A DNA stretch of 50,750 bases from Candidatus Gastranaerophilales bacterium (GTDB lineage: Bacteria; Cyanobacteriota; Vampirovibrionia; Gastranaerophilales; Gastranaerophilaceae): the NCBI GenBank assembly GCA_947630535.1, contig CANRHZ010000008.1, positions 1 to 50,750 on the forward strand. The letters run 5' to 3'. Both the position numbers and the translations under genes were made by a program. Under the pieces are notes generated by a model, which saw only the letters and a list, made by a program, of their open reading frames with translations, made no database searches and was not told where the DNA came from. Positions 1-50,750 of the stretch are shown here, piece by piece. Each line of letters opens with the position of its first letter. Position 1 is the first letter of the stretch.

Positions 1-305
1 TACTCTGTTCAATTTTGCAATTCTTGCAAAATATGAACGGCATCACATCGGCATAATTAATATTATTCAGTTTTCAAATCTTGTGTTCGATGTGATGAAA
101 TTGGTCTTTTTATATACTCTGTTCAATTTTGCAATTCTTGCAAAATATGAACGGCATCACATCGGCATAATTAATATTATTCAGTTTTCAAATCTTGTGT
201 TCGATGTGATGAAATTGGTCTTTTTATATACTCTGTTCAATTTTGCAATTCTTGCAAAATATGAACGGCATCACATCGGCATAATTAATATTATTCAGTT
301 TTCAA
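1..305. repeat. 114-bp perfect tandem repeat, 2.7 copies
   Basis: Copies start at 1, 115 and 229. The first two are identical over all 114 bases and the third is identical for 77 bases, to 305, where it breaks off. The array may continue left of the window. Each unit contains a 9-bp palindrome with a 3-base loop (12-20 pairs with 24-32, TTTTGCAA type) and a 10-bp inverted pair, CATCACATCG at 41-50 with CGATGTGATG at 88-97. The period is a multiple of three, so reading frames stay open through it. I do not regard the resulting 89-codon frame as a gene. Complete identity points to recent expansion, or to an assembly artefact at a contig end. Confidence 0.93.
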
Positions 306-407
306 TAAATACTATCAAAAACAATTCCCTCTGTCAAAAGTTTATTCGCTAAAACTTGGCAATTAGCTTTTGGTTTTTTGAATGAAAGAAACTATAAAAA
401 ATATCTT

Positions 408-1859
408 TTATCCGTTTAATTCCTTTTTCAAAAGGTCATTTAACAGTTTAGGGTTTGCTCTTCCTTTTGTTTCTTTCATAACCTGTCCTACAAAAAAGCC
501 AAAAAGCTTATCTTTTCCGCTTCTATATGCTTCTACCTGAGATGAATTATCCGATAAAACTTTTTTAATTATTTCTAAAATTGCTCCTTCATCAGAAAGG
601 ACGGATAGCCCCTTCTTTTCTACAAGGGATTTTGGGCTTTCACCCGTTTTTAAAATCTCAACAACAAGAGATTTTGCAATGTTGTTTGAAATTGTTCCCT
701 TTTCTAAAAGTTCCAATAATTCCTGAAACTTTTCGGGGGTTAATTTTGATTCTTGAATTGTAATTTTTTCTTCTTTAAGGTAGGCTGCAATTTCGCCGGT
801 AAGAAGGTTGGATGCGGTTTTAGGGTTAACATTTCCCTTGATTACTTCATCATAAAAAATTGCCAAATCCATTTGATTTACAATCACATTTGCGTCGTAT
901 TCGCTCAAGCCTAAGCCCATATACCTTTGGACTTTTTGGTTTGGAAGCTCCGGCATGGTATTTTTAACTCTTTCAACCCATTCATCATCAATTTCTAAAG
1001 GCATTAAATCGGGCTCGGGGAAATATCTGTAATCATGAGCATCTTCTTTTTCTCTCATAGAGCTTGTAATGCCCTTATTATCATCCCACAGTCTTGTTTC
1101 CTGAACAACTTCGCCGCCTTCTTCAACTATTTCAATTTGTCTGTCTATTTCATATTCAAGGGCTCTTTGAAGCGCTTTAAAGCTATTCACGTTTTTAATC
1201 TCTGCCCTTGTACCAAACTCTTTTTGACCTTTAGGACGGACTGAAATATTTGCATCACATCTCATTGAGCCTTCTTCAAGGTTGCCGTCGCAAACCCCTA
1301 TGTATCTTAAGTTGTTTCTTAATTGCTCCATATACTCTCTTGCTTCATCAGAGCTTCTCATATCGGGTTCCGATACGATTTCAAGAAGGGGTGTACCCGC
1401 TCTGTTTAAGTCCACAAGCGAATATGCAGAACCATATATTCCATTAGCACCCGCATGGACTAATTTTCCTGCATCTTCTTCAAGATGGGCTCTTGTTATT
1501 CTAATTGTTTTGTTTGAAATTTTAATTTCGCCCCCTATACAAATGGGCTCATCATATTGAGATATTTGATAACCCTTGGGCAAATCAGGGTAAAAATACT
1601 GTTTTCTGTCGAATTTGCACCTTTTTGCAATTTTCGAATTCAGCGCAAGCCCGACTAATATTGCCATATCGACTACCCCTTTATTCAAAACGGGAAGCAC
1701 CCCGGGCATCCCTAAGGTAATGGGTGATGTTTCCGTATTAGGTTCATGCCCGAATTCTGCTCCGTCAGGTGCAAAAATCTTGGATTTTGTTTTTAATTGA
1801 GCATGAACTTCAAGCCCTATTACAACTTCATACTTATCTCTCAATGATGAATTTTCCAT
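408..1859 (-). CDS. gatB: Asp-tRNA(Asn)/Glu-tRNA(Gln) amidotransferase subunit B
   Basis: GatB is the tRNA-binding kinase subunit of GatCAB. This complex amidates misacylated Glu-tRNA(Gln) and Asp-tRNA(Asn) in the cytoplasm. The 483 residues match the usual family length. The N-terminal block GLEVHAQL is at residues 15-22, and the family block with FYPDLPKGYQISQYDEP is near residues 88-104. The C-terminal GatB/YqeY tail ends in the usual VMKETKGRANP-type segment. The ATG at 1859 is preceded by AGGAC. The gene is alone on the minus strand and divergent from the HEAT-like gene at 2015. gatA lies about 42 kb away at 44143, and gatC is not in the window, so the subunits are not encoded in one operon here. 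Confidence 0.97.
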   Translation of the reverse strand: MENSSLRDKYEVVIGLEVHAQLKTKSKIFAPDGAEFGHEPNTETSPITLGMPGVLPVLNKGVVDMAILVGLALNSKIAKRCKFDRKQYFYPDLPKGYQISQYDEPICIGGEIKISNKTIRITRAHLEEDAGKLVHAGANGIYGSAYSLVDLNRAGTPLLEIVSEPDMRSSDEAREYMEQLRNNLRYIGVCDGNLEEGSMRCDANISVRPKGQKEFGTRAEIKNVNSFKALQRALEYEIDRQIEIVEEGGEVVQETRLWDDNKGITSSMREKEDAHDYRYFPEPDLMPLEIDDEWVERVKNTMPELPNQKVQRYMGLGLSEYDANVIVNQMDLAIFYDEVIKGNVNPKTASNLLTGEIAAYLKEEKITIQESKLTPEKFQELLELLEKGTISNNIAKSLVVEILKTGESPKSLVEKKGLSVLSDEGAILEIIKKVLSDNSSQVEAYRSGKDKLFGFFVGQVMKETKGRANPKLLNDLLKKELNG

Positions 1860-2014
1860 TTTATGTCCTTTTAATTACCTTCTTTTTTAGGATAATTCTA
1901 GCATAAGAAAACTTTTGAAAAAAGTGTTAATAATTTGTTACATTTGCGAGGCAAATTAGCATTTATTTTCGTTTTTGTAATTTTATTAAAATATAGAGGA
2001 AAATAGGTATAGGG

Positions 2015-2941
2015 ATGCAAAATCAACTAAATTCAATGACACCAAATTTATTATATCCGCAAAATCAATTGCAAAATGGAGCTATGCAAGGAACTTACCC
2101 TGCACCAAGCGTGGGCGCCGTTAACATTCAAATTTTTAATCCGACGGCAAATCCTCAGCCTCAAGCTCAAAATCCTTACCCGCAAGGTTTTTATCAGGCA
2201 AATCCTTGCCCGAATTATCCCTGCAATTATAATAATTTGATGAATTCTACCCCTGCACCCACCTATAATTCAACAAATCCGATTGACCCTTCTTCGGCTC
2301 AACCAATGAATTTAAATTCTAATCAGGAAGGTGTTGCATCAAACAGTCCTACGGATTCTCAAACCAATACAAAAGATGTTAAAGAAAACAAACCAAAAGT
2401 TATTCTTACTGACGATTATATAAAAACTCTCGAAAACTATTTGAATTCTCAGGATAAAAAAATCCGTTCAATGGGTGCAAAAGAGCTCTTTGAAAGATTT
2501 AAAGAAGATGAAACAAGAAAAGACGACCCCGCCTTAACGGCCCTTTTAAACAAAGTTTTGCAAGACCCGACTGAAACGGTTAAATTTATTGGATTAACCG
2601 CTCTTGATACGGGTTATGCAAACGGAAATGATGAAACGATGCAAATTTTAACCAATATGCAAAACACTGATACAAGCTATGGCGAGGATGCGTCACTTGC
2701 TTCTCAAATATTGCTCAAATTGAGTGCAAATAAATCTAATAAAACGGCAACCGAACAAAATCAGTCCACCGCTTTACCTTTGGAACCTTCATTGCATTCA
2801 ACCGAAAGCCAATCAAATAAAATGCCTCCGGTTGAAACGGGTACGCTTTTAAATGATGGGGCTTCAAATTCAACTCTAAATCAAAACGGGACGGATAAAT
2901 CCATGATTAGTCCGATGAATAATGCGGGAGGCGGTAACTAA
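2015..2941 (+). CDS. Pro/Gln/Asn-rich protein with HEAT-like helical core (paralog A)
   Basis: 308 residues of unknown function. Residues 1-125 are low complexity, rich in P, Q, N and Y. They include the block PSVGAVNIQIFNP at 31-43. Residues about 130-235 are predicted helical with two alternating hydrophobic-helix units that resemble HEAT/ARM repeats (for example LTALLNKVLQDPTETVKFIG). The tail is again disordered and ends in a Gly/Asn-rich stretch. There is no signal peptide or membrane segment. The protein at 3534-4646 has the same architecture and the same AVNIQIF block, so the two are paralogs. The stop overlaps the next start (TAATG), indicating co-transcription with 2941-3381. The Shine-Dalgarno at the listed ATG is poor, so the start is less certain than the frame. 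Confidence 0.75.
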   Translation: MQNQLNSMTPNLLYPQNQLQNGAMQGTYPAPSVGAVNIQIFNPTANPQPQAQNPYPQGFYQANPCPNYPCNYNNLMNSTPAPTYNSTNPIDPSSAQPMNLNSNQEGVASNSPTDSQTNTKDVKENKPKVILTDDYIKTLENYLNSQDKKIRSMGAKELFERFKEDETRKDDPALTALLNKVLQDPTETVKFIGLTALDTGYANGNDETMQILTNMQNTDTSYGEDASLASQILLKLSANKSNKTATEQNQSTALPLEPSLHSTESQSNKMPPVETGTLLNDGASNSTLNQNGTDKSMISPMNNAGGGN

Positions 2942-3381
2942 TGGCATTTAATTTTGTTGCAAATACGGCCGCTTTACTATCTTTAGCTTCGTCTGCAATT
3001 GATGCGGGTCAAAAAGGCAAAAGCAAAGCATCAAAAAATGCAAGATGTGAAGTTGCAATAAAAGATATAAAAACTTACGAAGGTGATTCAACCCTCAATT
3101 ATTCAAGTCAAAAACATAATGAAATGAAAAAAATGGTAAGCAATTCCGATTTCTTAACGGGATTTTATAAAGCAAAAGGTGCAATATCAGGCTTTTTTGG
3201 AGGAGCGACCGAAAGTGCGGCAAAGAACTTACCTTCTATAGGGTTTGCTGCATTCACTCTCGGAACTAAAAATAAAACACTAAAGACAATAGGACTAACA
3301 GGAACACTTCTTAGCATGGTTATTGATTTTATTAAAAACGGAACAAATCTTTTTGCAAAGAAAAATGTGATAGAAAAATAA
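2941..3381 (+). CDS. small protein of unknown function
   Basis: 146 residues that I do not recognise. The start overlaps the stop of the preceding gene as TAATG, so it is very probably translated from the same mRNA. The N-terminus has a mildly hydrophobic Ala/Leu/Ser helix at residues 5-20. A Lys-rich middle follows. Two Gly/Ala/Leu-rich hydrophobic stretches (about 98-112 and 118-132, near GLTGTLLSMVIDF) could associate with membranes. It ends in a basic tail. It sits between the two paralogous HEAT-like genes, which suggests a shared role, but no function can be assigned. Confidence 0.65.
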   Translation: MAFNFVANTAALLSLASSAIDAGQKGKSKASKNARCEVAIKDIKTYEGDSTLNYSSQKHNEMKKMVSNSDFLTGFYKAKGAISGFFGGATESAAKNLPSIGFAAFTLGTKNKTLKTIGLTGTLLSMVIDFIKNGTNLFAKKNVIEK

Positions 3382-3533
3382 AAATGTAAAAAAATGTAAA
3401 GGTATAAAATCAAGTAATATCAAGAAAAAAAATAAAAAAACTATGAAAACTCAACTAAGATAGCAATTATAAATATTCAGAATACTTAAAAATTACGTAA
3501 AAAGAAAATAATTTTACAAAGGAGATATAAAAT

Positions 3534-4646
3534 ATGATGCAACAAGTAGGAGCAAATGGTTATATGCAACCGACACCGAGTGCAAGTGCAGTTAATATTC
3601 AAATTTTTGAACCGAAAGCGTATGCAGCTCCAAATGAAAATCAATATCAAAACCCGATATACAGATATCCCGAACAGTCTATATATACGCAGCCAATCTC
3701 TAATCAATACGGACAATTTGCTCCTATAGAACAACCTGTTGTAAATTATCAACCAAACCAGCAAATGCCGGCTCCCGTTTTAACTCCGAATAATACTCAA
3801 GCCGAACAACCTCAAGCTCCCGAATCTAATCAGGCCGCACCAAATGTTGATGTAGTTCAGCCGACAATGCAGGATCAAAACGGAATAGATGTTAATTCCT
3901 TGGTTCAGGGGCTTCAATCAAATGATAACAAAGTTCAGGAAGATGCAATTACAAAAATCGCAAATTTAAGTCAGGGTGAACCCGAGATGCGTAATGCCGT
4001 ATTATCGGAACCTGTTATGAAGGGCTTAGCCGATATTATAAAGAAAGACACATCAAACCTTGAAGGCCCGACGGAAGCTCAAACCGCCGCTATAAACAAA
4101 GCAGCATCAGGTGCCGAATTGACACCCGAAGAAGCAGCACTTGTCGATAAACTTGCTCCAAAAACTGCGGCTGATAAAAACAGAGTAATTGCTATCTTTA
4201 CTCTTGGTCTGCTTCAAAAGAACCAGAGAGATGAAATAGACACATTTAATCAAACTCAGGGAGCAAACAATCAACTTCCGCAGTTAAAAATCAATGATTT
4301 AATCGGGTACAATGAAATAGAAAATGCAGCAAGAAATGATAACGAAAAAGAAGTTAAACTTGCAGCACTACAGGCTCTTGCATACGTTGCAAGACCGGAA
4401 GATGCGGATGTTTTAACACCAATTCTTCAAAATGCGGCAAACGACACGGAACCTATGATTCAACAAGCTGCAAACGAGGTTTTAACCAACCTCGGTTCAA
4501 ATCCTGTTGAAGCTAAACAGGAAGAACCTGCTATTGACCCTTCAAAAATGTCAAGAAAAGAAAGAAAAGCTTACGAAAAAGCTATGAAACAACGTGCAAA
4601 AGAAGAAGCTGAACAACAAAAAAATAACGAACAAAAAGTTGCATAA
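3534..4646 (+). CDS. Pro/Gln-rich protein with HEAT-like helical core (paralog B)
   Basis: 370 residues of unknown function, paralogous to 2015-2941. The shared block PSASAVNIQIFEP lies at residues 15-27, followed by a P/Q/N/Y-rich linker to about residue 125. A helical region from about 130 to 335 has HEAT-like units, for example VKLAALQALAYVARPEDADVLTPIL and the following IQQAANEVLTNLG. The C-terminus is a highly charged Lys/Glu/Gln coiled-coil-like tail (RKERKAYEKAMKQRAKEEAE). There is no signal peptide or transmembrane segment. A good Shine-Dalgarno (AAAGGAG) precedes two adjacent ATG codons at 3534. A terminator hairpin follows at 4675. The family probably acts as a protein-interaction scaffold, but that is inference from the fold type only. 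Confidence 0.78.
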   Translation: MMQQVGANGYMQPTPSASAVNIQIFEPKAYAAPNENQYQNPIYRYPEQSIYTQPISNQYGQFAPIEQPVVNYQPNQQMPAPVLTPNNTQAEQPQAPESNQAAPNVDVVQPTMQDQNGIDVNSLVQGLQSNDNKVQEDAITKIANLSQGEPEMRNAVLSEPVMKGLADIIKKDTSNLEGPTEAQTAAINKAASGAELTPEEAALVDKLAPKTAADKNRVIAIFTLGLLQKNQRDEIDTFNQTQGANNQLPQLKINDLIGYNEIENAARNDNEKEVKLAALQALAYVARPEDADVLTPILQNAANDTEPMIQQAANEVLTNLGSNPVEAKQEEPAIDPSKMSRKERKAYEKAMKQRAKEEAEQQKNNEQKVA

Positions 4647-4674
4647 AATACGGAATAAAATATAAAACAATATG

Positions 4675-4705
4675 CCGCAAACCTGATTTTTAGGTTTGCG
4701 GTTTT
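4675..4705 (+). terminator. intrinsic terminator after HEAT-like paralog B
   Basis: A perfect 10-bp stem, CCGCAAACCT (4675-4684) with AGGTTTGCGG (4692-4701), has a 7-base loop and is followed by TTTTAATTT. It also covers the stop codon of the convergent histidine kinase, so the 3' ends of the two genes share the hairpin. The minus direction lacks a U-tract. Confidence 0.85.
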
Positions 4706-5850
4706 AATTTGAACTTTATAGTAAATTCAGCCCCTTTATTTAAAGAGGATTTTAGCGATATTGTTCCGTTTTGCATTTTTACAAGTTCATTGGTAATTGT
4801 AAGCCCGAGGCCTGTGGATGAACAGGTTTTTGTATATATGTTATCGAGTTGAACAAACTTTTCAAAAATCTTTTTGTGGTCTTTTTTGTCTATGCCTATT
4901 CCAAAATCTTTAACCTTTATTATGGCGCAATCCTTTAATTTTGAGGTTGAAACAACCACTTTGGAATTTTTGTGGGAAAACTTAATTGCGTTACCCAAAA
5001 GATTGAACATAATTTGCCTGAACTTTTGCTCGTCCGTTAATATATTATCTTTTAGTTTCAGATTTGTTTCAATTTTTATCCCTTTTTCATACCCTAAGGG
5101 TTCAATTACATTTATGGTTTCTTTAATGGTCTGATTTATGTCGGTTTCTTTTAAATTGAGCTTCATTGCTTTAGATTCTATTTTTGTCATGTCTAAAATA
5201 TCATTAATAAGACCCGTTAAATGAATGGATGAAGCTAAAATTTTATTTATAAAGTTTTGTTGTTTGTCGTTTAATTTTCCCGTCAAGCCCTCTTTCATTG
5301 CGGATGAAAAGCCTATTATTGAGTTTAAGGGGGTTCTTAGTTCATGGGATATGTTAGATAAAAATTCCGTCCTTATTTTGTCAGTTTCAATAAGTTTTTC
5401 ATTTTGTTCTTTTAATTTTTTTGTGGCCTCATTTTTTTGTAAAATTGCATCCTGCAAAATTAAAAGCTGATTTTGAAATATTTTTGAAATTTCGTAGTCT
5501 TTAATTCTGTTTGAATACTTTTTTGAAATTGTATCCAACTTTTGTTTTTCTTCTTTTTTAAACTTTTCTTTTCTCAATAACAAAAAATACCCCATAGTAT
5601 TACCAAGTATTTTAACCGGTATTTTTAGTGTATAAAAACCATTTGGCTTATCTGTAGTTAAAGTGTCTTTTGGGATTTCTTTTGAACAAGAGTAAGAATA
5701 TTTCAGGCGGTATGATTTTATACTTTTATGAAAAAAACCGCACAACAAAAAATCAATCTCTGATTTTAGTTCCATAAAAGAGTTTGTGTAAAAAGTATTT
5801 TCATCCTGTTCAACATTTAAAAAAGCGGATGTAATTAAGTTTGTGTCCAT
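4690..5850 (-). CDS. cytoplasmic sensor histidine kinase
   Basis: 386 residues. The N-terminal ~110 residues have no membrane segment and look like a divergent GAF/PAS-type sensor. A coiled coil at about 120-160 leads into HisKA, with the H-box FLSNISHELRTPLNS and phospho-acceptor His169. The HATPase_c domain follows, with N-box (FNLLGNAIKFSH, about 282-293), G1 (KDFGIGI, about 314-320) and G2 (TGLGLTI, about 346-352). It autophosphorylates and should pass phosphate to a response regulator. No receiver-domain protein is in the window. The neighbour 5893-6384 has only a winged helix. There is no Shine-Dalgarno before the ATG, and a good promoter ends 7 bases upstream, which suggests a leaderless mRNA. 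Confidence 0.93.
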   Translation of the reverse strand: MDTNLITSAFLNVEQDENTFYTNSFMELKSEIDFLLCGFFHKSIKSYRLKYSYSCSKEIPKDTLTTDKPNGFYTLKIPVKILGNTMGYFLLLRKEKFKKEEKQKLDTISKKYSNRIKDYEISKIFQNQLLILQDAILQKNEATKKLKEQNEKLIETDKIRTEFLSNISHELRTPLNSIIGFSSAMKEGLTGKLNDKQQNFINKILASSIHLTGLINDILDMTKIESKAMKLNLKETDINQTIKETINVIEPLGYEKGIKIETNLKLKDNILTDEQKFRQIMFNLLGNAIKFSHKNSKVVVSTSKLKDCAIIKVKDFGIGIDKKDHKKIFEKFVQLDNIYTKTCSSTGLGLTITNELVKMQNGTISLKSSLNKGAEFTIKFKLKPQT

Positions 5851-5857
5851 AAACCAA

Positions 5858-5886
5858 ATTATATCCGCTTAAAACCTTTTTAGCAA
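5858..5886 (-). promoter_or_regulatory. sigma70-type promoter of the histidine kinase, leaderless start
   Basis: Read on the minus strand: TTGCTA (5886-5881), a 17-base spacer, then TATAAT (5863-5858). Only 7 bases separate the -10 box from the ATG at 5850, so transcription would begin at or next to the start codon. No ribosome-binding site could lie between them. Confidence 0.7.
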
Positions 5887-5892
5887 AATTTG

Positions 5893-6384
5893 TTAAATAG
5901 TTAATCTGTATCCGCCTTTGTCTGCGTTTTGAAGCACATCTTCGGATATTTTTGCTCTTAAATTTTTAATGTACTTATAAACATAATCAGTCGGAAGGCT
6001 TAAAATTTTAGCCAAATCTCTGGCATAAACAATAACGCCCGCATTTTGTATAAAATGTTCTAAAACCTTTTGTTCTCTTTCTGTTAGAGGCTTATTAAAG
6101 TTTAATCTTCTTGTTTTTTCCTGATTGGAAACTTCAACAAACATTTTTGACTGTTGTGCATTAATTGATTTTTTTGCTATTTCAATTACGGTTTCTTTTG
6201 GCGATTGCGTTTTAACATCCGATATGTATTTTGAATTTGAATTTGATAAAACAATGTCAACTATATCGTTTGTTTGTTTTTCCCCTCTTACGGTTTTTCC
6301 TAATCTTCTCGCATATTCTTCAAGAGTAATTCTTTCTAATGAGCTTCTCCATTGTTTAATTTCTTCTTTGCTTAAATATTCCAT
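5893..6384 (-). CDS. winged-helix DNA-binding protein, OmpR/PhoB type without receiver
   Basis: 163 residues. The C-terminal ~70 residues (about 94-163) match the Trans_reg_C winged-helix fold: LTEREQKVLEHFIQNAG, then a recognition-helix region TDYVYKYIKNLRAKI, then the wing ending GGYRLTI. The N-terminal 90 residues are polar and helical and carry no aspartate-pocket receiver domain, so it is not a standard response regulator. GAGGAAG precedes the ATG. The histidine kinase lies 42 bases downstream but has its own promoter. A functional pairing is possible but would need a non-canonical signal route, because the usual phospho-acceptor Asp is missing. Confidence 0.8.
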   Translation of the reverse strand: MEYLSKEEIKQWRSSLERITLEEYARRLGKTVRGEKQTNDIVDIVLSNSNSKYISDVKTQSPKETVIEIAKKSINAQQSKMFVEVSNQEKTRRLNFNKPLTEREQKVLEHFIQNAGVIVYARDLAKILSLPTDYVYKYIKNLRAKISEDVLQNADKGGYRLTI

Positions 6385-6531
6385 TTATCTAACTTCCTCA
6401 TAAGAATACTTCCGATAAATTATTTATATCATGCTTTAATGTTAAAAATCTCAAAATATTTTCTAATGTAAAAATTTATTTTTGCTATTGACAAATACTT
6501 TTTTTCATAAGTACTCTTTTGCTTAGGAATT

Positions 6532-7488
6532 TTAGCAATCGTACAATCTGCATGCCACTTTTGAATTATCCCCCTGTTGACAAAGTTTAAATGCTTTATA
6601 TTTGCATATATCTTCCATAAAATCACATCTTAAATGAAATTCGCACCCCGTTATTTTTTCAGTTATGGGAGAAGGAGCACCCTTTATATTTTTCAGTCTT
6701 TTTTCTTTGTTATAAGGAAGTGCATCTATTAAGGCTTTTGTGTAGGGATGTTTGGGGTTTTCAAAAAGAGTTTTTGTGTGCGCTTCTTCAACAATTTTTC
6801 CCATATACATAATTGAAATATAGTCTGCATACTGATTTACAATCCCCAAATCATGAGAAATTAATATAATGGACTTTCCCCTTTCTTTTATATAGGTTAA
6901 AAGTTTTAGTATTTGTGCTTGAATAGTAACATCAAGTGCGGTTGTGGGCTCATCCGCTATAATGATATCGGGTTCAAGGCTCATTGCAATTGCTATAATA
7001 ATTCTTTGTTTCATGCCGCCTGAAAGTTCGTATGGGTACATTTTCATTTTTTTTTCGGGTTCTGTTATTTGAACATCTTTTAGATATTTAAGCGCAATAT
7101 TATAAGCTTCTTTTTTAGAGCAGTCTGTATGCGCAAGAATGGCTTCTATCATCTGGTTTTCAATATTATATAAAGGGTTAAGGCTTGTCATGGGGTCTTG
7201 CGGGACAAGGGCAATTTTTTTTCCTCTTATTTTATTTAACTCTTTTTCTTTTAAATTAAGAAGATTTATTCCATCAAAGATAATCTCGCCCGATGTAATC
7301 TTTGCATTTTTAGGTATAAGCCCTAATACACTCATCACTGAAATTGTTTTACCTGAGCCCGATTCTCCTATAATTGCATGGATTGTTCCTTTTTTTAATT
7401 CAAAATTTATATCTTTAATGGCAGGATAAAAGCTATCTTCAATTTCAAAGCCCAAATTTAAATTATTGATTTTTAAAACAGTTTCCAT
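6532..7488 (-). CDS. oligopeptide/dipeptide ABC transporter ATP-binding protein (OppD/DppD-like)
   Basis: 318 residues, the normal length for OppD/DppD. Walker A GESGSGKT is at residues 41-48, the Q-loop region near VPQDPMTSLNP at 95-105, the signature LSGGMKQR at 155-162 and Walker B IIIADEP at 175-181. A C-terminal oligo_HPY segment carries Cys-containing GCEFHLRCDF. It would energise import of peptides (or nickel) at the cytoplasmic membrane. No permease, binding protein or second ATPase is adjacent, so it is an orphan component here and its partners must be elsewhere. The substrate cannot be stated. The ATG has no convincing Shine-Dalgarno. Confidence 0.92.
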   Translation of the reverse strand: METVLKINNLNLGFEIEDSFYPAIKDINFELKKGTIHAIIGESGSGKTISVMSVLGLIPKNAKITSGEIIFDGINLLNLKEKELNKIRGKKIALVPQDPMTSLNPLYNIENQMIEAILAHTDCSKKEAYNIALKYLKDVQITEPEKKMKMYPYELSGGMKQRIIIAIAMSLEPDIIIADEPTTALDVTIQAQILKLLTYIKERGKSIILISHDLGIVNQYADYISIMYMGKIVEEAHTKTLFENPKHPYTKALIDALPYNKEKRLKNIKGAPSPITEKITGCEFHLRCDFMEDICKYKAFKLCQQGDNSKVACRLYDC

Positions 7489-7567
7489 AGCCTAATTATT
7501 ATATCATTTTATTTTTGGTTTTATAATACCAAGGGAGTTAATTATTATATAATAGAATTTTCATTGT

Positions 7568-7596
7568 TTGTAAAAACAATCAGACTATATTATAAT
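7568..7596 (+). promoter_or_regulatory. predicted promoter of the LicD-family gene
   Basis: TTGTAA (7568-7573), a 17-base spacer and TATAAT (7591-7596). Transcription would start near 7603, leaving a leader of about 63 bases before the ATG at 7666. The 177-base region is shared with the divergent ABC ATPase gene. Confidence 0.55.
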
Positions 7597-7665
7597 ATCC
7601 AAAAGCTATAAATTTTTTAAGATACCAATAAAGCCATATAAACTGATTTAATCTGGAATTTAATA

Positions 7666-8658
7666 ATGAAACTGTTTTCTTTTAAAAATACGGACAAATA
7701 TAAAAGAGTTCTTACCCTTTTTGGTGTGGATTTTTCCTGGACAAATACAAGAGAAATGAGAAAAAGGCTAATAATTGCAGAAAGACAACTAAAAGGTATA
7801 AACCTAATGATGCAATTTCTTTACGATATTACAAAAGCACCAAAGGCTAAAGGAGAATTCAGAGAATTGCAAATCATGAAGGCAAAAGGGCTTGAACTTT
7901 TCAGCATAATTGCGGATAAATATAATTTAATTTATTGGCTTGATTTTGGAACTCTTTTAGGCGCAATAAGGCACAAAGGTTTTATACCTTGGGATGATGA
8001 TATAGATGTTTCAATGCCAAGAGAAGAATATAATAAACTGTATGACATTTTTAAAAAAGAGCTTGAACAATACCCCGATATTAAAATTGAAATAGTTCAT
8101 AAGGGTATTTTAATCTTGCGTTTTATGTATAAAGATGCCGCTCTTTTTGATATATTCCCTTATGACAGTTACCATAAAGAAACATTAAGCGAAAAAGAAA
8201 AAGCGAATTTATTTAAAGAGAGCAAAAAGTGTTTCAAAAAAATAAGGCAAAATTGGCTCAATAACAAGACAAAAGATAATCTCCCCTTATTTTTAGATAA
8301 TATCCGATTAAATGTAGATAAGCATATTTTAAATAATAACAAAAGAACCGGTGATATATTTTTTGTTGGATGCGAGGGGCTTGGGGATAAAATGTTCTTT
8401 TTTAAAAAACAGGATATTTTCCCTTTAAAAAAAGCTTTATTTGAAGAAGTTGAATTTAATGTGCCGGCAAATTACCATAAAATTCTTAGCGAAATATACG
8501 GTGATTATATGTCGTTACCCGATATATCTAAATTTCAAATAAACCATATGGGCGCTTTTAATACGAACAATGATAATGTATATCAGGATAAAAATTTAGG
8601 CGAAATAACCGCCCTTATGACGGATATAATAAAAAAGATAAAAGAAAACCAAGCTTAG
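7666..8658 (+). CDS. LicD-family phosphotransferase / nucleotidyltransferase-fold protein
   Basis: 330 residues. The LicD/FKTN signature is clear: LDFGTLLGAIRHKGFIPWDD followed by DIDVSM, together about residues 92-117. It contains the conserved GTLLGA-x-RH and the D-D-D-x-D metal-binding run. Characterised members move phosphocholine or other phospho-substituents onto cell-surface glycans. The family is broad and no choline-uptake genes are nearby, so the donor and acceptor are unknown. It stands alone, converging on the next gene with only 3 bases between stop codons. The Shine-Dalgarno is weak. Confidence 0.85.
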   Translation: MKLFSFKNTDKYKRVLTLFGVDFSWTNTREMRKRLIIAERQLKGINLMMQFLYDITKAPKAKGEFRELQIMKAKGLELFSIIADKYNLIYWLDFGTLLGAIRHKGFIPWDDDIDVSMPREEYNKLYDIFKKELEQYPDIKIEIVHKGILILRFMYKDAALFDIFPYDSYHKETLSEKEKANLFKESKKCFKKIRQNWLNNKTKDNLPLFLDNIRLNVDKHILNNNKRTGDIFFVGCEGLGDKMFFFKKQDIFPLKKALFEEVEFNVPANYHKILSEIYGDYMSLPDISKFQINHMGAFNTNNDNVYQDKNLGEITALMTDIIKKIKENQA

Positions 8659-8661
8659 AAT

Positions 8662-9834
8662 TTATTTGGTACTTATTTTAACTTCGTTTTTCTGATTAAA
8701 GTTTTCTTTTTTTGAAAGCTTAGATTTCATCTTTTTTCTTCTCATTAAATCAACAAACGCTTCAAGCCTTGTCAGGTAACCCGCTTTTCCCGTTTGTTCA
8801 TCCAATATTAAAGACAAGATGGGTATTGAAACATTTTCTCTCATCTTGGGGAAAATGTTCTGGGACATAATTTCAGGCATGCAGGTAAAAGGTGAAACAT
8901 GGATAAGGCCGTCTGCCCCTCTTTCGTTTGCATACATAACGTCCGATATACATTCAAGCGCATCTCCGCCTATATCCCTCATTAAATAGGGCTTTGCAAG
9001 CCTGTATGCACGCTCCAGATGAGTTTCGCCTTTTTTGCACATTTTAGGAATTATTGCATCCTTTAAAAATCCTGAAACGGTAAGGCTTCTTCTTGTTTGA
9101 ACACCCATTCTTCCAAGCTCTTTTTCTATATTCTGGTTTGAAAACGGGTCTAATACAAGGAAAATTTCTCCCGTTAAATCAACGTGTAAAACATCTTTAT
9201 CGGGGTCAATTTCGACTTTTGCAATTTCTCTTAAACCCTCTTTTAGCGCCTTTTTTAATTCGCTTGTTTTATTTGCCTTGTCTATAAGGTTTAAGGCTTT
9301 TTTGTATGCTTTTTCGCTATCACCCTGTTTTATTTCTCTTGCTCTGTAGTAAGAATAAAATGATTCAATTTCATCAATTGCAAAAACTTTTTTTACTGCA
9401 ATATGAATGGCTCTGAAAATTGTTATGGGGTTTTTATTTCCGGTTAAGTCTACAAGAAACTTCCACATCCCCCTAAATCCGTCATAGAGGTTTAATTCGA
9501 TAAAGTTTGCATCATATCCCATATCCGCCAAGACGTTTTTTATGCTTTTTCCGTATTCGCCCAGCCTGCATATCCCGGGGGATGTAATCATTGCAACGTA
9601 ATCCGCCCCGCCCTCAATCGCTTCGATAAAATTTCCAAGAATTAACTTATAGGGAAGGCAAATAGCCTCGGGCGAGTTTTTTGTACCCAGAGAAAGAGTC
9701 TTTTTGCTTGTGTACGGGGGAATATACGGTTCAATCCCCATTTTCCTGAGTGCTGCCGCCCAGCAGATTGAAATCGTTCCCATGTGAGGGAATGCAACTT
9801 TAATTTTCTTTTTTTGAGCTTCTTTTTTGCCCAT
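8662..9834 (-). CDS. acyl-CoA dehydratase activase-related Fe-S protein (CoA protein activase, DUF2229-like)
   Basis: 390 residues. It resembles the family of proteins related to the 2-hydroxyacyl-CoA dehydratase D-component and activase (COG3580/3581 type). The basis is the N-terminal VAFPHMGTISICWAAAL, the C-x(29)-C pair in EAICLPY (Cys59) and SPGICRLGEYG (Cys89), and the C-terminal block with Cys295 and Cys318 (SPFTCMPEIMSQNIFP). The Cys residues could hold a 4Fe-4S cluster. The family's exact reaction is unsettled, and no catalytic dehydratase subunits are adjacent. A Shine-Dalgarno (GGGGAG) precedes the ATG. A structured leader with an intrinsic terminator lies just upstream in the same orientation, suggesting attenuation control. 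Confidence 0.75.
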   Translation of the reverse strand: MGKKEAQKKKIKVAFPHMGTISICWAAALRKMGIEPYIPPYTSKKTLSLGTKNSPEAICLPYKLILGNFIEAIEGGADYVAMITSPGICRLGEYGKSIKNVLADMGYDANFIELNLYDGFRGMWKFLVDLTGNKNPITIFRAIHIAVKKVFAIDEIESFYSYYRAREIKQGDSEKAYKKALNLIDKANKTSELKKALKEGLREIAKVEIDPDKDVLHVDLTGEIFLVLDPFSNQNIEKELGRMGVQTRRSLTVSGFLKDAIIPKMCKKGETHLERAYRLAKPYLMRDIGGDALECISDVMYANERGADGLIHVSPFTCMPEIMSQNIFPKMRENVSIPILSLILDEQTGKAGYLTRLEAFVDLMRRKKMKSKLSKKENFNQKNEVKISTK

Positions 9835-9868
9835 TTTTTCTCCCCTTTTATAATTACCATTTTATATT

Positions 9869-9910
9869 AAAAAAAGAAAAAACAACACCGGCTGATTAAA
9901 ACCGGTGTTG
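9869..9910 (-). terminator. intrinsic terminator in the leader of the CoA-activase-like gene (possible attenuator)
   Basis: On the minus strand, a perfect 9-bp stem CAACACCGG (9910-9902 side) with CCGGTGTTG (9891-9883 side) has a 10-base loop and is followed by a U-rich tract (9882-9869). It lies about 35 bases upstream of the ATG of the minus-strand gene 8662-9834, in the same orientation. It therefore ends either a separate small RNA or the gene's own leader. A second small hairpin (TTATTGGCA / CGCCATAA, around 9920-9943) precedes it. Confidence 0.8.
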
Positions 9911-9976
9911 ACTAAATACTTATTATGGCGCATTGTGCCAATAACCAATACAAAACTTTTCCGTCACGATTTTTGA

Positions 9977-10015
9977 AGGTATATATAAAGTATATACTTT
10001 ATATATAACATACCT
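9977..10015. repeat. long AT-rich palindrome between two divergent leaders
   Basis: An inverted repeat with AGGTATATATAAAGTATA on the left and its complement on the right, interrupted by a 3-base bulge. The inner 26 bases (9981-10006) form a perfect palindrome. It lies in the 385-base gap between the minus-strand CoA-activase-like gene and rpsB. It could be a dimeric-regulator site or a hairpin. Apart from the terminator at 9869-9910, I see nothing else supported in this gap. Confidence 0.75.
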
Positions 10016-10089
10016 CGGTTTCTTTTATTAAAACTTTAGCAAATGTTACAAAAATTTAAAATTCGAATTTTCAAAGTTCTTAAAAAGCC

Positions 10090-10118
10090 TTGATTTTGCT
10101 TTATGTTTATTTTATTTT
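10090..10118 (+). promoter_or_regulatory. tentative rpsB promoter
   Basis: TTGATT (10090-10095), 17 bases, TATTTT (10113-10118). This would give a leader of about 95 bases before rpsB. The -10 box is weak, and the surrounding sequence is AT-rich, so chance matches are likely. Confidence 0.3.
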
Positions 10119-10219
10119 TTTATTGGAATATTGAATAATTCGTATGGTTTCTTAACCAGCCAGCGTCCATAGTGGCAGAAATTCATATTTCCCGTGTTAG
10201 AAAATGAAAGGACAAAACT

Positions 10220-10990
10220 ATGGCTATCGATTTAGTTGAATTACTTGATGCAGGTGTACACTTCGGTCACCAAACCCAAAAATGGAACCCCAAAATGAAA
10301 CCTTATATCTTCGGGGCAAAAAACGGTATTTATATTCTTGACTTAAGAAAAACCGCTCAAAAACTGGATGAAGCTTGCAATATCGTTAGAGAATACGCTT
10401 CAAAGGGCAAAAATGTTTTGTTTGTCGGAACAAAAAAACAGGCAACCGACGTTGTTGCTCAGGAAGCTCTCAGAGCCGGCGCATACTATGTAAACAGAAG
10501 ATGGCTCGGCGGCATGATGACAAACTTTGAAACAATCAGAGCAAGAGTTAACAAATTAAGAGAACTTGAAGGATTTATTGAATCCGGTGCGGCACAAAAG
10601 CTGCCTAAAAAAGAAGTTGCTCAATTAAACAGACAACTTGCAAAACTTTCAAAAACCTTGGGCGGTATCAAAGAAATGAAGGGAATGCCCGACATTGTCT
10701 TTGTTGTTGATCAGGGTAAAGAGCTTATTGCAATTAAAGAAGCAAACAAATTAAACATCCCCGTTATCTGTCTTGCAGATACGAATGCCGATCCTGACGG
10801 TATTGATTATCTTATCCCCGGTAATGATGATGCAATAAGAAGTATTAAACTTGTATCTTCAAAAATTGCAGACTCTGTTTTGGAAGGAAAAGAACTCAGA
10901 CAAAATAAAGCAAATCAGGGTAAGATTGAAAAAATCGAAGGAAAAGACGCAGGGGTTGAAGAACAGGCTCCCGTTCCCACTAAAGCATAA
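10220..10990 (+). CDS. rpsB: 30S ribosomal protein S2
   Basis: 256 residues. The diagnostic S2 start is present ([19 protein letters not shown]), as are the central block [17 protein letters not shown] and the C-terminal [21 protein letters not shown]2 binds near the platform of the 30S subunit. GAAAGGA precedes the ATG. It is followed after 55 bases by tsf, the common bacterial rpsB-tsf pair. The C-terminal ~30 residues are a charged extension ending in PVPTKA. Confidence 0.98.
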
Positions 10991-11045
10991 AAATTGTTTA
11001 TTTAAGGGTAAATAGGCCCTTTAATTAAAATTAAAGGAGAAAATA

Positions 11046-11924
11046 ATGAATATAACTGCACAAATGGTAAAAGAACTCAGAGAAAAAACCGGTGCCGGTA
11101 TGATGGATGCAAAAAAAGCACTCGTTGAAGCAGACGGCAATATGGAGAAGGCATCTGAAATATTAAGACAAAAAGGTATTGCTTCTGCCGATAAAAAAAT
11201 GGGCAGAATAGCTGCTGAAGGGGTTGTTTCAACCTTTATTTCGGATAATAAGGGTGCCATGGTTGAATTAAACTGTGAAACCGACTTTGTTGCAAAGAAC
11301 GACGGGTTTAGGGAAGTTGCATCAAACATTGCAAAAGTTATTGTTGAAAAGAACCCAAGCGATGTTGAATCTTTAAATAAGCTTGCCTTAAGTGACGGCA
11401 CTTTGGTTGAAGATTATATTAAAGCTCAAATTGCAAAAATCGGAGAAAAAATCACAATAAGAAGATTTATCCGCTATGATGGGGATATGTTGGCTACATA
11501 CGTACACAACTCTAAAATCGGTGTTCTTCTTCAAGTTAAGGCGCAAAACGACAGTGACGAAACAAGGGCAATTGCAAAAGATATTTGCTTGCATATAGCT
11601 TCATCCGCTCCCGAATTTATTTCAAGAGAACAAATTCCTTCTTCCGTAATAGCAGAAGAAAAAAGAATTGAAATGGGAAAAGAAGATTTGGCTAAAAAAC
11701 CTGAAAACATTAGAGAAAAAATTGTTGAAGGCAGAATAAATAAATTAATGGCAGGAAGATGCCTTTTGGAACAACCGTTTGTTAAAAGCCCTGATGAAAC
11801 CGTTCAACAGTTAATTCAAGGCAAACTTGAAATTGTTAAATTTGACAGATACGTTCTTGGTGAAGGTCTTGAAAAAAGACAGGATAATTTTGCCGAGGAA
11901 GTTATGAATCAAATTAAAGGGTAA
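11046..11924 (+). CDS. tsf: translation elongation factor Ts
   Basis: 292 residues. EF-Ts exchanges GDP for GTP on EF-Tu. The UBA-like N-terminus carries the signature LREKTGAGMMDAKKAL (residues 12-27). The core contains ELNCETDFVAKNDGF and the second family block GKIGVLL-like HNSKIGVLLQV. AAAGGAG precedes the ATG by 7 bases. It is the second gene of the rpsB-tsf operon, and a strong terminator follows 16 bases after the stop. Confidence 0.98.
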   Translation: MNITAQMVKELREKTGAGMMDAKKALVEADGNMEKASEILRQKGIASADKKMGRIAAEGVVSTFISDNKGAMVELNCETDFVAKNDGFREVASNIAKVIVEKNPSDVESLNKLALSDGTLVEDYIKAQIAKIGEKITIRRFIRYDGDMLATYVHNSKIGVLLQVKAQNDSDETRAIAKDICLHIASSAPEFISREQIPSSVIAEEKRIEMGKEDLAKKPENIREKIVEGRINKLMAGRCLLEQPFVKSPDETVQQLIQGKLEIVKFDRYVLGEGLEKRQDNFAEEVMNQIKG

Positions 11925-11940
11925 AAACCACATAAATAAA

Positions 11941-11973
11941 AAATAGCGAAGGAATTTTTCCTTCGCTATTTTT
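11941..11973 (+). terminator. intrinsic terminator of rpsB-tsf
   Basis: A 13-bp stem AAATAGCGAAGGA (11941-11953) with TCCTTCGCTATTT (11959-11971), a short loop and a T-run. It directly abuts the end of an oppositely oriented candidate small RNA. Confidence 0.93.
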
Positions 11974-11976
11974 GTG

Positions 11977-12056
11977 CAAAAAAAAGCCACTTAAAATAGT
12001 GGCTACTAGACTTGGGGAGGAGGTTTTGAGTCGGAGCCTAACGGCTTCCGCCCTTT
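11977..12056 (-). ncRNA. candidate small RNA: stem-loop, unpaired CCUCCUCCCC, terminator
   Basis: Read on the minus strand there are three parts. First, a stem-loop GCGGAAGCC-GTTA-GGCTCCG with one bulge (12051-12032). Second, a linker with CCTCCTCCCC (12023-12014), complementary to Shine-Dalgarno sequences. Third, a perfect 7-bp hairpin AGCCACT/AGTGGCT (12004-11985) followed by eight T. No minus-strand gene lies downstream that could use it as a leader, and the nearest upstream minus-strand gene (recN) ends more than 1 kb away. The layout resembles the cyanobacterial sRNA Yfr1 (stem-loop, unpaired CUCC motif, terminator), without evident sequence identity. The promoter is not clear. Confidence 0.45.
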
Positions 12057-12209
12057 AACTTATATTAGTTATTTCGTCTTAATTAAATTCATCTTTAGCA
12101 AAAATTATTTATATCGCCCAAAAGTATTAAATTTAAACTATTTACACTATTAAGATGATTTTAAACTCAACTTTTTCAGGTAAACTCTAACTTTGATTAG
12201 GAGAGATTT

Positions 12210-13073
12210 ATGCCAAAAAAATCAGTTAAGATAAAAACCCAAACCCCCGAACTTAAAGTAGTAAAAAAACCCAAAACAACCTCATATAACGATATAGATT
12301 TAAACAATTGGAAGGTATATTCTCATATTAAAACGGGTTCTCTTTGGGAGTTTCAATCAAGGGATAAAACCAACGGGCATAAATACGATTACCACGGAAA
12401 CTACATCCCCCAGATTGCAACCCAGCTTTTTGAAAGGTTTACAAAGAAAAATGATGTAATTGTGGACTTGTTTTTCGGTTCCGGCACATCGGGCATTGAG
12501 GCTCTTAATATGCAAAGAAGGTGTATCGGGGTTGAATTGAAACAAGATATGGTAGATTACGTTTCATCCAAATTTTCAAACAAGGAACTTGTTGTGGATG
12601 TAAATATAATCTGCGGAGATTCGACCACAAATCAGACAAAAGAAAAAGTCCAAGCAAGGCTTGAAATTATGGGCAAAAAACAGGCCCAGTTTGTAATTTT
12701 GCACCCTCCTTATGATACTATAATTAAGTTTTCGGACAAAAAAGAAGATTTATCAAACTGTGCTACAACCGAAGAATTTTATGAGCTTTTTGAAAAGGTT
12801 GCAAAAAACGCATATGACCTTTTGGAAAAAGGCAGATATTCAGCCCTTATTATCGGAGACGAATATAAAAATTCAAGAGTCATTCCTTTAGGGTTTGAAT
12901 GTATGAAAAGAATGGAAAACGTCGGCTTTATAACAAAAGCCATAGTTGTAAAAAATATAACGGGGAACGAAAAGGCAAAAGGAAAAGATGCCAACCTCTG
13001 GCGATATCGTGCGCTTGCGGGCGGGTTTAACATATTCGAACATGAATATATTATGACTTTCTATAAGCCCTAG
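12210..13073 (+). CDS. orphan N4/N6-type DNA methyltransferase
   Basis: 287 residues. The AdoMet-binding motif I DLFFGSGTSG is at residues 86-95. The catalytic motif IV appears later as HPPY (165-168), where the usual form is DPPY, NPPY or SPPY. The order I then IV is the gamma/alpha-like arrangement. The N-terminal ~25 residues are Lys-rich and probably disordered. It should methylate adenine N6 or cytosine N4 in DNA. No restriction endonuclease or specificity subunit is nearby, so it is probably a solitary epigenetic methylase. RNA methylation cannot be excluded from sequence. AGGAGAG precedes the ATG. Its 3' end overlaps recN by 4 bases, tail to tail. Confidence 0.8.
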   Translation: MPKKSVKIKTQTPELKVVKKPKTTSYNDIDLNNWKVYSHIKTGSLWEFQSRDKTNGHKYDYHGNYIPQIATQLFERFTKKNDVIVDLFFGSGTSGIEALNMQRRCIGVELKQDMVDYVSSKFSNKELVVDVNIICGDSTTNQTKEKVQARLEIMGKKQAQFVILHPPYDTIIKFSDKKEDLSNCATTEEFYELFEKVAKNAYDLLEKGRYSALIIGDEYKNSRVIPLGFECMKRMENVGFITKAIVVKNITGNEKAKGKDANLWRYRALAGGFNIFEHEYIMTFYKP

Positions 13074-14674
13074 TTGTTGTTAATTAATTCATTTGCAAAA
13101 GAAAGGGATTTTTCATCCGCTACCCCTGATGACATTTTGGCAAGGGCTTCAACCTTTTCACTCTCGCCAAGCATTTTTGCTTTAACAATTGTGTTTGTGT
13201 CGGTTTGCGTTTTTGTAACCAAAAACATGGTATTTGCCTTTGATGCTATAACAGGCTGGTGCGTTATTGCAAATACCTGAATTTTTTTGGAAAGCTCCGA
13301 TATTTCATTTCCGACACTTAATGAAGTTTTACCGGAAATTCCCGTATCTATTTCATCAAATATAACTGTTTTAATTTTATCCACATTTGCAAATATTGTT
13401 TTTATGCTAAGCATAACTCTTGAAATTTCTCCGCCTGATGCAGATTTAACAAGAGGAGATAAGCCTTTTGAAACATTTGTTGTAATTAAAAATTCAACCT
13501 CGTTTTTTCCTTTTGAATTGATAGCGCCTTCTTTTACTTCAATTACAAATTTAGGACATTCAAATTCAAGTTTTTTTAATTCTTCTGTGATTTTATCGGA
13601 TAACTCTTTTGAATAGTATTTTCTTTTTTCACTTATAAGCTCCGAATTTTCAGTCATTGATTTTTCAAGTTCCAATATTTCTTTTTCTATTTCATCAAGA
13701 CTTATATTTTCTGTTTGAAGGGCTTCAAGTTCTTCTTTAAATCTTTTTTGTGCTTCAAATATGTCGCCGTATTTTCTTTTCAGTTTTTCAATCAATTCAA
13801 GTCTTTCGTTTACTTCATTCAGTCTTTCGGGGTTATCCTGAAGGTTTTCTGAATAGTTTCTTAAAGTATATGCGACATCTTTTATAGTTTCAAGCGCATC
13901 AAAATAATTTTCTTGAGTTTGAGTAAAGTTTGGGTCAAAATCTTTTATTTTTGATAAATTGAACCCTATTTTCCCCATAGCCTCTACAATTGAATTATCC
14001 TCTCCTCCTAAAGACCAGTATGAGCTATAAGAGAGTTCTTTTAATTCCTGAATGTTGGATAAAACTTCAAGCTGTGAATTTAGCTTTTCTTCTTCATTTT
14101 CTTGAATGTCCGCTTTTTCAATTTCATCTATTTCAAATTTTAAAAATTCTATTTTTTCTTTATTTGAATTGAGCTTATCCGCCCCTTTTTCTAAAAGTTC
14201 TTTAAGTTGGGTGTATCTTTTATATTCTTTTAACTGTTTTTCGATTAAAGCGCCATAGCTTAAAACTTTAGAATTTATATAAGAATCTAAAAGATTGATA
14301 TGGTATTTTGTTTCCATATATGTGTAGGTTTGAAACTGGGTATGAATGTCAATAAGATGTTCTTTTTCTTCTTTAATTGCTTCAAGATTAACAAGGGCTC
14401 CGTTTATTCTGCATTTAGTGCCTGTTTGAGATATTTCTCTTGAGATAACAAGTTCTTCTCCGTTATTATCAAAGGTTATTTCAATCAGAGCATGGATGTT
14501 TTCGTTTTTTAAGACATCTTTTGAGGTTTTTGCCCCCATAACGGTATCTATTGCTTTAATTATAATACTTTTGCCCGCACCTGTTTCACCGATAAGTACG
14601 TTAAAGCCGTCGGTAAAATTTAAAAGTAATTCATCTATTAAAATAAAATTTTTAATATAAAGGGTTTTAATCAT
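13070..14674 (-). CDS. recN: DNA repair protein RecN
   Basis: 534 residues from the ATG at 14674. An in-frame TTG four codons earlier is a weaker alternative. RecN is an SMC-like ATPase that acts early in double-strand break repair. Walker A GETGAGKS lies at about 29-36. A long coiled-coil middle is followed by the C-terminal ABC half, with KSASGGEISRVMLSIKTIF and Walker B TVIFDEIDTGISG. The start overlaps the stop of nadK by 8 bases, so the two are translationally coupled in a nadK-recN order. That order is frequent in bacteria. Confidence 0.97.
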   Translation of the reverse strand: MIKTLYIKNFILIDELLLNFTDGFNVLIGETGAGKSIIIKAIDTVMGAKTSKDVLKNENIHALIEITFDNNGEELVISREISQTGTKCRINGALVNLEAIKEEKEHLIDIHTQFQTYTYMETKYHINLLDSYINSKVLSYGALIEKQLKEYKRYTQLKELLEKGADKLNSNKEKIEFLKFEIDEIEKADIQENEEEKLNSQLEVLSNIQELKELSYSSYWSLGGEDNSIVEAMGKIGFNLSKIKDFDPNFTQTQENYFDALETIKDVAYTLRNYSENLQDNPERLNEVNERLELIEKLKRKYGDIFEAQKRFKEELEALQTENISLDEIEKEILELEKSMTENSELISEKRKYYSKELSDKITEELKKLEFECPKFVIEVKEGAINSKGKNEVEFLITTNVSKGLSPLVKSASGGEISRVMLSIKTIFANVDKIKTVIFDEIDTGISGKTSLSVGNEISELSKKIQVFAITHQPVIASKANTMFLVTKTQTDTNTIVKAKMLGESEKVEALAKMSSGVADEKSLSFANELINNN

Positions 14675-15464
14675 TTCCCGCAGCAACCCCCCAGTGAAGT
14701 TTATCTCTTAAAACATCGTAAAACTCTTTATGTTCGATATTTAAAAGAAGGAGTTTTGCTTTTTTATCGTTCTTTTCAATTATGACGGGGTTTTTATCTA
14801 TGCTTGAAGATTTGCCGTCCGATATCATTTGAAAATCAGAAGCGGATGAGTGGATTTTTATTTCTATTTTGTCATTTGCAGAAACCACAATAGGACGGGC
14901 AGAAAGACTGTGAGCGCATATAGGTACTATTGTTATACATTCAATTTCAGGCGCAATAACCGCCCCCCCTGCTGACAGATTGTATGCCGTTGAACCTGTC
15001 GGAGTTGATACAATAAGACCGTCTGCAAGATAGGAACATACCTGTTTTGAATTTATTTTCAATTCAAGGCGGGAGGTTTTTGAGCATTCTATATTTTTTA
15101 TTACTATGTCATTTAAGGCGATATTATCCCCCGATTTAAGCATTAACCTATCTTCTATTCTGTATTCACCTTTTTTTAATTTATCAAGAACGGAATTCAT
15201 TTCGTTTAAATCCGCCTGAGATAAAAACCCGAGCCGTCCCATATTAAACCCGAAAACCGGAATATCGTATAAACTTGCATAGTGCGCACATTTTAAAAGT
15301 GTGCCGTCCCCTCCGATAACAATAATAAGCGAAGGAAAATCCCGCATCTCATCAAGACTTGTATATGTACAATCAAGCTTTGATGCAATATCTTCAGCGT
15401 AAGTTTTTGCATTTTCAATAGTCTTTTTATATACTACTTTTGCTTTTTTTAAATCTATTTTCAT
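14667..15464 (-). CDS. nadK: NAD kinase
   Basis: 265 residues. It phosphorylates NAD to NADP in the cytoplasm. The GGDGTLLK motif is at residues 51-58 and the second conserved block TPTGSTAYNLSAGG at 154-167. The length is typical of bacterial short-form NadK. It starts 2 bases after the stop of yajQ and overlaps recN by 8 bases, so yajQ-nadK-recN form one transcription unit. Confidence 0.97.
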   Translation of the reverse strand: MKIDLKKAKVVYKKTIENAKTYAEDIASKLDCTYTSLDEMRDFPSLIIVIGGDGTLLKCAHYASLYDIPVFGFNMGRLGFLSQADLNEMNSVLDKLKKGEYRIEDRLMLKSGDNIALNDIVIKNIECSKTSRLELKINSKQVCSYLADGLIVSTPTGSTAYNLSAGGAVIAPEIECITIVPICAHSLSARPIVVSANDKIEIKIHSSASDFQMISDGKSSSIDKNPVIIEKNDKKAKLLLLNIEHKEFYDVLRDKLHWGVAAGND

Positions 15465-15466
15465 AT

Positions 15467-15967
15467 CTATCTGTAATTTACAAACTGTAGAGGAATTTCA
15501 AAATAATCTTCTTTGCTTCTTAAAATTTTTATTACCTCTTGAAGATCGTCTTTATTCTTACCGGTTACTCTTATTTGTTCTCCTTGAATTGAGGCTTGAA
15601 CCTTTAGTTTGGAATTTTTAATTTCCGAGGTTATCTTTTTTGCAAGTTCCTGATTTAAACCTTTTTTAAGGTTAAACAACTGTTTTACGTTTCCGCCCAA
15701 GGAATTTTCAACATTTGTCGGGTCTAAAATTTTTATGCTTAAATTTCTTTTTACCATTTTTGAATGGAGAATATCAACAATATTTTTTAATTTCATTTCG
15801 TCGTTTGTGGTTATTGTAACAGACTTATCGGAATCCAGTTCTATATTTGAATTGGAATCTTTAAGGTCAAACCTTGTTTGAATTTCTCTTTTTGTTTGGT
15901 CTAGCGCATTTAAGAGCTCTTGTCTGTCAAATTCCGAAACTATATCAAAGCTGCATTCTTTTGCCAT
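15467..15967 (-). CDS. yajQ: YajQ family nucleotide-binding protein (DUF520)
   Basis: 166 residues from the ATG at 15967. The longer open frame upstream lacks the family start, whereas MAKECSFDIVSEFDRQEL is the expected YajQ N-terminus. The C-terminus EDYFEIPLQFVNYR also matches. Members bind nucleotides, cyclic di-GMP in some bacteria, and have two ferredoxin-like domains. The role here is unknown. TTAGGAG precedes the ATG. It follows rpsU, with an intrinsic terminator between them, so transcription into yajQ is probably partial read-through or starts from a local promoter. Confidence 0.93.
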   Translation of the reverse strand: MAKECSFDIVSEFDRQELLNALDQTKREIQTRFDLKDSNSNIELDSDKSVTITTNDEMKLKNIVDILHSKMVKRNLSIKILDPTNVENSLGGNVKQLFNLKKGLNQELAKKITSEIKNSKLKVQASIQGEQIRVTGKNKDDLQEVIKILRSKEDYFEIPLQFVNYR

Positions 15968-15988
15968 AATAACTCCTAACTTTAAATG

Positions 15989-16016
15989 TAAAAAAGGGGG
16001 GTAATTAAACCCCCTT
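15989..16016 (-). terminator. terminator between rpsU and yajQ
   Basis: On the minus strand, a 7-bp stem AAGGGGG/CCCCCTT (16016-16010 with 16000-15994) is followed by a T-run. It would limit read-through from rpsU into yajQ-nadK-recN. Confidence 0.8.
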
Positions 16017-16022
16017 ATATAT

Positions 16023-16196
16023 TTAAACACGTCTTTTTCTTGCCGCTTCAGATTTTCTTTTTCTTTTTACGGAAGGTTTTTCATATCTTTCTCTGCGTTT
16101 AATTTCAGATAAAATACCCGCTTTTTGAATTTTTTTCTTGAAACGTTTAAGAGCGCTTTCAATATTTTCGTTTTCTCTAACGCGTACTTCAGGCAT
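16023..16196 (-). CDS. rpsU: 30S ribosomal protein S21
   Basis: 57 residues starting at ATG 16196, chosen because AGGAGGTGAA lies at the right distance and [20 protein letters not shown] is the normal S21 start. The very basic C-terminus ([18 protein letters not shown]) is typical. S21 binds the platform of the 30S subunit and takes part in initiation. It is the first of the rpsU-yajQ-nadK-recN series, separated from yajQ by a terminator. Confidence 0.96.
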
Positions 16197-16289
16197 GTTT
16201 TTCACCTCCTTTATAAGAAGCATTGGTTTTAAAATACATTTTGACTATAACAAAAAGGTATTTTTAAGTCAATAAGGGTGTTATATTGT

Positions 16290-17069
16290 CTATACACCAA
16301 GAAGGGTTTTGCTTTCCGCTAAGTTCACTTTTTCTTTAATATCCATAAAAACAGACGCATTTTTGATAAAGTTATCGGGGGAGCTTGAAACATAGTAACT
16401 TACGGTATGACTGTTTTTATGGTTGCCATCCGCAATTTTTGCCATATAAAGGGCAGGATCAATAAATAAATCTTTTGGCGCAAACTTTTCTAAAATCGGC
16501 ATTAAATAAGGATAATGAGTACACCCGAGAACAATTTTTTTGCACCCTTTATCAAGTAAAACTTTTAGATGCTCGTATATGTATTTTTCGCTTTCTTTTG
16601 TATCATAGAGCCTGTTTTCAACTATTTTTACAAATTCAGGACATGCAATCTCGTATACCTTTATATTTTTATTTGCCTTTTGAATTTCTTTTGTATATTT
16701 AAGGCTTGAAACCGTGCCTTGTGTTGCCATAACTCCAATAACATCCCCTTCTTTTGCAATATACGGGGCAACAAATTGTATCAGAGGGTAAATTTTTATT
16801 TTGTCTTGAAATTCCCTGTTCAATGTTTCATAAGCAAGAGCGGAGCTTGTGTTGCAAGCCATAACAACCTTTTTTACACCCTTATTTATAAAAAAGTTAA
16901 TTATATCTCTTGTATAGGATATTATTTCTTCTTTTGTTTTGTTGCCGTATGGGAGGTGCTTTGTATCTCCAAAATAAATATAATCCCCGCCACAAGCCAA
17001 AAGCTTGTCTAATACGCTCAAACCGCCTACTCCGGAGTCAAATATACCTATAAGATTGTATTCTTTCAT
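16290..17069 (-). CDS. murI: glutamate racemase
   Basis: 259 residues. It makes D-glutamate for peptidoglycan. The N-terminal FDSGVGGLSVL is at residues 10-20. The two catalytic cysteines sit in ACNTSSA (Cys72) and LGCTHYPYL (Cys183). The start overlaps the stop of the upstream amidase by 4 bases (ATGA), so the two cell-wall genes form an operon. Confidence 0.97.
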   Translation of the reverse strand: MKEYNLIGIFDSGVGGLSVLDKLLACGGDYIYFGDTKHLPYGNKTKEEIISYTRDIINFFINKGVKKVVMACNTSSALAYETLNREFQDKIKIYPLIQFVAPYIAKEGDVIGVMATQGTVSSLKYTKEIQKANKNIKVYEIACPEFVKIVENRLYDTKESEKYIYEHLKVLLDKGCKKIVLGCTHYPYLMPILEKFAPKDLFIDPALYMAKIADGNHKNSHTVSYYVSSSPDNFIKNASVFMDIKEKVNLAESKTLLGV

Positions 17070-18928
17070 TTTCTTGCTTTCAAATAGTTGTATATACCTT
17101 CACTTATGGCATCCGCAATTTCTTCCTGCCTTTTTGAAGTAATGATTTCTTCTCTTTCTTCTTTATTTGAAATGAAGCCTATTTCACAAAGGATGGCAGG
17201 GGCTTCAGTATGATTTATAACATAAAATTGAGATTTAAACAAACCCCTGTCGTTTGTTTTCCAGGATTTAACTCTTTTTGCAAATTCACTGTGGACGGAA
17301 TTTGCGTATTTTATACTGTCATCTTTATAATAATGGGTTTCAACCCCTTTAATGGCTTCATTTAAGCTTGAATTTACGTGGACAGATACAAAAACATCGG
17401 GTTTTTTTTCGTTTGAAAAGTTGCTTCTTTCCGCAAGAGAAACGGTTTTATCTTTATCCCTTATCATAAAAGTTTTTATATTTTTCTTTCTTAAATTTTC
17501 ATCAACTTTTTTTGCAATTTTTAAGGTTATATCTTTTTCATAGATATTGTTTCTTGTTGCGCCGACATCACTTCCGCCATGCCCTGCATCAATTACCACT
17601 ATATACAAATTTGAAATTTCAGGCTGATTTTTTTTGTGGATTGGGGGAAGCATTTTTTTAACAACCGTTTTTGGAGTGTTTGCTACAAGCGGTTTTACTT
17701 TGGAATATATCCTGATTTCATCATTATCCGGGCTTGTCTTTACACTTAAATATTTGTTTGATGTGTTTGGGATAACAAACCTTACTTTATCCATTGCAAG
17801 CCTTATTTGTTCAACATTTGGAGCGGCTTTTGTAATTTTGTCCGTTATGGAGTTATCAAAAAGGTTTACGTTATTTACATCCACATAAAGTTTTGAATTT
17901 TCTTCAAAAACATCAAAGGCAACGGAATTATCAAACACTAAATTTATTGCATCAATTCCTTTTAAGCTTGAATATCCGCTTTTAATGAGGTTTGCGTTTG
18001 TGTCGGATATTTTTGTTTCAATTATATTTGACTTATCCGTTATATAAAAACTTTTTGAATCGGGAGAAATAATCCCTCTGTAATTTTTGGCATTTGTGCC
18101 TTGAAGCACAATCCTTACAACATTTTGAGTGTTCTGGCCGAGTTTAATTTTATCTCTCAAGTCTAAATTTAGTTTTCCGTTTTCATTTGTAAGTTTAACT
18201 TCTCCTATAGGAAAACTCTTGTTTCTTAATTCGGGGTTTAAAACGGAATCATCCATATCTATAACAAGTCTTTCGGGCTCTGTCAGGGTAAAAGACGGCA
18301 TAAGACCTATTTTGCCTATACCTTGAATAAGGATACCTTCTTTTGTTTTTTCAATTGACTCTATATAATACCTTGATGAAACTTTGGATGTCTTATTATC
18401 GGGTGTTAATTGCCCTTCATCTTTTATATCTTCCGTTATTTGTGCGCCCATATAATAAGGAATTCTTGCGGTTTGGTTGGAATTTGAATAGGATGTTTTA
18501 AACCTTCCTTCGTTTGTTATTTTATTTTTGAGCTTAATAAAAATTCCCTTTGGGCTTTTATAAATCCCGATTTGATTTGGGTTTAATCCTTCTTCGTATT
18601 CAAAAACCATCCTTACAACCATAGGAGAAGTTGAAAACTGAGATATTTTAAAGTTTTTGATGATAGAATATTTTCCCGTATAAGATTTTTTAGGGGATGC
18701 AAGAATTGCATTATTTATATCCACATAAATTCGCTCAGGCTCTTTTAGGGAGCCTTTGGTTATTATTGTTTCATCAGTTATTTTGCCAAGAGTTCTTATA
18801 TATATAATCCCATCGGCTCTGTCAAAAACAGGTTCTAAAATTTTAACTTTATCCAAAGAAAACACAGGGACAAATGAAGTTAAAAGAATTAATATATATA
18901 ATATAAAGTGTCTTATATAATGCTTCAT
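17066..18928 (-). CDS. N-acetylmuramoyl-L-alanine amidase with AMIN domains
   Basis: 620 residues, exported. The signal peptide is residues 1-24 (hydrophobic ILYILILLTSFVPVFS). Three beta-rich AMIN-like segments (about 27-135, 187-300 and 305-410, each with an RIYVD, RLVIDMD or KLYVDV strand) should target peptidoglycan. A short linker leads to the Amidase_3 catalytic domain, beginning VVIDAGHGG near 444. Zinc ligands are His450, Glu464 and His517, and the catalytic Glu is at 582 in CEIGF. It cleaves the stem peptide from muramic acid in septal or peripheral wall. It is the first gene of a two-gene operon with murI. Confidence 0.95.
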   Translation of the reverse strand: MKHYIRHFILYILILLTSFVPVFSLDKVKILEPVFDRADGIIYIRTLGKITDETIITKGSLKEPERIYVDINNAILASPKKSYTGKYSIIKNFKISQFSTSPMVVRMVFEYEEGLNPNQIGIYKSPKGIFIKLKNKITNEGRFKTSYSNSNQTARIPYYMGAQITEDIKDEGQLTPDNKTSKVSSRYYIESIEKTKEGILIQGIGKIGLMPSFTLTEPERLVIDMDDSVLNPELRNKSFPIGEVKLTNENGKLNLDLRDKIKLGQNTQNVVRIVLQGTNAKNYRGIISPDSKSFYITDKSNIIETKISDTNANLIKSGYSSLKGIDAINLVFDNSVAFDVFEENSKLYVDVNNVNLFDNSITDKITKAAPNVEQIRLAMDKVRFVIPNTSNKYLSVKTSPDNDEIRIYSKVKPLVANTPKTVVKKMLPPIHKKNQPEISNLYIVVIDAGHGGSDVGATRNNIYEKDITLKIAKKVDENLRKKNIKTFMIRDKDKTVSLAERSNFSNEKKPDVFVSVHVNSSLNEAIKGVETHYYKDDSIKYANSVHSEFAKRVKSWKTNDRGLFKSQFYVINHTEAPAILCEIGFISNKEEREEIITSKRQEEIADAISEGIYNYLKARK

Positions 18929-19136
18929 AATGAAATAATATCAAGTTTTTTATCCTTTGGATTGTATTTAATTTTTGTTAATATTTAATGTAAAAAAAGT
19001 TCATTAAGTTTTTTAAAAGCGATTTTTTTCAAATTTTACAGGGGGCATGGTTAATTGTAAAAATATTTTATAAATATGTTACTTGAACTTTTTATAGGGA
19101 TTGATGTTTACTTATTTTTGAAAATTGAAAGGAGTG

Positions 19137-19196
19137 ATGGCAGTTTATTTGTTTTCCTTTATTTTAATAAAGGAAAATATAAAGAGGAATGTATAA
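19137..19196 (+). other. possible 19-codon leader ORF upstream of secD (doubtful)
   Basis: The frame is MAVYLFSFILIKENIKRNV. AAAGGAG precedes the ATG but is too close (2 bases), so translation is uncertain. A perfect 10-bp hairpin (19152-19177) lies inside the frame. The 441-base region between the amidase and secD otherwise holds only the terminator at 19265 and the promoter at 19309. Confidence 0.15.
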
Positions 19197-19264
19197 AAAA
19201 GAATTTTAAATGACTGTTAACTAAAAAAATTTTTAAGCTATTAGGCTTGGAAAAAGAGGAAAAT

Positions 19265-19310
19265 ATTTGCCCGATTCAGCTAACTGAGGCGGGCAAATGT
19301 TTTTATTTTT
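19265..19310 (+). terminator. intrinsic terminator upstream of the secD promoter
   Basis: A 9-bp outer stem ATTTGCCCG (19265-19273) with CGGGCAAAT (19290-19298) and an inner TTCAG/CTGAG stem around loop CTAA are followed by GTTTTTATTTTT. It ends a plus-strand transcript that begins somewhere in 18930-19260, where no convincing gene is visible. Confidence 0.85.
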
Positions 19311-19338
19311 GCCACATGTTTTGTTTTTTTGTTAGAAT
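19309..19338 (+). promoter_or_regulatory. secDF promoter
   Basis: TTGCCA (19309-19314), an 18-base spacer and TAGAAT (19333-19338). It begins within the T-run of the preceding terminator and would give a leader of about 25 bases, ending with AAAGGAG and the TTG start of secD. Confidence 0.6.
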
Positions 19339-19369
19339 AAGAAAAAGTTTTTATAAAGGAGTAAAAATT

Positions 19370-20680
19370 TTGAGAAATAAGATAATACTTTTCTGGATTA
19401 TTGTTGCAATAACGATTGCTTCAATTGTTGTAATAAATATAAAACCCACATCCCTCGGGCTTGATTTGGTCGGAGGCGCAAGACTTGTTCTGGAAGCTCA
19501 ACCGTCCTCGGATGTTAAGAAAATCACGCCTGAAGTTATGGACAGTTTGCAATTTGCAATCGAAAACAGGGTTAATGCCTTGGGTGTCGGTGAAACTGTT
19601 GTTCAAAAGGTTGGCGACAAAAGATTAATGGTTGAAATTCCAAATATAACGGATACTAAAAAGGCGAAAGAATTTTTGGGTGAAACCGCTCAACTTGAGT
19701 TTATGGAGCCCGATACAAACGAATACGGCGGACAAACTTGGAAGCCTACGGGTTTAACGGGTAAAGATTTAAAGAAAGCCGCTGCGGGTACATCTCCCTC
19801 AGGCGAATGGATTGTTCAACTTGAATTCAACCCCGAAGGCGCAAGAAAATTTGCCGAACTCACGGGAAGGCTTGTAGGGCAGCCTATGGCGATATTTTTT
19901 AACGGAAAATTACAGTCCGCACCAAGAATTAATGAAGAAATAACGGGCGGCAGAGCCCAAATTTCAGGCGGAGCGGAAGGCGGCTTTGAATACGAAGAAG
20001 TAAAAAATATGGTTGACCTTTTAAATGCCGGTGCACTTCCTGTCGGAGCGGAAATAATAGAAGAAAATTCGGTCGGACCTTCACTTGGTGCCGACAGTAT
20101 TGAAAAATCAAAATTTGCAGGCCTTATAGGTATTGCACTTGTTATGCTCTTTATGATGGCATACTATAGAGTTCCGGGGTTTATTGCAAGCGTTGCGCTT
20201 TGCATATACTCATCAATCGTTTTTGCAATATTTAAAATAATACCGGTTACTCTTACTCTTGCAGGTATTGCCGGATTTATATTAAGTATCGGTATGGCGG
20301 TTGATGCAAATATACTTATATTTGAGCGAACAAAAGAGGAATTGAAAACAGGAAGAAGCCTTTTTACCGCCATTAATTCGGGTTTCGACAGGGCATTTAC
20401 ATCAATTTTTGATTCCAATATGTCAACGCTAATTACCTGTTTTATTCTTTATATGCTTGGAACAGGTACGGTTAAAGGATTTGCGCTTACCCTTGCAATA
20501 GGTGTTCTTGTAAGTATGTTTTCCGCTATTACGGTTACAAAGAATTTGATGCACCTTGTATTTGGTACGGGCGAATTGAAACACCCGATGTTGTTTGGCT
20601 TAAGGGCATCCGATATAAATAAATCATACAGTGCTCAAGAAACCAAAAAGGAAAAGGCAAAATTTGGTGTTTTAAACTAG
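19370..20680 (+). CDS. secD: protein translocase subunit SecD
   Basis: 436 residues from a TTG start at 19370. The open frame extends 41 codons upstream, but that stretch contains a terminator hairpin, and AAAGGAG lies 8 bases before the TTG. SecD uses the proton gradient to aid late steps of Sec export. Transmembrane segment 1 is at about 4-23. The D1 motif LDLVGGARL follows, then a large extracytoplasmic domain. The C-terminal transmembrane bundle contains GMAVDANILIFERTKEEL, with the conserved Asp of motif D4. It is operonic with secF, with a gap of 22 bases. Confidence 0.96.
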   Translation: MRNKIILFWIIVAITIASIVVINIKPTSLGLDLVGGARLVLEAQPSSDVKKITPEVMDSLQFAIENRVNALGVGETVVQKVGDKRLMVEIPNITDTKKAKEFLGETAQLEFMEPDTNEYGGQTWKPTGLTGKDLKKAAAGTSPSGEWIVQLEFNPEGARKFAELTGRLVGQPMAIFFNGKLQSAPRINEEITGGRAQISGGAEGGFEYEEVKNMVDLLNAGALPVGAEIIEENSVGPSLGADSIEKSKFAGLIGIALVMLFMMAYYRVPGFIASVALCIYSSIVFAIFKIIPVTLTLAGIAGFILSIGMAVDANILIFERTKEELKTGRSLFTAINSGFDRAFTSIFDSNMSTLITCFILYMLGTGTVKGFALTLAIGVLVSMFSAITVTKNLMHLVFGTGELKHPMLFGLRASDINKSYSAQETKKEKAKFGVLN

Positions 20681-20702
20681 AAACTATAGGAGTGAAATAT
20701 AA

Positions 20703-21749
20703 ATGGCTAATCCCGATTTAATGAAACATAAAAATATAATTGATGTTGTAAAATACAGGCCGCTCTGGCTTTCAATCAGCGCAATTCTTTTAATACCCTG
20801 TATTTGCGCAATAATATATCTTATGGTTACTCAGCCAAACCATGCGCCCGTTAAATTAGGCATTGACTATACGGGAGGAACCATTCTTCAATTCGGAACT
20901 TCAAAAGATGTCAGTGTTTCAGATATTGAAAATATCCGCAAAAAGTTGGCGGATATGGGTTTTCAAACCCCCGTTGCGCAGCTTATAAATAACAACCAAG
21001 TTTCAAATAAAGTGGAAAAAATTGTTCAAACAAAAGAAGAAACTAAAGAAGAAAAAAAGAATAGTGACGCTTCAATAGAGCAAAAAAACCCTCCAAAAAA
21101 TATCATATCGGTTAAAACCGCATTTTTGGGGGATAATAAAGGGGATGGAATTGAAAAGGTCACAAAAGTTGTAAAAGATGTGGTCAGCGATACTGAACTT
21201 GTTCAAACAAATTCAATAGGGCCCGCTTTAGGACTTGAGTTATTGAAAAATTCAATGGTGGCTCTTGGTCTTGCATTCCTTGGAATTGTGGTATACATAT
21301 CATTCAGATTTCAATCCGATTATGCAATAATTGCCCTTTTAACACTTGCGCATGACGCTTTATTTGTTATCGGCTTTTTTGCGATTATGGGAATTTTTAT
21401 GGATCAATATATTGATTCGCTTTTTATAACTGCAATTTTAACCGTTATAGGGTTTTCGGTTCATGATACGATTGTTGTATTTGACAGGGTAAGAGAAAAT
21501 AACAGATTTCTTGCAAAAAAATATACCTCGGATGAAATTATAAACGCATCCGTTAATCAAACCCTTGCAAGAAGCATAAATACATCACTTACTACTTTAA
21601 TTACCCTTCTTGCGCTTTATATTTTTGGCGGTGCCACTACAAGAGATTTTGTGCTTGCAATGATTTTGGGTATTGCAGTCGGTACATATTCAAGCATATT
21701 CTTTGCAAGCGTACTTCTTGCATGGGATAAAGAGCACAAAAAGGCTTAA
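20703..21749 (+). CDS. secF: protein translocase subunit SecF
   Basis: 348 residues. An N-terminal transmembrane helix (about 22-44) is followed by the family motif LGIDYTGGTILQF and a periplasmic domain with a charged insertion of about 25 residues (Lys/Glu-rich, near 110-135). The C-terminal bundle includes IGFSVHDTIVVFDRVREN, the SecF equivalent of the SecD proton-pathway motif. It works as a SecD partner in the membrane. AGGAGTG precedes the ATG. Confidence 0.96.
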   Translation: MANPDLMKHKNIIDVVKYRPLWLSISAILLIPCICAIIYLMVTQPNHAPVKLGIDYTGGTILQFGTSKDVSVSDIENIRKKLADMGFQTPVAQLINNNQVSNKVEKIVQTKEETKEEKKNSDASIEQKNPPKNIISVKTAFLGDNKGDGIEKVTKVVKDVVSDTELVQTNSIGPALGLELLKNSMVALGLAFLGIVVYISFRFQSDYAIIALLTLAHDALFVIGFFAIMGIFMDQYIDSLFITAILTVIGFSVHDTIVVFDRVRENNRFLAKKYTSDEIINASVNQTLARSINTSLTTLITLLALYIFGGATTRDFVLAMILGIAVGTYSSIFFASVLLAWDKEHKKA

Positions 21750-21752
21750 TTA

Positions 21753-22190
21753 ATGACAAAGCTTCAAAAAAAATACGATAACCTCGCACAATTTGTTTCC
21801 AATAGAAGGGAAAATTTGGGGTTGTCCGTTATCGGACTTGCAAGAAAATGTAATCTGGAAGATAGCACAATAATAAATATAGAAAGCGGGCTTGAACTTT
21901 TTTTGTCCGTTACGGTGAGGCAAAAACTTGCAAAAGGATTAAAGTGCTCATTGGATGAAATTAAATTGTATGAAAAAAATGAAGATTATAATTTTGTTTC
22001 ATACGATAAGATTGAATCCTTGAAAAATGAAATTTTGGATAATGCAAATAATAAAGCCTATGTAGGGATTTGCCCCGTTTGCGGTTCAAAGCTTATTGTA
22101 AGAATTGCTAAATTGTATGACTTAGATGATAATTTGGTTTTAAACCCCAAGGCAAGATGCACAAAGTGCCCTTTTCAACTGCATTCTTAA
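21753..22190 (+). CDS. XRE-type helix-turn-helix protein with C-terminal zinc ribbon
   Basis: 145 residues. Residues about 12-64 form a Cro/CI-type HTH (VSNRRENLGLSVIGLARKCN, then ESGLELF). The C-terminus carries two CxxC pairs, Cys107/Cys110 (CPVCG) and Cys136/Cys139 (CTKC), forming a likely zinc ribbon. It begins 3 bases after the secF stop, so it is co-transcribed with secDF and could report on or regulate export, but this is context-based inference only. There is no membrane segment. Confidence 0.8.
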   Translation: MTKLQKKYDNLAQFVSNRRENLGLSVIGLARKCNLEDSTIINIESGLELFLSVTVRQKLAKGLKCSLDEIKLYEKNEDYNFVSYDKIESLKNEILDNANNKAYVGICPVCGSKLIVRIAKLYDLDDNLVLNPKARCTKCPFQLHS

Positions 22191-22215
22191 AAAAACTCCC
22201 TTTATATAAAGGGAG
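22190..22215 (-). terminator. terminator of secG, shared by convergent genes
   Basis: A stem CTCCCTTTA (22196-22204) pairs with TAAAGGGAG (22207-22215), with the innermost pairs open. On the minus strand it is followed by a run of T, so it mainly ends the secG transcript. The plus direction has only a weak T-tract. Confidence 0.75.
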
Positions 22216-22235
22216 CAATATTAATAGATGGTTTT

Positions 22236-22463
22236 TTATTTAATTATTCCGTATCCTAAAAGCAAGGTTGCAATTATAAATATGGCGCCTGTTATATAGG
22301 TTACTTTGTTAAGCCCTTTTTCAGCCGTTTTTTGTGAGGCAAATAATTGGCTTGCAGAACCCATCATACCGCCCATTCCATCGCCTTTAGGAGAGTGCAT
22401 TAATACAAGAAGTATTAAAAATAAACCCGTTAATATTTGAATTATATAGAAAAATTTGACCAT
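22236..22463 (-). CDS. secG: preprotein translocase subunit SecG
   Basis: 75 residues. Two transmembrane helices (about 4-22 and 52-72) flank the conserved cytoplasmic loop LMHSPKGDGMGGMMG and SASQLF. SecG is the accessory subunit of SecYEG. AAGGAG precedes the ATG. It converges on the secD-secF-XRE unit, so three Sec components cluster within about 3 kb while lying on opposite strands. Confidence 0.95.
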   Translation of the reverse strand: MVKFFYIIQILTGLFLILLVLMHSPKGDGMGGMMGSASQLFASQKTAEKGLNKVTYITGAIFIIATLLLGYGIIK

Positions 22464-22514
22464 TTTTAAAATCTCCTTACTTTTCTTTTAACATAAAGAG
22501 ATTTTAAAATCAAT

Positions 22515-23327
22515 TTATAAGGAAAGGTAGTAATCTTTTAAGAGTTTGCAATCTTCTTCAATGTTGGGGCTTTCGCATATAACAACACCTTTTATATCAA
22601 ACTTTTTGAATGCTTTAAGTAAATCCTTATAATTAAAATCACTCTCTAAAAGGTTAAGATGCTTTTTTTCTCCTTTTTGAGTGTATTCAATGCCTGCAAT
22701 GTGGCTATGAAAGTTATCAAGTGCATATTGCCCAAGCTCATTTCCTATTTTTTCAAAAATGCGCATAAATTCTTCATAAGTATTATTTAATCCGCCTTCT
22801 CTTGCATGAAGGTGAGAAAAATCGACACAAGGAAGCACTTTATCAAATTCTTTTGATAAAGATATTATCTCATCTATATCTCCCCACTGGGTTTTTTTGC
22901 CCGTTGTTTCGGGACGAACCCAAATATCAACATTTTTTAACTTTTCAAATATTTTTTTGTGACCGGAACTGATTTTATCAAAGACCTCTTTTTTATCTTT
23001 TCCCATATAAAATCCAGCATGATAGGTTATTGAATATGCACCTAAAGATTTTGCTACAAGTGCGGTTTCAACAATCCTTTCAATGCTTGCTTCTATCTTT
23101 TCTTCTTCTTTTGAATTTAAATTTATATAAAATGGCCCGTGGGCGGTTAAAATTAAATTGTTCTTATTTTTCCTTATATATTCTCCCGATTTATCGGAAA
23201 TTCTTACCCCATGAACAAACTCAAGCTCAAGTCCGTCTAAGTTCATATTATTTAAGGTTTCAAACCCGCTTTCATAGTCTTTGCTTTGAAGGGGTATCCC
23301 TGCCGTTAAAAAATTTAATTTATCCAT
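22515..23327 (-). CDS. endonuclease IV-like TIM-barrel protein
   Basis: 270 residues. The AP-endonuclease-2 / Nfo fold is supported by metal-ligand candidates in order: His63 (HGPFYINL), His103 (YHAGF), Glu140 (PETTGK), Asp169 and His172 (CVDFSH), His207/209 (FHSH), His223 and Glu252 (CESP). This is the three-zinc ligand pattern of endonuclease IV, in a version closer to the short archaeal-type COG0648 proteins. It likely cleaves at abasic sites in DNA. A sugar isomerase of the same fold is a less likely alternative, because the PETTGK and VDFSH blocks are Nfo-like. Confidence 0.8.
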   Translation of the reverse strand: MDKLNFLTAGIPLQSKDYESGFETLNNMNLDGLELEFVHGVRISDKSGEYIRKNKNNLILTAHGPFYINLNSKEEEKIEASIERIVETALVAKSLGAYSITYHAGFYMGKDKKEVFDKISSGHKKIFEKLKNVDIWVRPETTGKKTQWGDIDEIISLSKEFDKVLPCVDFSHLHAREGGLNNTYEEFMRIFEKIGNELGQYALDNFHSHIAGIEYTQKGEKKHLNLLESDFNYKDLLKAFKKFDIKGVVICESPNIEEDCKLLKDYYLSL

Positions 23328-23435
23328 TTTTTATGTTCTTTAATACTCCAACAATCTAAGTATAAAGTTTTATATGGTTTTTGTCGATAATATTTTAGTA
23401 AATTATTTTAAAGATTCTATAGAATTATTTAATGC

Positions 23436-24530
23436 ATGGTATATATCAGGAAAAATACGGAAAATAACTCTGATTATAGCTTTATAAACGACAAAACTTC
23501 CTCTTTGGATAAAACCGTTTCATTTGATAAAACCGCTCTAAAGGTTGATAAAAATAATAAAATAACCTTCACAAAAGATGTTTTGGGTTCAAAAAGAGCA
23601 AAAGAAACTTTGTTTGAAAAAGATATTAAGGAAGGAATTTCTATACTAAAAACATATTCAGACGGGCTTCCTCTGTTATATTCAAGAAAAGAGTTTTTAG
23701 ATGACATAAATAAAGTGTTAACAGATAAAAACAAGCTTTTTGAAGTTGCAAAAAAGGCTGGCGTTGAATTTGACTATTGCATGAACAACAATAAACCTGT
23801 TATAGAAGGATACGACGGCCTATTTGGTCTTGATAAACTCGACAAAACCGACGAAGTGCAAAAAGCCGTATATGACCTTGCGTACAAATTCTTTTATGAA
23901 AACAGGGTAACAACAGAAAATAAAACCCTAAACAAGCAGCTTAATAAAATAATAAAGGGGGTTCCTGAATTTATTAACTGTATAGGAAAAAGGCAACATG
24001 GAACACATAAATATTCTCTTGACATTCATATCCTTCTTGTGCTTGCGTATTCCATTAACGATGAAGAATTTAAAAACCTTCCTCCGACAGAAAAAGCGTG
24101 TCTGAAACTTGCCTGCATATTCCATGATATTTCAAAAAAAGAAAATGTTGTGGATGAAGGACACCAAAATCAATCTTCAATTTGGGCAAAAAACATAATT
24201 AAAAGGTTTATTAAAAATCCCGAACTAAAAGATAGGGTATATGAAATTATAAAAAACCATCACTGGTTAAAAGATTACAACATTGCATCCGACAAGGATG
24301 AAATTTCAAAAAAGCTGGCATTTGATTTTAGAAGGCCTTATGACTTTGAGATTGCAAAAATTATGGCAAGGGCTGATTTAATGGGTGTATCCGATATGTT
24401 TTATATACAACATAATTATGCTCTTGCAAAAGAAAATTTAGAACCTATTCAAACAAAGCTGGATAAAATGTATGAAAAAGGGTGTGCTATTTTTTGTGAT
24501 TGTGTCAATACAAATAAAAAGATAAAATAG
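23436..24530 (+). CDS. HD-domain phosphohydrolase-like protein, probably truncated
   Basis: 364 residues to a TAG stop. Residues 1-60 are polar and probably disordered, with KTVSFD (26-31), a module resembling those in two other window proteins. The HD fold begins near 185: His191/His198 (THKYSLDIH), the His230-Asp231 pair (FHD), His243, His275-His276 and Asp313 (RADLMG). This is the usual metal-binding layout of HD phosphohydrolases. The substrate is unknown. Coding-like sequence continues in the same frame for 64 codons beyond the TAG, then shifts frame. The protein was therefore probably longer and is now disrupted. There are no coupled neighbours. Confidence 0.72.
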   Translation: MVYIRKNTENNSDYSFINDKTSSLDKTVSFDKTALKVDKNNKITFTKDVLGSKRAKETLFEKDIKEGISILKTYSDGLPLLYSRKEFLDDINKVLTDKNKLFEVAKKAGVEFDYCMNNNKPVIEGYDGLFGLDKLDKTDEVQKAVYDLAYKFFYENRVTTENKTLNKQLNKIIKGVPEFINCIGKRQHGTHKYSLDIHILLVLAYSINDEEFKNLPPTEKACLKLACIFHDISKKENVVDEGHQNQSSIWAKNIIKRFIKNPELKDRVYEIIKNHHWLKDYNIASDKDEISKKLAFDFRRPYDFEIAKIMARADLMGVSDMFYIQHNYALAKENLEPIQTKLDKMYEKGCAIFCDCVNTNKKIK

Positions 24531-25053
24531 CAAAATACGGTTTCATACAAAGGAAGGGATTATTTTGTTATTAACCTTAATAAAATTGATAAAAATGAAT
24601 CCCTTCAAAAATACGGTTTCTTGGCGGATAAAACCTTAAAAGACCTGAATTTTCTTGTGCATATACCAAATGAATGTTTATTCGAAAGTGATTTTAATAT
24701 TACAGAAATACATTACAAAGCTTAATTTAGAAAAAAGGGTTAAAAAAGAGGAATACGGCAAATTTTATAAAGAGCATCTTGCAAGAAAAACCGCCCTTTC
24801 TCAAATTAAAGAAAACGGAGAGTATACTATCGGTATAAATAAACTTTCGGGTAAAAAACTAAAAGAAGCTCTTTTTAAAACTCAAGAAAATTACTTAAAT
24901 AAAGAAAGCTATTCATACAACATAACTGTTGGCTTCAGCCCCAAAATAAATGCAATTATTGTAAAAGAAAAAAACATATCTTATCTGAAAGACGGGCTTC
25001 TTGAATTTACATATAAAAATGATTTGCCTATTGTATTAACGGGTGAAGCGTAA
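24531..25053 (+). pseudogene. disrupted 3' part of the HD-domain gene
   Basis: Immediately after the TAG at 24528-24530, the same frame reads on as coding-like protein (QNTVSYKGRDYFVINLNK and so on) to a TAA at 24723-24725. From about 24670 the +1 frame carries coding-like sequence (KRVKKEEYGKFYKEHLARK and so on) to a TAA at 25051. This is best explained by one nonsense mutation and one frameshift in a gene that was about 170 residues longer. TAG is a normal stop elsewhere here (recN, secD), so recoding is unlikely. Alternatively 24655-25053 is a separate short gene. Confidence 0.55.
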
Positions 25054-25115
25054 ATATTAAAACAGTAAATTTTAATTTTTGTAACAAATTTCGGCACCTA
25101 TTTAAAAAATAACTG

Positions 25116-25144
25116 TTGACGGTAATTTTTGTTTATATTACATT
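25116..25144 (+). promoter_or_regulatory. candidate promoter of the S10 cluster
   Basis: TTGACG (25116-25121), 17 bases, TACATT (25139-25144). A second option downstream pairs TTCTGC (25148) with TATAAT (25170-25175). Either would drive rpsJ and the following ribosomal genes. Confidence 0.45.
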
Positions 25145-25205
25145 AAATTCTGCACAGATTTATTTTGTGTATAATTTACACTACAAAAAACGGAAACTAA
25201 AACAA

Positions 25206-25526
25206 ATGGACAATGCTACAAAAAGACCAAGAATCAGAGTGTGCTTAAAAGCATACGATCACAAACTCATTGATTCTTCCGCTCTTAAAATTGTAGAAAC
25301 GGCAAAAAGAACTGATGCAACCGTATCGGGTCCTATACCCCTTCCTACAAAGAGAAGAATTTATTGTGTTTTGAGATCGCCTCATGTTGATAAAAAATCT
25401 CGTGAACACTTTGAAATGAGAACACACAAAAGAGTTATAGATATCTATGACCCTACACAACAAACCACAGAAGAACTTTCAAGAATGGACCTGCCCGCAG
25501 GTGTAGATATTGAAGTTAAACTTTAA
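25206..25526 (+). CDS. rpsJ: 30S ribosomal protein S10
   Basis: 106 residues from ATG 25206. The longer upstream frame is not S10-like. [15 protein letters not shown] and the block [30 protein letters not shown] are diagnostic. The conserved C-terminus ends VDIEVKL. S10 also serves as NusE in antitermination. There is no clear Shine-Dalgarno. It is the first gene of the ribosomal cluster; tuf and fus do not precede it here. A 163-base gap with a GTTTCA/TGAAAC hairpin separates it from rplC. Confidence 0.97.
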
Positions 25527-25689
25527 GGTTTAAAATTCACAAACTAGAAGCAATAACAAAATTTGAAAATTGAATATAGAATGTGAACTGTTTATAAGAT
25601 AGAGTTTCAAATTGAAACAAAGTCTTGAATGTAACTAAGAGAAAAACCAGTAAATTGGCAGCTCTCACAAAAGAAAGGTAAAAACAACA

Positions 25690-26325
25690 ATGGCATTAGG
25701 TGTTATTGGAGAAAAACTCGGAATGACACAAGTGTATGATGAAAACGGCTTGTGCATCCCTGTTACTGTAATTAAAGTTGAACCCGCTACCGTATGTCAA
25801 ATTAAGACGGTTGAAACGGACGGGTACAATGCAATTCAAGTCGGTGTTGTTCCTGCTAAGGAAAAACATTTAACAAAGGCCGAACTTGGACACTTCAAGA
25901 AAAACAATCTTGAAAACTTCCGCCACCTTCAGGAATTTAGAGTTGATAACCCCTCTGAATATACTGTAGGACAGAAAATTGATTTAAGCGTATTAAAAGA
26001 AATTTCAAAAGTTGATGTTACGGGCAAATCAATCGGTAAAGGATTTCAAGGTACCGTTAAACGCCACAACTTTTCAAGAGGCCCTATGGCTCACGGTTCC
26101 AAAAATCACAGAGAACCCGGCTCAATCGGTGCAGGTACAACTCCCGGTCGTGTAGTTAAAGGAAAAAGAATGGCGGGAAACATGGGTAACGAAAGAGTTA
26201 CCACATCCAAACTAAGTGTTGTTAAAGTTATGGATGACAAAAATTTGTTATTAGTTAAGGGCTCAGTTCCGGGTCCTGAAGGCAAATTGGTTACCATTAA
26301 GCCTTCAAGAACAAAATGGAATTAG
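25690..26325 (+). CDS. rplC: 50S ribosomal protein L3
   Basis: 211 residues. The start ALGVIGEKLGMTQVYDENG and the conserved loop FSRGPMAHGSKNHREPGSIG that reaches the peptidyl-transferase centre identify L3. AGAAAGG precedes the ATG. The stop lies 11 bases before rplD, in standard S10-operon order. Confidence 0.98.
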   Translation: MALGVIGEKLGMTQVYDENGLCIPVTVIKVEPATVCQIKTVETDGYNAIQVGVVPAKEKHLTKAELGHFKKNNLENFRHLQEFRVDNPSEYTVGQKIDLSVLKEISKVDVTGKSIGKGFQGTVKRHNFSRGPMAHGSKNHREPGSIGAGTTPGRVVKGKRMAGNMGNERVTTSKLSVVKVMDDKNLLLVKGSVPGPEGKLVTIKPSRTKWN

Positions 26326-26336
26326 AGGTAATTAAA

Positions 26337-26969
26337 ATGACACAAAAGACATTATTAAATATACAAGGAAGCCAAGTTGGCGAAATGAACTTAGATGACA
26401 AAGTGTTTAGCGTTGAACCTAATATTCACGTTATGCACCTTGCTCTTAAAAGACAATTAAATAATGCACGTCAAGGTTCCGCTAATACAAAAACAAGATC
26501 CGAAGTTTCAGGCGGCGGAAGAAAACCTTGGAAACAAAAAGGCACAGGCCGTGCTCGTGCAGGTTCAATAAGAAGCCCTTTATTTGCAGGCGGCGGTGTT
26601 TCATTTGGTCCTAAACCAAGATCTTATGAAATCAACCTTCCTCTTAAAGCAAGAAAATTAGCTCTTAAGTCGGCTTTATCGGCAAAATTGGATGCTCTTA
26701 CCATTGTAAAAGATTTTTCCGAATTAAAAGAAGCTAAGACAAAAAATATGGTTAAAATTTTATCCGACATAAAAGCTCAAGGTAAAATTTTAATTATTGC
26801 AGACATTAAAGCTGATGAAAATAAAAATTTGGTTTTGGCAGCAAGAAATATTGCATCCGTTAAATTGCTGCTTCCGTCAAATTTGAATGTTAAAGACCTT
26901 GTTGAAGCAGATTCAATTGTTATAAGCGAATCAGCTATCAATGAAATAACTGAAAGGTTGGTAAAATAA
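26337..26969 (+). CDS. rplD: 50S ribosomal protein L4
   Basis: 210 residues from ATG 26337, which has AGAGGT upstream; an in-frame ATG at 26316 would lie inside rplC. RSEVSGGGRKPWKQKGTGRARAG-type sequence lines the exit tunnel and is diagnostic of L4. The stop overlaps the start of rplW as TAATG. Confidence 0.97.
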   Translation: MTQKTLLNIQGSQVGEMNLDDKVFSVEPNIHVMHLALKRQLNNARQGSANTKTRSEVSGGGRKPWKQKGTGRARAGSIRSPLFAGGGVSFGPKPRSYEINLPLKARKLALKSALSAKLDALTIVKDFSELKEAKTKNMVKILSDIKAQGKILIIADIKADENKNLVLAARNIASVKLLLPSNLNVKDLVEADSIVISESAINEITERLVK

Positions 26970-27277
26970 TGGCTAAAACAAGAACCAACAAAGAAAAATT
27001 GTACGACATAATCAAAAAGCCGTTAATAACTGAAAAATCAATGATTGCGGTTCAAAACGGACAGTATACGTTTGAAGTTGTTAGCGACGCTACAAAAGTT
27101 GAAATCGCACAAGCAATTGAACTTGCTTATCCTGACAGAAAAGTCAAAAAAGTAAGAACAGTATATATGCCTTCTCACGCAAAAAGATTGGGCATGAAAT
27201 TTGGCAGAACACAATCGGGTAAGAAAGCCATCGTCACTATCGAAGGTGAACCTATCCAAGAATTGACGGGAGTATAA
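26969..27277 (+). CDS. rplW: 50S ribosomal protein L23
   Basis: 102 residues. YDIIKKPLITEKSM and VKKVRTVYMPSHAKR with the following GRTQSGKKAIVT are the L23 hallmarks. L23 forms the docking site for trigger factor and SRP at the tunnel exit. It is translationally coupled to rplD by a TAATG overlap. Confidence 0.97.
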   Translation: MAKTRTNKEKLYDIIKKPLITEKSMIAVQNGQYTFEVVSDATKVEIAQAIELAYPDRKVKKVRTVYMPSHAKRLGMKFGRTQSGKKAIVTIEGEPIQELTGV

Positions 27278-27280
27278 GAT

Positions 27281-28108
27281 ATGGCAACACGTAAAATAAA
27301 TCCTACTTCCCCCGGACAAAGAGGTATGACAAGACCTGATTATGCTGAAATTACAGCTACAACTCCGGAGAAATCACTTCTTAAACCTATTAAGAAAACA
27401 GGCGGAAGAAATAATACAGGAAGAATTACAACAAGACATATAGGCGGCGGCCACAAACGTAAATACCGTATGATTGACTACAAACGTGAAAAATTCGGTA
27501 TTATAGGTTTTGTTAAAACCGTTGAATACGATCCTAACAGAAACGTAAGAATTTCACTCGTTGTATATGCTGACGGTGAAAAGAGATACATTTTAACCCC
27601 CGAAGGTTTGAATGTCGGCGATACAATTGTATCGGGACATGATGCGGATGTTAAAACCGGAAATGCTCTACCTTTGGAAATGATACCTCTCGGTACCATG
27701 ATTCATAACATTGAACTTATTCCCGGTCGTGGCGCTAAAATGGTTAGGTCTGCCGGTGATGCCGCTCAATTAATGGCTAAAGAAGGCGACTATGTTACAA
27801 TTAAACTTCCTTCTACGGAAATGAGAATGGTAAGAAAAGAATGCCTTGCTACAATAGGTGTTCTTGGTAATCAAGAATATAAAAACCTTTCTTTAGGTAA
27901 GGCAGGAAGAAAGAGATACTTAGGTATTAAACCTACCGTTCGTGGTGTTACAATGAACCCTGTTGATCACCCCCACGGCGGTGGTGAAGGCAAAACAGGC
28001 CCCGGCGGTAACCCTAAAACTCCATGGGGTAAACCTGCATTGGGTCAAAAGACCAGAAACTCAAGAAAAGCTTCAAACAAGCTTATAGTTAGAAGAAGAA
28101 AAAAATAG
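27281..28108 (+). CDS. rplB: 50S ribosomal protein L2
   Basis: 275 residues, normal length. The conserved block [15 protein letters not shown], with the His essential for peptidyl-transferase activity, and the C-terminal [18 protein letters not shown] identify L2. It starts 3 bases after rplW. Confidence 0.98.
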
Positions 28109-28122
28109 GAGAATACAGATAA

Positions 28123-28407
28123 ATGCCTCGTTCATTAAAAAAGGGCCCGTTCGTACACGACTCTTTAATAAAAAAGATAAATAAATTAAACGAAACGCAA
28201 GAGAAAAAAGTTATTAAAACCTGGTCCAGAGCTTCAATGATTGTACCTGATATGCTCGGACACACTATTGCGGTTCATAACGGCAGATCACATGTACCTG
28301 TTTATGTTACAGAACAAATGGTAGGTCATAAATTGGGCGAATTTGCGGTAACAAGAACTTTTAAAGGTCATGCCGGTCAAGATAAAACTGCCGCAAAGAA
28401 AAGTTAA
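28123..28407 (+). CDS. rpsS: 30S ribosomal protein S19
   Basis: 94 residues. [18 protein letters not shown] and [26 protein letters not shown]-type sequence identify S19, which sits in the head of the 30S subunit near S13. AGGAGAA precedes the ATG. Confidence 0.98.
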
Positions 28408-28433
28408 ATCTGATAAGTTAAAGGAACAAAAAA

Positions 28434-28769
28434 ATGCAACAAGCAACTGCTAAACAAACAAATATTAAAATGCCGGCAAGAAAACTTCGCCGTGTCATTA
28501 ACGAAATAAGAGGCAAGGTAGCATCCGAAGCATTGAGAATGCTTAAATATATGCCATACTTTGCTGCAAGAATCGTTGAAAAAAACCTTACGGCAGCTGT
28601 CGCTAATGCTCAGGAAAAATTTGACGGAAAAGCAGACAACTTAAAAGTTTCGGAAATTTTTGCCGACGAATCCGTTACATATAAAAGAGCAAGGCCTAGA
28701 GCTCAAGGCAGAATGTACAAAAGGCTTAAAAGAACATCACACATAACTGTTAAGTTAACTAATAACTAG
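28434..28769 (+). CDS. rplV: 50S ribosomal protein L22
   Basis: 111 residues. The conserved C-terminal hook with [19 protein letters not shown] reaches into the exit tunnel, and [16 protein letters not shown] lies near the N-terminus. Order and spacing within the S10 cluster are standard. Confidence 0.97.
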
Positions 28770-28779
28770 GAGTAGGACA

Positions 28780-29526
28780 TTGGGACAAAAGACACATCCA
28801 ACCGGATTTAGAATAGGAATAATTGAACCGTGGGTTTCAACATGGTTTGCTAAAAGAAAACAGTACGCTGAAAACATCGCAGAAGATGCTAAAATCAGAC
28901 GTTTTGTTAAGAAAAAATTGTATACTGCCGGTGTATCAAGAATAAATATTCAAAGAAAAGCTCAAAGCGTTAATATTACCGTTGTTACGGCAAAGCCCGG
29001 CGTAGTAGTCGGCAGAGGCGGACAAGGTATTGATGATTTGAGAGTTCAGGTTCAAAAACTTATAAACAACAATAATGTTTCAATTGACGTTGTTGAAGTT
29101 GCAAGAATTGACGTTGATGCTCAACTGGTTGCCGAAAACATTGCGCTCCAGCTTGAAAAACGTATAGCTTTCAGACGTGCAATGAAACAGGCAATGCAAA
29201 GAACAATGAGAGCAGGTGTTCAGGGTATCAAAGTTATGGTATCGGGACGCTTGGGCGGCGCCGAAATTGCAAGATCCGAATGGGCAAAAGAGGGAAGAAT
29301 TCCTCTGCAAACACTGAGAGCAGACGTTCAATACGGTTTTGCGGAAGCAGACACCGTAATGGGCAAAATCGGTGTTAAAGTTTGGGTATTTAAATCAGAC
29401 TTAATGCCGGGAGAAAAAGCGGATCAGAATATTAAAACAAAAAAGGCTACTCAGGACAAACAAAATACCAGATTTCAACCAAGAAAAAAACGTCCTGAAA
29501 ATGCTTCGGAAACTGTCGAAGCATAG
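28780..29526 (+). CDS. rpsC: 30S ribosomal protein S3
   Basis: 248 residues, using a TTG start (28780) with TAGGAG upstream. [14 protein letters not shown] is the universal S3 start, and the KH domain carries [14 protein letters not shown]3 forms part of the mRNA entry helicase. The C-terminal ~30 residues are a charged extension ([12 protein letters not shown]). Confidence 0.98.
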
Positions 29527-29567
29527 GTCACAAATAAGCTTAAAATAATACTTAAGGAGCAAATAAA

Positions 29568-29972
29568 ATGTTAATGCCTAAAAAGACAAAATTCAGAAAA
29601 AAACAAAAAGGCAATATGAAAGGGTCGGAAACAAGAGGTGTATCTCTTGAGTTCGGTTCATACGGTTTGGCTACAACGGAACCTGCTTGGATTACATCAC
29701 GTCAGATTGAAGCTGCACGTCGTTGCATGACAAGACAGATTAAACGTGGCGGTAATGTCTGGATTAAAATTTTCCCTGACAAACCGATTACTAAAAAACC
29801 TGCTGAAACTCGTATGGGCAAGGGTAAAGGTAACCCCGAATACTGGGTGGCAGTTGTTAAACCCGGAAGAATGCTTTTTGAACTTGATTATTCAGACAGA
29901 AATGAAGCAATCAAAGCCCTTGAATTAGCTGCACAAAAGTTACCGATTAAAACCAAAATCGTAGAAAAATAG
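29568..29972 (+). CDS. rplP: 50S ribosomal protein L16
   Basis: 134 residues. The first ATG is preferred because [15 protein letters not shown] aligns with the usual MLxPKRTKFRK start and AAGGAG lies 8 bases upstream. The [22 protein letters not shown] block is diagnostic. L16 helps position tRNAs at the A and P sites. Confidence 0.97.
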
Positions 29973-29981
29973 GTGATAATT

Positions 29982-30179
29982 ATGAAACTTCAAGAAATAA
30001 AAGACAAAACGGTTCAAGAGTTAAAAGATGCTATATTAAGTGCAAAAGCGGAATTATTTCAATTGAGAATTAAACATAACAAAATGACACCTCTTGAAAA
30101 TCCCGCTCAAATTAAAAACTTAAAAAAACAAATAGCACAAATGAAAACTATTTTGAAACAAAAAGAAGCTGAAGCATAG
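29982..30179 (+). CDS. rpmC: 50S ribosomal protein L29
   Basis: 65 residues from ATG 29982. A GTG at 29973 is possible, but AGGTGA directly upstream of the ATG favours the later start. MKLQEIKDKTVQELKD and LFQLRIKHNKMTPLENPAQI identify L29. It lies 9 bases after rplP. Confidence 0.95.
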   Translation: MKLQEIKDKTVQELKDAILSAKAELFQLRIKHNKMTPLENPAQIKNLKKQIAQMKTILKQKEAEA

Positions 30180-30215
30180 TTATATGCAGATTAATAAAGA
30201 TAAGGAACAAAAGAT

Positions 30216-30461
30216 ATGCCCAAAAAAATAAAACAAGGTGTAGTCGTAAGCAACAAGATGGAAAAAACAATTGTTGTACAAGTTAGCGAACACAAAATGC
30301 ACGATAAATACAAAAAGAGAATGATTTCAACAAAAAACTTCAAAGCAAGAGATGACGAAAACGTTTGTCAGGAAGGCGACATTGTTACCATTGTTGAAAA
30401 CAGGCCAATCTCAGGCTCTGTAAAATGGGTTCTTGATAAAGTTGTTGAAGCAAAAAAATAG
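30216..30461 (+). CDS. rpsQ: 30S ribosomal protein S17
   Basis: 81 residues. KQGVVVSNKMEKTIVVQV and the block EGDIVTIVENRPISGSVKW are diagnostic of S17, a primary 16S rRNA binder. Confidence 0.97.
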   Translation: MPKKIKQGVVVSNKMEKTIVVQVSEHKMHDKYKKRMISTKNFKARDDENVCQEGDIVTIVENRPISGSVKWVLDKVVEAKK

Positions 30462-30522
30462 TTTTTCAAATTTTGTATTTTGGGTTGAGTACAAATTTTT
30501 AAGTTAAATAAAGGTAAAAAAA

Positions 30523-30891
30523 ATGATACAACAAGAAACAAGATTAAAAGTAGCTGATAATACGGGCGCAAAAGAACTTTTGTGCATTCGTGTTATGGGT
30601 TCTTCTTGCAAAAGATATGCAGGGGTTGGCGACGTTATTGTTGCAACCGTTAAAGATGCTGCTCCGGGACAGCTTGTGAAAAAATCGGAAGTTGTAAGTG
30701 CAGTTATCGTAAGAACAGTTGCAGATATAAAGAGAAATGACGGCTCCGTTATCAGATTTGACGACAATGCCGCCGTTATAATCAACAAAGACGGTAATCC
30801 TAAAGGAACCCGTGTATTCGGTCCCGTTGCAAGAGAATTGAGAGACAAAAACTATATGAAAATAGTTTCACTGGCTCCTGAGGTTATATAA
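30523..30891 (+). CDS. rplN: 50S ribosomal protein L14
   Basis: 122 residues, exact family length. [24 protein letters not shown] and [27 protein letters not shown] identify L14. AAAGGT precedes the ATG. Confidence 0.98.
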
Positions 30892-30911
30892 TAATATAGG
30901 AACATATAAAA

Positions 30912-31241
30912 ATGAGCAAAAAATCATTACATACAAAAACCGGTGACAGAGTGGTTGTCATTTCGGGCAAGAGCAAAGGTACAATAGGCAATGTTAAAAA
31001 AGTTGATATTGAAAACGCCAAAGTTCTTGTTGAAGGTGCCAACATGGTGACGAAAGCACAGAAACCTAACCCCATGGCCGGTATAGAAGGCGGGCTCAAA
31101 AAAGTTGAATCCATGATTGATTCTTCCAACGTCATGGTTGTATGCCCCGCTTGTGAAAAAGCTACAAGAATTAAATCAGAAGTTAAAAACGGTAAAAAAG
31201 TCCGTGTCTGCAAAAAATGCGGCGAAACTTTAGATGTATAA
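30912..31241 (+). CDS. rplX: 50S ribosomal protein L24
   Basis: 109 residues. The KOW motif KTGDRVVVISGKSKGTIG is followed by a C-terminal zinc-binding pair, CPAC then CKKCG, as in the Cys-containing L24 of several bacteria. A 100-base gap with a strong promoter follows before rplE. Confidence 0.97.
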   Translation: MSKKSLHTKTGDRVVVISGKSKGTIGNVKKVDIENAKVLVEGANMVTKAQKPNPMAGIEGGLKKVESMIDSSNVMVVCPACEKATRIKSEVKNGKKVRVCKKCGETLDV

Positions 31242-31271
31242 TATACGGGAATTTGCCCCGGGCATTGAGGT

Positions 31272-31300
31272 TTGACAGGCTAAATTTTAAGGAATAAAAT
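31272..31300 (+). promoter_or_regulatory. strong internal promoter before rplE
   Basis: TTGACA (31272-31277), a 17-base spacer and TAAAAT (31295-31300). This is close to the sigma70 consensus and lies in the 100-base gap between rplX and rplE. It would give a leader of about 35 bases ending in AAGGAAA before the rplE ATG. Confidence 0.65.
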
Positions 31301-31341
31301 TATAGCAAAAGTCTCAAAGGCTAACTTAAGGAAAAAACAAA

Positions 31342-31893
31342 ATGACAAAGACAACAAGCTTAAAAGATCGTTATTACAATGAAGTCAGAGCTGAATTAAA
31401 AAAAGAATTCAACTTTGAAAATGATATGCAAATACCAAGACTTCATAAAATAGTTCTCAATATGGGTGTTGGTGAAGCAAGCCACAACTCTAAAATTGCT
31501 GAGTCAATCGTTAATCAGCTTACCAAAATTGCAGGGCAAAAAGCTCTTGCAACAAAGGCAAAAAAATCCATTGCTTCTTACAAATTGAGAGAAGGGATGC
31601 CCGTTGGTGCTATGGTTACACTGAGAGGGGATCGTATGTATGATTTCCTTCAAAAATTGAATTGTGTGGTTCTCCCCAGAATCAGAGACTTTAGAGGGAT
31701 TTCTCCCAAAAGCTTTGATGGCAGAGGTAACTATACTTTCGGTTTAAAAGAACAGGCCCTGTTTCCCGAAATTCATTTTGAAGAAGTTGACCTTGTTAAA
31801 GGTATGAACGTTTCAATTATTACAACAGCTCCAAATGATGAACAGGCAAGAGCATTGCTCAAACATTTGGGTATGCCATTTAAAAAACACTAA
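31342..31893 (+). CDS. rplE: 50S ribosomal protein L5
   Basis: 183 residues. [34 protein letters not shown] and the block [17 protein letters not shown] are diagnostic. L5 binds 5S rRNA. It has its own near-consensus promoter upstream. Confidence 0.98.
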
Positions 31894-31912
31894 TTAAGGA
31901 GAATAAAAACCA

Positions 31913-32119
31913 ATGGCTAAAACATCTATGATAGATAAAGAACAAAAAAGAGAAGCTCTTGCAGCAGTTGGCAAATACCCTAAAGTAAGACTTCACAACC
32001 GTTGTTCTATTTGCGGCAGACCTCACGGTTTTCATCGTGATTTCGGTCTTTGCAGAATTCACTTAAGAGAATTCGCTCACAGAGGTTTACTACCCGGTGT
32101 TACAAAAGCTTCGTGGTAG
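31913..32119 (+). CDS. rpsN: 30S ribosomal protein S14, zinc-type with a Cys-to-His ligand change
   Basis: 68 residues, near the 61-residue zinc-binding (type Z) form. The C-terminus [20 protein letters not shown], then [11 protein letters not shown], is typical. The four zinc ligands would be Cys31, Cys34, Cys47 and His50, where most type Z proteins have a fourth Cys (CRICL). Cys3His zinc sites are chemically sound, so it should still bind metal. A terminator lies directly downstream, splitting it from rpsH. Confidence 0.96.
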
Positions 32120-32133
32120 ATAATTTATTTGAT

Positions 32134-32166
32134 AAAAGCACTTCTTTTTAAAAGGAGTGCTTTTTT
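32134..32166 (+). terminator. intrinsic terminator between rpsN and rpsH
   Basis: AAAAGCACT (from 32134) pairs with AGTGCTTTT. The stem continues inward with one G-T wobble and is followed by six T (32161-32166). It interrupts the ribosomal cluster, and a new promoter lies just downstream. Confidence 0.85.
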
Positions 32167-32198
32167 GTTTAAATGTTAATTAAACCATATAAAATGTG

Positions 32199-32227
32199 TT
32201 GCAATTTAATTTTGTTTTAAATATTAT
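32199..32227 (+). promoter_or_regulatory. promoter for rpsH-rplF-rplR
   Basis: TTGCAA (32199-32204), 17 bases, TATTAT (32222-32227). The leader of about 70 bases contains two short hairpins: CCTTA/TAAGG near 32237-32251 and CAAGG/CCTTG near 32270-32284. Confidence 0.55.
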
Positions 32228-32304
32228 ATTGTCGTCCTTATTTAATAAGGCTTGTTACTAACTAAACTACAAGGTTAATCCTTGCAAGTAGAAAGGAAAT
32301 TTTT

Positions 32305-32700
32305 ATGACAGTTTCAGATCCTATCGCTGATTTACTTACAAGAATCAGAAATGCCAATATGGTAAATCATGCAACAGTTGAAATCCCATCTTCCAAATTA
32401 AAGGTTGAATTGGTTAAACTTTTGAAGGAAGAAGGTTTTATCTCTGATTACAAATTACAAGACAAAAATAACTTTAAAGTTATAAATGTTGAGCTTAAGT
32501 ACATTGATAATAAACCCGTAATCAAAGGTTTACAAAGGGTATCCACACCGGGTTTAAGACAATATTCAAAGGCAAAAAACCTCCCCAGAGTTTTTGGCGG
32601 TTTGGGTGTTGCAGTTGTATCTACCAGTAAAGGACTTATGACCGATAAAGCAGCAAGAAAAGATAATATAGGCGGCGAAGTTCTCTGCTATATCTGGTAG
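32305..32700 (+). CDS. rpsH: 30S ribosomal protein S8
   Basis: 131 residues, normal length. DPIADLLTRIRNANMV and the C-terminal TSKGLMTDKAARKDNIGGEVLCYIW identify S8. AGAAAGG precedes the ATG. It is the first gene after the terminator-promoter break in the cluster. Confidence 0.98.
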   Translation: MTVSDPIADLLTRIRNANMVNHATVEIPSSKLKVELVKLLKEEGFISDYKLQDKNNFKVINVELKYIDNKPVIKGLQRVSTPGLRQYSKAKNLPRVFGGLGVAVVSTSKGLMTDKAARKDNIGGEVLCYIW

Positions 32701-32810
32701 TATCTTAACCATAAAAAATTAAAAAATTAAAATCAATATGGGTTAATTTGGACAAAAAGTCCGAAGCGTTCCCGCTTAATTTGTTAAATAGCAAAAGGAG
32801 AAAGTAAAAA

Positions 32811-33350
32811 ATGTCAAGAATCGGCAAAATGCCTGTCGAAATCCCTTCAGGGGTCGAAGTTACCGTTAACGATAACCTTGTTAGCGCAAAAGGACCCAAA
32901 GGTACAGAACAGGTTCAAATTACAGATTTAATTAAAGTTGAAGTAGTCGGTAACCATGTCGTTTTAACAAGAGTTGACGACGACAGAAAAACCCGCTCGC
33001 TTCACGGTTTATCAAGAACACTTGTTTCAAACGTCATCAAAGGCGTTAAAGACGGTTTTGAAAAGAAACTTGAAATACAGGGTGTAGGTTACAGAGCAAG
33101 TATGCAAGGAAGCGCAATCAACCTTCAGCTGGGATATTCTCATCCTATAGTAATTGAGCCCCCTAAAGGTATTAAAATCGAAGTTGAAGCAAACACCAAA
33201 ATTACGATTTCAGGTTCAAATAAACAAACCGTAGGTGACGTTGCAGCCCTTATCAGATCAAAACGTCCTCCTGAAGTTTACAAAGGAAAAGGAATCAGAT
33301 ATGAAGGCGAATACGTAAGACGTAAAGCAGGTAAAGCAGGTAAAAAATAA
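32811..33350 (+). CDS. rplF: 50S ribosomal protein L6
   Basis: 179 residues. SRIGKMPVEIPSGVEV and the C-terminal RSKRPPEVYKGKGIRYEGE, then VRRKAGKAGKK, are diagnostic. AAAGGAG precedes the ATG. The 110-base gap before it holds small GGAC/GTCC and AGCG/CGCT hairpins of unknown meaning. Confidence 0.98.
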   Translation: MSRIGKMPVEIPSGVEVTVNDNLVSAKGPKGTEQVQITDLIKVEVVGNHVVLTRVDDDRKTRSLHGLSRTLVSNVIKGVKDGFEKKLEIQGVGYRASMQGSAINLQLGYSHPIVIEPPKGIKIEVEANTKITISGSNKQTVGDVAALIRSKRPPEVYKGKGIRYEGEYVRRKAGKAGKK

Positions 33351-33422
33351 TAACAAATAACAAAAAATGCCTATATAAACCCTTGAAAATTCAAGAAGGT
33401 TTCAGGTGAAAGGAAAAAGAAA

Positions 33423-33791
33423 ATGATTAAAACAATAAACAAAAAAGCGCAAACTCAAAAAAGACATCAGAGAGTAAGAGTTAAAATTAAAGGAACTTCT
33501 GATTGCCCGAGGCTTGCAGTGTATAGAAGCTTAAAACATATTTATGCTCAGATAATTGATGATACAAAAGGAATTACGCTTGTTTCATCTTCCACAAAGG
33601 CTAAAGACTTGGCAGAAAAATTGGCACATGGCGGAAATATAGATTCTGCAAAAATTGTTGGCGAAGATATTGCTAAAAAAGCAATGGATAAAGGAATAAA
33701 AGATGTTATTTTCGATAGAGGCGGATTTCTTTTCCACGGCAGAGTTCAGGCATTGGCTGATGCTGCAAGGGAAGCAGGATTAAACTTCTAA
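33423..33791 (+). CDS. rplR: 50S ribosomal protein L18
   Basis: 122 residues. The block [20 protein letters not shown] and C-terminal [24 protein letters not shown] identify L18, which binds 5S rRNA with L5. In most bacteria rpsE, rpmD, rplO and secY follow; here a strong terminator ends the unit. Confidence 0.98.
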
Positions 33792-33801
33792 TAAAATAAA
33801 A

Positions 33802-33838
33802 TAATAAAAACCCCCTTCTTTAAGCAAGGGGGTTTTTT
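33802..33838. terminator. bidirectional terminator between rplR and scpB
   Basis: A 12-bp stem AAAAACCCCCTT (33806-33817) with AAGGGGGTTTTT (33826-33837) is flanked by A-runs on the left and T-runs on the right. It serves both the ribosomal unit and the convergent smc-scpA-scpB operon. Confidence 0.95.
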
Positions 33839-33840
33839 TA

Positions 33841-34350
33841 TTACATATCTTTAAGTTCTTTTGTAGTATCCAACAACTTGGCAAGGGTTTTTGCGTCCCC
33901 TTTTAATTTAAAATACTCTGCAAATTTCGGGGTGGTTTTAAGGTTGTATGAACGGCCGTTTTTGTCTTTTGTTCTTGATATAAGACCTTTTTCAATAAGC
34001 TCTTGAATGTGCTCGTGGGCATTTGACCTTATTTCTTTAAGCTCACTTTGTCTTATGGGCTCTTTAAGTGCAATAACCGTGAGCGTCTTTACAACCGCAG
34101 GTTTTAATTCAACCGGACACAGTTTTTCAACTATATCAAGGTGTTCGGATTTAACCTGAATTATATATCCGTCCTCATCATCAATTTCAAGCGCACCGTC
34201 TCTTGAAGAATAATCAAAAACCAAATCCAAAAGCGCAGATTCAACTTCGTTTGTATCCGCAGATAAAATTTCGGCTATTTCATCCGGCTGCATTGCCTTT
34301 GCGGTTACAAACAAAACCGCCTCTATTTTTGATTTTAAATTTTCGCTCAT
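33841..34350 (-). CDS. scpB: segregation and condensation protein B
   Basis: 169 residues. ScpB is the tandem winged-helix (kite) subunit of the SMC-ScpAB condensin. The N-terminal LKSKIEAVLFVTAKAMQPDEIAEIL and the middle LTVIALKEPIRQSELKEIR are characteristic. It overlaps scpA by 4 bases and is last in the smc-scpA-scpB operon. Confidence 0.95.
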   Translation of the reverse strand: MSENLKSKIEAVLFVTAKAMQPDEIAEILSADTNEVESALLDLVFDYSSRDGALEIDDEDGYIIQVKSEHLDIVEKLCPVELKPAVVKTLTVIALKEPIRQSELKEIRSNAHEHIQELIEKGLISRTKDKNGRSYNLKTTPKFAEYFKLKGDAKTLAKLLDTTKELKDM

Positions 34351-35249
34351 AAGCCAAATGCCGCCTTTTTATCCGTTTTGATGTTTGTATCTTTTGGCAT
34401 CCTTACAAATAAGTCGCCATAAAATTCTTTTTGCTCTATATCGTATTTTCCTCTGGAACAGAGGTATAAAATTGCAATGTAGGCCGCCGGTTTTGTAAAA
34501 CCGATAACTTTTAGTTCTTCAAGTTCAATTTTTTCTTCACGCTCTAAAATTTTTGTAAGGTTTTGATCCATTTTTTCGACCATTTCTTCTATGAAATCGT
34601 CCTGCGCCATATCAAGAATATCGTTTGTGCTCATTCTTGCATAGCTTCTTGTTCTTTTTTCTTTCTGCCTTTCGAGCGTGTTTTTGATTTCTTTTTTTCT
34701 TTCAATCTGTTCGTAAAATTCAAGATGACGGATTAAGTCATTCAGGGTGATTGCCCTTGAGCGGTTTAATTTTGTACTTGTTCTTCTTTGCAAAACCTCA
34801 TCAAAGGAAATGACGTTAGATGAAGGCAATTTAAGCTGCTCCCCTTCATAATCGCCTTCCATATAATCATCAACAAGCTCATCTTCATTGTTATTTTCAG
34901 GCTCAAAGTCCGCAAGAGAAAGTCCGTTTAAAACTCTCGATTTTAAATTCAGAAGAATTGTTGCAAAAACAAATGCCCTGCCAACAAATTTTAAATTATT
35001 TTGAGCATTCAGTTCGGCAAGTTTTTTCATATATTCATCATAAACTTTTACAATATCAATGTTCCAGGGGTCAATTTTTCCTGTTTTTGCCATATCAACT
35101 ATAATTTCAATGGCATCTACGGGATTTTTTGTTGTGTTTGAAAAAGAAGATATAATTTCATATTCAAAACCTGTTGTGTAAACTCCGGTTTCTTTCATTA
35201 TTTCTTTTTTGTCTTTTGCGTCGTAAAAGTTTACTATTGCGTTATTCAT
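34347..35249 (-). CDS. scpA: segregation and condensation protein A
   Basis: 300 residues. ScpA is the kleisin that bridges the SMC heads. PVDAIEIIVDMAKTGKIDPWNIDI and the EYMKKLAELNAQNNLKFVGRAFVFATILLNLKSR-type helix are the family core. The C-terminal winged-helix region ends near RGKYDIEQKEFYGDLFV. It overlaps smc and scpB by 4 bases each, so the three are translationally coupled and likely made in fixed proportion. Confidence 0.95.
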   Translation of the reverse strand: MNNAIVNFYDAKDKKEIMKETGVYTTGFEYEIISSFSNTTKNPVDAIEIIVDMAKTGKIDPWNIDIVKVYDEYMKKLAELNAQNNLKFVGRAFVFATILLNLKSRVLNGLSLADFEPENNNEDELVDDYMEGDYEGEQLKLPSSNVISFDEVLQRRTSTKLNRSRAITLNDLIRHLEFYEQIERKKEIKNTLERQKEKRTRSYARMSTNDILDMAQDDFIEEMVEKMDQNLTKILEREEKIELEELKVIGFTKPAAYIAILYLCSRGKYDIEQKEFYGDLFVRMPKDTNIKTDKKAAFGL

Positions 35250-38200
35250 ACTGCTAATGCTTCCTGTTTCTTAAGTGTTGTGCCGCTGATTTTTGTAACT
35301 CCTTTGTCTTTCTGGGTTACACCAATCATTCTGTCTGCATTGTCCACCATTTGCGACCTTTGGCTGATAACTATAAATTGAGTTGTTTTAGACTGTTGTA
35401 AAATCATTCTTGCTATGCGCTCTACGTTAAATCCGTCCAGAGCCGCATCAACTTCATCAAGCGCATAGAAAGGAGAGGGCAAATGTTTTTGAACCGCAAA
35501 AACAAGAGAAAGCGCCATTAATGTTTTTTCACCGCCTGACATGCCTGCAAGCTTCTGTTTTTGCTTGTCTTTTTGTTGCCCTTCAACGGTCAGACCGCCA
35601 AGGAAAGGATTTTCAGGGTTTTCCAGAATTAATTTTCCGCTTCCGTCCGTTAATTCCGAAAATATATTTGAAAAATGAACATTTATTTGATTGAATGTGT
35701 TCAGGAAGGTTTCTTTTTTAAGGTTTTCATATCCTGTCATTCTTATTTGGATTTCATTTTTCTCTTTTTCAAGGGTATTTAACTTTTCTTCAAGCTCATT
35801 CTTTTTTGTGCTGACTTCTTCGTATGCCTCAATTGCACGCATATTAACAAGCCCCATTTCATCCATTTTCTTTTGGAGTTTTTGTATTTTGCCCGTTATT
35901 TCATCAATTGTCATTTGGGTCGGCTCAACTTTGTTTATGTCAATTCCCTTTTGTTTTAATTCTTCCGAGGTTTCTTTTAATTGAGGTTCTATTTCGTTTC
36001 TTCTTGTTTTTGAGCTTTCAATTTGTTCTTTAATACGCTCAATCTCATTTTCTAAAACATTTTTATCGTTTTGTGTTTTTAATAGAGCATCTTGTATTTT
36101 CTGTCTTAAATTTTGCAATTCGACAAGATTTTTCCCGAGCTCCTTAATTTCTTCTTCCAGTTCAATGAGAACTTTTTCTATTTCTTTAATTTCTCCCTCA
36201 AACCTTTTTTTGTCGCTTGCAAGAGTTATATTATCGTTTGTGAGTCTTTCAATGTCCGCTTCTTTTTGCTTTTCAACTATATCATACAAATTCATTGAGT
36301 TCGTATCTTTTGATATCTCATTTTCAATGGTTAAAATGTCTTTTTCTATTTTTTTGATTTCATCTTCCGTGTCTTTTGTAAGTTCTTTTAATTTATTTAA
36401 TTCACCTTCGTCTATAAATTTTTCAACCTCTTTAATGTCGTTTGTAATCTCATTTATTTTGTCAATAACCTTTATGTGGTTTTCTTCAAACTTATCAAGT
36501 TTTTGGGTTATGGATTTTATTTCGGGCTCAATTTCTTTTATTTTATTTTCTTGAGCATCAAGGAGTTCTTGTGCTTTTGAGTTGCTTAAAATAAGAGCAT
36601 TTAACTCAATTTTTGCACCGTTAAGGGAGTTTGTGGCATTTAAAAAATCATCTCTCAGCTGATTGAGCTTTTTATCGAGTTCATTTTTTTTGATTTCCAG
36701 CTCTTTGTATTTGTTTTCAAATTCAACGAGTCTTTTTTTATAATTTTCAAGCTCTCTATCATCCAATTTTCCAAAAAGCGAGGTATTTTTTCTTTTTGCA
36801 CCGCCGGTTATAGCGCCCGATTTTTCAAATATTTCACCGTCAAGTGTTACTATTCTGTATTTGCCCATTATTCTTTTTGCGGTTTCCATATTATCGACAA
36901 CAAGCGTTTCCCCGAGCGCAAAATAAAACGCATCAAGGTAAGTATCATCAAAGTCAATTAAATTTATTGCAAAGTCAATAACCCCTTTTTCTTTAGGAAG
37001 CGACAATTTTGCGGGAGCAGGTTTTAGCTTGTTTAGAGGTAAAAATGTTGCTCTGTCTTTTCCTTGAGATTTTAAAATTTCAATTGCCTGAGATGCAACA
37101 TGTTCGTTTTCGACAATAACAAATCTTGAACGTGCGCCAAGCGCTTCGTTTATGGCATCAGAATATTCCGCTTCAACTTCTAAAAGTTGGGATAATGGCG
37201 CATGGACACCTTTAAGATTGCTTTGCATTATTGTTTCAACGCCCGAACCCAGCCCAAATGTTCTATATGCCCTTTTGTTTGCTTCAAGCTCTGAAATTTT
37301 CTTATTTGAAATTTGAATGTTGTATGCAAGGTCCCCCGAATCATTTTTTACTTTATCGAGACTCTCAAAAGTAAGCTTTTGGAGAAGTTTTATATCTTCA
37401 AGCTCTTTTGAAAGTTTTTCAATCAAAAGTTCTTTTTTGTCTTTGTCATCTTTAAAGGTTTTTTGTCCCTGAATAATATTTTCTTTTGAAGCTTTTGCAT
37501 TTTTTAATTCGTTTGATAAAAGCTCAAGTCTTGGTTCATAGGTGGCTTTTTGCTTTATAATTTCCGTTTCTTCTTCTTTTATTTTATCAAGCTCGATTTT
37601 TAATTGATTTCTTTTTTGGATGTATGTATCTGCGGTTTTATTCAGTCCCGTTACTTCTTTTAAAATGTTGTCGAGCTTTTCTTTTTGATTTTTTAATTCT
37701 TCTTCAAGTTGTTTTTTAATTTTTTCTTTTTCTTTTATGGCGGATTTTATTCCCTCTTTTTTATTTTTGGATTCTATTATTCCGTTTTTTGAATTTTCAA
37801 TCGTTTTATTATTTTGGAAGATAATTTTGTCCGTGTGAATAATAGAGTCTTTTTTTCTTGAAATTTCGCCCTTTTTTTCTTCCGATTGTCTTATAACTTC
37901 AAGCTGCTTATCTTCCCCTTGTGCCTTTACTTTTTTACATATTTCATCATACTCTTTTTTTTGGTTTAGTATTTCTTCATCAATTTTTTCAATTTCTTTT
38001 TCTTTTGATTTTTGTTGTTTTTGAGAGTCTAAAATGTTTTGATGAACCATATCAAGTATTCTTTTGAAATCGAAATATTTAACAACCGAAATTTGTCCTT
38101 CCAGATTATCTTTTTGCTCTTTTAGTTCTCTGTATTTAAGAGCGGTTTCTCTTTCATCTTTTAATTGCTCTAATCTTTCTATTATGGTTCCCAAAATAAG

Positions 38201-38764
38201 GTTTGAATCTTGAAGCCTTTTTTCAACCGTATCAAGCTCACTGTTTGCGGTTTCTATTTTTCTGTCAAAGTCTGCGGTTCCTGCAACTTCGTCTATAAAC
38301 TTTCTTCTTTCAATTGAAGAACAGTTAACAAGATCAATTACGTCCCCTTGCATAATTATGTTGTTACTGTTGGGGGTTATTTGAAATTTTTCAAGTTCGG
38401 AGTGAACCTGAGTTAGACTTTGGGGTTTATCATTAATATAATATGTACTGTTAAAGCCTGATGGGGATTTTTTAACCTTTCTTGAAAATGAAATTTCGCT
38501 TCCTGTTTCATCATCCAAATCAAAAACCACCTTAACGGAAGCTTCGTTTCTGTTGTTGTGGGTTGAGATTAAATCAGATACACCTTTTTCAGACCTTAAA
38601 GTTTTTGCGCTGCTAAGGCCCAGTGCAAAAAGAATACTGTCTATTATGTTACTCTTTCCGGAGCCGTTAATGCCTGCAATAGCGGTAAAGCCTGTTAAAA
38701 ACGGTATTTCCGTTTTATTGGCAAACGATTTAAAGTTATCTATCTCTAACCTCTTGATGTGCAT
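35246..38764 (-). CDS. smc: chromosome partition protein SMC
   Basis: 1172 residues, full length. Walker A AGINGSGKSNI is at about 30-40. The first long coiled coil runs to about 490. The hinge (about 495-665) includes VETIMQSNLKGVHAPLSQLL. The second coiled coil is followed by the head, with signature LAGMSGGEKTLMALSL and Walker B PFYALDEVDAALD. The complex compacts and segregates chromosomes by loop extrusion. It is the first gene of smc-scpA-scpB. Having all three genes contiguous with 4-base overlaps is a tight version of an arrangement that is often split. Confidence 0.98.
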   Translation of the reverse strand: MHIKRLEIDNFKSFANKTEIPFLTGFTAIAGINGSGKSNIIDSILFALGLSSAKTLRSEKGVSDLISTHNNRNEASVKVVFDLDDETGSEISFSRKVKKSPSGFNSTYYINDKPQSLTQVHSELEKFQITPNSNNIIMQGDVIDLVNCSSIERRKFIDEVAGTADFDRKIETANSELDTVEKRLQDSNLILGTIIERLEQLKDERETALKYRELKEQKDNLEGQISVVKYFDFKRILDMVHQNILDSQKQQKSKEKEIEKIDEEILNQKKEYDEICKKVKAQGEDKQLEVIRQSEEKKGEISRKKDSIIHTDKIIFQNNKTIENSKNGIIESKNKKEGIKSAIKEKEKIKKQLEEELKNQKEKLDNILKEVTGLNKTADTYIQKRNQLKIELDKIKEEETEIIKQKATYEPRLELLSNELKNAKASKENIIQGQKTFKDDKDKKELLIEKLSKELEDIKLLQKLTFESLDKVKNDSGDLAYNIQISNKKISELEANKRAYRTFGLGSGVETIMQSNLKGVHAPLSQLLEVEAEYSDAINEALGARSRFVIVENEHVASQAIEILKSQGKDRATFLPLNKLKPAPAKLSLPKEKGVIDFAINLIDFDDTYLDAFYFALGETLVVDNMETAKRIMGKYRIVTLDGEIFEKSGAITGGAKRKNTSLFGKLDDRELENYKKRLVEFENKYKELEIKKNELDKKLNQLRDDFLNATNSLNGAKIELNALILSNSKAQELLDAQENKIKEIEPEIKSITQKLDKFEENHIKVIDKINEITNDIKEVEKFIDEGELNKLKELTKDTEDEIKKIEKDILTIENEISKDTNSMNLYDIVEKQKEADIERLTNDNITLASDKKRFEGEIKEIEKVLIELEEEIKELGKNLVELQNLRQKIQDALLKTQNDKNVLENEIERIKEQIESSKTRRNEIEPQLKETSEELKQKGIDINKVEPTQMTIDEITGKIQKLQKKMDEMGLVNMRAIEAYEEVSTKKNELEEKLNTLEKEKNEIQIRMTGYENLKKETFLNTFNQINVHFSNIFSELTDGSGKLILENPENPFLGGLTVEGQQKDKQKQKLAGMSGGEKTLMALSLVFAVQKHLPSPFYALDEVDAALDGFNVERIARMILQQSKTTQFIVISQRSQMVDNADRMIGVTQKDKGVTKISGTTLKKQEALAV

Positions 38765-38802
38765 TAAATTTTATACCCTTAATCGGAGACATGTCATTTT
38801 CT

Positions 38803-38832
38803 ATTAGACTATATAACGGTTTTAGTTGTCAA
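38803..38832 (-). promoter_or_regulatory. promoter of smc-scpA-scpB
   Basis: On the minus strand, TTGACA (38832-38827), 18 bases, TCTAAT (38808-38803). It gives a leader of about 30 bases before the smc ATG. Confidence 0.5.
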
Positions 38833-38903
38833 ATTGTTTACAAAACCTATAAAAAATCATCACATCAATGTATAAAATTTCATTTATTTTTTTAATCTAA
38901 AAC

Positions 38904-38932
38904 TTGTAATTTATCTATATTTTGATTACATT
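38904..38932 (+). promoter_or_regulatory. tentative nifJ promoter
   Basis: TTGTAA (38904-38909), 17 bases, TACATT (38927-38932). A perfect TATAAT at 38955 is too close to the Shine-Dalgarno (38966) to be the main -10 box unless the leader is extremely short. Confidence 0.35.
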
Positions 38933-38980
38933 ATTGTTATCAATATTAGAATAGTATAATTTATTGGAGGTTATAAAGTT

Positions 38981-41900
38981 ATGCAAAAGAAAACTATTAC
39001 GGTGGACGGCAACTATGCTGCTGCGCATGTTGCTTATGCACTATCCGAAGTTTCAGCCATTTATCCTATTACTCCATCTTCTACAATGGGCGAATGGATT
39101 GATGAGTGGGCTTCACAACACAAACAAAATATTTGGGGTAAAGAAGTTAGAGTTGCAGAAATGCAATCGGAAGCGGGTGCCGCAGGTGCCGTTCACGGTT
39201 CATTGGCTGCGGGTGCACTAACTTCAACCTATACGGCATCACAAGGTCTTTTATTAATGATTCCTGTTATGCATAAAATTGCAGGGGAAATGCTCCCTTC
39301 AGTTATACACGTTGCGGCTCGTGCATTGGCTGCTCAATCATTGGCAATATTTGGTGACCATACTGACGTTATGGGTTGTCGTAATACAGGGTATGCAATG
39401 CTTGCCGCTAATTCGGTTCAGGAAGAAATGGACTTAGCTCTTGTTGCACACCTTGCAACATACAAAGCAAAAGTTCCTTTCTTACAGTTCTTTGACGGTT
39501 TTAGAACATCACATGAAGTTCATAAAATTGAAGAAATCTCTTATGAAGATATCGCTTCGCTTGTTGAACCCAAATATATTGAAGAATTCAGACAAAGAGC
39601 TCTAAGACCCGAAGCCCCCGTTTGTAAAGTTGGTGCTCAAAACACAGACGTATATTTCCAAGGCAGAGAAACGGTTAACAAATACTATAATGCGGTTCCC
39701 GATATTGTTCAAGAATATATGGACAAAGTTGCAAACCTGACAGGCAGACAATATCATCCGTTTGATTACGTTGGTGCACCTGATGCTACCGATGTTATAG
39801 TTGCAATGGGTTCAGGATGCGAAACTATTGAAGAAACCATTGAATACTTAAATGCTCAAAGGGGTAAAAAATACGGCTTAGTTAAAGTAAGGCTTTATAG
39901 ACCGTTTGATGTTAAACGCTTTAACGAAGCGCTTCCAAAAACAGTTAAACGTATTTCTGTTTTGGATAGAACAAAAGAACCCGGTTCAATCGGCGAACCT
40001 TTATACTTAGATGTTGTAGCAGCATTAGAAAATAAAGACATAAGAGTAATCGGCGGAAGATACGGCTTATCATCAAAAGAATTTACACCTTCCATGGTGT
40101 TTGCCGTTTATAAACATGCTGAAAATAACGGCTTCCACGGATTTACGGTCGGTATAGAAGATGATGTTACAAATAAATCTCTAAAAATAGATGAACACAT
40201 TGTAACAGAACCGGTTGGCACCACAAACTGTATGTTCTGGGGCTTAGGTTCGGATGGTACCGTTGGTGCTAATAAAAACTCTATTAAAATCATAGGTCAA
40301 TATACGGATAAAGACGCACAGGCATATTTTGCATATGATTCTAAAAAATCATTCGGCGTAACGGTTTCTCATCTTCGTTTTGGAGATAAACCGATTAAGT
40401 CAACATATTTAATAACGGCACCTGATTTTGTATCAGTTTCGGCTCACGCATATATCGGAAGATACGACTTATTAAAGGGCATAAAAGAAGGCGGCACATT
40501 CTTATTAAATAGCCCCTATACAAAAGATGAAGCATTCTCTCACTTAACACGTGATATGCAAAAAACAATCATTGATAAGAAAATCAAATTCTATAACGTA
40601 GATGCTGAAAAACTTATTAAAGAGCAACCCGGCTTAAGGGGAAAAGGTGCAAATACCGTTATGATGGTTGCATACTTTAAAGTATCGGGCATTATTCCTT
40701 TTGAACAGGCATTGGATGGCATGAGAGAAATGACAAAGAAAACCTTTAAGAAAAAAGGTGATGATGTTGTTAACATGAACCTTGCTTTGATTGATGCTGC
40801 GGTTAATGCAACCGAAGAAGTTGTTATCCCCGCTTCATTAGACGGAGTTTGTGCAGCTGATGACGTTAAATTGATTGACGATAATGCTGATGATTTTGCT
40901 AAGAAAATCATTGAACCTTCAATGAGGCAAAAAGGTGATGATATTCCCGTTAGCGCAATGAGTGTTGACGGTGTTATCCCGACAGGTACGGCATGCCTTG
41001 AAAAAAGAGGAATTGCGCCACGTGTACCAAAATGGAACAGTGCAAACTGTATTCAATGCGGTATATGTGCTTCTGCTTGTCCTCATGCCGCAATAAGAAC
41101 AAAACTTATGACGCCTGATAGCTTAAAAGACGCTCCTTCATCATTCAATACGGTTGATGCTCGCCCCGGAGACGGTGAAAAGTTCAAAGTACAGGTATAT
41201 TGCAAAGATTGTACAGGCTGCGGAGTTTGTGTTGACCAGTGCCCCGCAAATAAAAACCCTGAAAAACAAGCTTTAACTTGGTCTACAATTGAAAAAGAAG
41301 AAGAAGCTTGCGAATTTGTTAACGAAAAATTCTTTAACGAATTACCCGATAACGTCATGGGTAAAAATACAATCAAGACAATTAAAGGTGCAATGTTAAG
41401 AAAACCGTTGTTTGAATTCTCGGGTGCATGTGCCGGATGCGGTGAAACTCCTTACGTTAAATTAGTTTCACAGTTGTTTGGTGAAAATGCAATTGTAGCT
41501 AATGCAACGGGTTGTTCTTCAATTTATTCGGGAACATTTCCTACTATCCCGTACACAAAAACAAAAGAAGGTAGAGGACCCGCTTGGGCAAATTCATTGT
41601 TTGAAGATAACGCTGAATTTGGTTTTGGTATGAGATTAGCGGTTGACCAAAACAGAGATACACTAAAAACATACGTTGAAAAAGTTATAGCGGATGAAAA
41701 AGCGCCCAATGACTTAAAAGAAGCGCTTCAAAATGCTATATCATACTTTGATAACTCAAAAACCGAAGAAGCAATCGAAGCTCAAAACAAAGCAAAAGAA
41801 CTTATTAAAAAATACGCTGATGCTCCATGCCCGAACTTAGCAAAAGTAAGAGAATTACAAGACTACTTTACGGATAAATCAATCTGGATTATAGGCGGTG

Positions 41901-42511
41901 ACGGCTGGGCAAACGATATAGGATACGGCGGTATTGACCATGTATTGGCTCAAAATAAAAATGTTAATATTTTGGTTCTTGATACCGAAGTTTATTCTAA
42001 TACGGGCGGTCAAGCTTCAAAATCAACCCCGACAGGTGCGGTTGCAAAATTCGCTACGGGCGGTAAAAGAACATACAAAAAGAATATGGGCTTAATGAGC
42101 ATGTCATACGGATATGTTTATGTAGCATCAGTTGCACTCGGTGCGGACAGAGGTCAAACTCTAAAAGCATTCACGGAAGCTGAAAGCTATGACGGTCCTT
42201 CCATCATCTTTGCGTATGCTCCTTGTATTGCGCACGGTATCGATATGAGCAAAACTCAAACCGAACAAAAACGTGCGGTTGAAGCAGGGTATTATCCCTT
42301 ATACAGATACAACCCCGCAAATGAAGTTCCGTTCAGCTGGGATGCTAAAGACCCCAAAGGCGACTATCAAGACTTTATAAGGTCTGAAGGAAGATATAAA
42401 TCACTTCTTAAGACTAACCCTGATGCCGCAGAAGAACTATACACACAGGCCGAAAAAGATGCCAAAGTTCGTATGAGTGTTTATAAAGCGGTAGGGGAAC
42501 TGTTGAAATAG
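38981..42511 (+). CDS. nifJ: pyruvate:ferredoxin (flavodoxin) oxidoreductase
   Basis: 1176 residues, a single-chain enzyme of full length. It oxidises pyruvate to acetyl-CoA and CO2 and reduces ferredoxin or flavodoxin. Domains in order: the N-terminal pyruvate-binding region (YALSEVSAIYPITPSSTMGEW), the gamma domain, two 4Fe-4S sets (CIQCGICASACP near 690 and CKDCTGCGVCVDQCP near 741), CAGCGETPY near 816 for the proximal cluster, and the thiamine diphosphate site GDGWANDIGYGG near 973. GGAGG precedes the ATG. Its presence indicates anaerobic or fermentative pyruvate metabolism. It is a single-gene unit with a terminator after it. Confidence 0.98.
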   Translation: MQKKTITVDGNYAAAHVAYALSEVSAIYPITPSSTMGEWIDEWASQHKQNIWGKEVRVAEMQSEAGAAGAVHGSLAAGALTSTYTASQGLLLMIPVMHKIAGEMLPSVIHVAARALAAQSLAIFGDHTDVMGCRNTGYAMLAANSVQEEMDLALVAHLATYKAKVPFLQFFDGFRTSHEVHKIEEISYEDIASLVEPKYIEEFRQRALRPEAPVCKVGAQNTDVYFQGRETVNKYYNAVPDIVQEYMDKVANLTGRQYHPFDYVGAPDATDVIVAMGSGCETIEETIEYLNAQRGKKYGLVKVRLYRPFDVKRFNEALPKTVKRISVLDRTKEPGSIGEPLYLDVVAALENKDIRVIGGRYGLSSKEFTPSMVFAVYKHAENNGFHGFTVGIEDDVTNKSLKIDEHIVTEPVGTTNCMFWGLGSDGTVGANKNSIKIIGQYTDKDAQAYFAYDSKKSFGVTVSHLRFGDKPIKSTYLITAPDFVSVSAHAYIGRYDLLKGIKEGGTFLLNSPYTKDEAFSHLTRDMQKTIIDKKIKFYNVDAEKLIKEQPGLRGKGANTVMMVAYFKVSGIIPFEQALDGMREMTKKTFKKKGDDVVNMNLALIDAAVNATEEVVIPASLDGVCAADDVKLIDDNADDFAKKIIEPSMRQKGDDIPVSAMSVDGVIPTGTACLEKRGIAPRVPKWNSANCIQCGICASACPHAAIRTKLMTPDSLKDAPSSFNTVDARPGDGEKFKVQVYCKDCTGCGVCVDQCPANKNPEKQALTWSTIEKEEEACEFVNEKFFNELPDNVMGKNTIKTIKGAMLRKPLFEFSGACAGCGETPYVKLVSQLFGENAIVANATGCSSIYSGTFPTIPYTKTKEGRGPAWANSLFEDNAEFGFGMRLAVDQNRDTLKTYVEKVIADEKAPNDLKEALQNAISYFDNSKTEEAIEAQNKAKELIKKYADAPCPNLAKVRELQDYFTDKSIWIIGGDGWANDIGYGGIDHVLAQNKNVNILVLDTEVYSNTGGQASKSTPTGAVAKFATGGKRTYKKNMGLMSMSYGYVYVASVALGADRGQTLKAFTEAESYDGPSIIFAYAPCIAHGIDMSKTQTEQKRAVEAGYYPLYRYNPANEVPFSWDAKDPKGDYQDFIRSEGRYKSLLKTNPDAAEELYTQAEKDAKVRMSVYKAVGELLK

Positions 42512-42524
42512 TTATAAAAAGCTA

Positions 42525-42557
42525 AAAAAGGAGGAATTAATTTTCCTCCTTTTTTTT
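42525..42557. terminator. bidirectional terminator between nifJ and the RelA/SpoT-like gene
   Basis: AAAAAAGGAGGAA pairs with TTCCTCCTTTTTT across a short loop, with A-run and T-run flanks. The hairpin encodes the last residues (KKKEEN) of the convergent minus-strand gene, so coding and termination overlap. Confidence 0.92.
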
Positions 42558-43691
42558 AAATGCGGTCGGATTATTTTTTTTATTATCAATTTGTTTTTTC
42601 AATTTTGCAATATTGTTGAAATCAAGTGCTTCCGGTATGTTCAAATCGTCAGGTATCGGCAAGAAACCTTCATTTCTTCCTTTTTTGTGTTTTGCTTTGC
42701 TTCTTTCATAGGAATATGCTCTTTTTATATATTCAAGGTATTCATTAACCGCCCTGTCGTTTTTTAAAAGATTGTTAAACATAGTCTGTATGGGCTTATA
42801 TTTTTTGTCTACACCCTTTTTTGCCATACATTTATAACAGATATCTTCCAGTTTTTTAAATCTGTCGACATCAAGTCCTATTATTTGGATTTCTCCTTTT
42901 ATTCCCATATCCAAAGGAGCCGTTAATATGTGTAAGCCAAGATATCCTGAATCTCTGGGTTCATCTTTATAGGTACAAAGCGGGTTTCCGTTACTTCTTG
43001 CCGTGTCAACAAATTTATTAATTTTACCCCTTGATGCGTAATTCAGTGAACTCTTTTCCTGACCGTGGTTTTTAACCTGTTCAACCCCAAGCCTTCTTGC
43101 TTTAATTGTTTCTATAAGCTTTCCTATAACATAGTTTCCCGAATCCGTATTTGACCCTGAAATAATAATTTTTGCTCCCACTATATCACTGAGCTTATCT
43201 TTTGCGTCTTTTTTAGTTTTTATGTGCTTTGCGCCCATCTTTTCCGAGATTGATTTCGGACTTTTTCTTCTTGTAATTATCATGACAATGGGATTATTTT
43301 TATCTTTACTGTTTTGATTAATGGCAAGCGTCTCTAATTCTTCACGATTGGGAGCGTCAATATCTATAACGGGAATGCCGCCAAAGGTTTGTTTAAGTAT
43401 AAACCTGAGTTTGTTCATTGCATAGTCTGCTTCTTGATATAAACCTTTAGCCAGTTTTAAATTTACGGCTTCAGACCTTGATAGGATTTTATCCTGATAA
43501 CTTGTAGGTATTTTTTCAACATCCGTAGGTTGATTTTCAGGTTTTATCAATGTTTCCGCTTTTTTATTTGCTCCAAATGAAACCGTATCAAACGGAAGCG
43601 GAGCTAAATTCGTAAATTTAAAACAAACTTTGTTTATGGGGTTGATGTTTGGTCTTTGAAAAACATTTAAAAACGAGCCGTTAATTTTCAT
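42537..43691 (-). CDS. stand-alone RelA/SpoT-like nucleotidyltransferase domain protein
   Basis: 384 residues. The central region matches the (p)ppGpp synthetase fold: RRKSPKSISEKM (141-152, the R-x-K-S-x-x-S type ATP-site motif), DIVGAKIII (169-177; most enzymes have Arg where this has Lys), SGYLGLHI (248-255, the substrate-stacking Tyr and LH) and EIQII (267-271, the acidic catalytic motif of EIQIRT). There is no HD hydrolase, TGS or ACT domain. It could be a small alarmone synthetase or a relative that modifies tRNA or other targets. The N-terminus has DTVSFG (35-40), a module shared in type with two other window proteins. The long flanks (1-100 and 300-384) are not recognised. Confidence 0.72.
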   Translation of the reverse strand: MKINGSFLNVFQRPNINPINKVCFKFTNLAPLPFDTVSFGANKKAETLIKPENQPTDVEKIPTSYQDKILSRSEAVNLKLAKGLYQEADYAMNKLRFILKQTFGGIPVIDIDAPNREELETLAINQNSKDKNNPIVMIITRRKSPKSISEKMGAKHIKTKKDAKDKLSDIVGAKIIISGSNTDSGNYVIGKLIETIKARRLGVEQVKNHGQEKSSLNYASRGKINKFVDTARSNGNPLCTYKDEPRDSGYLGLHILTAPLDMGIKGEIQIIGLDVDRFKKLEDICYKCMAKKGVDKKYKPIQTMFNNLLKNDRAVNEYLEYIKRAYSYERSKAKHKKGRNEGFLPIPDDLNIPEALDFNNIAKLKKQIDNKKNNPTAFKKKEEN

Positions 43692-43744
43692 ATTAATTTT
43701 CCTTTACATACTTTTAAAACCAAAAAATAAAATATGTTGCCGTT

Positions 43745-44104
43745 TTAAATTTGTATATTTTCTATATGGGTTACTTTTGGGTTATTTTCGTTTAAATAAA
43801 CCGATATTGCATCTATTCTGTATTTTTCAAACTTTAATTTTCTTTCTTTTATGTACCCTTGAATGCTTGTGTATATTTTTGAGAGTTTATCTTTTGTTAT
43901 TGCTTCAAGAGGTTCGCCGAATTTGTCATTAGTTCTTGTTTTTACTTCCACAAAACACAATACACCCTCTTTTGTCATTGCTATAATGTCAATTTCGCCA
44001 TATCTTGAATATTTGTAATTTTTTTCAATTATTTTATACCCCTTTGATTCAAGATACTTGCTTGCTAAATTTTCTCCGTATTTACCTTTTAAAATGTTTG
44101 ACAT
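43745..44104 (-). CDS. yraN: YraN/UPF0102 family nuclease-fold protein
   Basis: 119 residues, family length. The core RYGEIDIIAMTKEGVLCFVEVKTR has the E-x-D...E-V-K layout of the restriction-endonuclease-like fold, with GKYGENLASKYLESKGY at the N-terminus. The biological role of the family is not firmly established. It is divergent from gatA with only 38 bases between the start codons, so the two promoters must overlap. Confidence 0.93.
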   Translation of the reverse strand: MSNILKGKYGENLASKYLESKGYKIIEKNYKYSRYGEIDIIAMTKEGVLCFVEVKTRTNDKFGEPLEAITKDKLSKIYTSIQGYIKERKLKFEKYRIDAISVYLNENNPKVTHIENIQI

Positions 44105-44142
44105 ACAATGATTTTAGCAAAAATATTTGGAGTTTTAAATAT

Positions 44143-45603
44143 ATGGAATTATTAAAAAAGACTGCCGCTGAAATAAGAAAAGCGCTTTTAAATAAGGAAG
44201 TCAGCGCACTTGAGCTTGTTGAAGCAGAATACAAAAGAATAGATGAAGTTGAAAATAAAATAGGCGCATTTAATTCTTTTACAAAGCAGGAAGCAATTAA
44301 TACGGCAAAAGAGGTAGATAAAAAAATCGCAAATAATGAAGCTCTGCCCCCTTTAGCAGGTATTCCGCTTGCTCTTAAAGACAATATAAACTACAAAGGC
44401 TCAAAAACAACCGCATCAAGCAAAATTCTTGAAAATTTCGTTTCTCCTTATGATGCAACGGTTTCTTTGAAATTAAAAGAAAACTTAATACCTGTTATAG
44501 GAAAAACCAACCTTGATGAATTTGCAATGGGCTCAAGTAACGAAAATTCGGCTTTTAAAAAGGTGCATAACCCCCATAACATAAATAAAGTTCCCGGAGG
44601 TTCTTCGGGCGGTTCGGCTGCATCAGTTGCATCTTTGGAATCGTATCTTGCACTGGGTTCCGATACAGGCGGTTCAATAAGATTGCCTGCAAGTTTTTGC
44701 GGTATAACAGGTTTTAAACCTACATACGGACGAGTTTCAAGATATGGACTTATAGCATTTGCTTCTTCCCTCGATCAAATCGGGCCCTTCGGAAGGTGCA
44801 TAGAAGATGTTGCGAACCTTTATTATGCAATTGCAGGGCATGACCCGAAAGATTCAACCTCTCTAAATTTAAAAGTGGAAAATCCTAATTTGACTTTAAA
44901 AAATGACATAAAAGGTCTTAAAGTCGGGATTATAAAAGAGCTTTTATCGGAAGGGGTGGACGAGGATGTTAAATTAGCGGTTATGAATGCTGCTAAAGTA
45001 TATGAGGAATTAGGGTGCACGGTAAAAGAAGTTTCGCTCCCGCTTTTAAAATATTCAATCGGCATATACTATATAGTTGCAACAGCGGAAGCAAGCTCCA
45101 ACCTTGCAAGGTTTGACGGGGTAAAATACGGATACAGAACCAAAGACCCCTCAAATTTAATGGAAATGTATACCAAAACAAGGCAAGAAGGTTTCGGGGA
45201 TGAAGTTAAAAGACGTATAATGCTTGGAACTTATGCACTTTCAAGCGGCTACTATGATGCTTATTATAAAAAGGCTCAACAAATGAGAAGGCTTGTTAAA
45301 AACGATTTTGACAGAGTATTTAAAGAAGTTGATCTCTTAATTTCACCTACCTGCCCGAACACTGCATTTGATATAGGTTCAAGAAACGATGACCCTATTA
45401 AAATGTATTTAACCGATATAGGTACAATATGCGCCAATCTTGCAGGATGCCCCGCAATAAGTATCCCCGCCGGATTTGATAAAGAAGGTATGCCAATCGG
45501 GCTTCAATTAATGAGCAATGTTATGAAAGATAACCTTCTTTTACAGTGTGCATACAACTTTGAATCTCAATCGGAGTTTCATAAAAAATTGGCAAATATT
45601 TAA
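44143..45603 (+). CDS. gatA: Asp-tRNA(Asn)/Glu-tRNA(Gln) amidotransferase subunit A
   Basis: 486 residues from ATG 44143, chosen for its GGAG and the typical start LLKKTAAEIRKALLNKEVSA; the open frame upstream overlaps yraN. GatA frees ammonia from glutamine for transfer to tRNA. The amidase signature GGSSGGSAASVAS, then GSDTGGSIRLPASFCG, gives the Ser-cisSer-Lys triad with the Lys in PLALKDNI-like LALKDN. It is not next to gatB (408) or gatC. A terminator follows. Confidence 0.97.
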   Translation: MELLKKTAAEIRKALLNKEVSALELVEAEYKRIDEVENKIGAFNSFTKQEAINTAKEVDKKIANNEALPPLAGIPLALKDNINYKGSKTTASSKILENFVSPYDATVSLKLKENLIPVIGKTNLDEFAMGSSNENSAFKKVHNPHNINKVPGGSSGGSAASVASLESYLALGSDTGGSIRLPASFCGITGFKPTYGRVSRYGLIAFASSLDQIGPFGRCIEDVANLYYAIAGHDPKDSTSLNLKVENPNLTLKNDIKGLKVGIIKELLSEGVDEDVKLAVMNAAKVYEELGCTVKEVSLPLLKYSIGIYYIVATAEASSNLARFDGVKYGYRTKDPSNLMEMYTKTRQEGFGDEVKRRIMLGTYALSSGYYDAYYKKAQQMRRLVKNDFDRVFKEVDLLISPTCPNTAFDIGSRNDDPIKMYLTDIGTICANLAGCPAISIPAGFDKEGMPIGLQLMSNVMKDNLLLQCAYNFESQSEFHKKLANI

Positions 45604-45640
45604 AAAAGAAAAGCCCCTCAGAATCAGGGGCTTAATTTTA
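45602..45640. terminator. bidirectional terminator after gatA
   Basis: AAGCCCCT (45611-45618) pairs with AGGGGCTT (45626-45633). It is flanked by an A-run on the left and a T-rich tract on the right, and serves gatA and the convergent minus-strand gene. Confidence 0.85.
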
Positions 45641-45665
45641 GCGTGTGCAAAATAAGGCGGGAAGT

Positions 45666-46999
45666 TTAATATTGAAGTGCATGAGCGAATATTTCGCCCA
45701 ATTTTTTGTTGTATTGCCTTCCGTCTGAGTCGGCAAAGGCATTTTTAAAATGGCTTAAGGGACTTCCGTCCGTTGAATAAGACGGGTTTGTCATCATTAT
45801 ATGGTGTGTATTTGTGTCGTACCTTAGGGGAAATATATCGTTTGTTTGCATAAAAGAGGGAAGTTTATCCGATGCTCTGTAAAATGCAAAAAGCCCTGTA
45901 TTAACCCTGTTTAGTCTTTGTTCGTATGTTATTCCCCCTTCATAGTTGTCATTTTCGACTTCCACTCCGGGAGCGTATTCTCTTGAATACTTGTTTTCTT
46001 CGGACAAATGCCTTACTTTATAGAAATCATCCCCCGTTACAAAGTCGGTTCCTGTTGTAAGGCCCATATTCCTGTATCTTTCAAAGTCGTCCGTGCTTTT
46101 TTCTCCGACAAAGCTCAAAGCGTTATTATTACTTCTTTTTCTTATTTCATAAAGTATGTATTGCATCTGTTCATATTCGGGAAGCGCCCCTACACCCGTA
46201 TAATTGGCGCAATCGTAGCCCCCTATATGTTTAGCGGAATCTATGAACATGGATTCAAACCCCAATTTGACAAGTTTGGCGCATTCATCTATAAACAGTT
46301 CCTGATGTTCTTTTTTGCACCAATCAAAAGTTTCATCTTCTTTGTTTGGATGTGAAACTTTTATTTGGTCTGCCGATATTACCATTCTAAAACCCGTTTT
46401 AATGCCTCTAAACCAAGCAAGTTCATTAAAAGCCCTTAACTGTTCTTCGGGGGTTAAATCTATATCATGGGAAATTATGTTGTCAGAATACCCCGCATTT
46501 AATTTTATTCCGTAAATTGAATTTTCTTCCCACGGGGCTTTTACATAGCCGTCCCCATAAATATTAGGGAAAATTTGAGAAATAATTATACAGTTTGCCC
46601 AGCTGAAAGCAGAAGGCGGAACGGCGGGAAGAAGTTTAATCATTCCAAAAATTCCGTTTTTACACCTTTCATTGTGCATTTCGGCCAAGTATCTGTTGTT
46701 TATCTCTATATAATTTGCAAGCCTTCCCACTTGTCGCCATAGTTTGGAGAGTGCATATTTTTTGGAAATTTCTTATAAAAAATTCCTCCCTCGGACAAAT
46801 TTACGGTTTTATTTATGCTCTCTTTTATTGAATCTTTCATAAAATCATAAGGGACAACATTTCCCATCCATTTTTTCATATACGCTCTCCCTATCCCTTC
46901 AAAGGCGCTATGAATAAAATCGTTGTCATATTTAAATTCATTGTTTTCATTCAACGAAAAAAGCAATTTATCTATTAATGTTAAATCTTCTTTTATCAT
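45666..46999 (-). pseudogene. frameshifted unknown protein, possible glycosidase-like TIM barrel
   Basis: Two adjoining frames belong to one gene. The 5' frame starts at ATG 46999 and ends at 46706. The second runs from about 46736 to 45666. At the junction the product reads ...NYGDK then GRLANYIEINNRYLAEMH, which a single missing base (AAGTG for AAxGTG) explains. Restored length is about 445 residues. The long part has WEENSIYGIKLN, HDIDLTPEEQL, GIKTGFRMVISADQIK and FESMFIDSAKHIGGYD. These resemble strands and loops of amylase-like barrels, but I cannot assign catalytic residues. TCAAAA-type short repeats directly precede the ATG. It could be a real frameshift, phase variation or a sequencing error. 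Confidence 0.65.
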
Positions 47000-47210
47000 A
47001 TTTTGATTTTGATTGATTTTGATTTTCTTTTCATCAATCGAAAATACAAAAACATAAATAATTACAACCGCTAATTTAATTTAGTCCGTTTGGGCAATTT
47101 TAACTTTTGTAAAAAATATACAACAGAATTTTTTATTGCCCGCAAAAATATTTGTCTTTGTTTGTTATATTTAAAGCAAGCAATTAAAGGATTAAAGGGA
47201 TTAATATAAG

Positions 47211-50200
47211 ATGAAAGTAAATTCTATCGACAGATACTATTCTAATTTTAAAAATTTAGGTTTAAATAAAACAAAACAAAATGATGCAACAAATCCGATT
47301 ATGGTAAAACCCTTAGGCAACGATTCGATAACTTTTCGGGGGGGGGGGGTAAGCTATTCGGCAAGTCATAAAGCGAAAATCAAGCAACTTGAAAATGGTT
47401 ATACCGTTAATGCCATGGAAGTAAAAAAGATAGCCGAATCTATTGCAAAAAAATATAACTGCAACATTTTGGAAGATTGGCATTTATACCTTGCATCCCT
47501 TGTATATTTGAATAAAAAAATAAACGATATAGATACAAATTCCATGTCTAACGATGAAATTTTCAGACAATCCATGCTGGGTCAGGTAATCTTTATGGCT
47601 GATAATAATCCCGATATAATTACCGATGACAGATTAAGAAAGAAACTTTCTGTTACTTTAAAAAAACATATTAAAAAAACTGTTAAAACATTTGCAAAAC
47701 AAGATTCGAATGAAAAAAATAAGAAAAACTTTTCTCTGTTTAGAAAACCTGTACCCTATTCAAAAGAAACCATAACCAATTTATATTCAACCTTAATTCA
47801 AAACTCGACCATTGAGTCTTTAGATGTCGTTCCCGAGAGTTTATTTTTGGCTGCCGGATACAATTCAAAGGATAGAGCCCTATCAAAAGAAGCAGACACT
47901 CTTGATAAAGATATTAAAAAAATACTTATGGTAGATTCAACGGACAAAAGGAAACAACATTTGAGCTTTTACGATTCAAAGGCGGATGTACTGTGGAAAA
48001 ATGTGTCTTTGGGTAAAAATACCATAATTCAATGCGATTCGAGCAATCAAGAATCTATGAAACATCTTACTTCAAGTTTTGCAAACCTCATAAAAAAACC
48101 TGATCAAAAATACTCGGGAATTGACCCAGAAAATACGGAAATTATTTCACTAAACCATTTTGCAAGCACAAACTTTTTAAATGATCTAATACATGACAAA
48201 GTTAAGGAAGCAAAGAACGGGAAAAGGGTTGTTATAATGGGCGATTTGTATAAAATGATGTCCCTTGACAACAACATGATTTCACTTAACCTTGTTAACA
48301 AACTGGGTAATCTGGAAAATTCCAATGTATCTTGCATTTTTACAATAACACCCGAATCATATTACCTTAACACTGCAAAAGGTGCGCTGCTTGCACCATT
48401 TTTAAATTCTTGCTCGGTTCAAACGCTCCCTGAAATTAATGTGGCAGATGCAATGAAATACTTGACGGATGAAAAAGGGATTGAATATATAAAAAGCGAA
48501 ACGGGTAAAGATTTTGATTCCGATACCATAAAAGCTGCAATAACAATGTCCTATAGAGATGATGATATTTATCCTGATAAAGCAATCAAGCTTTTAAGGA
48601 GTGTTTCAAATTATTATCCCGATAAGGAAAAATACGAACCATCCGATGTTGAAAACTTTATAAAAGAAACAAAAGGATTAAACGAAATTCAAGGAAGGGA
48701 TGATGACGAGACAATCGTTTATGATACAGGAAAAGGATTGAATGATATTGTGGGTTCTCCCATGACAAAGGCACAGGCAGAGAGTGTAGTAAAGCAAATC
48801 AAATCAGGTACCATAAATACTAAAGGATTTCTTATATATGCAGACAACTATTCCAGTTATGGCGGCGGCAGAAGGCATGTGGCGGAAGCCATTGCCGGAG
48901 AAGCAGGTATTCCTTTGATATCGGTTAATGCTCAGGAATTTGCCTTAAAAGATATTGATACCCTTTCTCAAAATGCAGGCATGTCTGAAATTAAAATAAA
49001 AAAACTCATGTCTATGGCAAAATCATCTGCCATGTCAAATCCCAATAAAACGGCCATGATATTTATTGAAAATTTTGATAATTTTGGTTCCGATCCTATG
49101 TATGGTCTTTCTTCAATATATGAGCAAAAGGCATTTTCACAACTTTTATATGAAATGGATAAAGTCAGAGAAAATGATGATGTGAATATAATTGTGGCAG
49201 GTTCAGTTAATATGCCGATGATAATCAACGAAAACATAAAAAAACCGTATAAATTTTTAGATAAAATTATAGTACACCAGCCTCAAGATTCACAACAAAG
49301 AAAAGAGGTCATGGAATATTACATAGACAAAATGAATCTTAAAATCAAAGGGGACGATAAAGAAAGAAACGAAATTTTGAATAACTTATCGGATACTACG
49401 ATGGGATTTAGCTTTGTTGATATTATTTATCTCCTTGAAACGGCAAAAAGAGTTTCAACTGAAAAGAATAAAGAGAAAATTGAATTTTCAGACTTAGTTG
49501 AAGCATTCCTTCAAACGACGACGGGAAGGGCTAATCCCGCTTATTTGTCGGATGAAGATAAGAAAATAATCGCCTCTCACGAGGTTGGTCATGCAATTAC
49601 TTCGGAAATTATGAGCAATATTGCAAGAAATCAAGGAATACCCTGGTTTTTACCTTCCGAATTAAATTTTATAACTCTTGATCCAAGAGGCTGGTATAGC
49701 GGAGCAACCTATTATAAAAATTTGGATAAAGACGAAAAGAATTTTGAAACGGTCATGGCCAATTTAGTTTATTCTTACGGCGGAAACTCGGCTGAAGATA
49801 CTATATATGGTATGAACGGTTCCTGGGGCATATCGGGAGATATGCATCAGGTAGATCAGATGGCAAGACTTGCCGTTCTTAATATGGGTATGGGCCCGAG
49901 AACAGGTGTAAGAAGAATACCGACAGATGAAAACGGCGATATTCAGGTTTATTCTCAAAACAAATTGCAAAATATTGAAGATGATATTGATGCTTTCACT
50001 TACGGGGCAAAAATAATTTCAGATGCAATTATAGAGGCATATAAAGACTTTATTATTGAATTTACCGAAAAATATTATTCAAAAGTAGGAAGCGGGAATT
50101 GTATAATTAGTGCTTCCACGCTTAGAGAAGAACTTGAAGATTGGAAGAATGGTTTATCTGCTCTTGATAAACTAAAGCTTGCTAAACTTGAAAACAATAT

Positions 50201-50258
50201 AATAAAGACCATGAACAAAGTAAAATATGGTAAAAAAATCACACCAATTAAAGTTTAA
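47211..50258 (+). CDS. ClpB-like/FtsH-like double pseudo-AAA protein with M41 zinc protease domain
   Basis: 1015 residues, no membrane segment. Residues 1-45 are a polar tail with DSITFRGGG (38-46), encoded in part by a 12-G run. Residues about 205-490 resemble the first AAA module of ClpB/ClpC: VSCIFTITPESYYL (373-386) matches the sensor strand and DTIKAAITMSYRD then YPDKAIKLLRSV (438-465) the lid, but the P-loop is lost. Residues about 505-745 resemble the FtsH AAA core (HVAEAIAGEAGIPLISVNA, 556-574). Walker A is NYSSYGGGRR and Walker B FIENFD, so the ATPase is probably inactive. Residues about 765-1000 resemble peptidase M41, with HEVGH (790-794) and a third ligand candidate Asp877. It is probably a cytoplasmic metalloprotease with scaffold-type AAA modules. 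Confidence 0.75.
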   Translation: MKVNSIDRYYSNFKNLGLNKTKQNDATNPIMVKPLGNDSITFRGGGVSYSASHKAKIKQLENGYTVNAMEVKKIAESIAKKYNCNILEDWHLYLASLVYLNKKINDIDTNSMSNDEIFRQSMLGQVIFMADNNPDIITDDRLRKKLSVTLKKHIKKTVKTFAKQDSNEKNKKNFSLFRKPVPYSKETITNLYSTLIQNSTIESLDVVPESLFLAAGYNSKDRALSKEADTLDKDIKKILMVDSTDKRKQHLSFYDSKADVLWKNVSLGKNTIIQCDSSNQESMKHLTSSFANLIKKPDQKYSGIDPENTEIISLNHFASTNFLNDLIHDKVKEAKNGKRVVIMGDLYKMMSLDNNMISLNLVNKLGNLENSNVSCIFTITPESYYLNTAKGALLAPFLNSCSVQTLPEINVADAMKYLTDEKGIEYIKSETGKDFDSDTIKAAITMSYRDDDIYPDKAIKLLRSVSNYYPDKEKYEPSDVENFIKETKGLNEIQGRDDDETIVYDTGKGLNDIVGSPMTKAQAESVVKQIKSGTINTKGFLIYADNYSSYGGGRRHVAEAIAGEAGIPLISVNAQEFALKDIDTLSQNAGMSEIKIKKLMSMAKSSAMSNPNKTAMIFIENFDNFGSDPMYGLSSIYEQKAFSQLLYEMDKVRENDDVNIIVAGSVNMPMIINENIKKPYKFLDKIIVHQPQDSQQRKEVMEYYIDKMNLKIKGDDKERNEILNNLSDTTMGFSFVDIIYLLETAKRVSTEKNKEKIEFSDLVEAFLQTTTGRANPAYLSDEDKKIIASHEVGHAITSEIMSNIARNQGIPWFLPSELNFITLDPRGWYSGATYYKNLDKDEKNFETVMANLVYSYGGNSAEDTIYGMNGSWGISGDMHQVDQMARLAVLNMGMGPRTGVRRIPTDENGDIQVYSQNKLQNIEDDIDAFTYGAKIISDAIIEAYKDFIIEFTEKYYSKVGSGNCIISASTLREELEDWKNGLSALDKLKLAKLENNIIKTMNKVKYGKKITPIKV
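47338..47349 (+). repeat. 12-G homopolymer tract inside the protease gene
   Basis: A run of 12 G, codons 43-47 of the ClpB/FtsH-like gene (Arg-Gly-Gly-Gly-Val). In an AT-rich genome such a run is conspicuous. Loss or gain of one base would truncate the protein within a few dozen codons. Confidence 0.95.
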
Positions 50259-50289
50259 TTAATTTTGTTTTTGTGCTAATATCTCATTG

Positions 50290-50750
50290 TAAAATTTGGG
50301 ATGTAGCAGGGTCCTATCAAGAAAGTGACTAAATGTCACTTTATGAAGTGGGGCAGGCGAATGTCTAGCCGAAGGCTTAGTTCAAAAGCCGTATAATATA
50401 ATGACCAAGCTGCGCTCAAGAATTTGACAATTGAATAATAAATATCGGGATGTGGCGCAGCTTGACTCTGCCGACAAAAAAGATACAGTGTATCTTTTTT
50501 GGAGAGGAAGCACCGTAGGTGCGCTACGAATTGAAAATTGAATAAAATATCGGGATGTGGCAGGGTCCCTACGAAGAAAGTGACTAAATGTCACTTTATG
50601 AGTGGGGCAGGCGAATGTCTAGCCGAAGGCTTAGACGGAGCCGTATAATATAATGACCAAGCTACGCTCAAGAAATTGAAAATTGAATAAAATATCGGGA
50701 TGTGGCAGGGTCCCTACGAAGAAAGTGACTAAATGTCACTTTATGAGTGG
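50290..50750. repeat. array of modular stem-loop repeats, running off the right edge
   Basis: Units begin with a GGGATGTRGC box near 50298, 50448, 50553 and 50698 and end with an AATTGAAAATTGAATAAA-type spacer. Units 1 and 3 (about 145-150 bases) carry AAAGTGAC-TAAAT-GTCACTTT and CTAGCC-GAA-GGCTTAG hairpins. Unit 2 (about 105 bases) has the same ends but different contents: a perfect 11-bp AAAAAAGATAC/GTATCTTTTTT hairpin and GCACC/GGTGC. Unit 4 repeats unit 3 and is cut by the window. No convincing protein-coding frame is present. Confidence 0.9.

Follow-up and report, generated by a model that had tools for sequence, protein, structure and literature searches.

A soluble Clp–FtsH hybrid metalloprotease with degenerate ATPase domains in Gastranaerophilales

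Introduction

FtsH is a membrane-anchored, ATP-driven protease, and the FtsH enzymes studied depend on ATP hydrolysis. In this study, a 1015-residue protein from a genome (1.85 Mb) of Candidatus Gastranaerophilales, a group of gut Melainabacteria, was found to combine a Clp-type front half, an FtsH-type AAA domain and an M41 zinc protease in one chain that lacks a membrane anchor, and the clade to which it belongs has lost the residues of the ATPase motor whereas the protease site is intact. This anatomy, namely the domain order, the lost motifs and the intact protease site, is almost beyond doubt. The protein belongs to peptidase family M41 and should be filed neither as FtsH nor as Clp. The broader reading is evenly balanced between acceptance and rejection: that this is an undescribed soluble Clp–FtsH hybrid family, so far confined to Gastranaerophilales, in which one large motor-free clade is a second, independent LonC-like origin in the zinc-metalloprotease branch, possibly addressed through an N-terminal leader specific to the lineage. 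If this holds, the clade parallels LonC in an unrelated peptidase family. Furthermore, its ATPase-intact soluble cousins would allow a direct test of which parts of an AAA protease need the motor, and the clade would bear on how selection keeps pseudo-ATPase rings.

The gene lies in a stretch of 50,750 nucleotides (the window), which is one contig (C8) of the 1.85-Mb assembly. The open reading frame starts with ATG, with a purine-rich stretch just 5' of it. A chance frame or a pseudogene was ruled out by full-length open homologues of 43–49% identity with dN/dS well below 1. The features of the gene are listed in Table 1.

Table 1. Features of the hybrid protease gene (positions in the window)
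Feature	Residues	Position	Strand	Basis
Complete gene, motorless Clp–FtsH hybrid protease	1–1015	47211..50258	+	ORF call, full-length homologues
Disordered leader, MKVNSI start, SITFRG near end	1–48	47211..47354	+	pLDDT about 30–39
Helical region	52–166	47364..47708	+	Family profile against PDB, AF2 model
ClpC/ClpB-type NBD1 without Walker A; lid kept (YPDKA motif)	235–491	47913..48683	+	Profile, AF2, fold search
CDSSNQES at expected first P-loop position	275–282	48033..48056	+	Homologue alignment
FtsH-type AAA domain, catalytically degenerate	508–770	48732..49520	+	Pfam, NCBIfam, alignment, Foldseek against FtsH
GGGRR, Walker A, Lys to Arg	551–555	48861..48875	+	Clade-A alignment
FIENFD, Walker B, catalytic Glu to Asn	618–623	49062..49079	+	Clade-A alignment
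KPYKF, replacing the FtsH RPGRF arginine-finger motif	678–682	49242..49256	+	Clade-A alignment
M41 peptidase domain	779–1005	49545..50225	+	Pfam, alignment, fold search
HEVGH, zinc-binding and catalytic motif	790–794	49578..49592	+	HExGH in 87 of 87 clade-A rows
Asp, third zinc ligand, invariant in alignments	877	49839..49841	+	Aligned with Asp of FtsH NDIERATEIAR

The Clp-type front half

The leader, in which Phe42 is nearly invariant (alignment A5), is followed by a helical region that begins (residues ∼60–95) with a match to one ClpC N-domain repeat. When the family profile of residues 52–234 was compared with the PDB, ClpC N-domains came out on top, at 1.4e-6 for the whole sequence and at weak values of 0.05–0.9 for single repeats; Pfam gave no Clp_N match in single proteins. 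Neither the leader nor this putative N-domain unit had been recorded in the initial annotation, which was made from the same DNA.

The next module was proposed there to be ClpB/ClpC-like, and a real NBD1 fold is indicated by several lines of evidence. The family profile of residues 235–508 retrieved Clp-type ATPases only, down to an E value of 0.15, with a best PDB match of 3.8e-7 and the NBD1 of ClpC, ClpA and ClpB among the matches. Pfam gave no match to this module in the query protein alone; in one homologue (L021) the ClpB-type lid, AAA_lid_9, scored 28.4 bits against a curated cut-off of 22.8 bits. In addition, the AF2 model of residues 50–508 (pLDDT 89, pTM 0.85) found its best PDB folds in ClpC, ClpA, ClpB and Hsp104, several of which span the whole half. 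The NBD1 fold with its lid is present and the NBD1 Walker A and B motifs are not; in a motif census, a P-loop or GKT was absent from the first AAA domain of every clade that carries it. A Pfam match to DNA_pol_D_N at residues 325–358 scored under its cut-off and was dismissed.

The FtsH-type core and its lost motor residues

Pfam places AAA at residues 551–681 (1.2e-10) and Peptidase_M41 at residues 779–931 (6e-16, 59.3 bits against a cut-off of 29.9), in the order first proposed for this protein. In the full-length family profile the FtsH match begins at residue 508 (E = 3.6e-42); since the Clp match lies before this point, the fusion junction is placed near residue 508. The full-length AF2 model (pLDDT 82) matches apo-FtsH over about 480 columns (Foldseek), and its pTM of 0.48 makes the relative placement of the domains uncertain. 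The best NCBIfam match is FtsH (TIGR01241 equivalog), at 121.4 bits against a cut-off of 600 that is not reached. A simple divergent FtsH was ruled out by the Clp-type front half and by the separate clade described below.

The motifs quoted in the initial annotation are all present: CDSSNQES begins at residue 275, NYSSYGGGRR ends as GGGRR at residue 555, FIENFD begins at 618 and HEVGH at 790. Their conservation was surveyed in 87 aligned clade-A rows, in which a few genes appear twice because they were taken from two sources; 85 cover the AAA motif region. In all 85 the GTGKT of FtsH is replaced by GxGR, and all 85 lack the catalytic Glu of Walker B, mostly with Asn in its place. In most rows RPGRF has become a K[PS].KF-like motif, and the FVG pore loop is replaced in clade A by a longer KDxDxx loop. 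By contrast with these losses, HExGH is kept in 87 of 87 rows and Asp877 is invariant, so that HExxH and a third metal ligand stand within an M41 fold, as membership of family M41 demands. The earlier description of two catalytically degenerate AAA modules beside an intact protease site is therefore borne out across the whole clade.

The degenerate FtsH-type domain is under strong purifying selection. Its dN/dS is 0.035–0.087 in the closest well-covered gene pairs, on which this statement rests with saturated pairs left out, and is usually equal to or lower than that of the M41 domain; values this low indicate that selection has kept the domain.

The predicted absence of a membrane anchor also held, with no transmembrane helix found in the query: the maximum 19-residue Kyte–Doolittle hydropathy is 1.07, compared with 2.99 in the genome's own canonical FtsH, an intact protein on contig C14 with a strong transmembrane segment. 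A canonical ClpC is encoded in the genome as well (contig C9, L147:13370–15810). It is split into two frames of 632 and 180 residues, whereas relatives have about 820–850 residues, which may be an assembly error or a real break. Contig C35 of the same genome encodes a protein of about 460 residues with several Clp_N repeats (138.7 bits) and no ATPase (L152:13299–14687), and similar frames of 450–500 residues occur in many relatives.

Clades, origin and distribution

A tree of the AAA–M41 region was built from 23 clade-A, six clade-B, three clade-C and nine canonical FtsH rows. The hybrids split from canonical FtsH (100/100), and clade A is monophyletic (100/100) on a long stem (1.44), which amounts to one change of state. 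The branching order of clades B and C is not resolved by the tree. Both are distant from clade A (about 20–25% identity), both lack transmembrane helices as judged by hydropathy, and most of their members carry the Clp-type first domain. Clade B keeps GTGKT and DE, and clade C has GSGKT/S with DD/ND. These motor-intact cousins were absent from the initial annotation, which had looked to homologues with intact GKT and DE motifs as counter-evidence to its reading. Such homologues exist, but not within the query's clade; as the intact motifs are limited to distant clades B and C, they speak of ancestry and the degeneracy of clade A stands. Because the FtsH module of these distant relatives keeps GxGKT and DE, the simplest account is a single loss of the motor within a hybrid family that was soluble by then. 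In the simplest order of events, fusion of an FtsH core to a degenerate ClpC front half and departure from the membrane came first, and one lineage later lost the motor.

Three genomes of a single genus (G046, G054 and G055) carry both a clade-B and a clade-C hybrid, as the pairs L021/L033, L035/L032 and L022/L034, which possibly form hetero-oligomers.

The clade-A protease is a single-copy gene of patchy presence. Its front half was found in 35 of 244 sampled genomes of the phylum, all in the query's family, and full-length clade-A proteins also occur in another family of the same order (G040 and G045, from a separate genome sample). When GTDB was scanned with two short peptide patterns, one genome being taken per species, 171 relatives were returned; distant relatives elsewhere can escape these patterns. 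The titles of the best 80 of the 171 almost all read Gastranaerophilales, Cyanobacteria or gut bacteria without a name, apart from a few odd labels on MAGs; Melainabacteria were formerly filed under Cyanobacteria.

Comparison with known systems

The core from residue 508 shares with FtsH the AAA–M41 arrangement, HExGH with the third-ligand Asp and the same fold. Unlike FtsH, the protein is without a transmembrane segment, has lost the Lys of Walker A, the Glu of Walker B, the arginine fingers and the pore motif, and carries an extra Clp-type front half. With ClpC and ClpB (Hsp100) it shares a putative N-domain unit and a first AAA domain with a lid; however, this first domain has no P-loop, an FtsH-type AAA domain replaces the second Clp AAA domain, and the protease is carried in the same chain. 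No description of such a Clp–FtsH hybrid architecture was found in the literature, in agreement with the earlier remark that no named family has this domain order.

In its proposed mode of action the protein resembles LonC (MtaLonC, TTC1975), a soluble AAA protease that has lost its motor and whose clade stands apart from those of its active relatives (PMC3391209). LonC is nevertheless a serine–lysine Lon protease of an unrelated peptidase family without a Clp front half, and the query has no Lon S16 protease domain, with AAA and M41 alone above the Pfam cut-off; the likeness is thus one of analogy only. The plant FtsHi pseudo-proteases and the Ycf2–FtsHi complex are likewise degenerate FtsH descendants kept by selection. 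FtsHi, however, has lost the protease site (PMC8197885, PMC9020784), whereas the query has lost the motor and kept the protease.

Proposed mechanism

The loss of the motor residues together with retention of the cutting site across whole groups of relatives suggests a motor-free protease. For a protein that keeps its zinc site but has neither motor nor anchor, the simplest model is a self-compartmentalised protease that would act on unfolded or flexible proteins independently of ATP, the AAA rings serving as scaffold and gate; this model is held with slightly more confidence than doubt. From these features we infer a hexamer, proteolytic activity, the class of substrate and independence of ATP. 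The protein probably assembles as a hexamer; its M41 domains would make up the ring that cuts, and its two degenerate AAA layers a fixed scaffold and an entrance. Substrates or adaptors would be recruited by the Clp-type N-domain, and unfolded, partly unfolded or flexible proteins would enter without being pulled and without ATP hydrolysis. MtaLonC is a precedent: this Lon relative lacks both canonical AAA motifs and ATPase activity, forms a hexamer and, in the absence of ATP, degrades proteins that are unfolded but not those that are folded (PMC3391209). Hexamers can also arise from the cytosolic part of FtsH, or even from its protease domain alone (review PMC9020784). For M41 enzymes, a search of the literature gave no precedent of activity on proteins in the absence of a motor.

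The conserved GxGR might still bind nucleotide. It is conceivable, if rather unlikely, that the pocket is a nucleotide sensor, binding ATP or ADP that it does not hydrolyse and thereby opening or closing the protease. The glycine loop and the next helix are strictly kept, as seen in the invariant GxGR and the very low dN/dS of the second AAA domain, and a LonC hexamer binds six nucleotides and hydrolyses none of them (PMC3391209). However, the Lys, the Mg-coordinating Thr/Ser, the Walker B Glu, the sensor-1 region and the arginine fingers have all changed, and the Arg of GxGR could instead fill the phosphate site. We infer, and prefer, a role of the AAA modules as scaffold and gate.

A borrowed motor is less probable still. 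In a mixed ring, an ATPase-competent FtsH or ClpC would supply the motor; in plants, active FtsH is known to form complexes with FtsHi subunits whose protease is dead (PMC9020784), canonical FtsH and ClpC are both encoded in the same genome, and clades B and C occur together in the three genomes named above. The query is soluble, however, whereas FtsH is membrane-anchored, the two share about 30% identity in this genome, and the extra Clp front half has no match in FtsH. In addition, no ATPase-intact clade-B copy was found in the clade-A genomes of the sample that includes G040 and G045.

An atypical active ATPase, in which the Arg stands in for the Walker A Lys, is highly improbable: this Arg is strictly conserved, but the domain has at the same time lost the Glu of Walker B, its arginine fingers and the pore motif. 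Least credible of all is a processing protease specialised for leader-tagged proteins of the lineage (leader [ILV][ST]F.G), although these genomes carry a similar leader on unrelated proteins and the protease has one too: the leader is also found on family members with intact motors, and the protease is patchy in its presence.

Gene neighbourhood and leader-bearing proteins

Comparison of 81 loci revealed no conserved neighbour genes around the protease, the best neighbour being present at 12 of 81, and indicated no operon or pathway partner. A phage or defence gene was ruled out, with no relatives on viral contigs and no PADLOC matches; phage records match the protease over the AAA–M41 core only, with 25–28% identity in the best rows. 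Adjoining the gene, at window positions 45666–46999 on the reverse strand, are two overlapping frames of 354 (GTG start) and 97 residues without a Pfam match, which may be a single broken gene. In one MAG (L067) the protease gene itself is in two pieces, one at 3113–3562 with the leader and the start of the N-domain and a separate frame at 3783–5420 with the remainder.

A disordered-looking leader with an M[KR]I..I-like start and an [ILV][ST]F.G end is found both in the protease family and on unrelated proteins, and is possibly a sorting tag. Its bearers include an adenylate kinase, a RelA/SpoT domain, ankyrin, HNH and DEAD helicase proteins and unknowns. A loose pattern counted 11 proteins outside the family with both leader parts, of which at least one (L142) looks like a chance match and another (L067) is a piece of the broken family member described above; a control genome had none with both parts. 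The two parts co-occur above expectation (Fisher p = 7e-4, uncorrected for duplicates or pattern choice). Leader-bearing loci are found in the window at 42537–43691 on the reverse strand and elsewhere at L046:1656–2375, L055:1527–2579, L069:4759–6183, L073:11532–13751, L120:8888–11584, L144:15621–16406 and L145:10247–12031.
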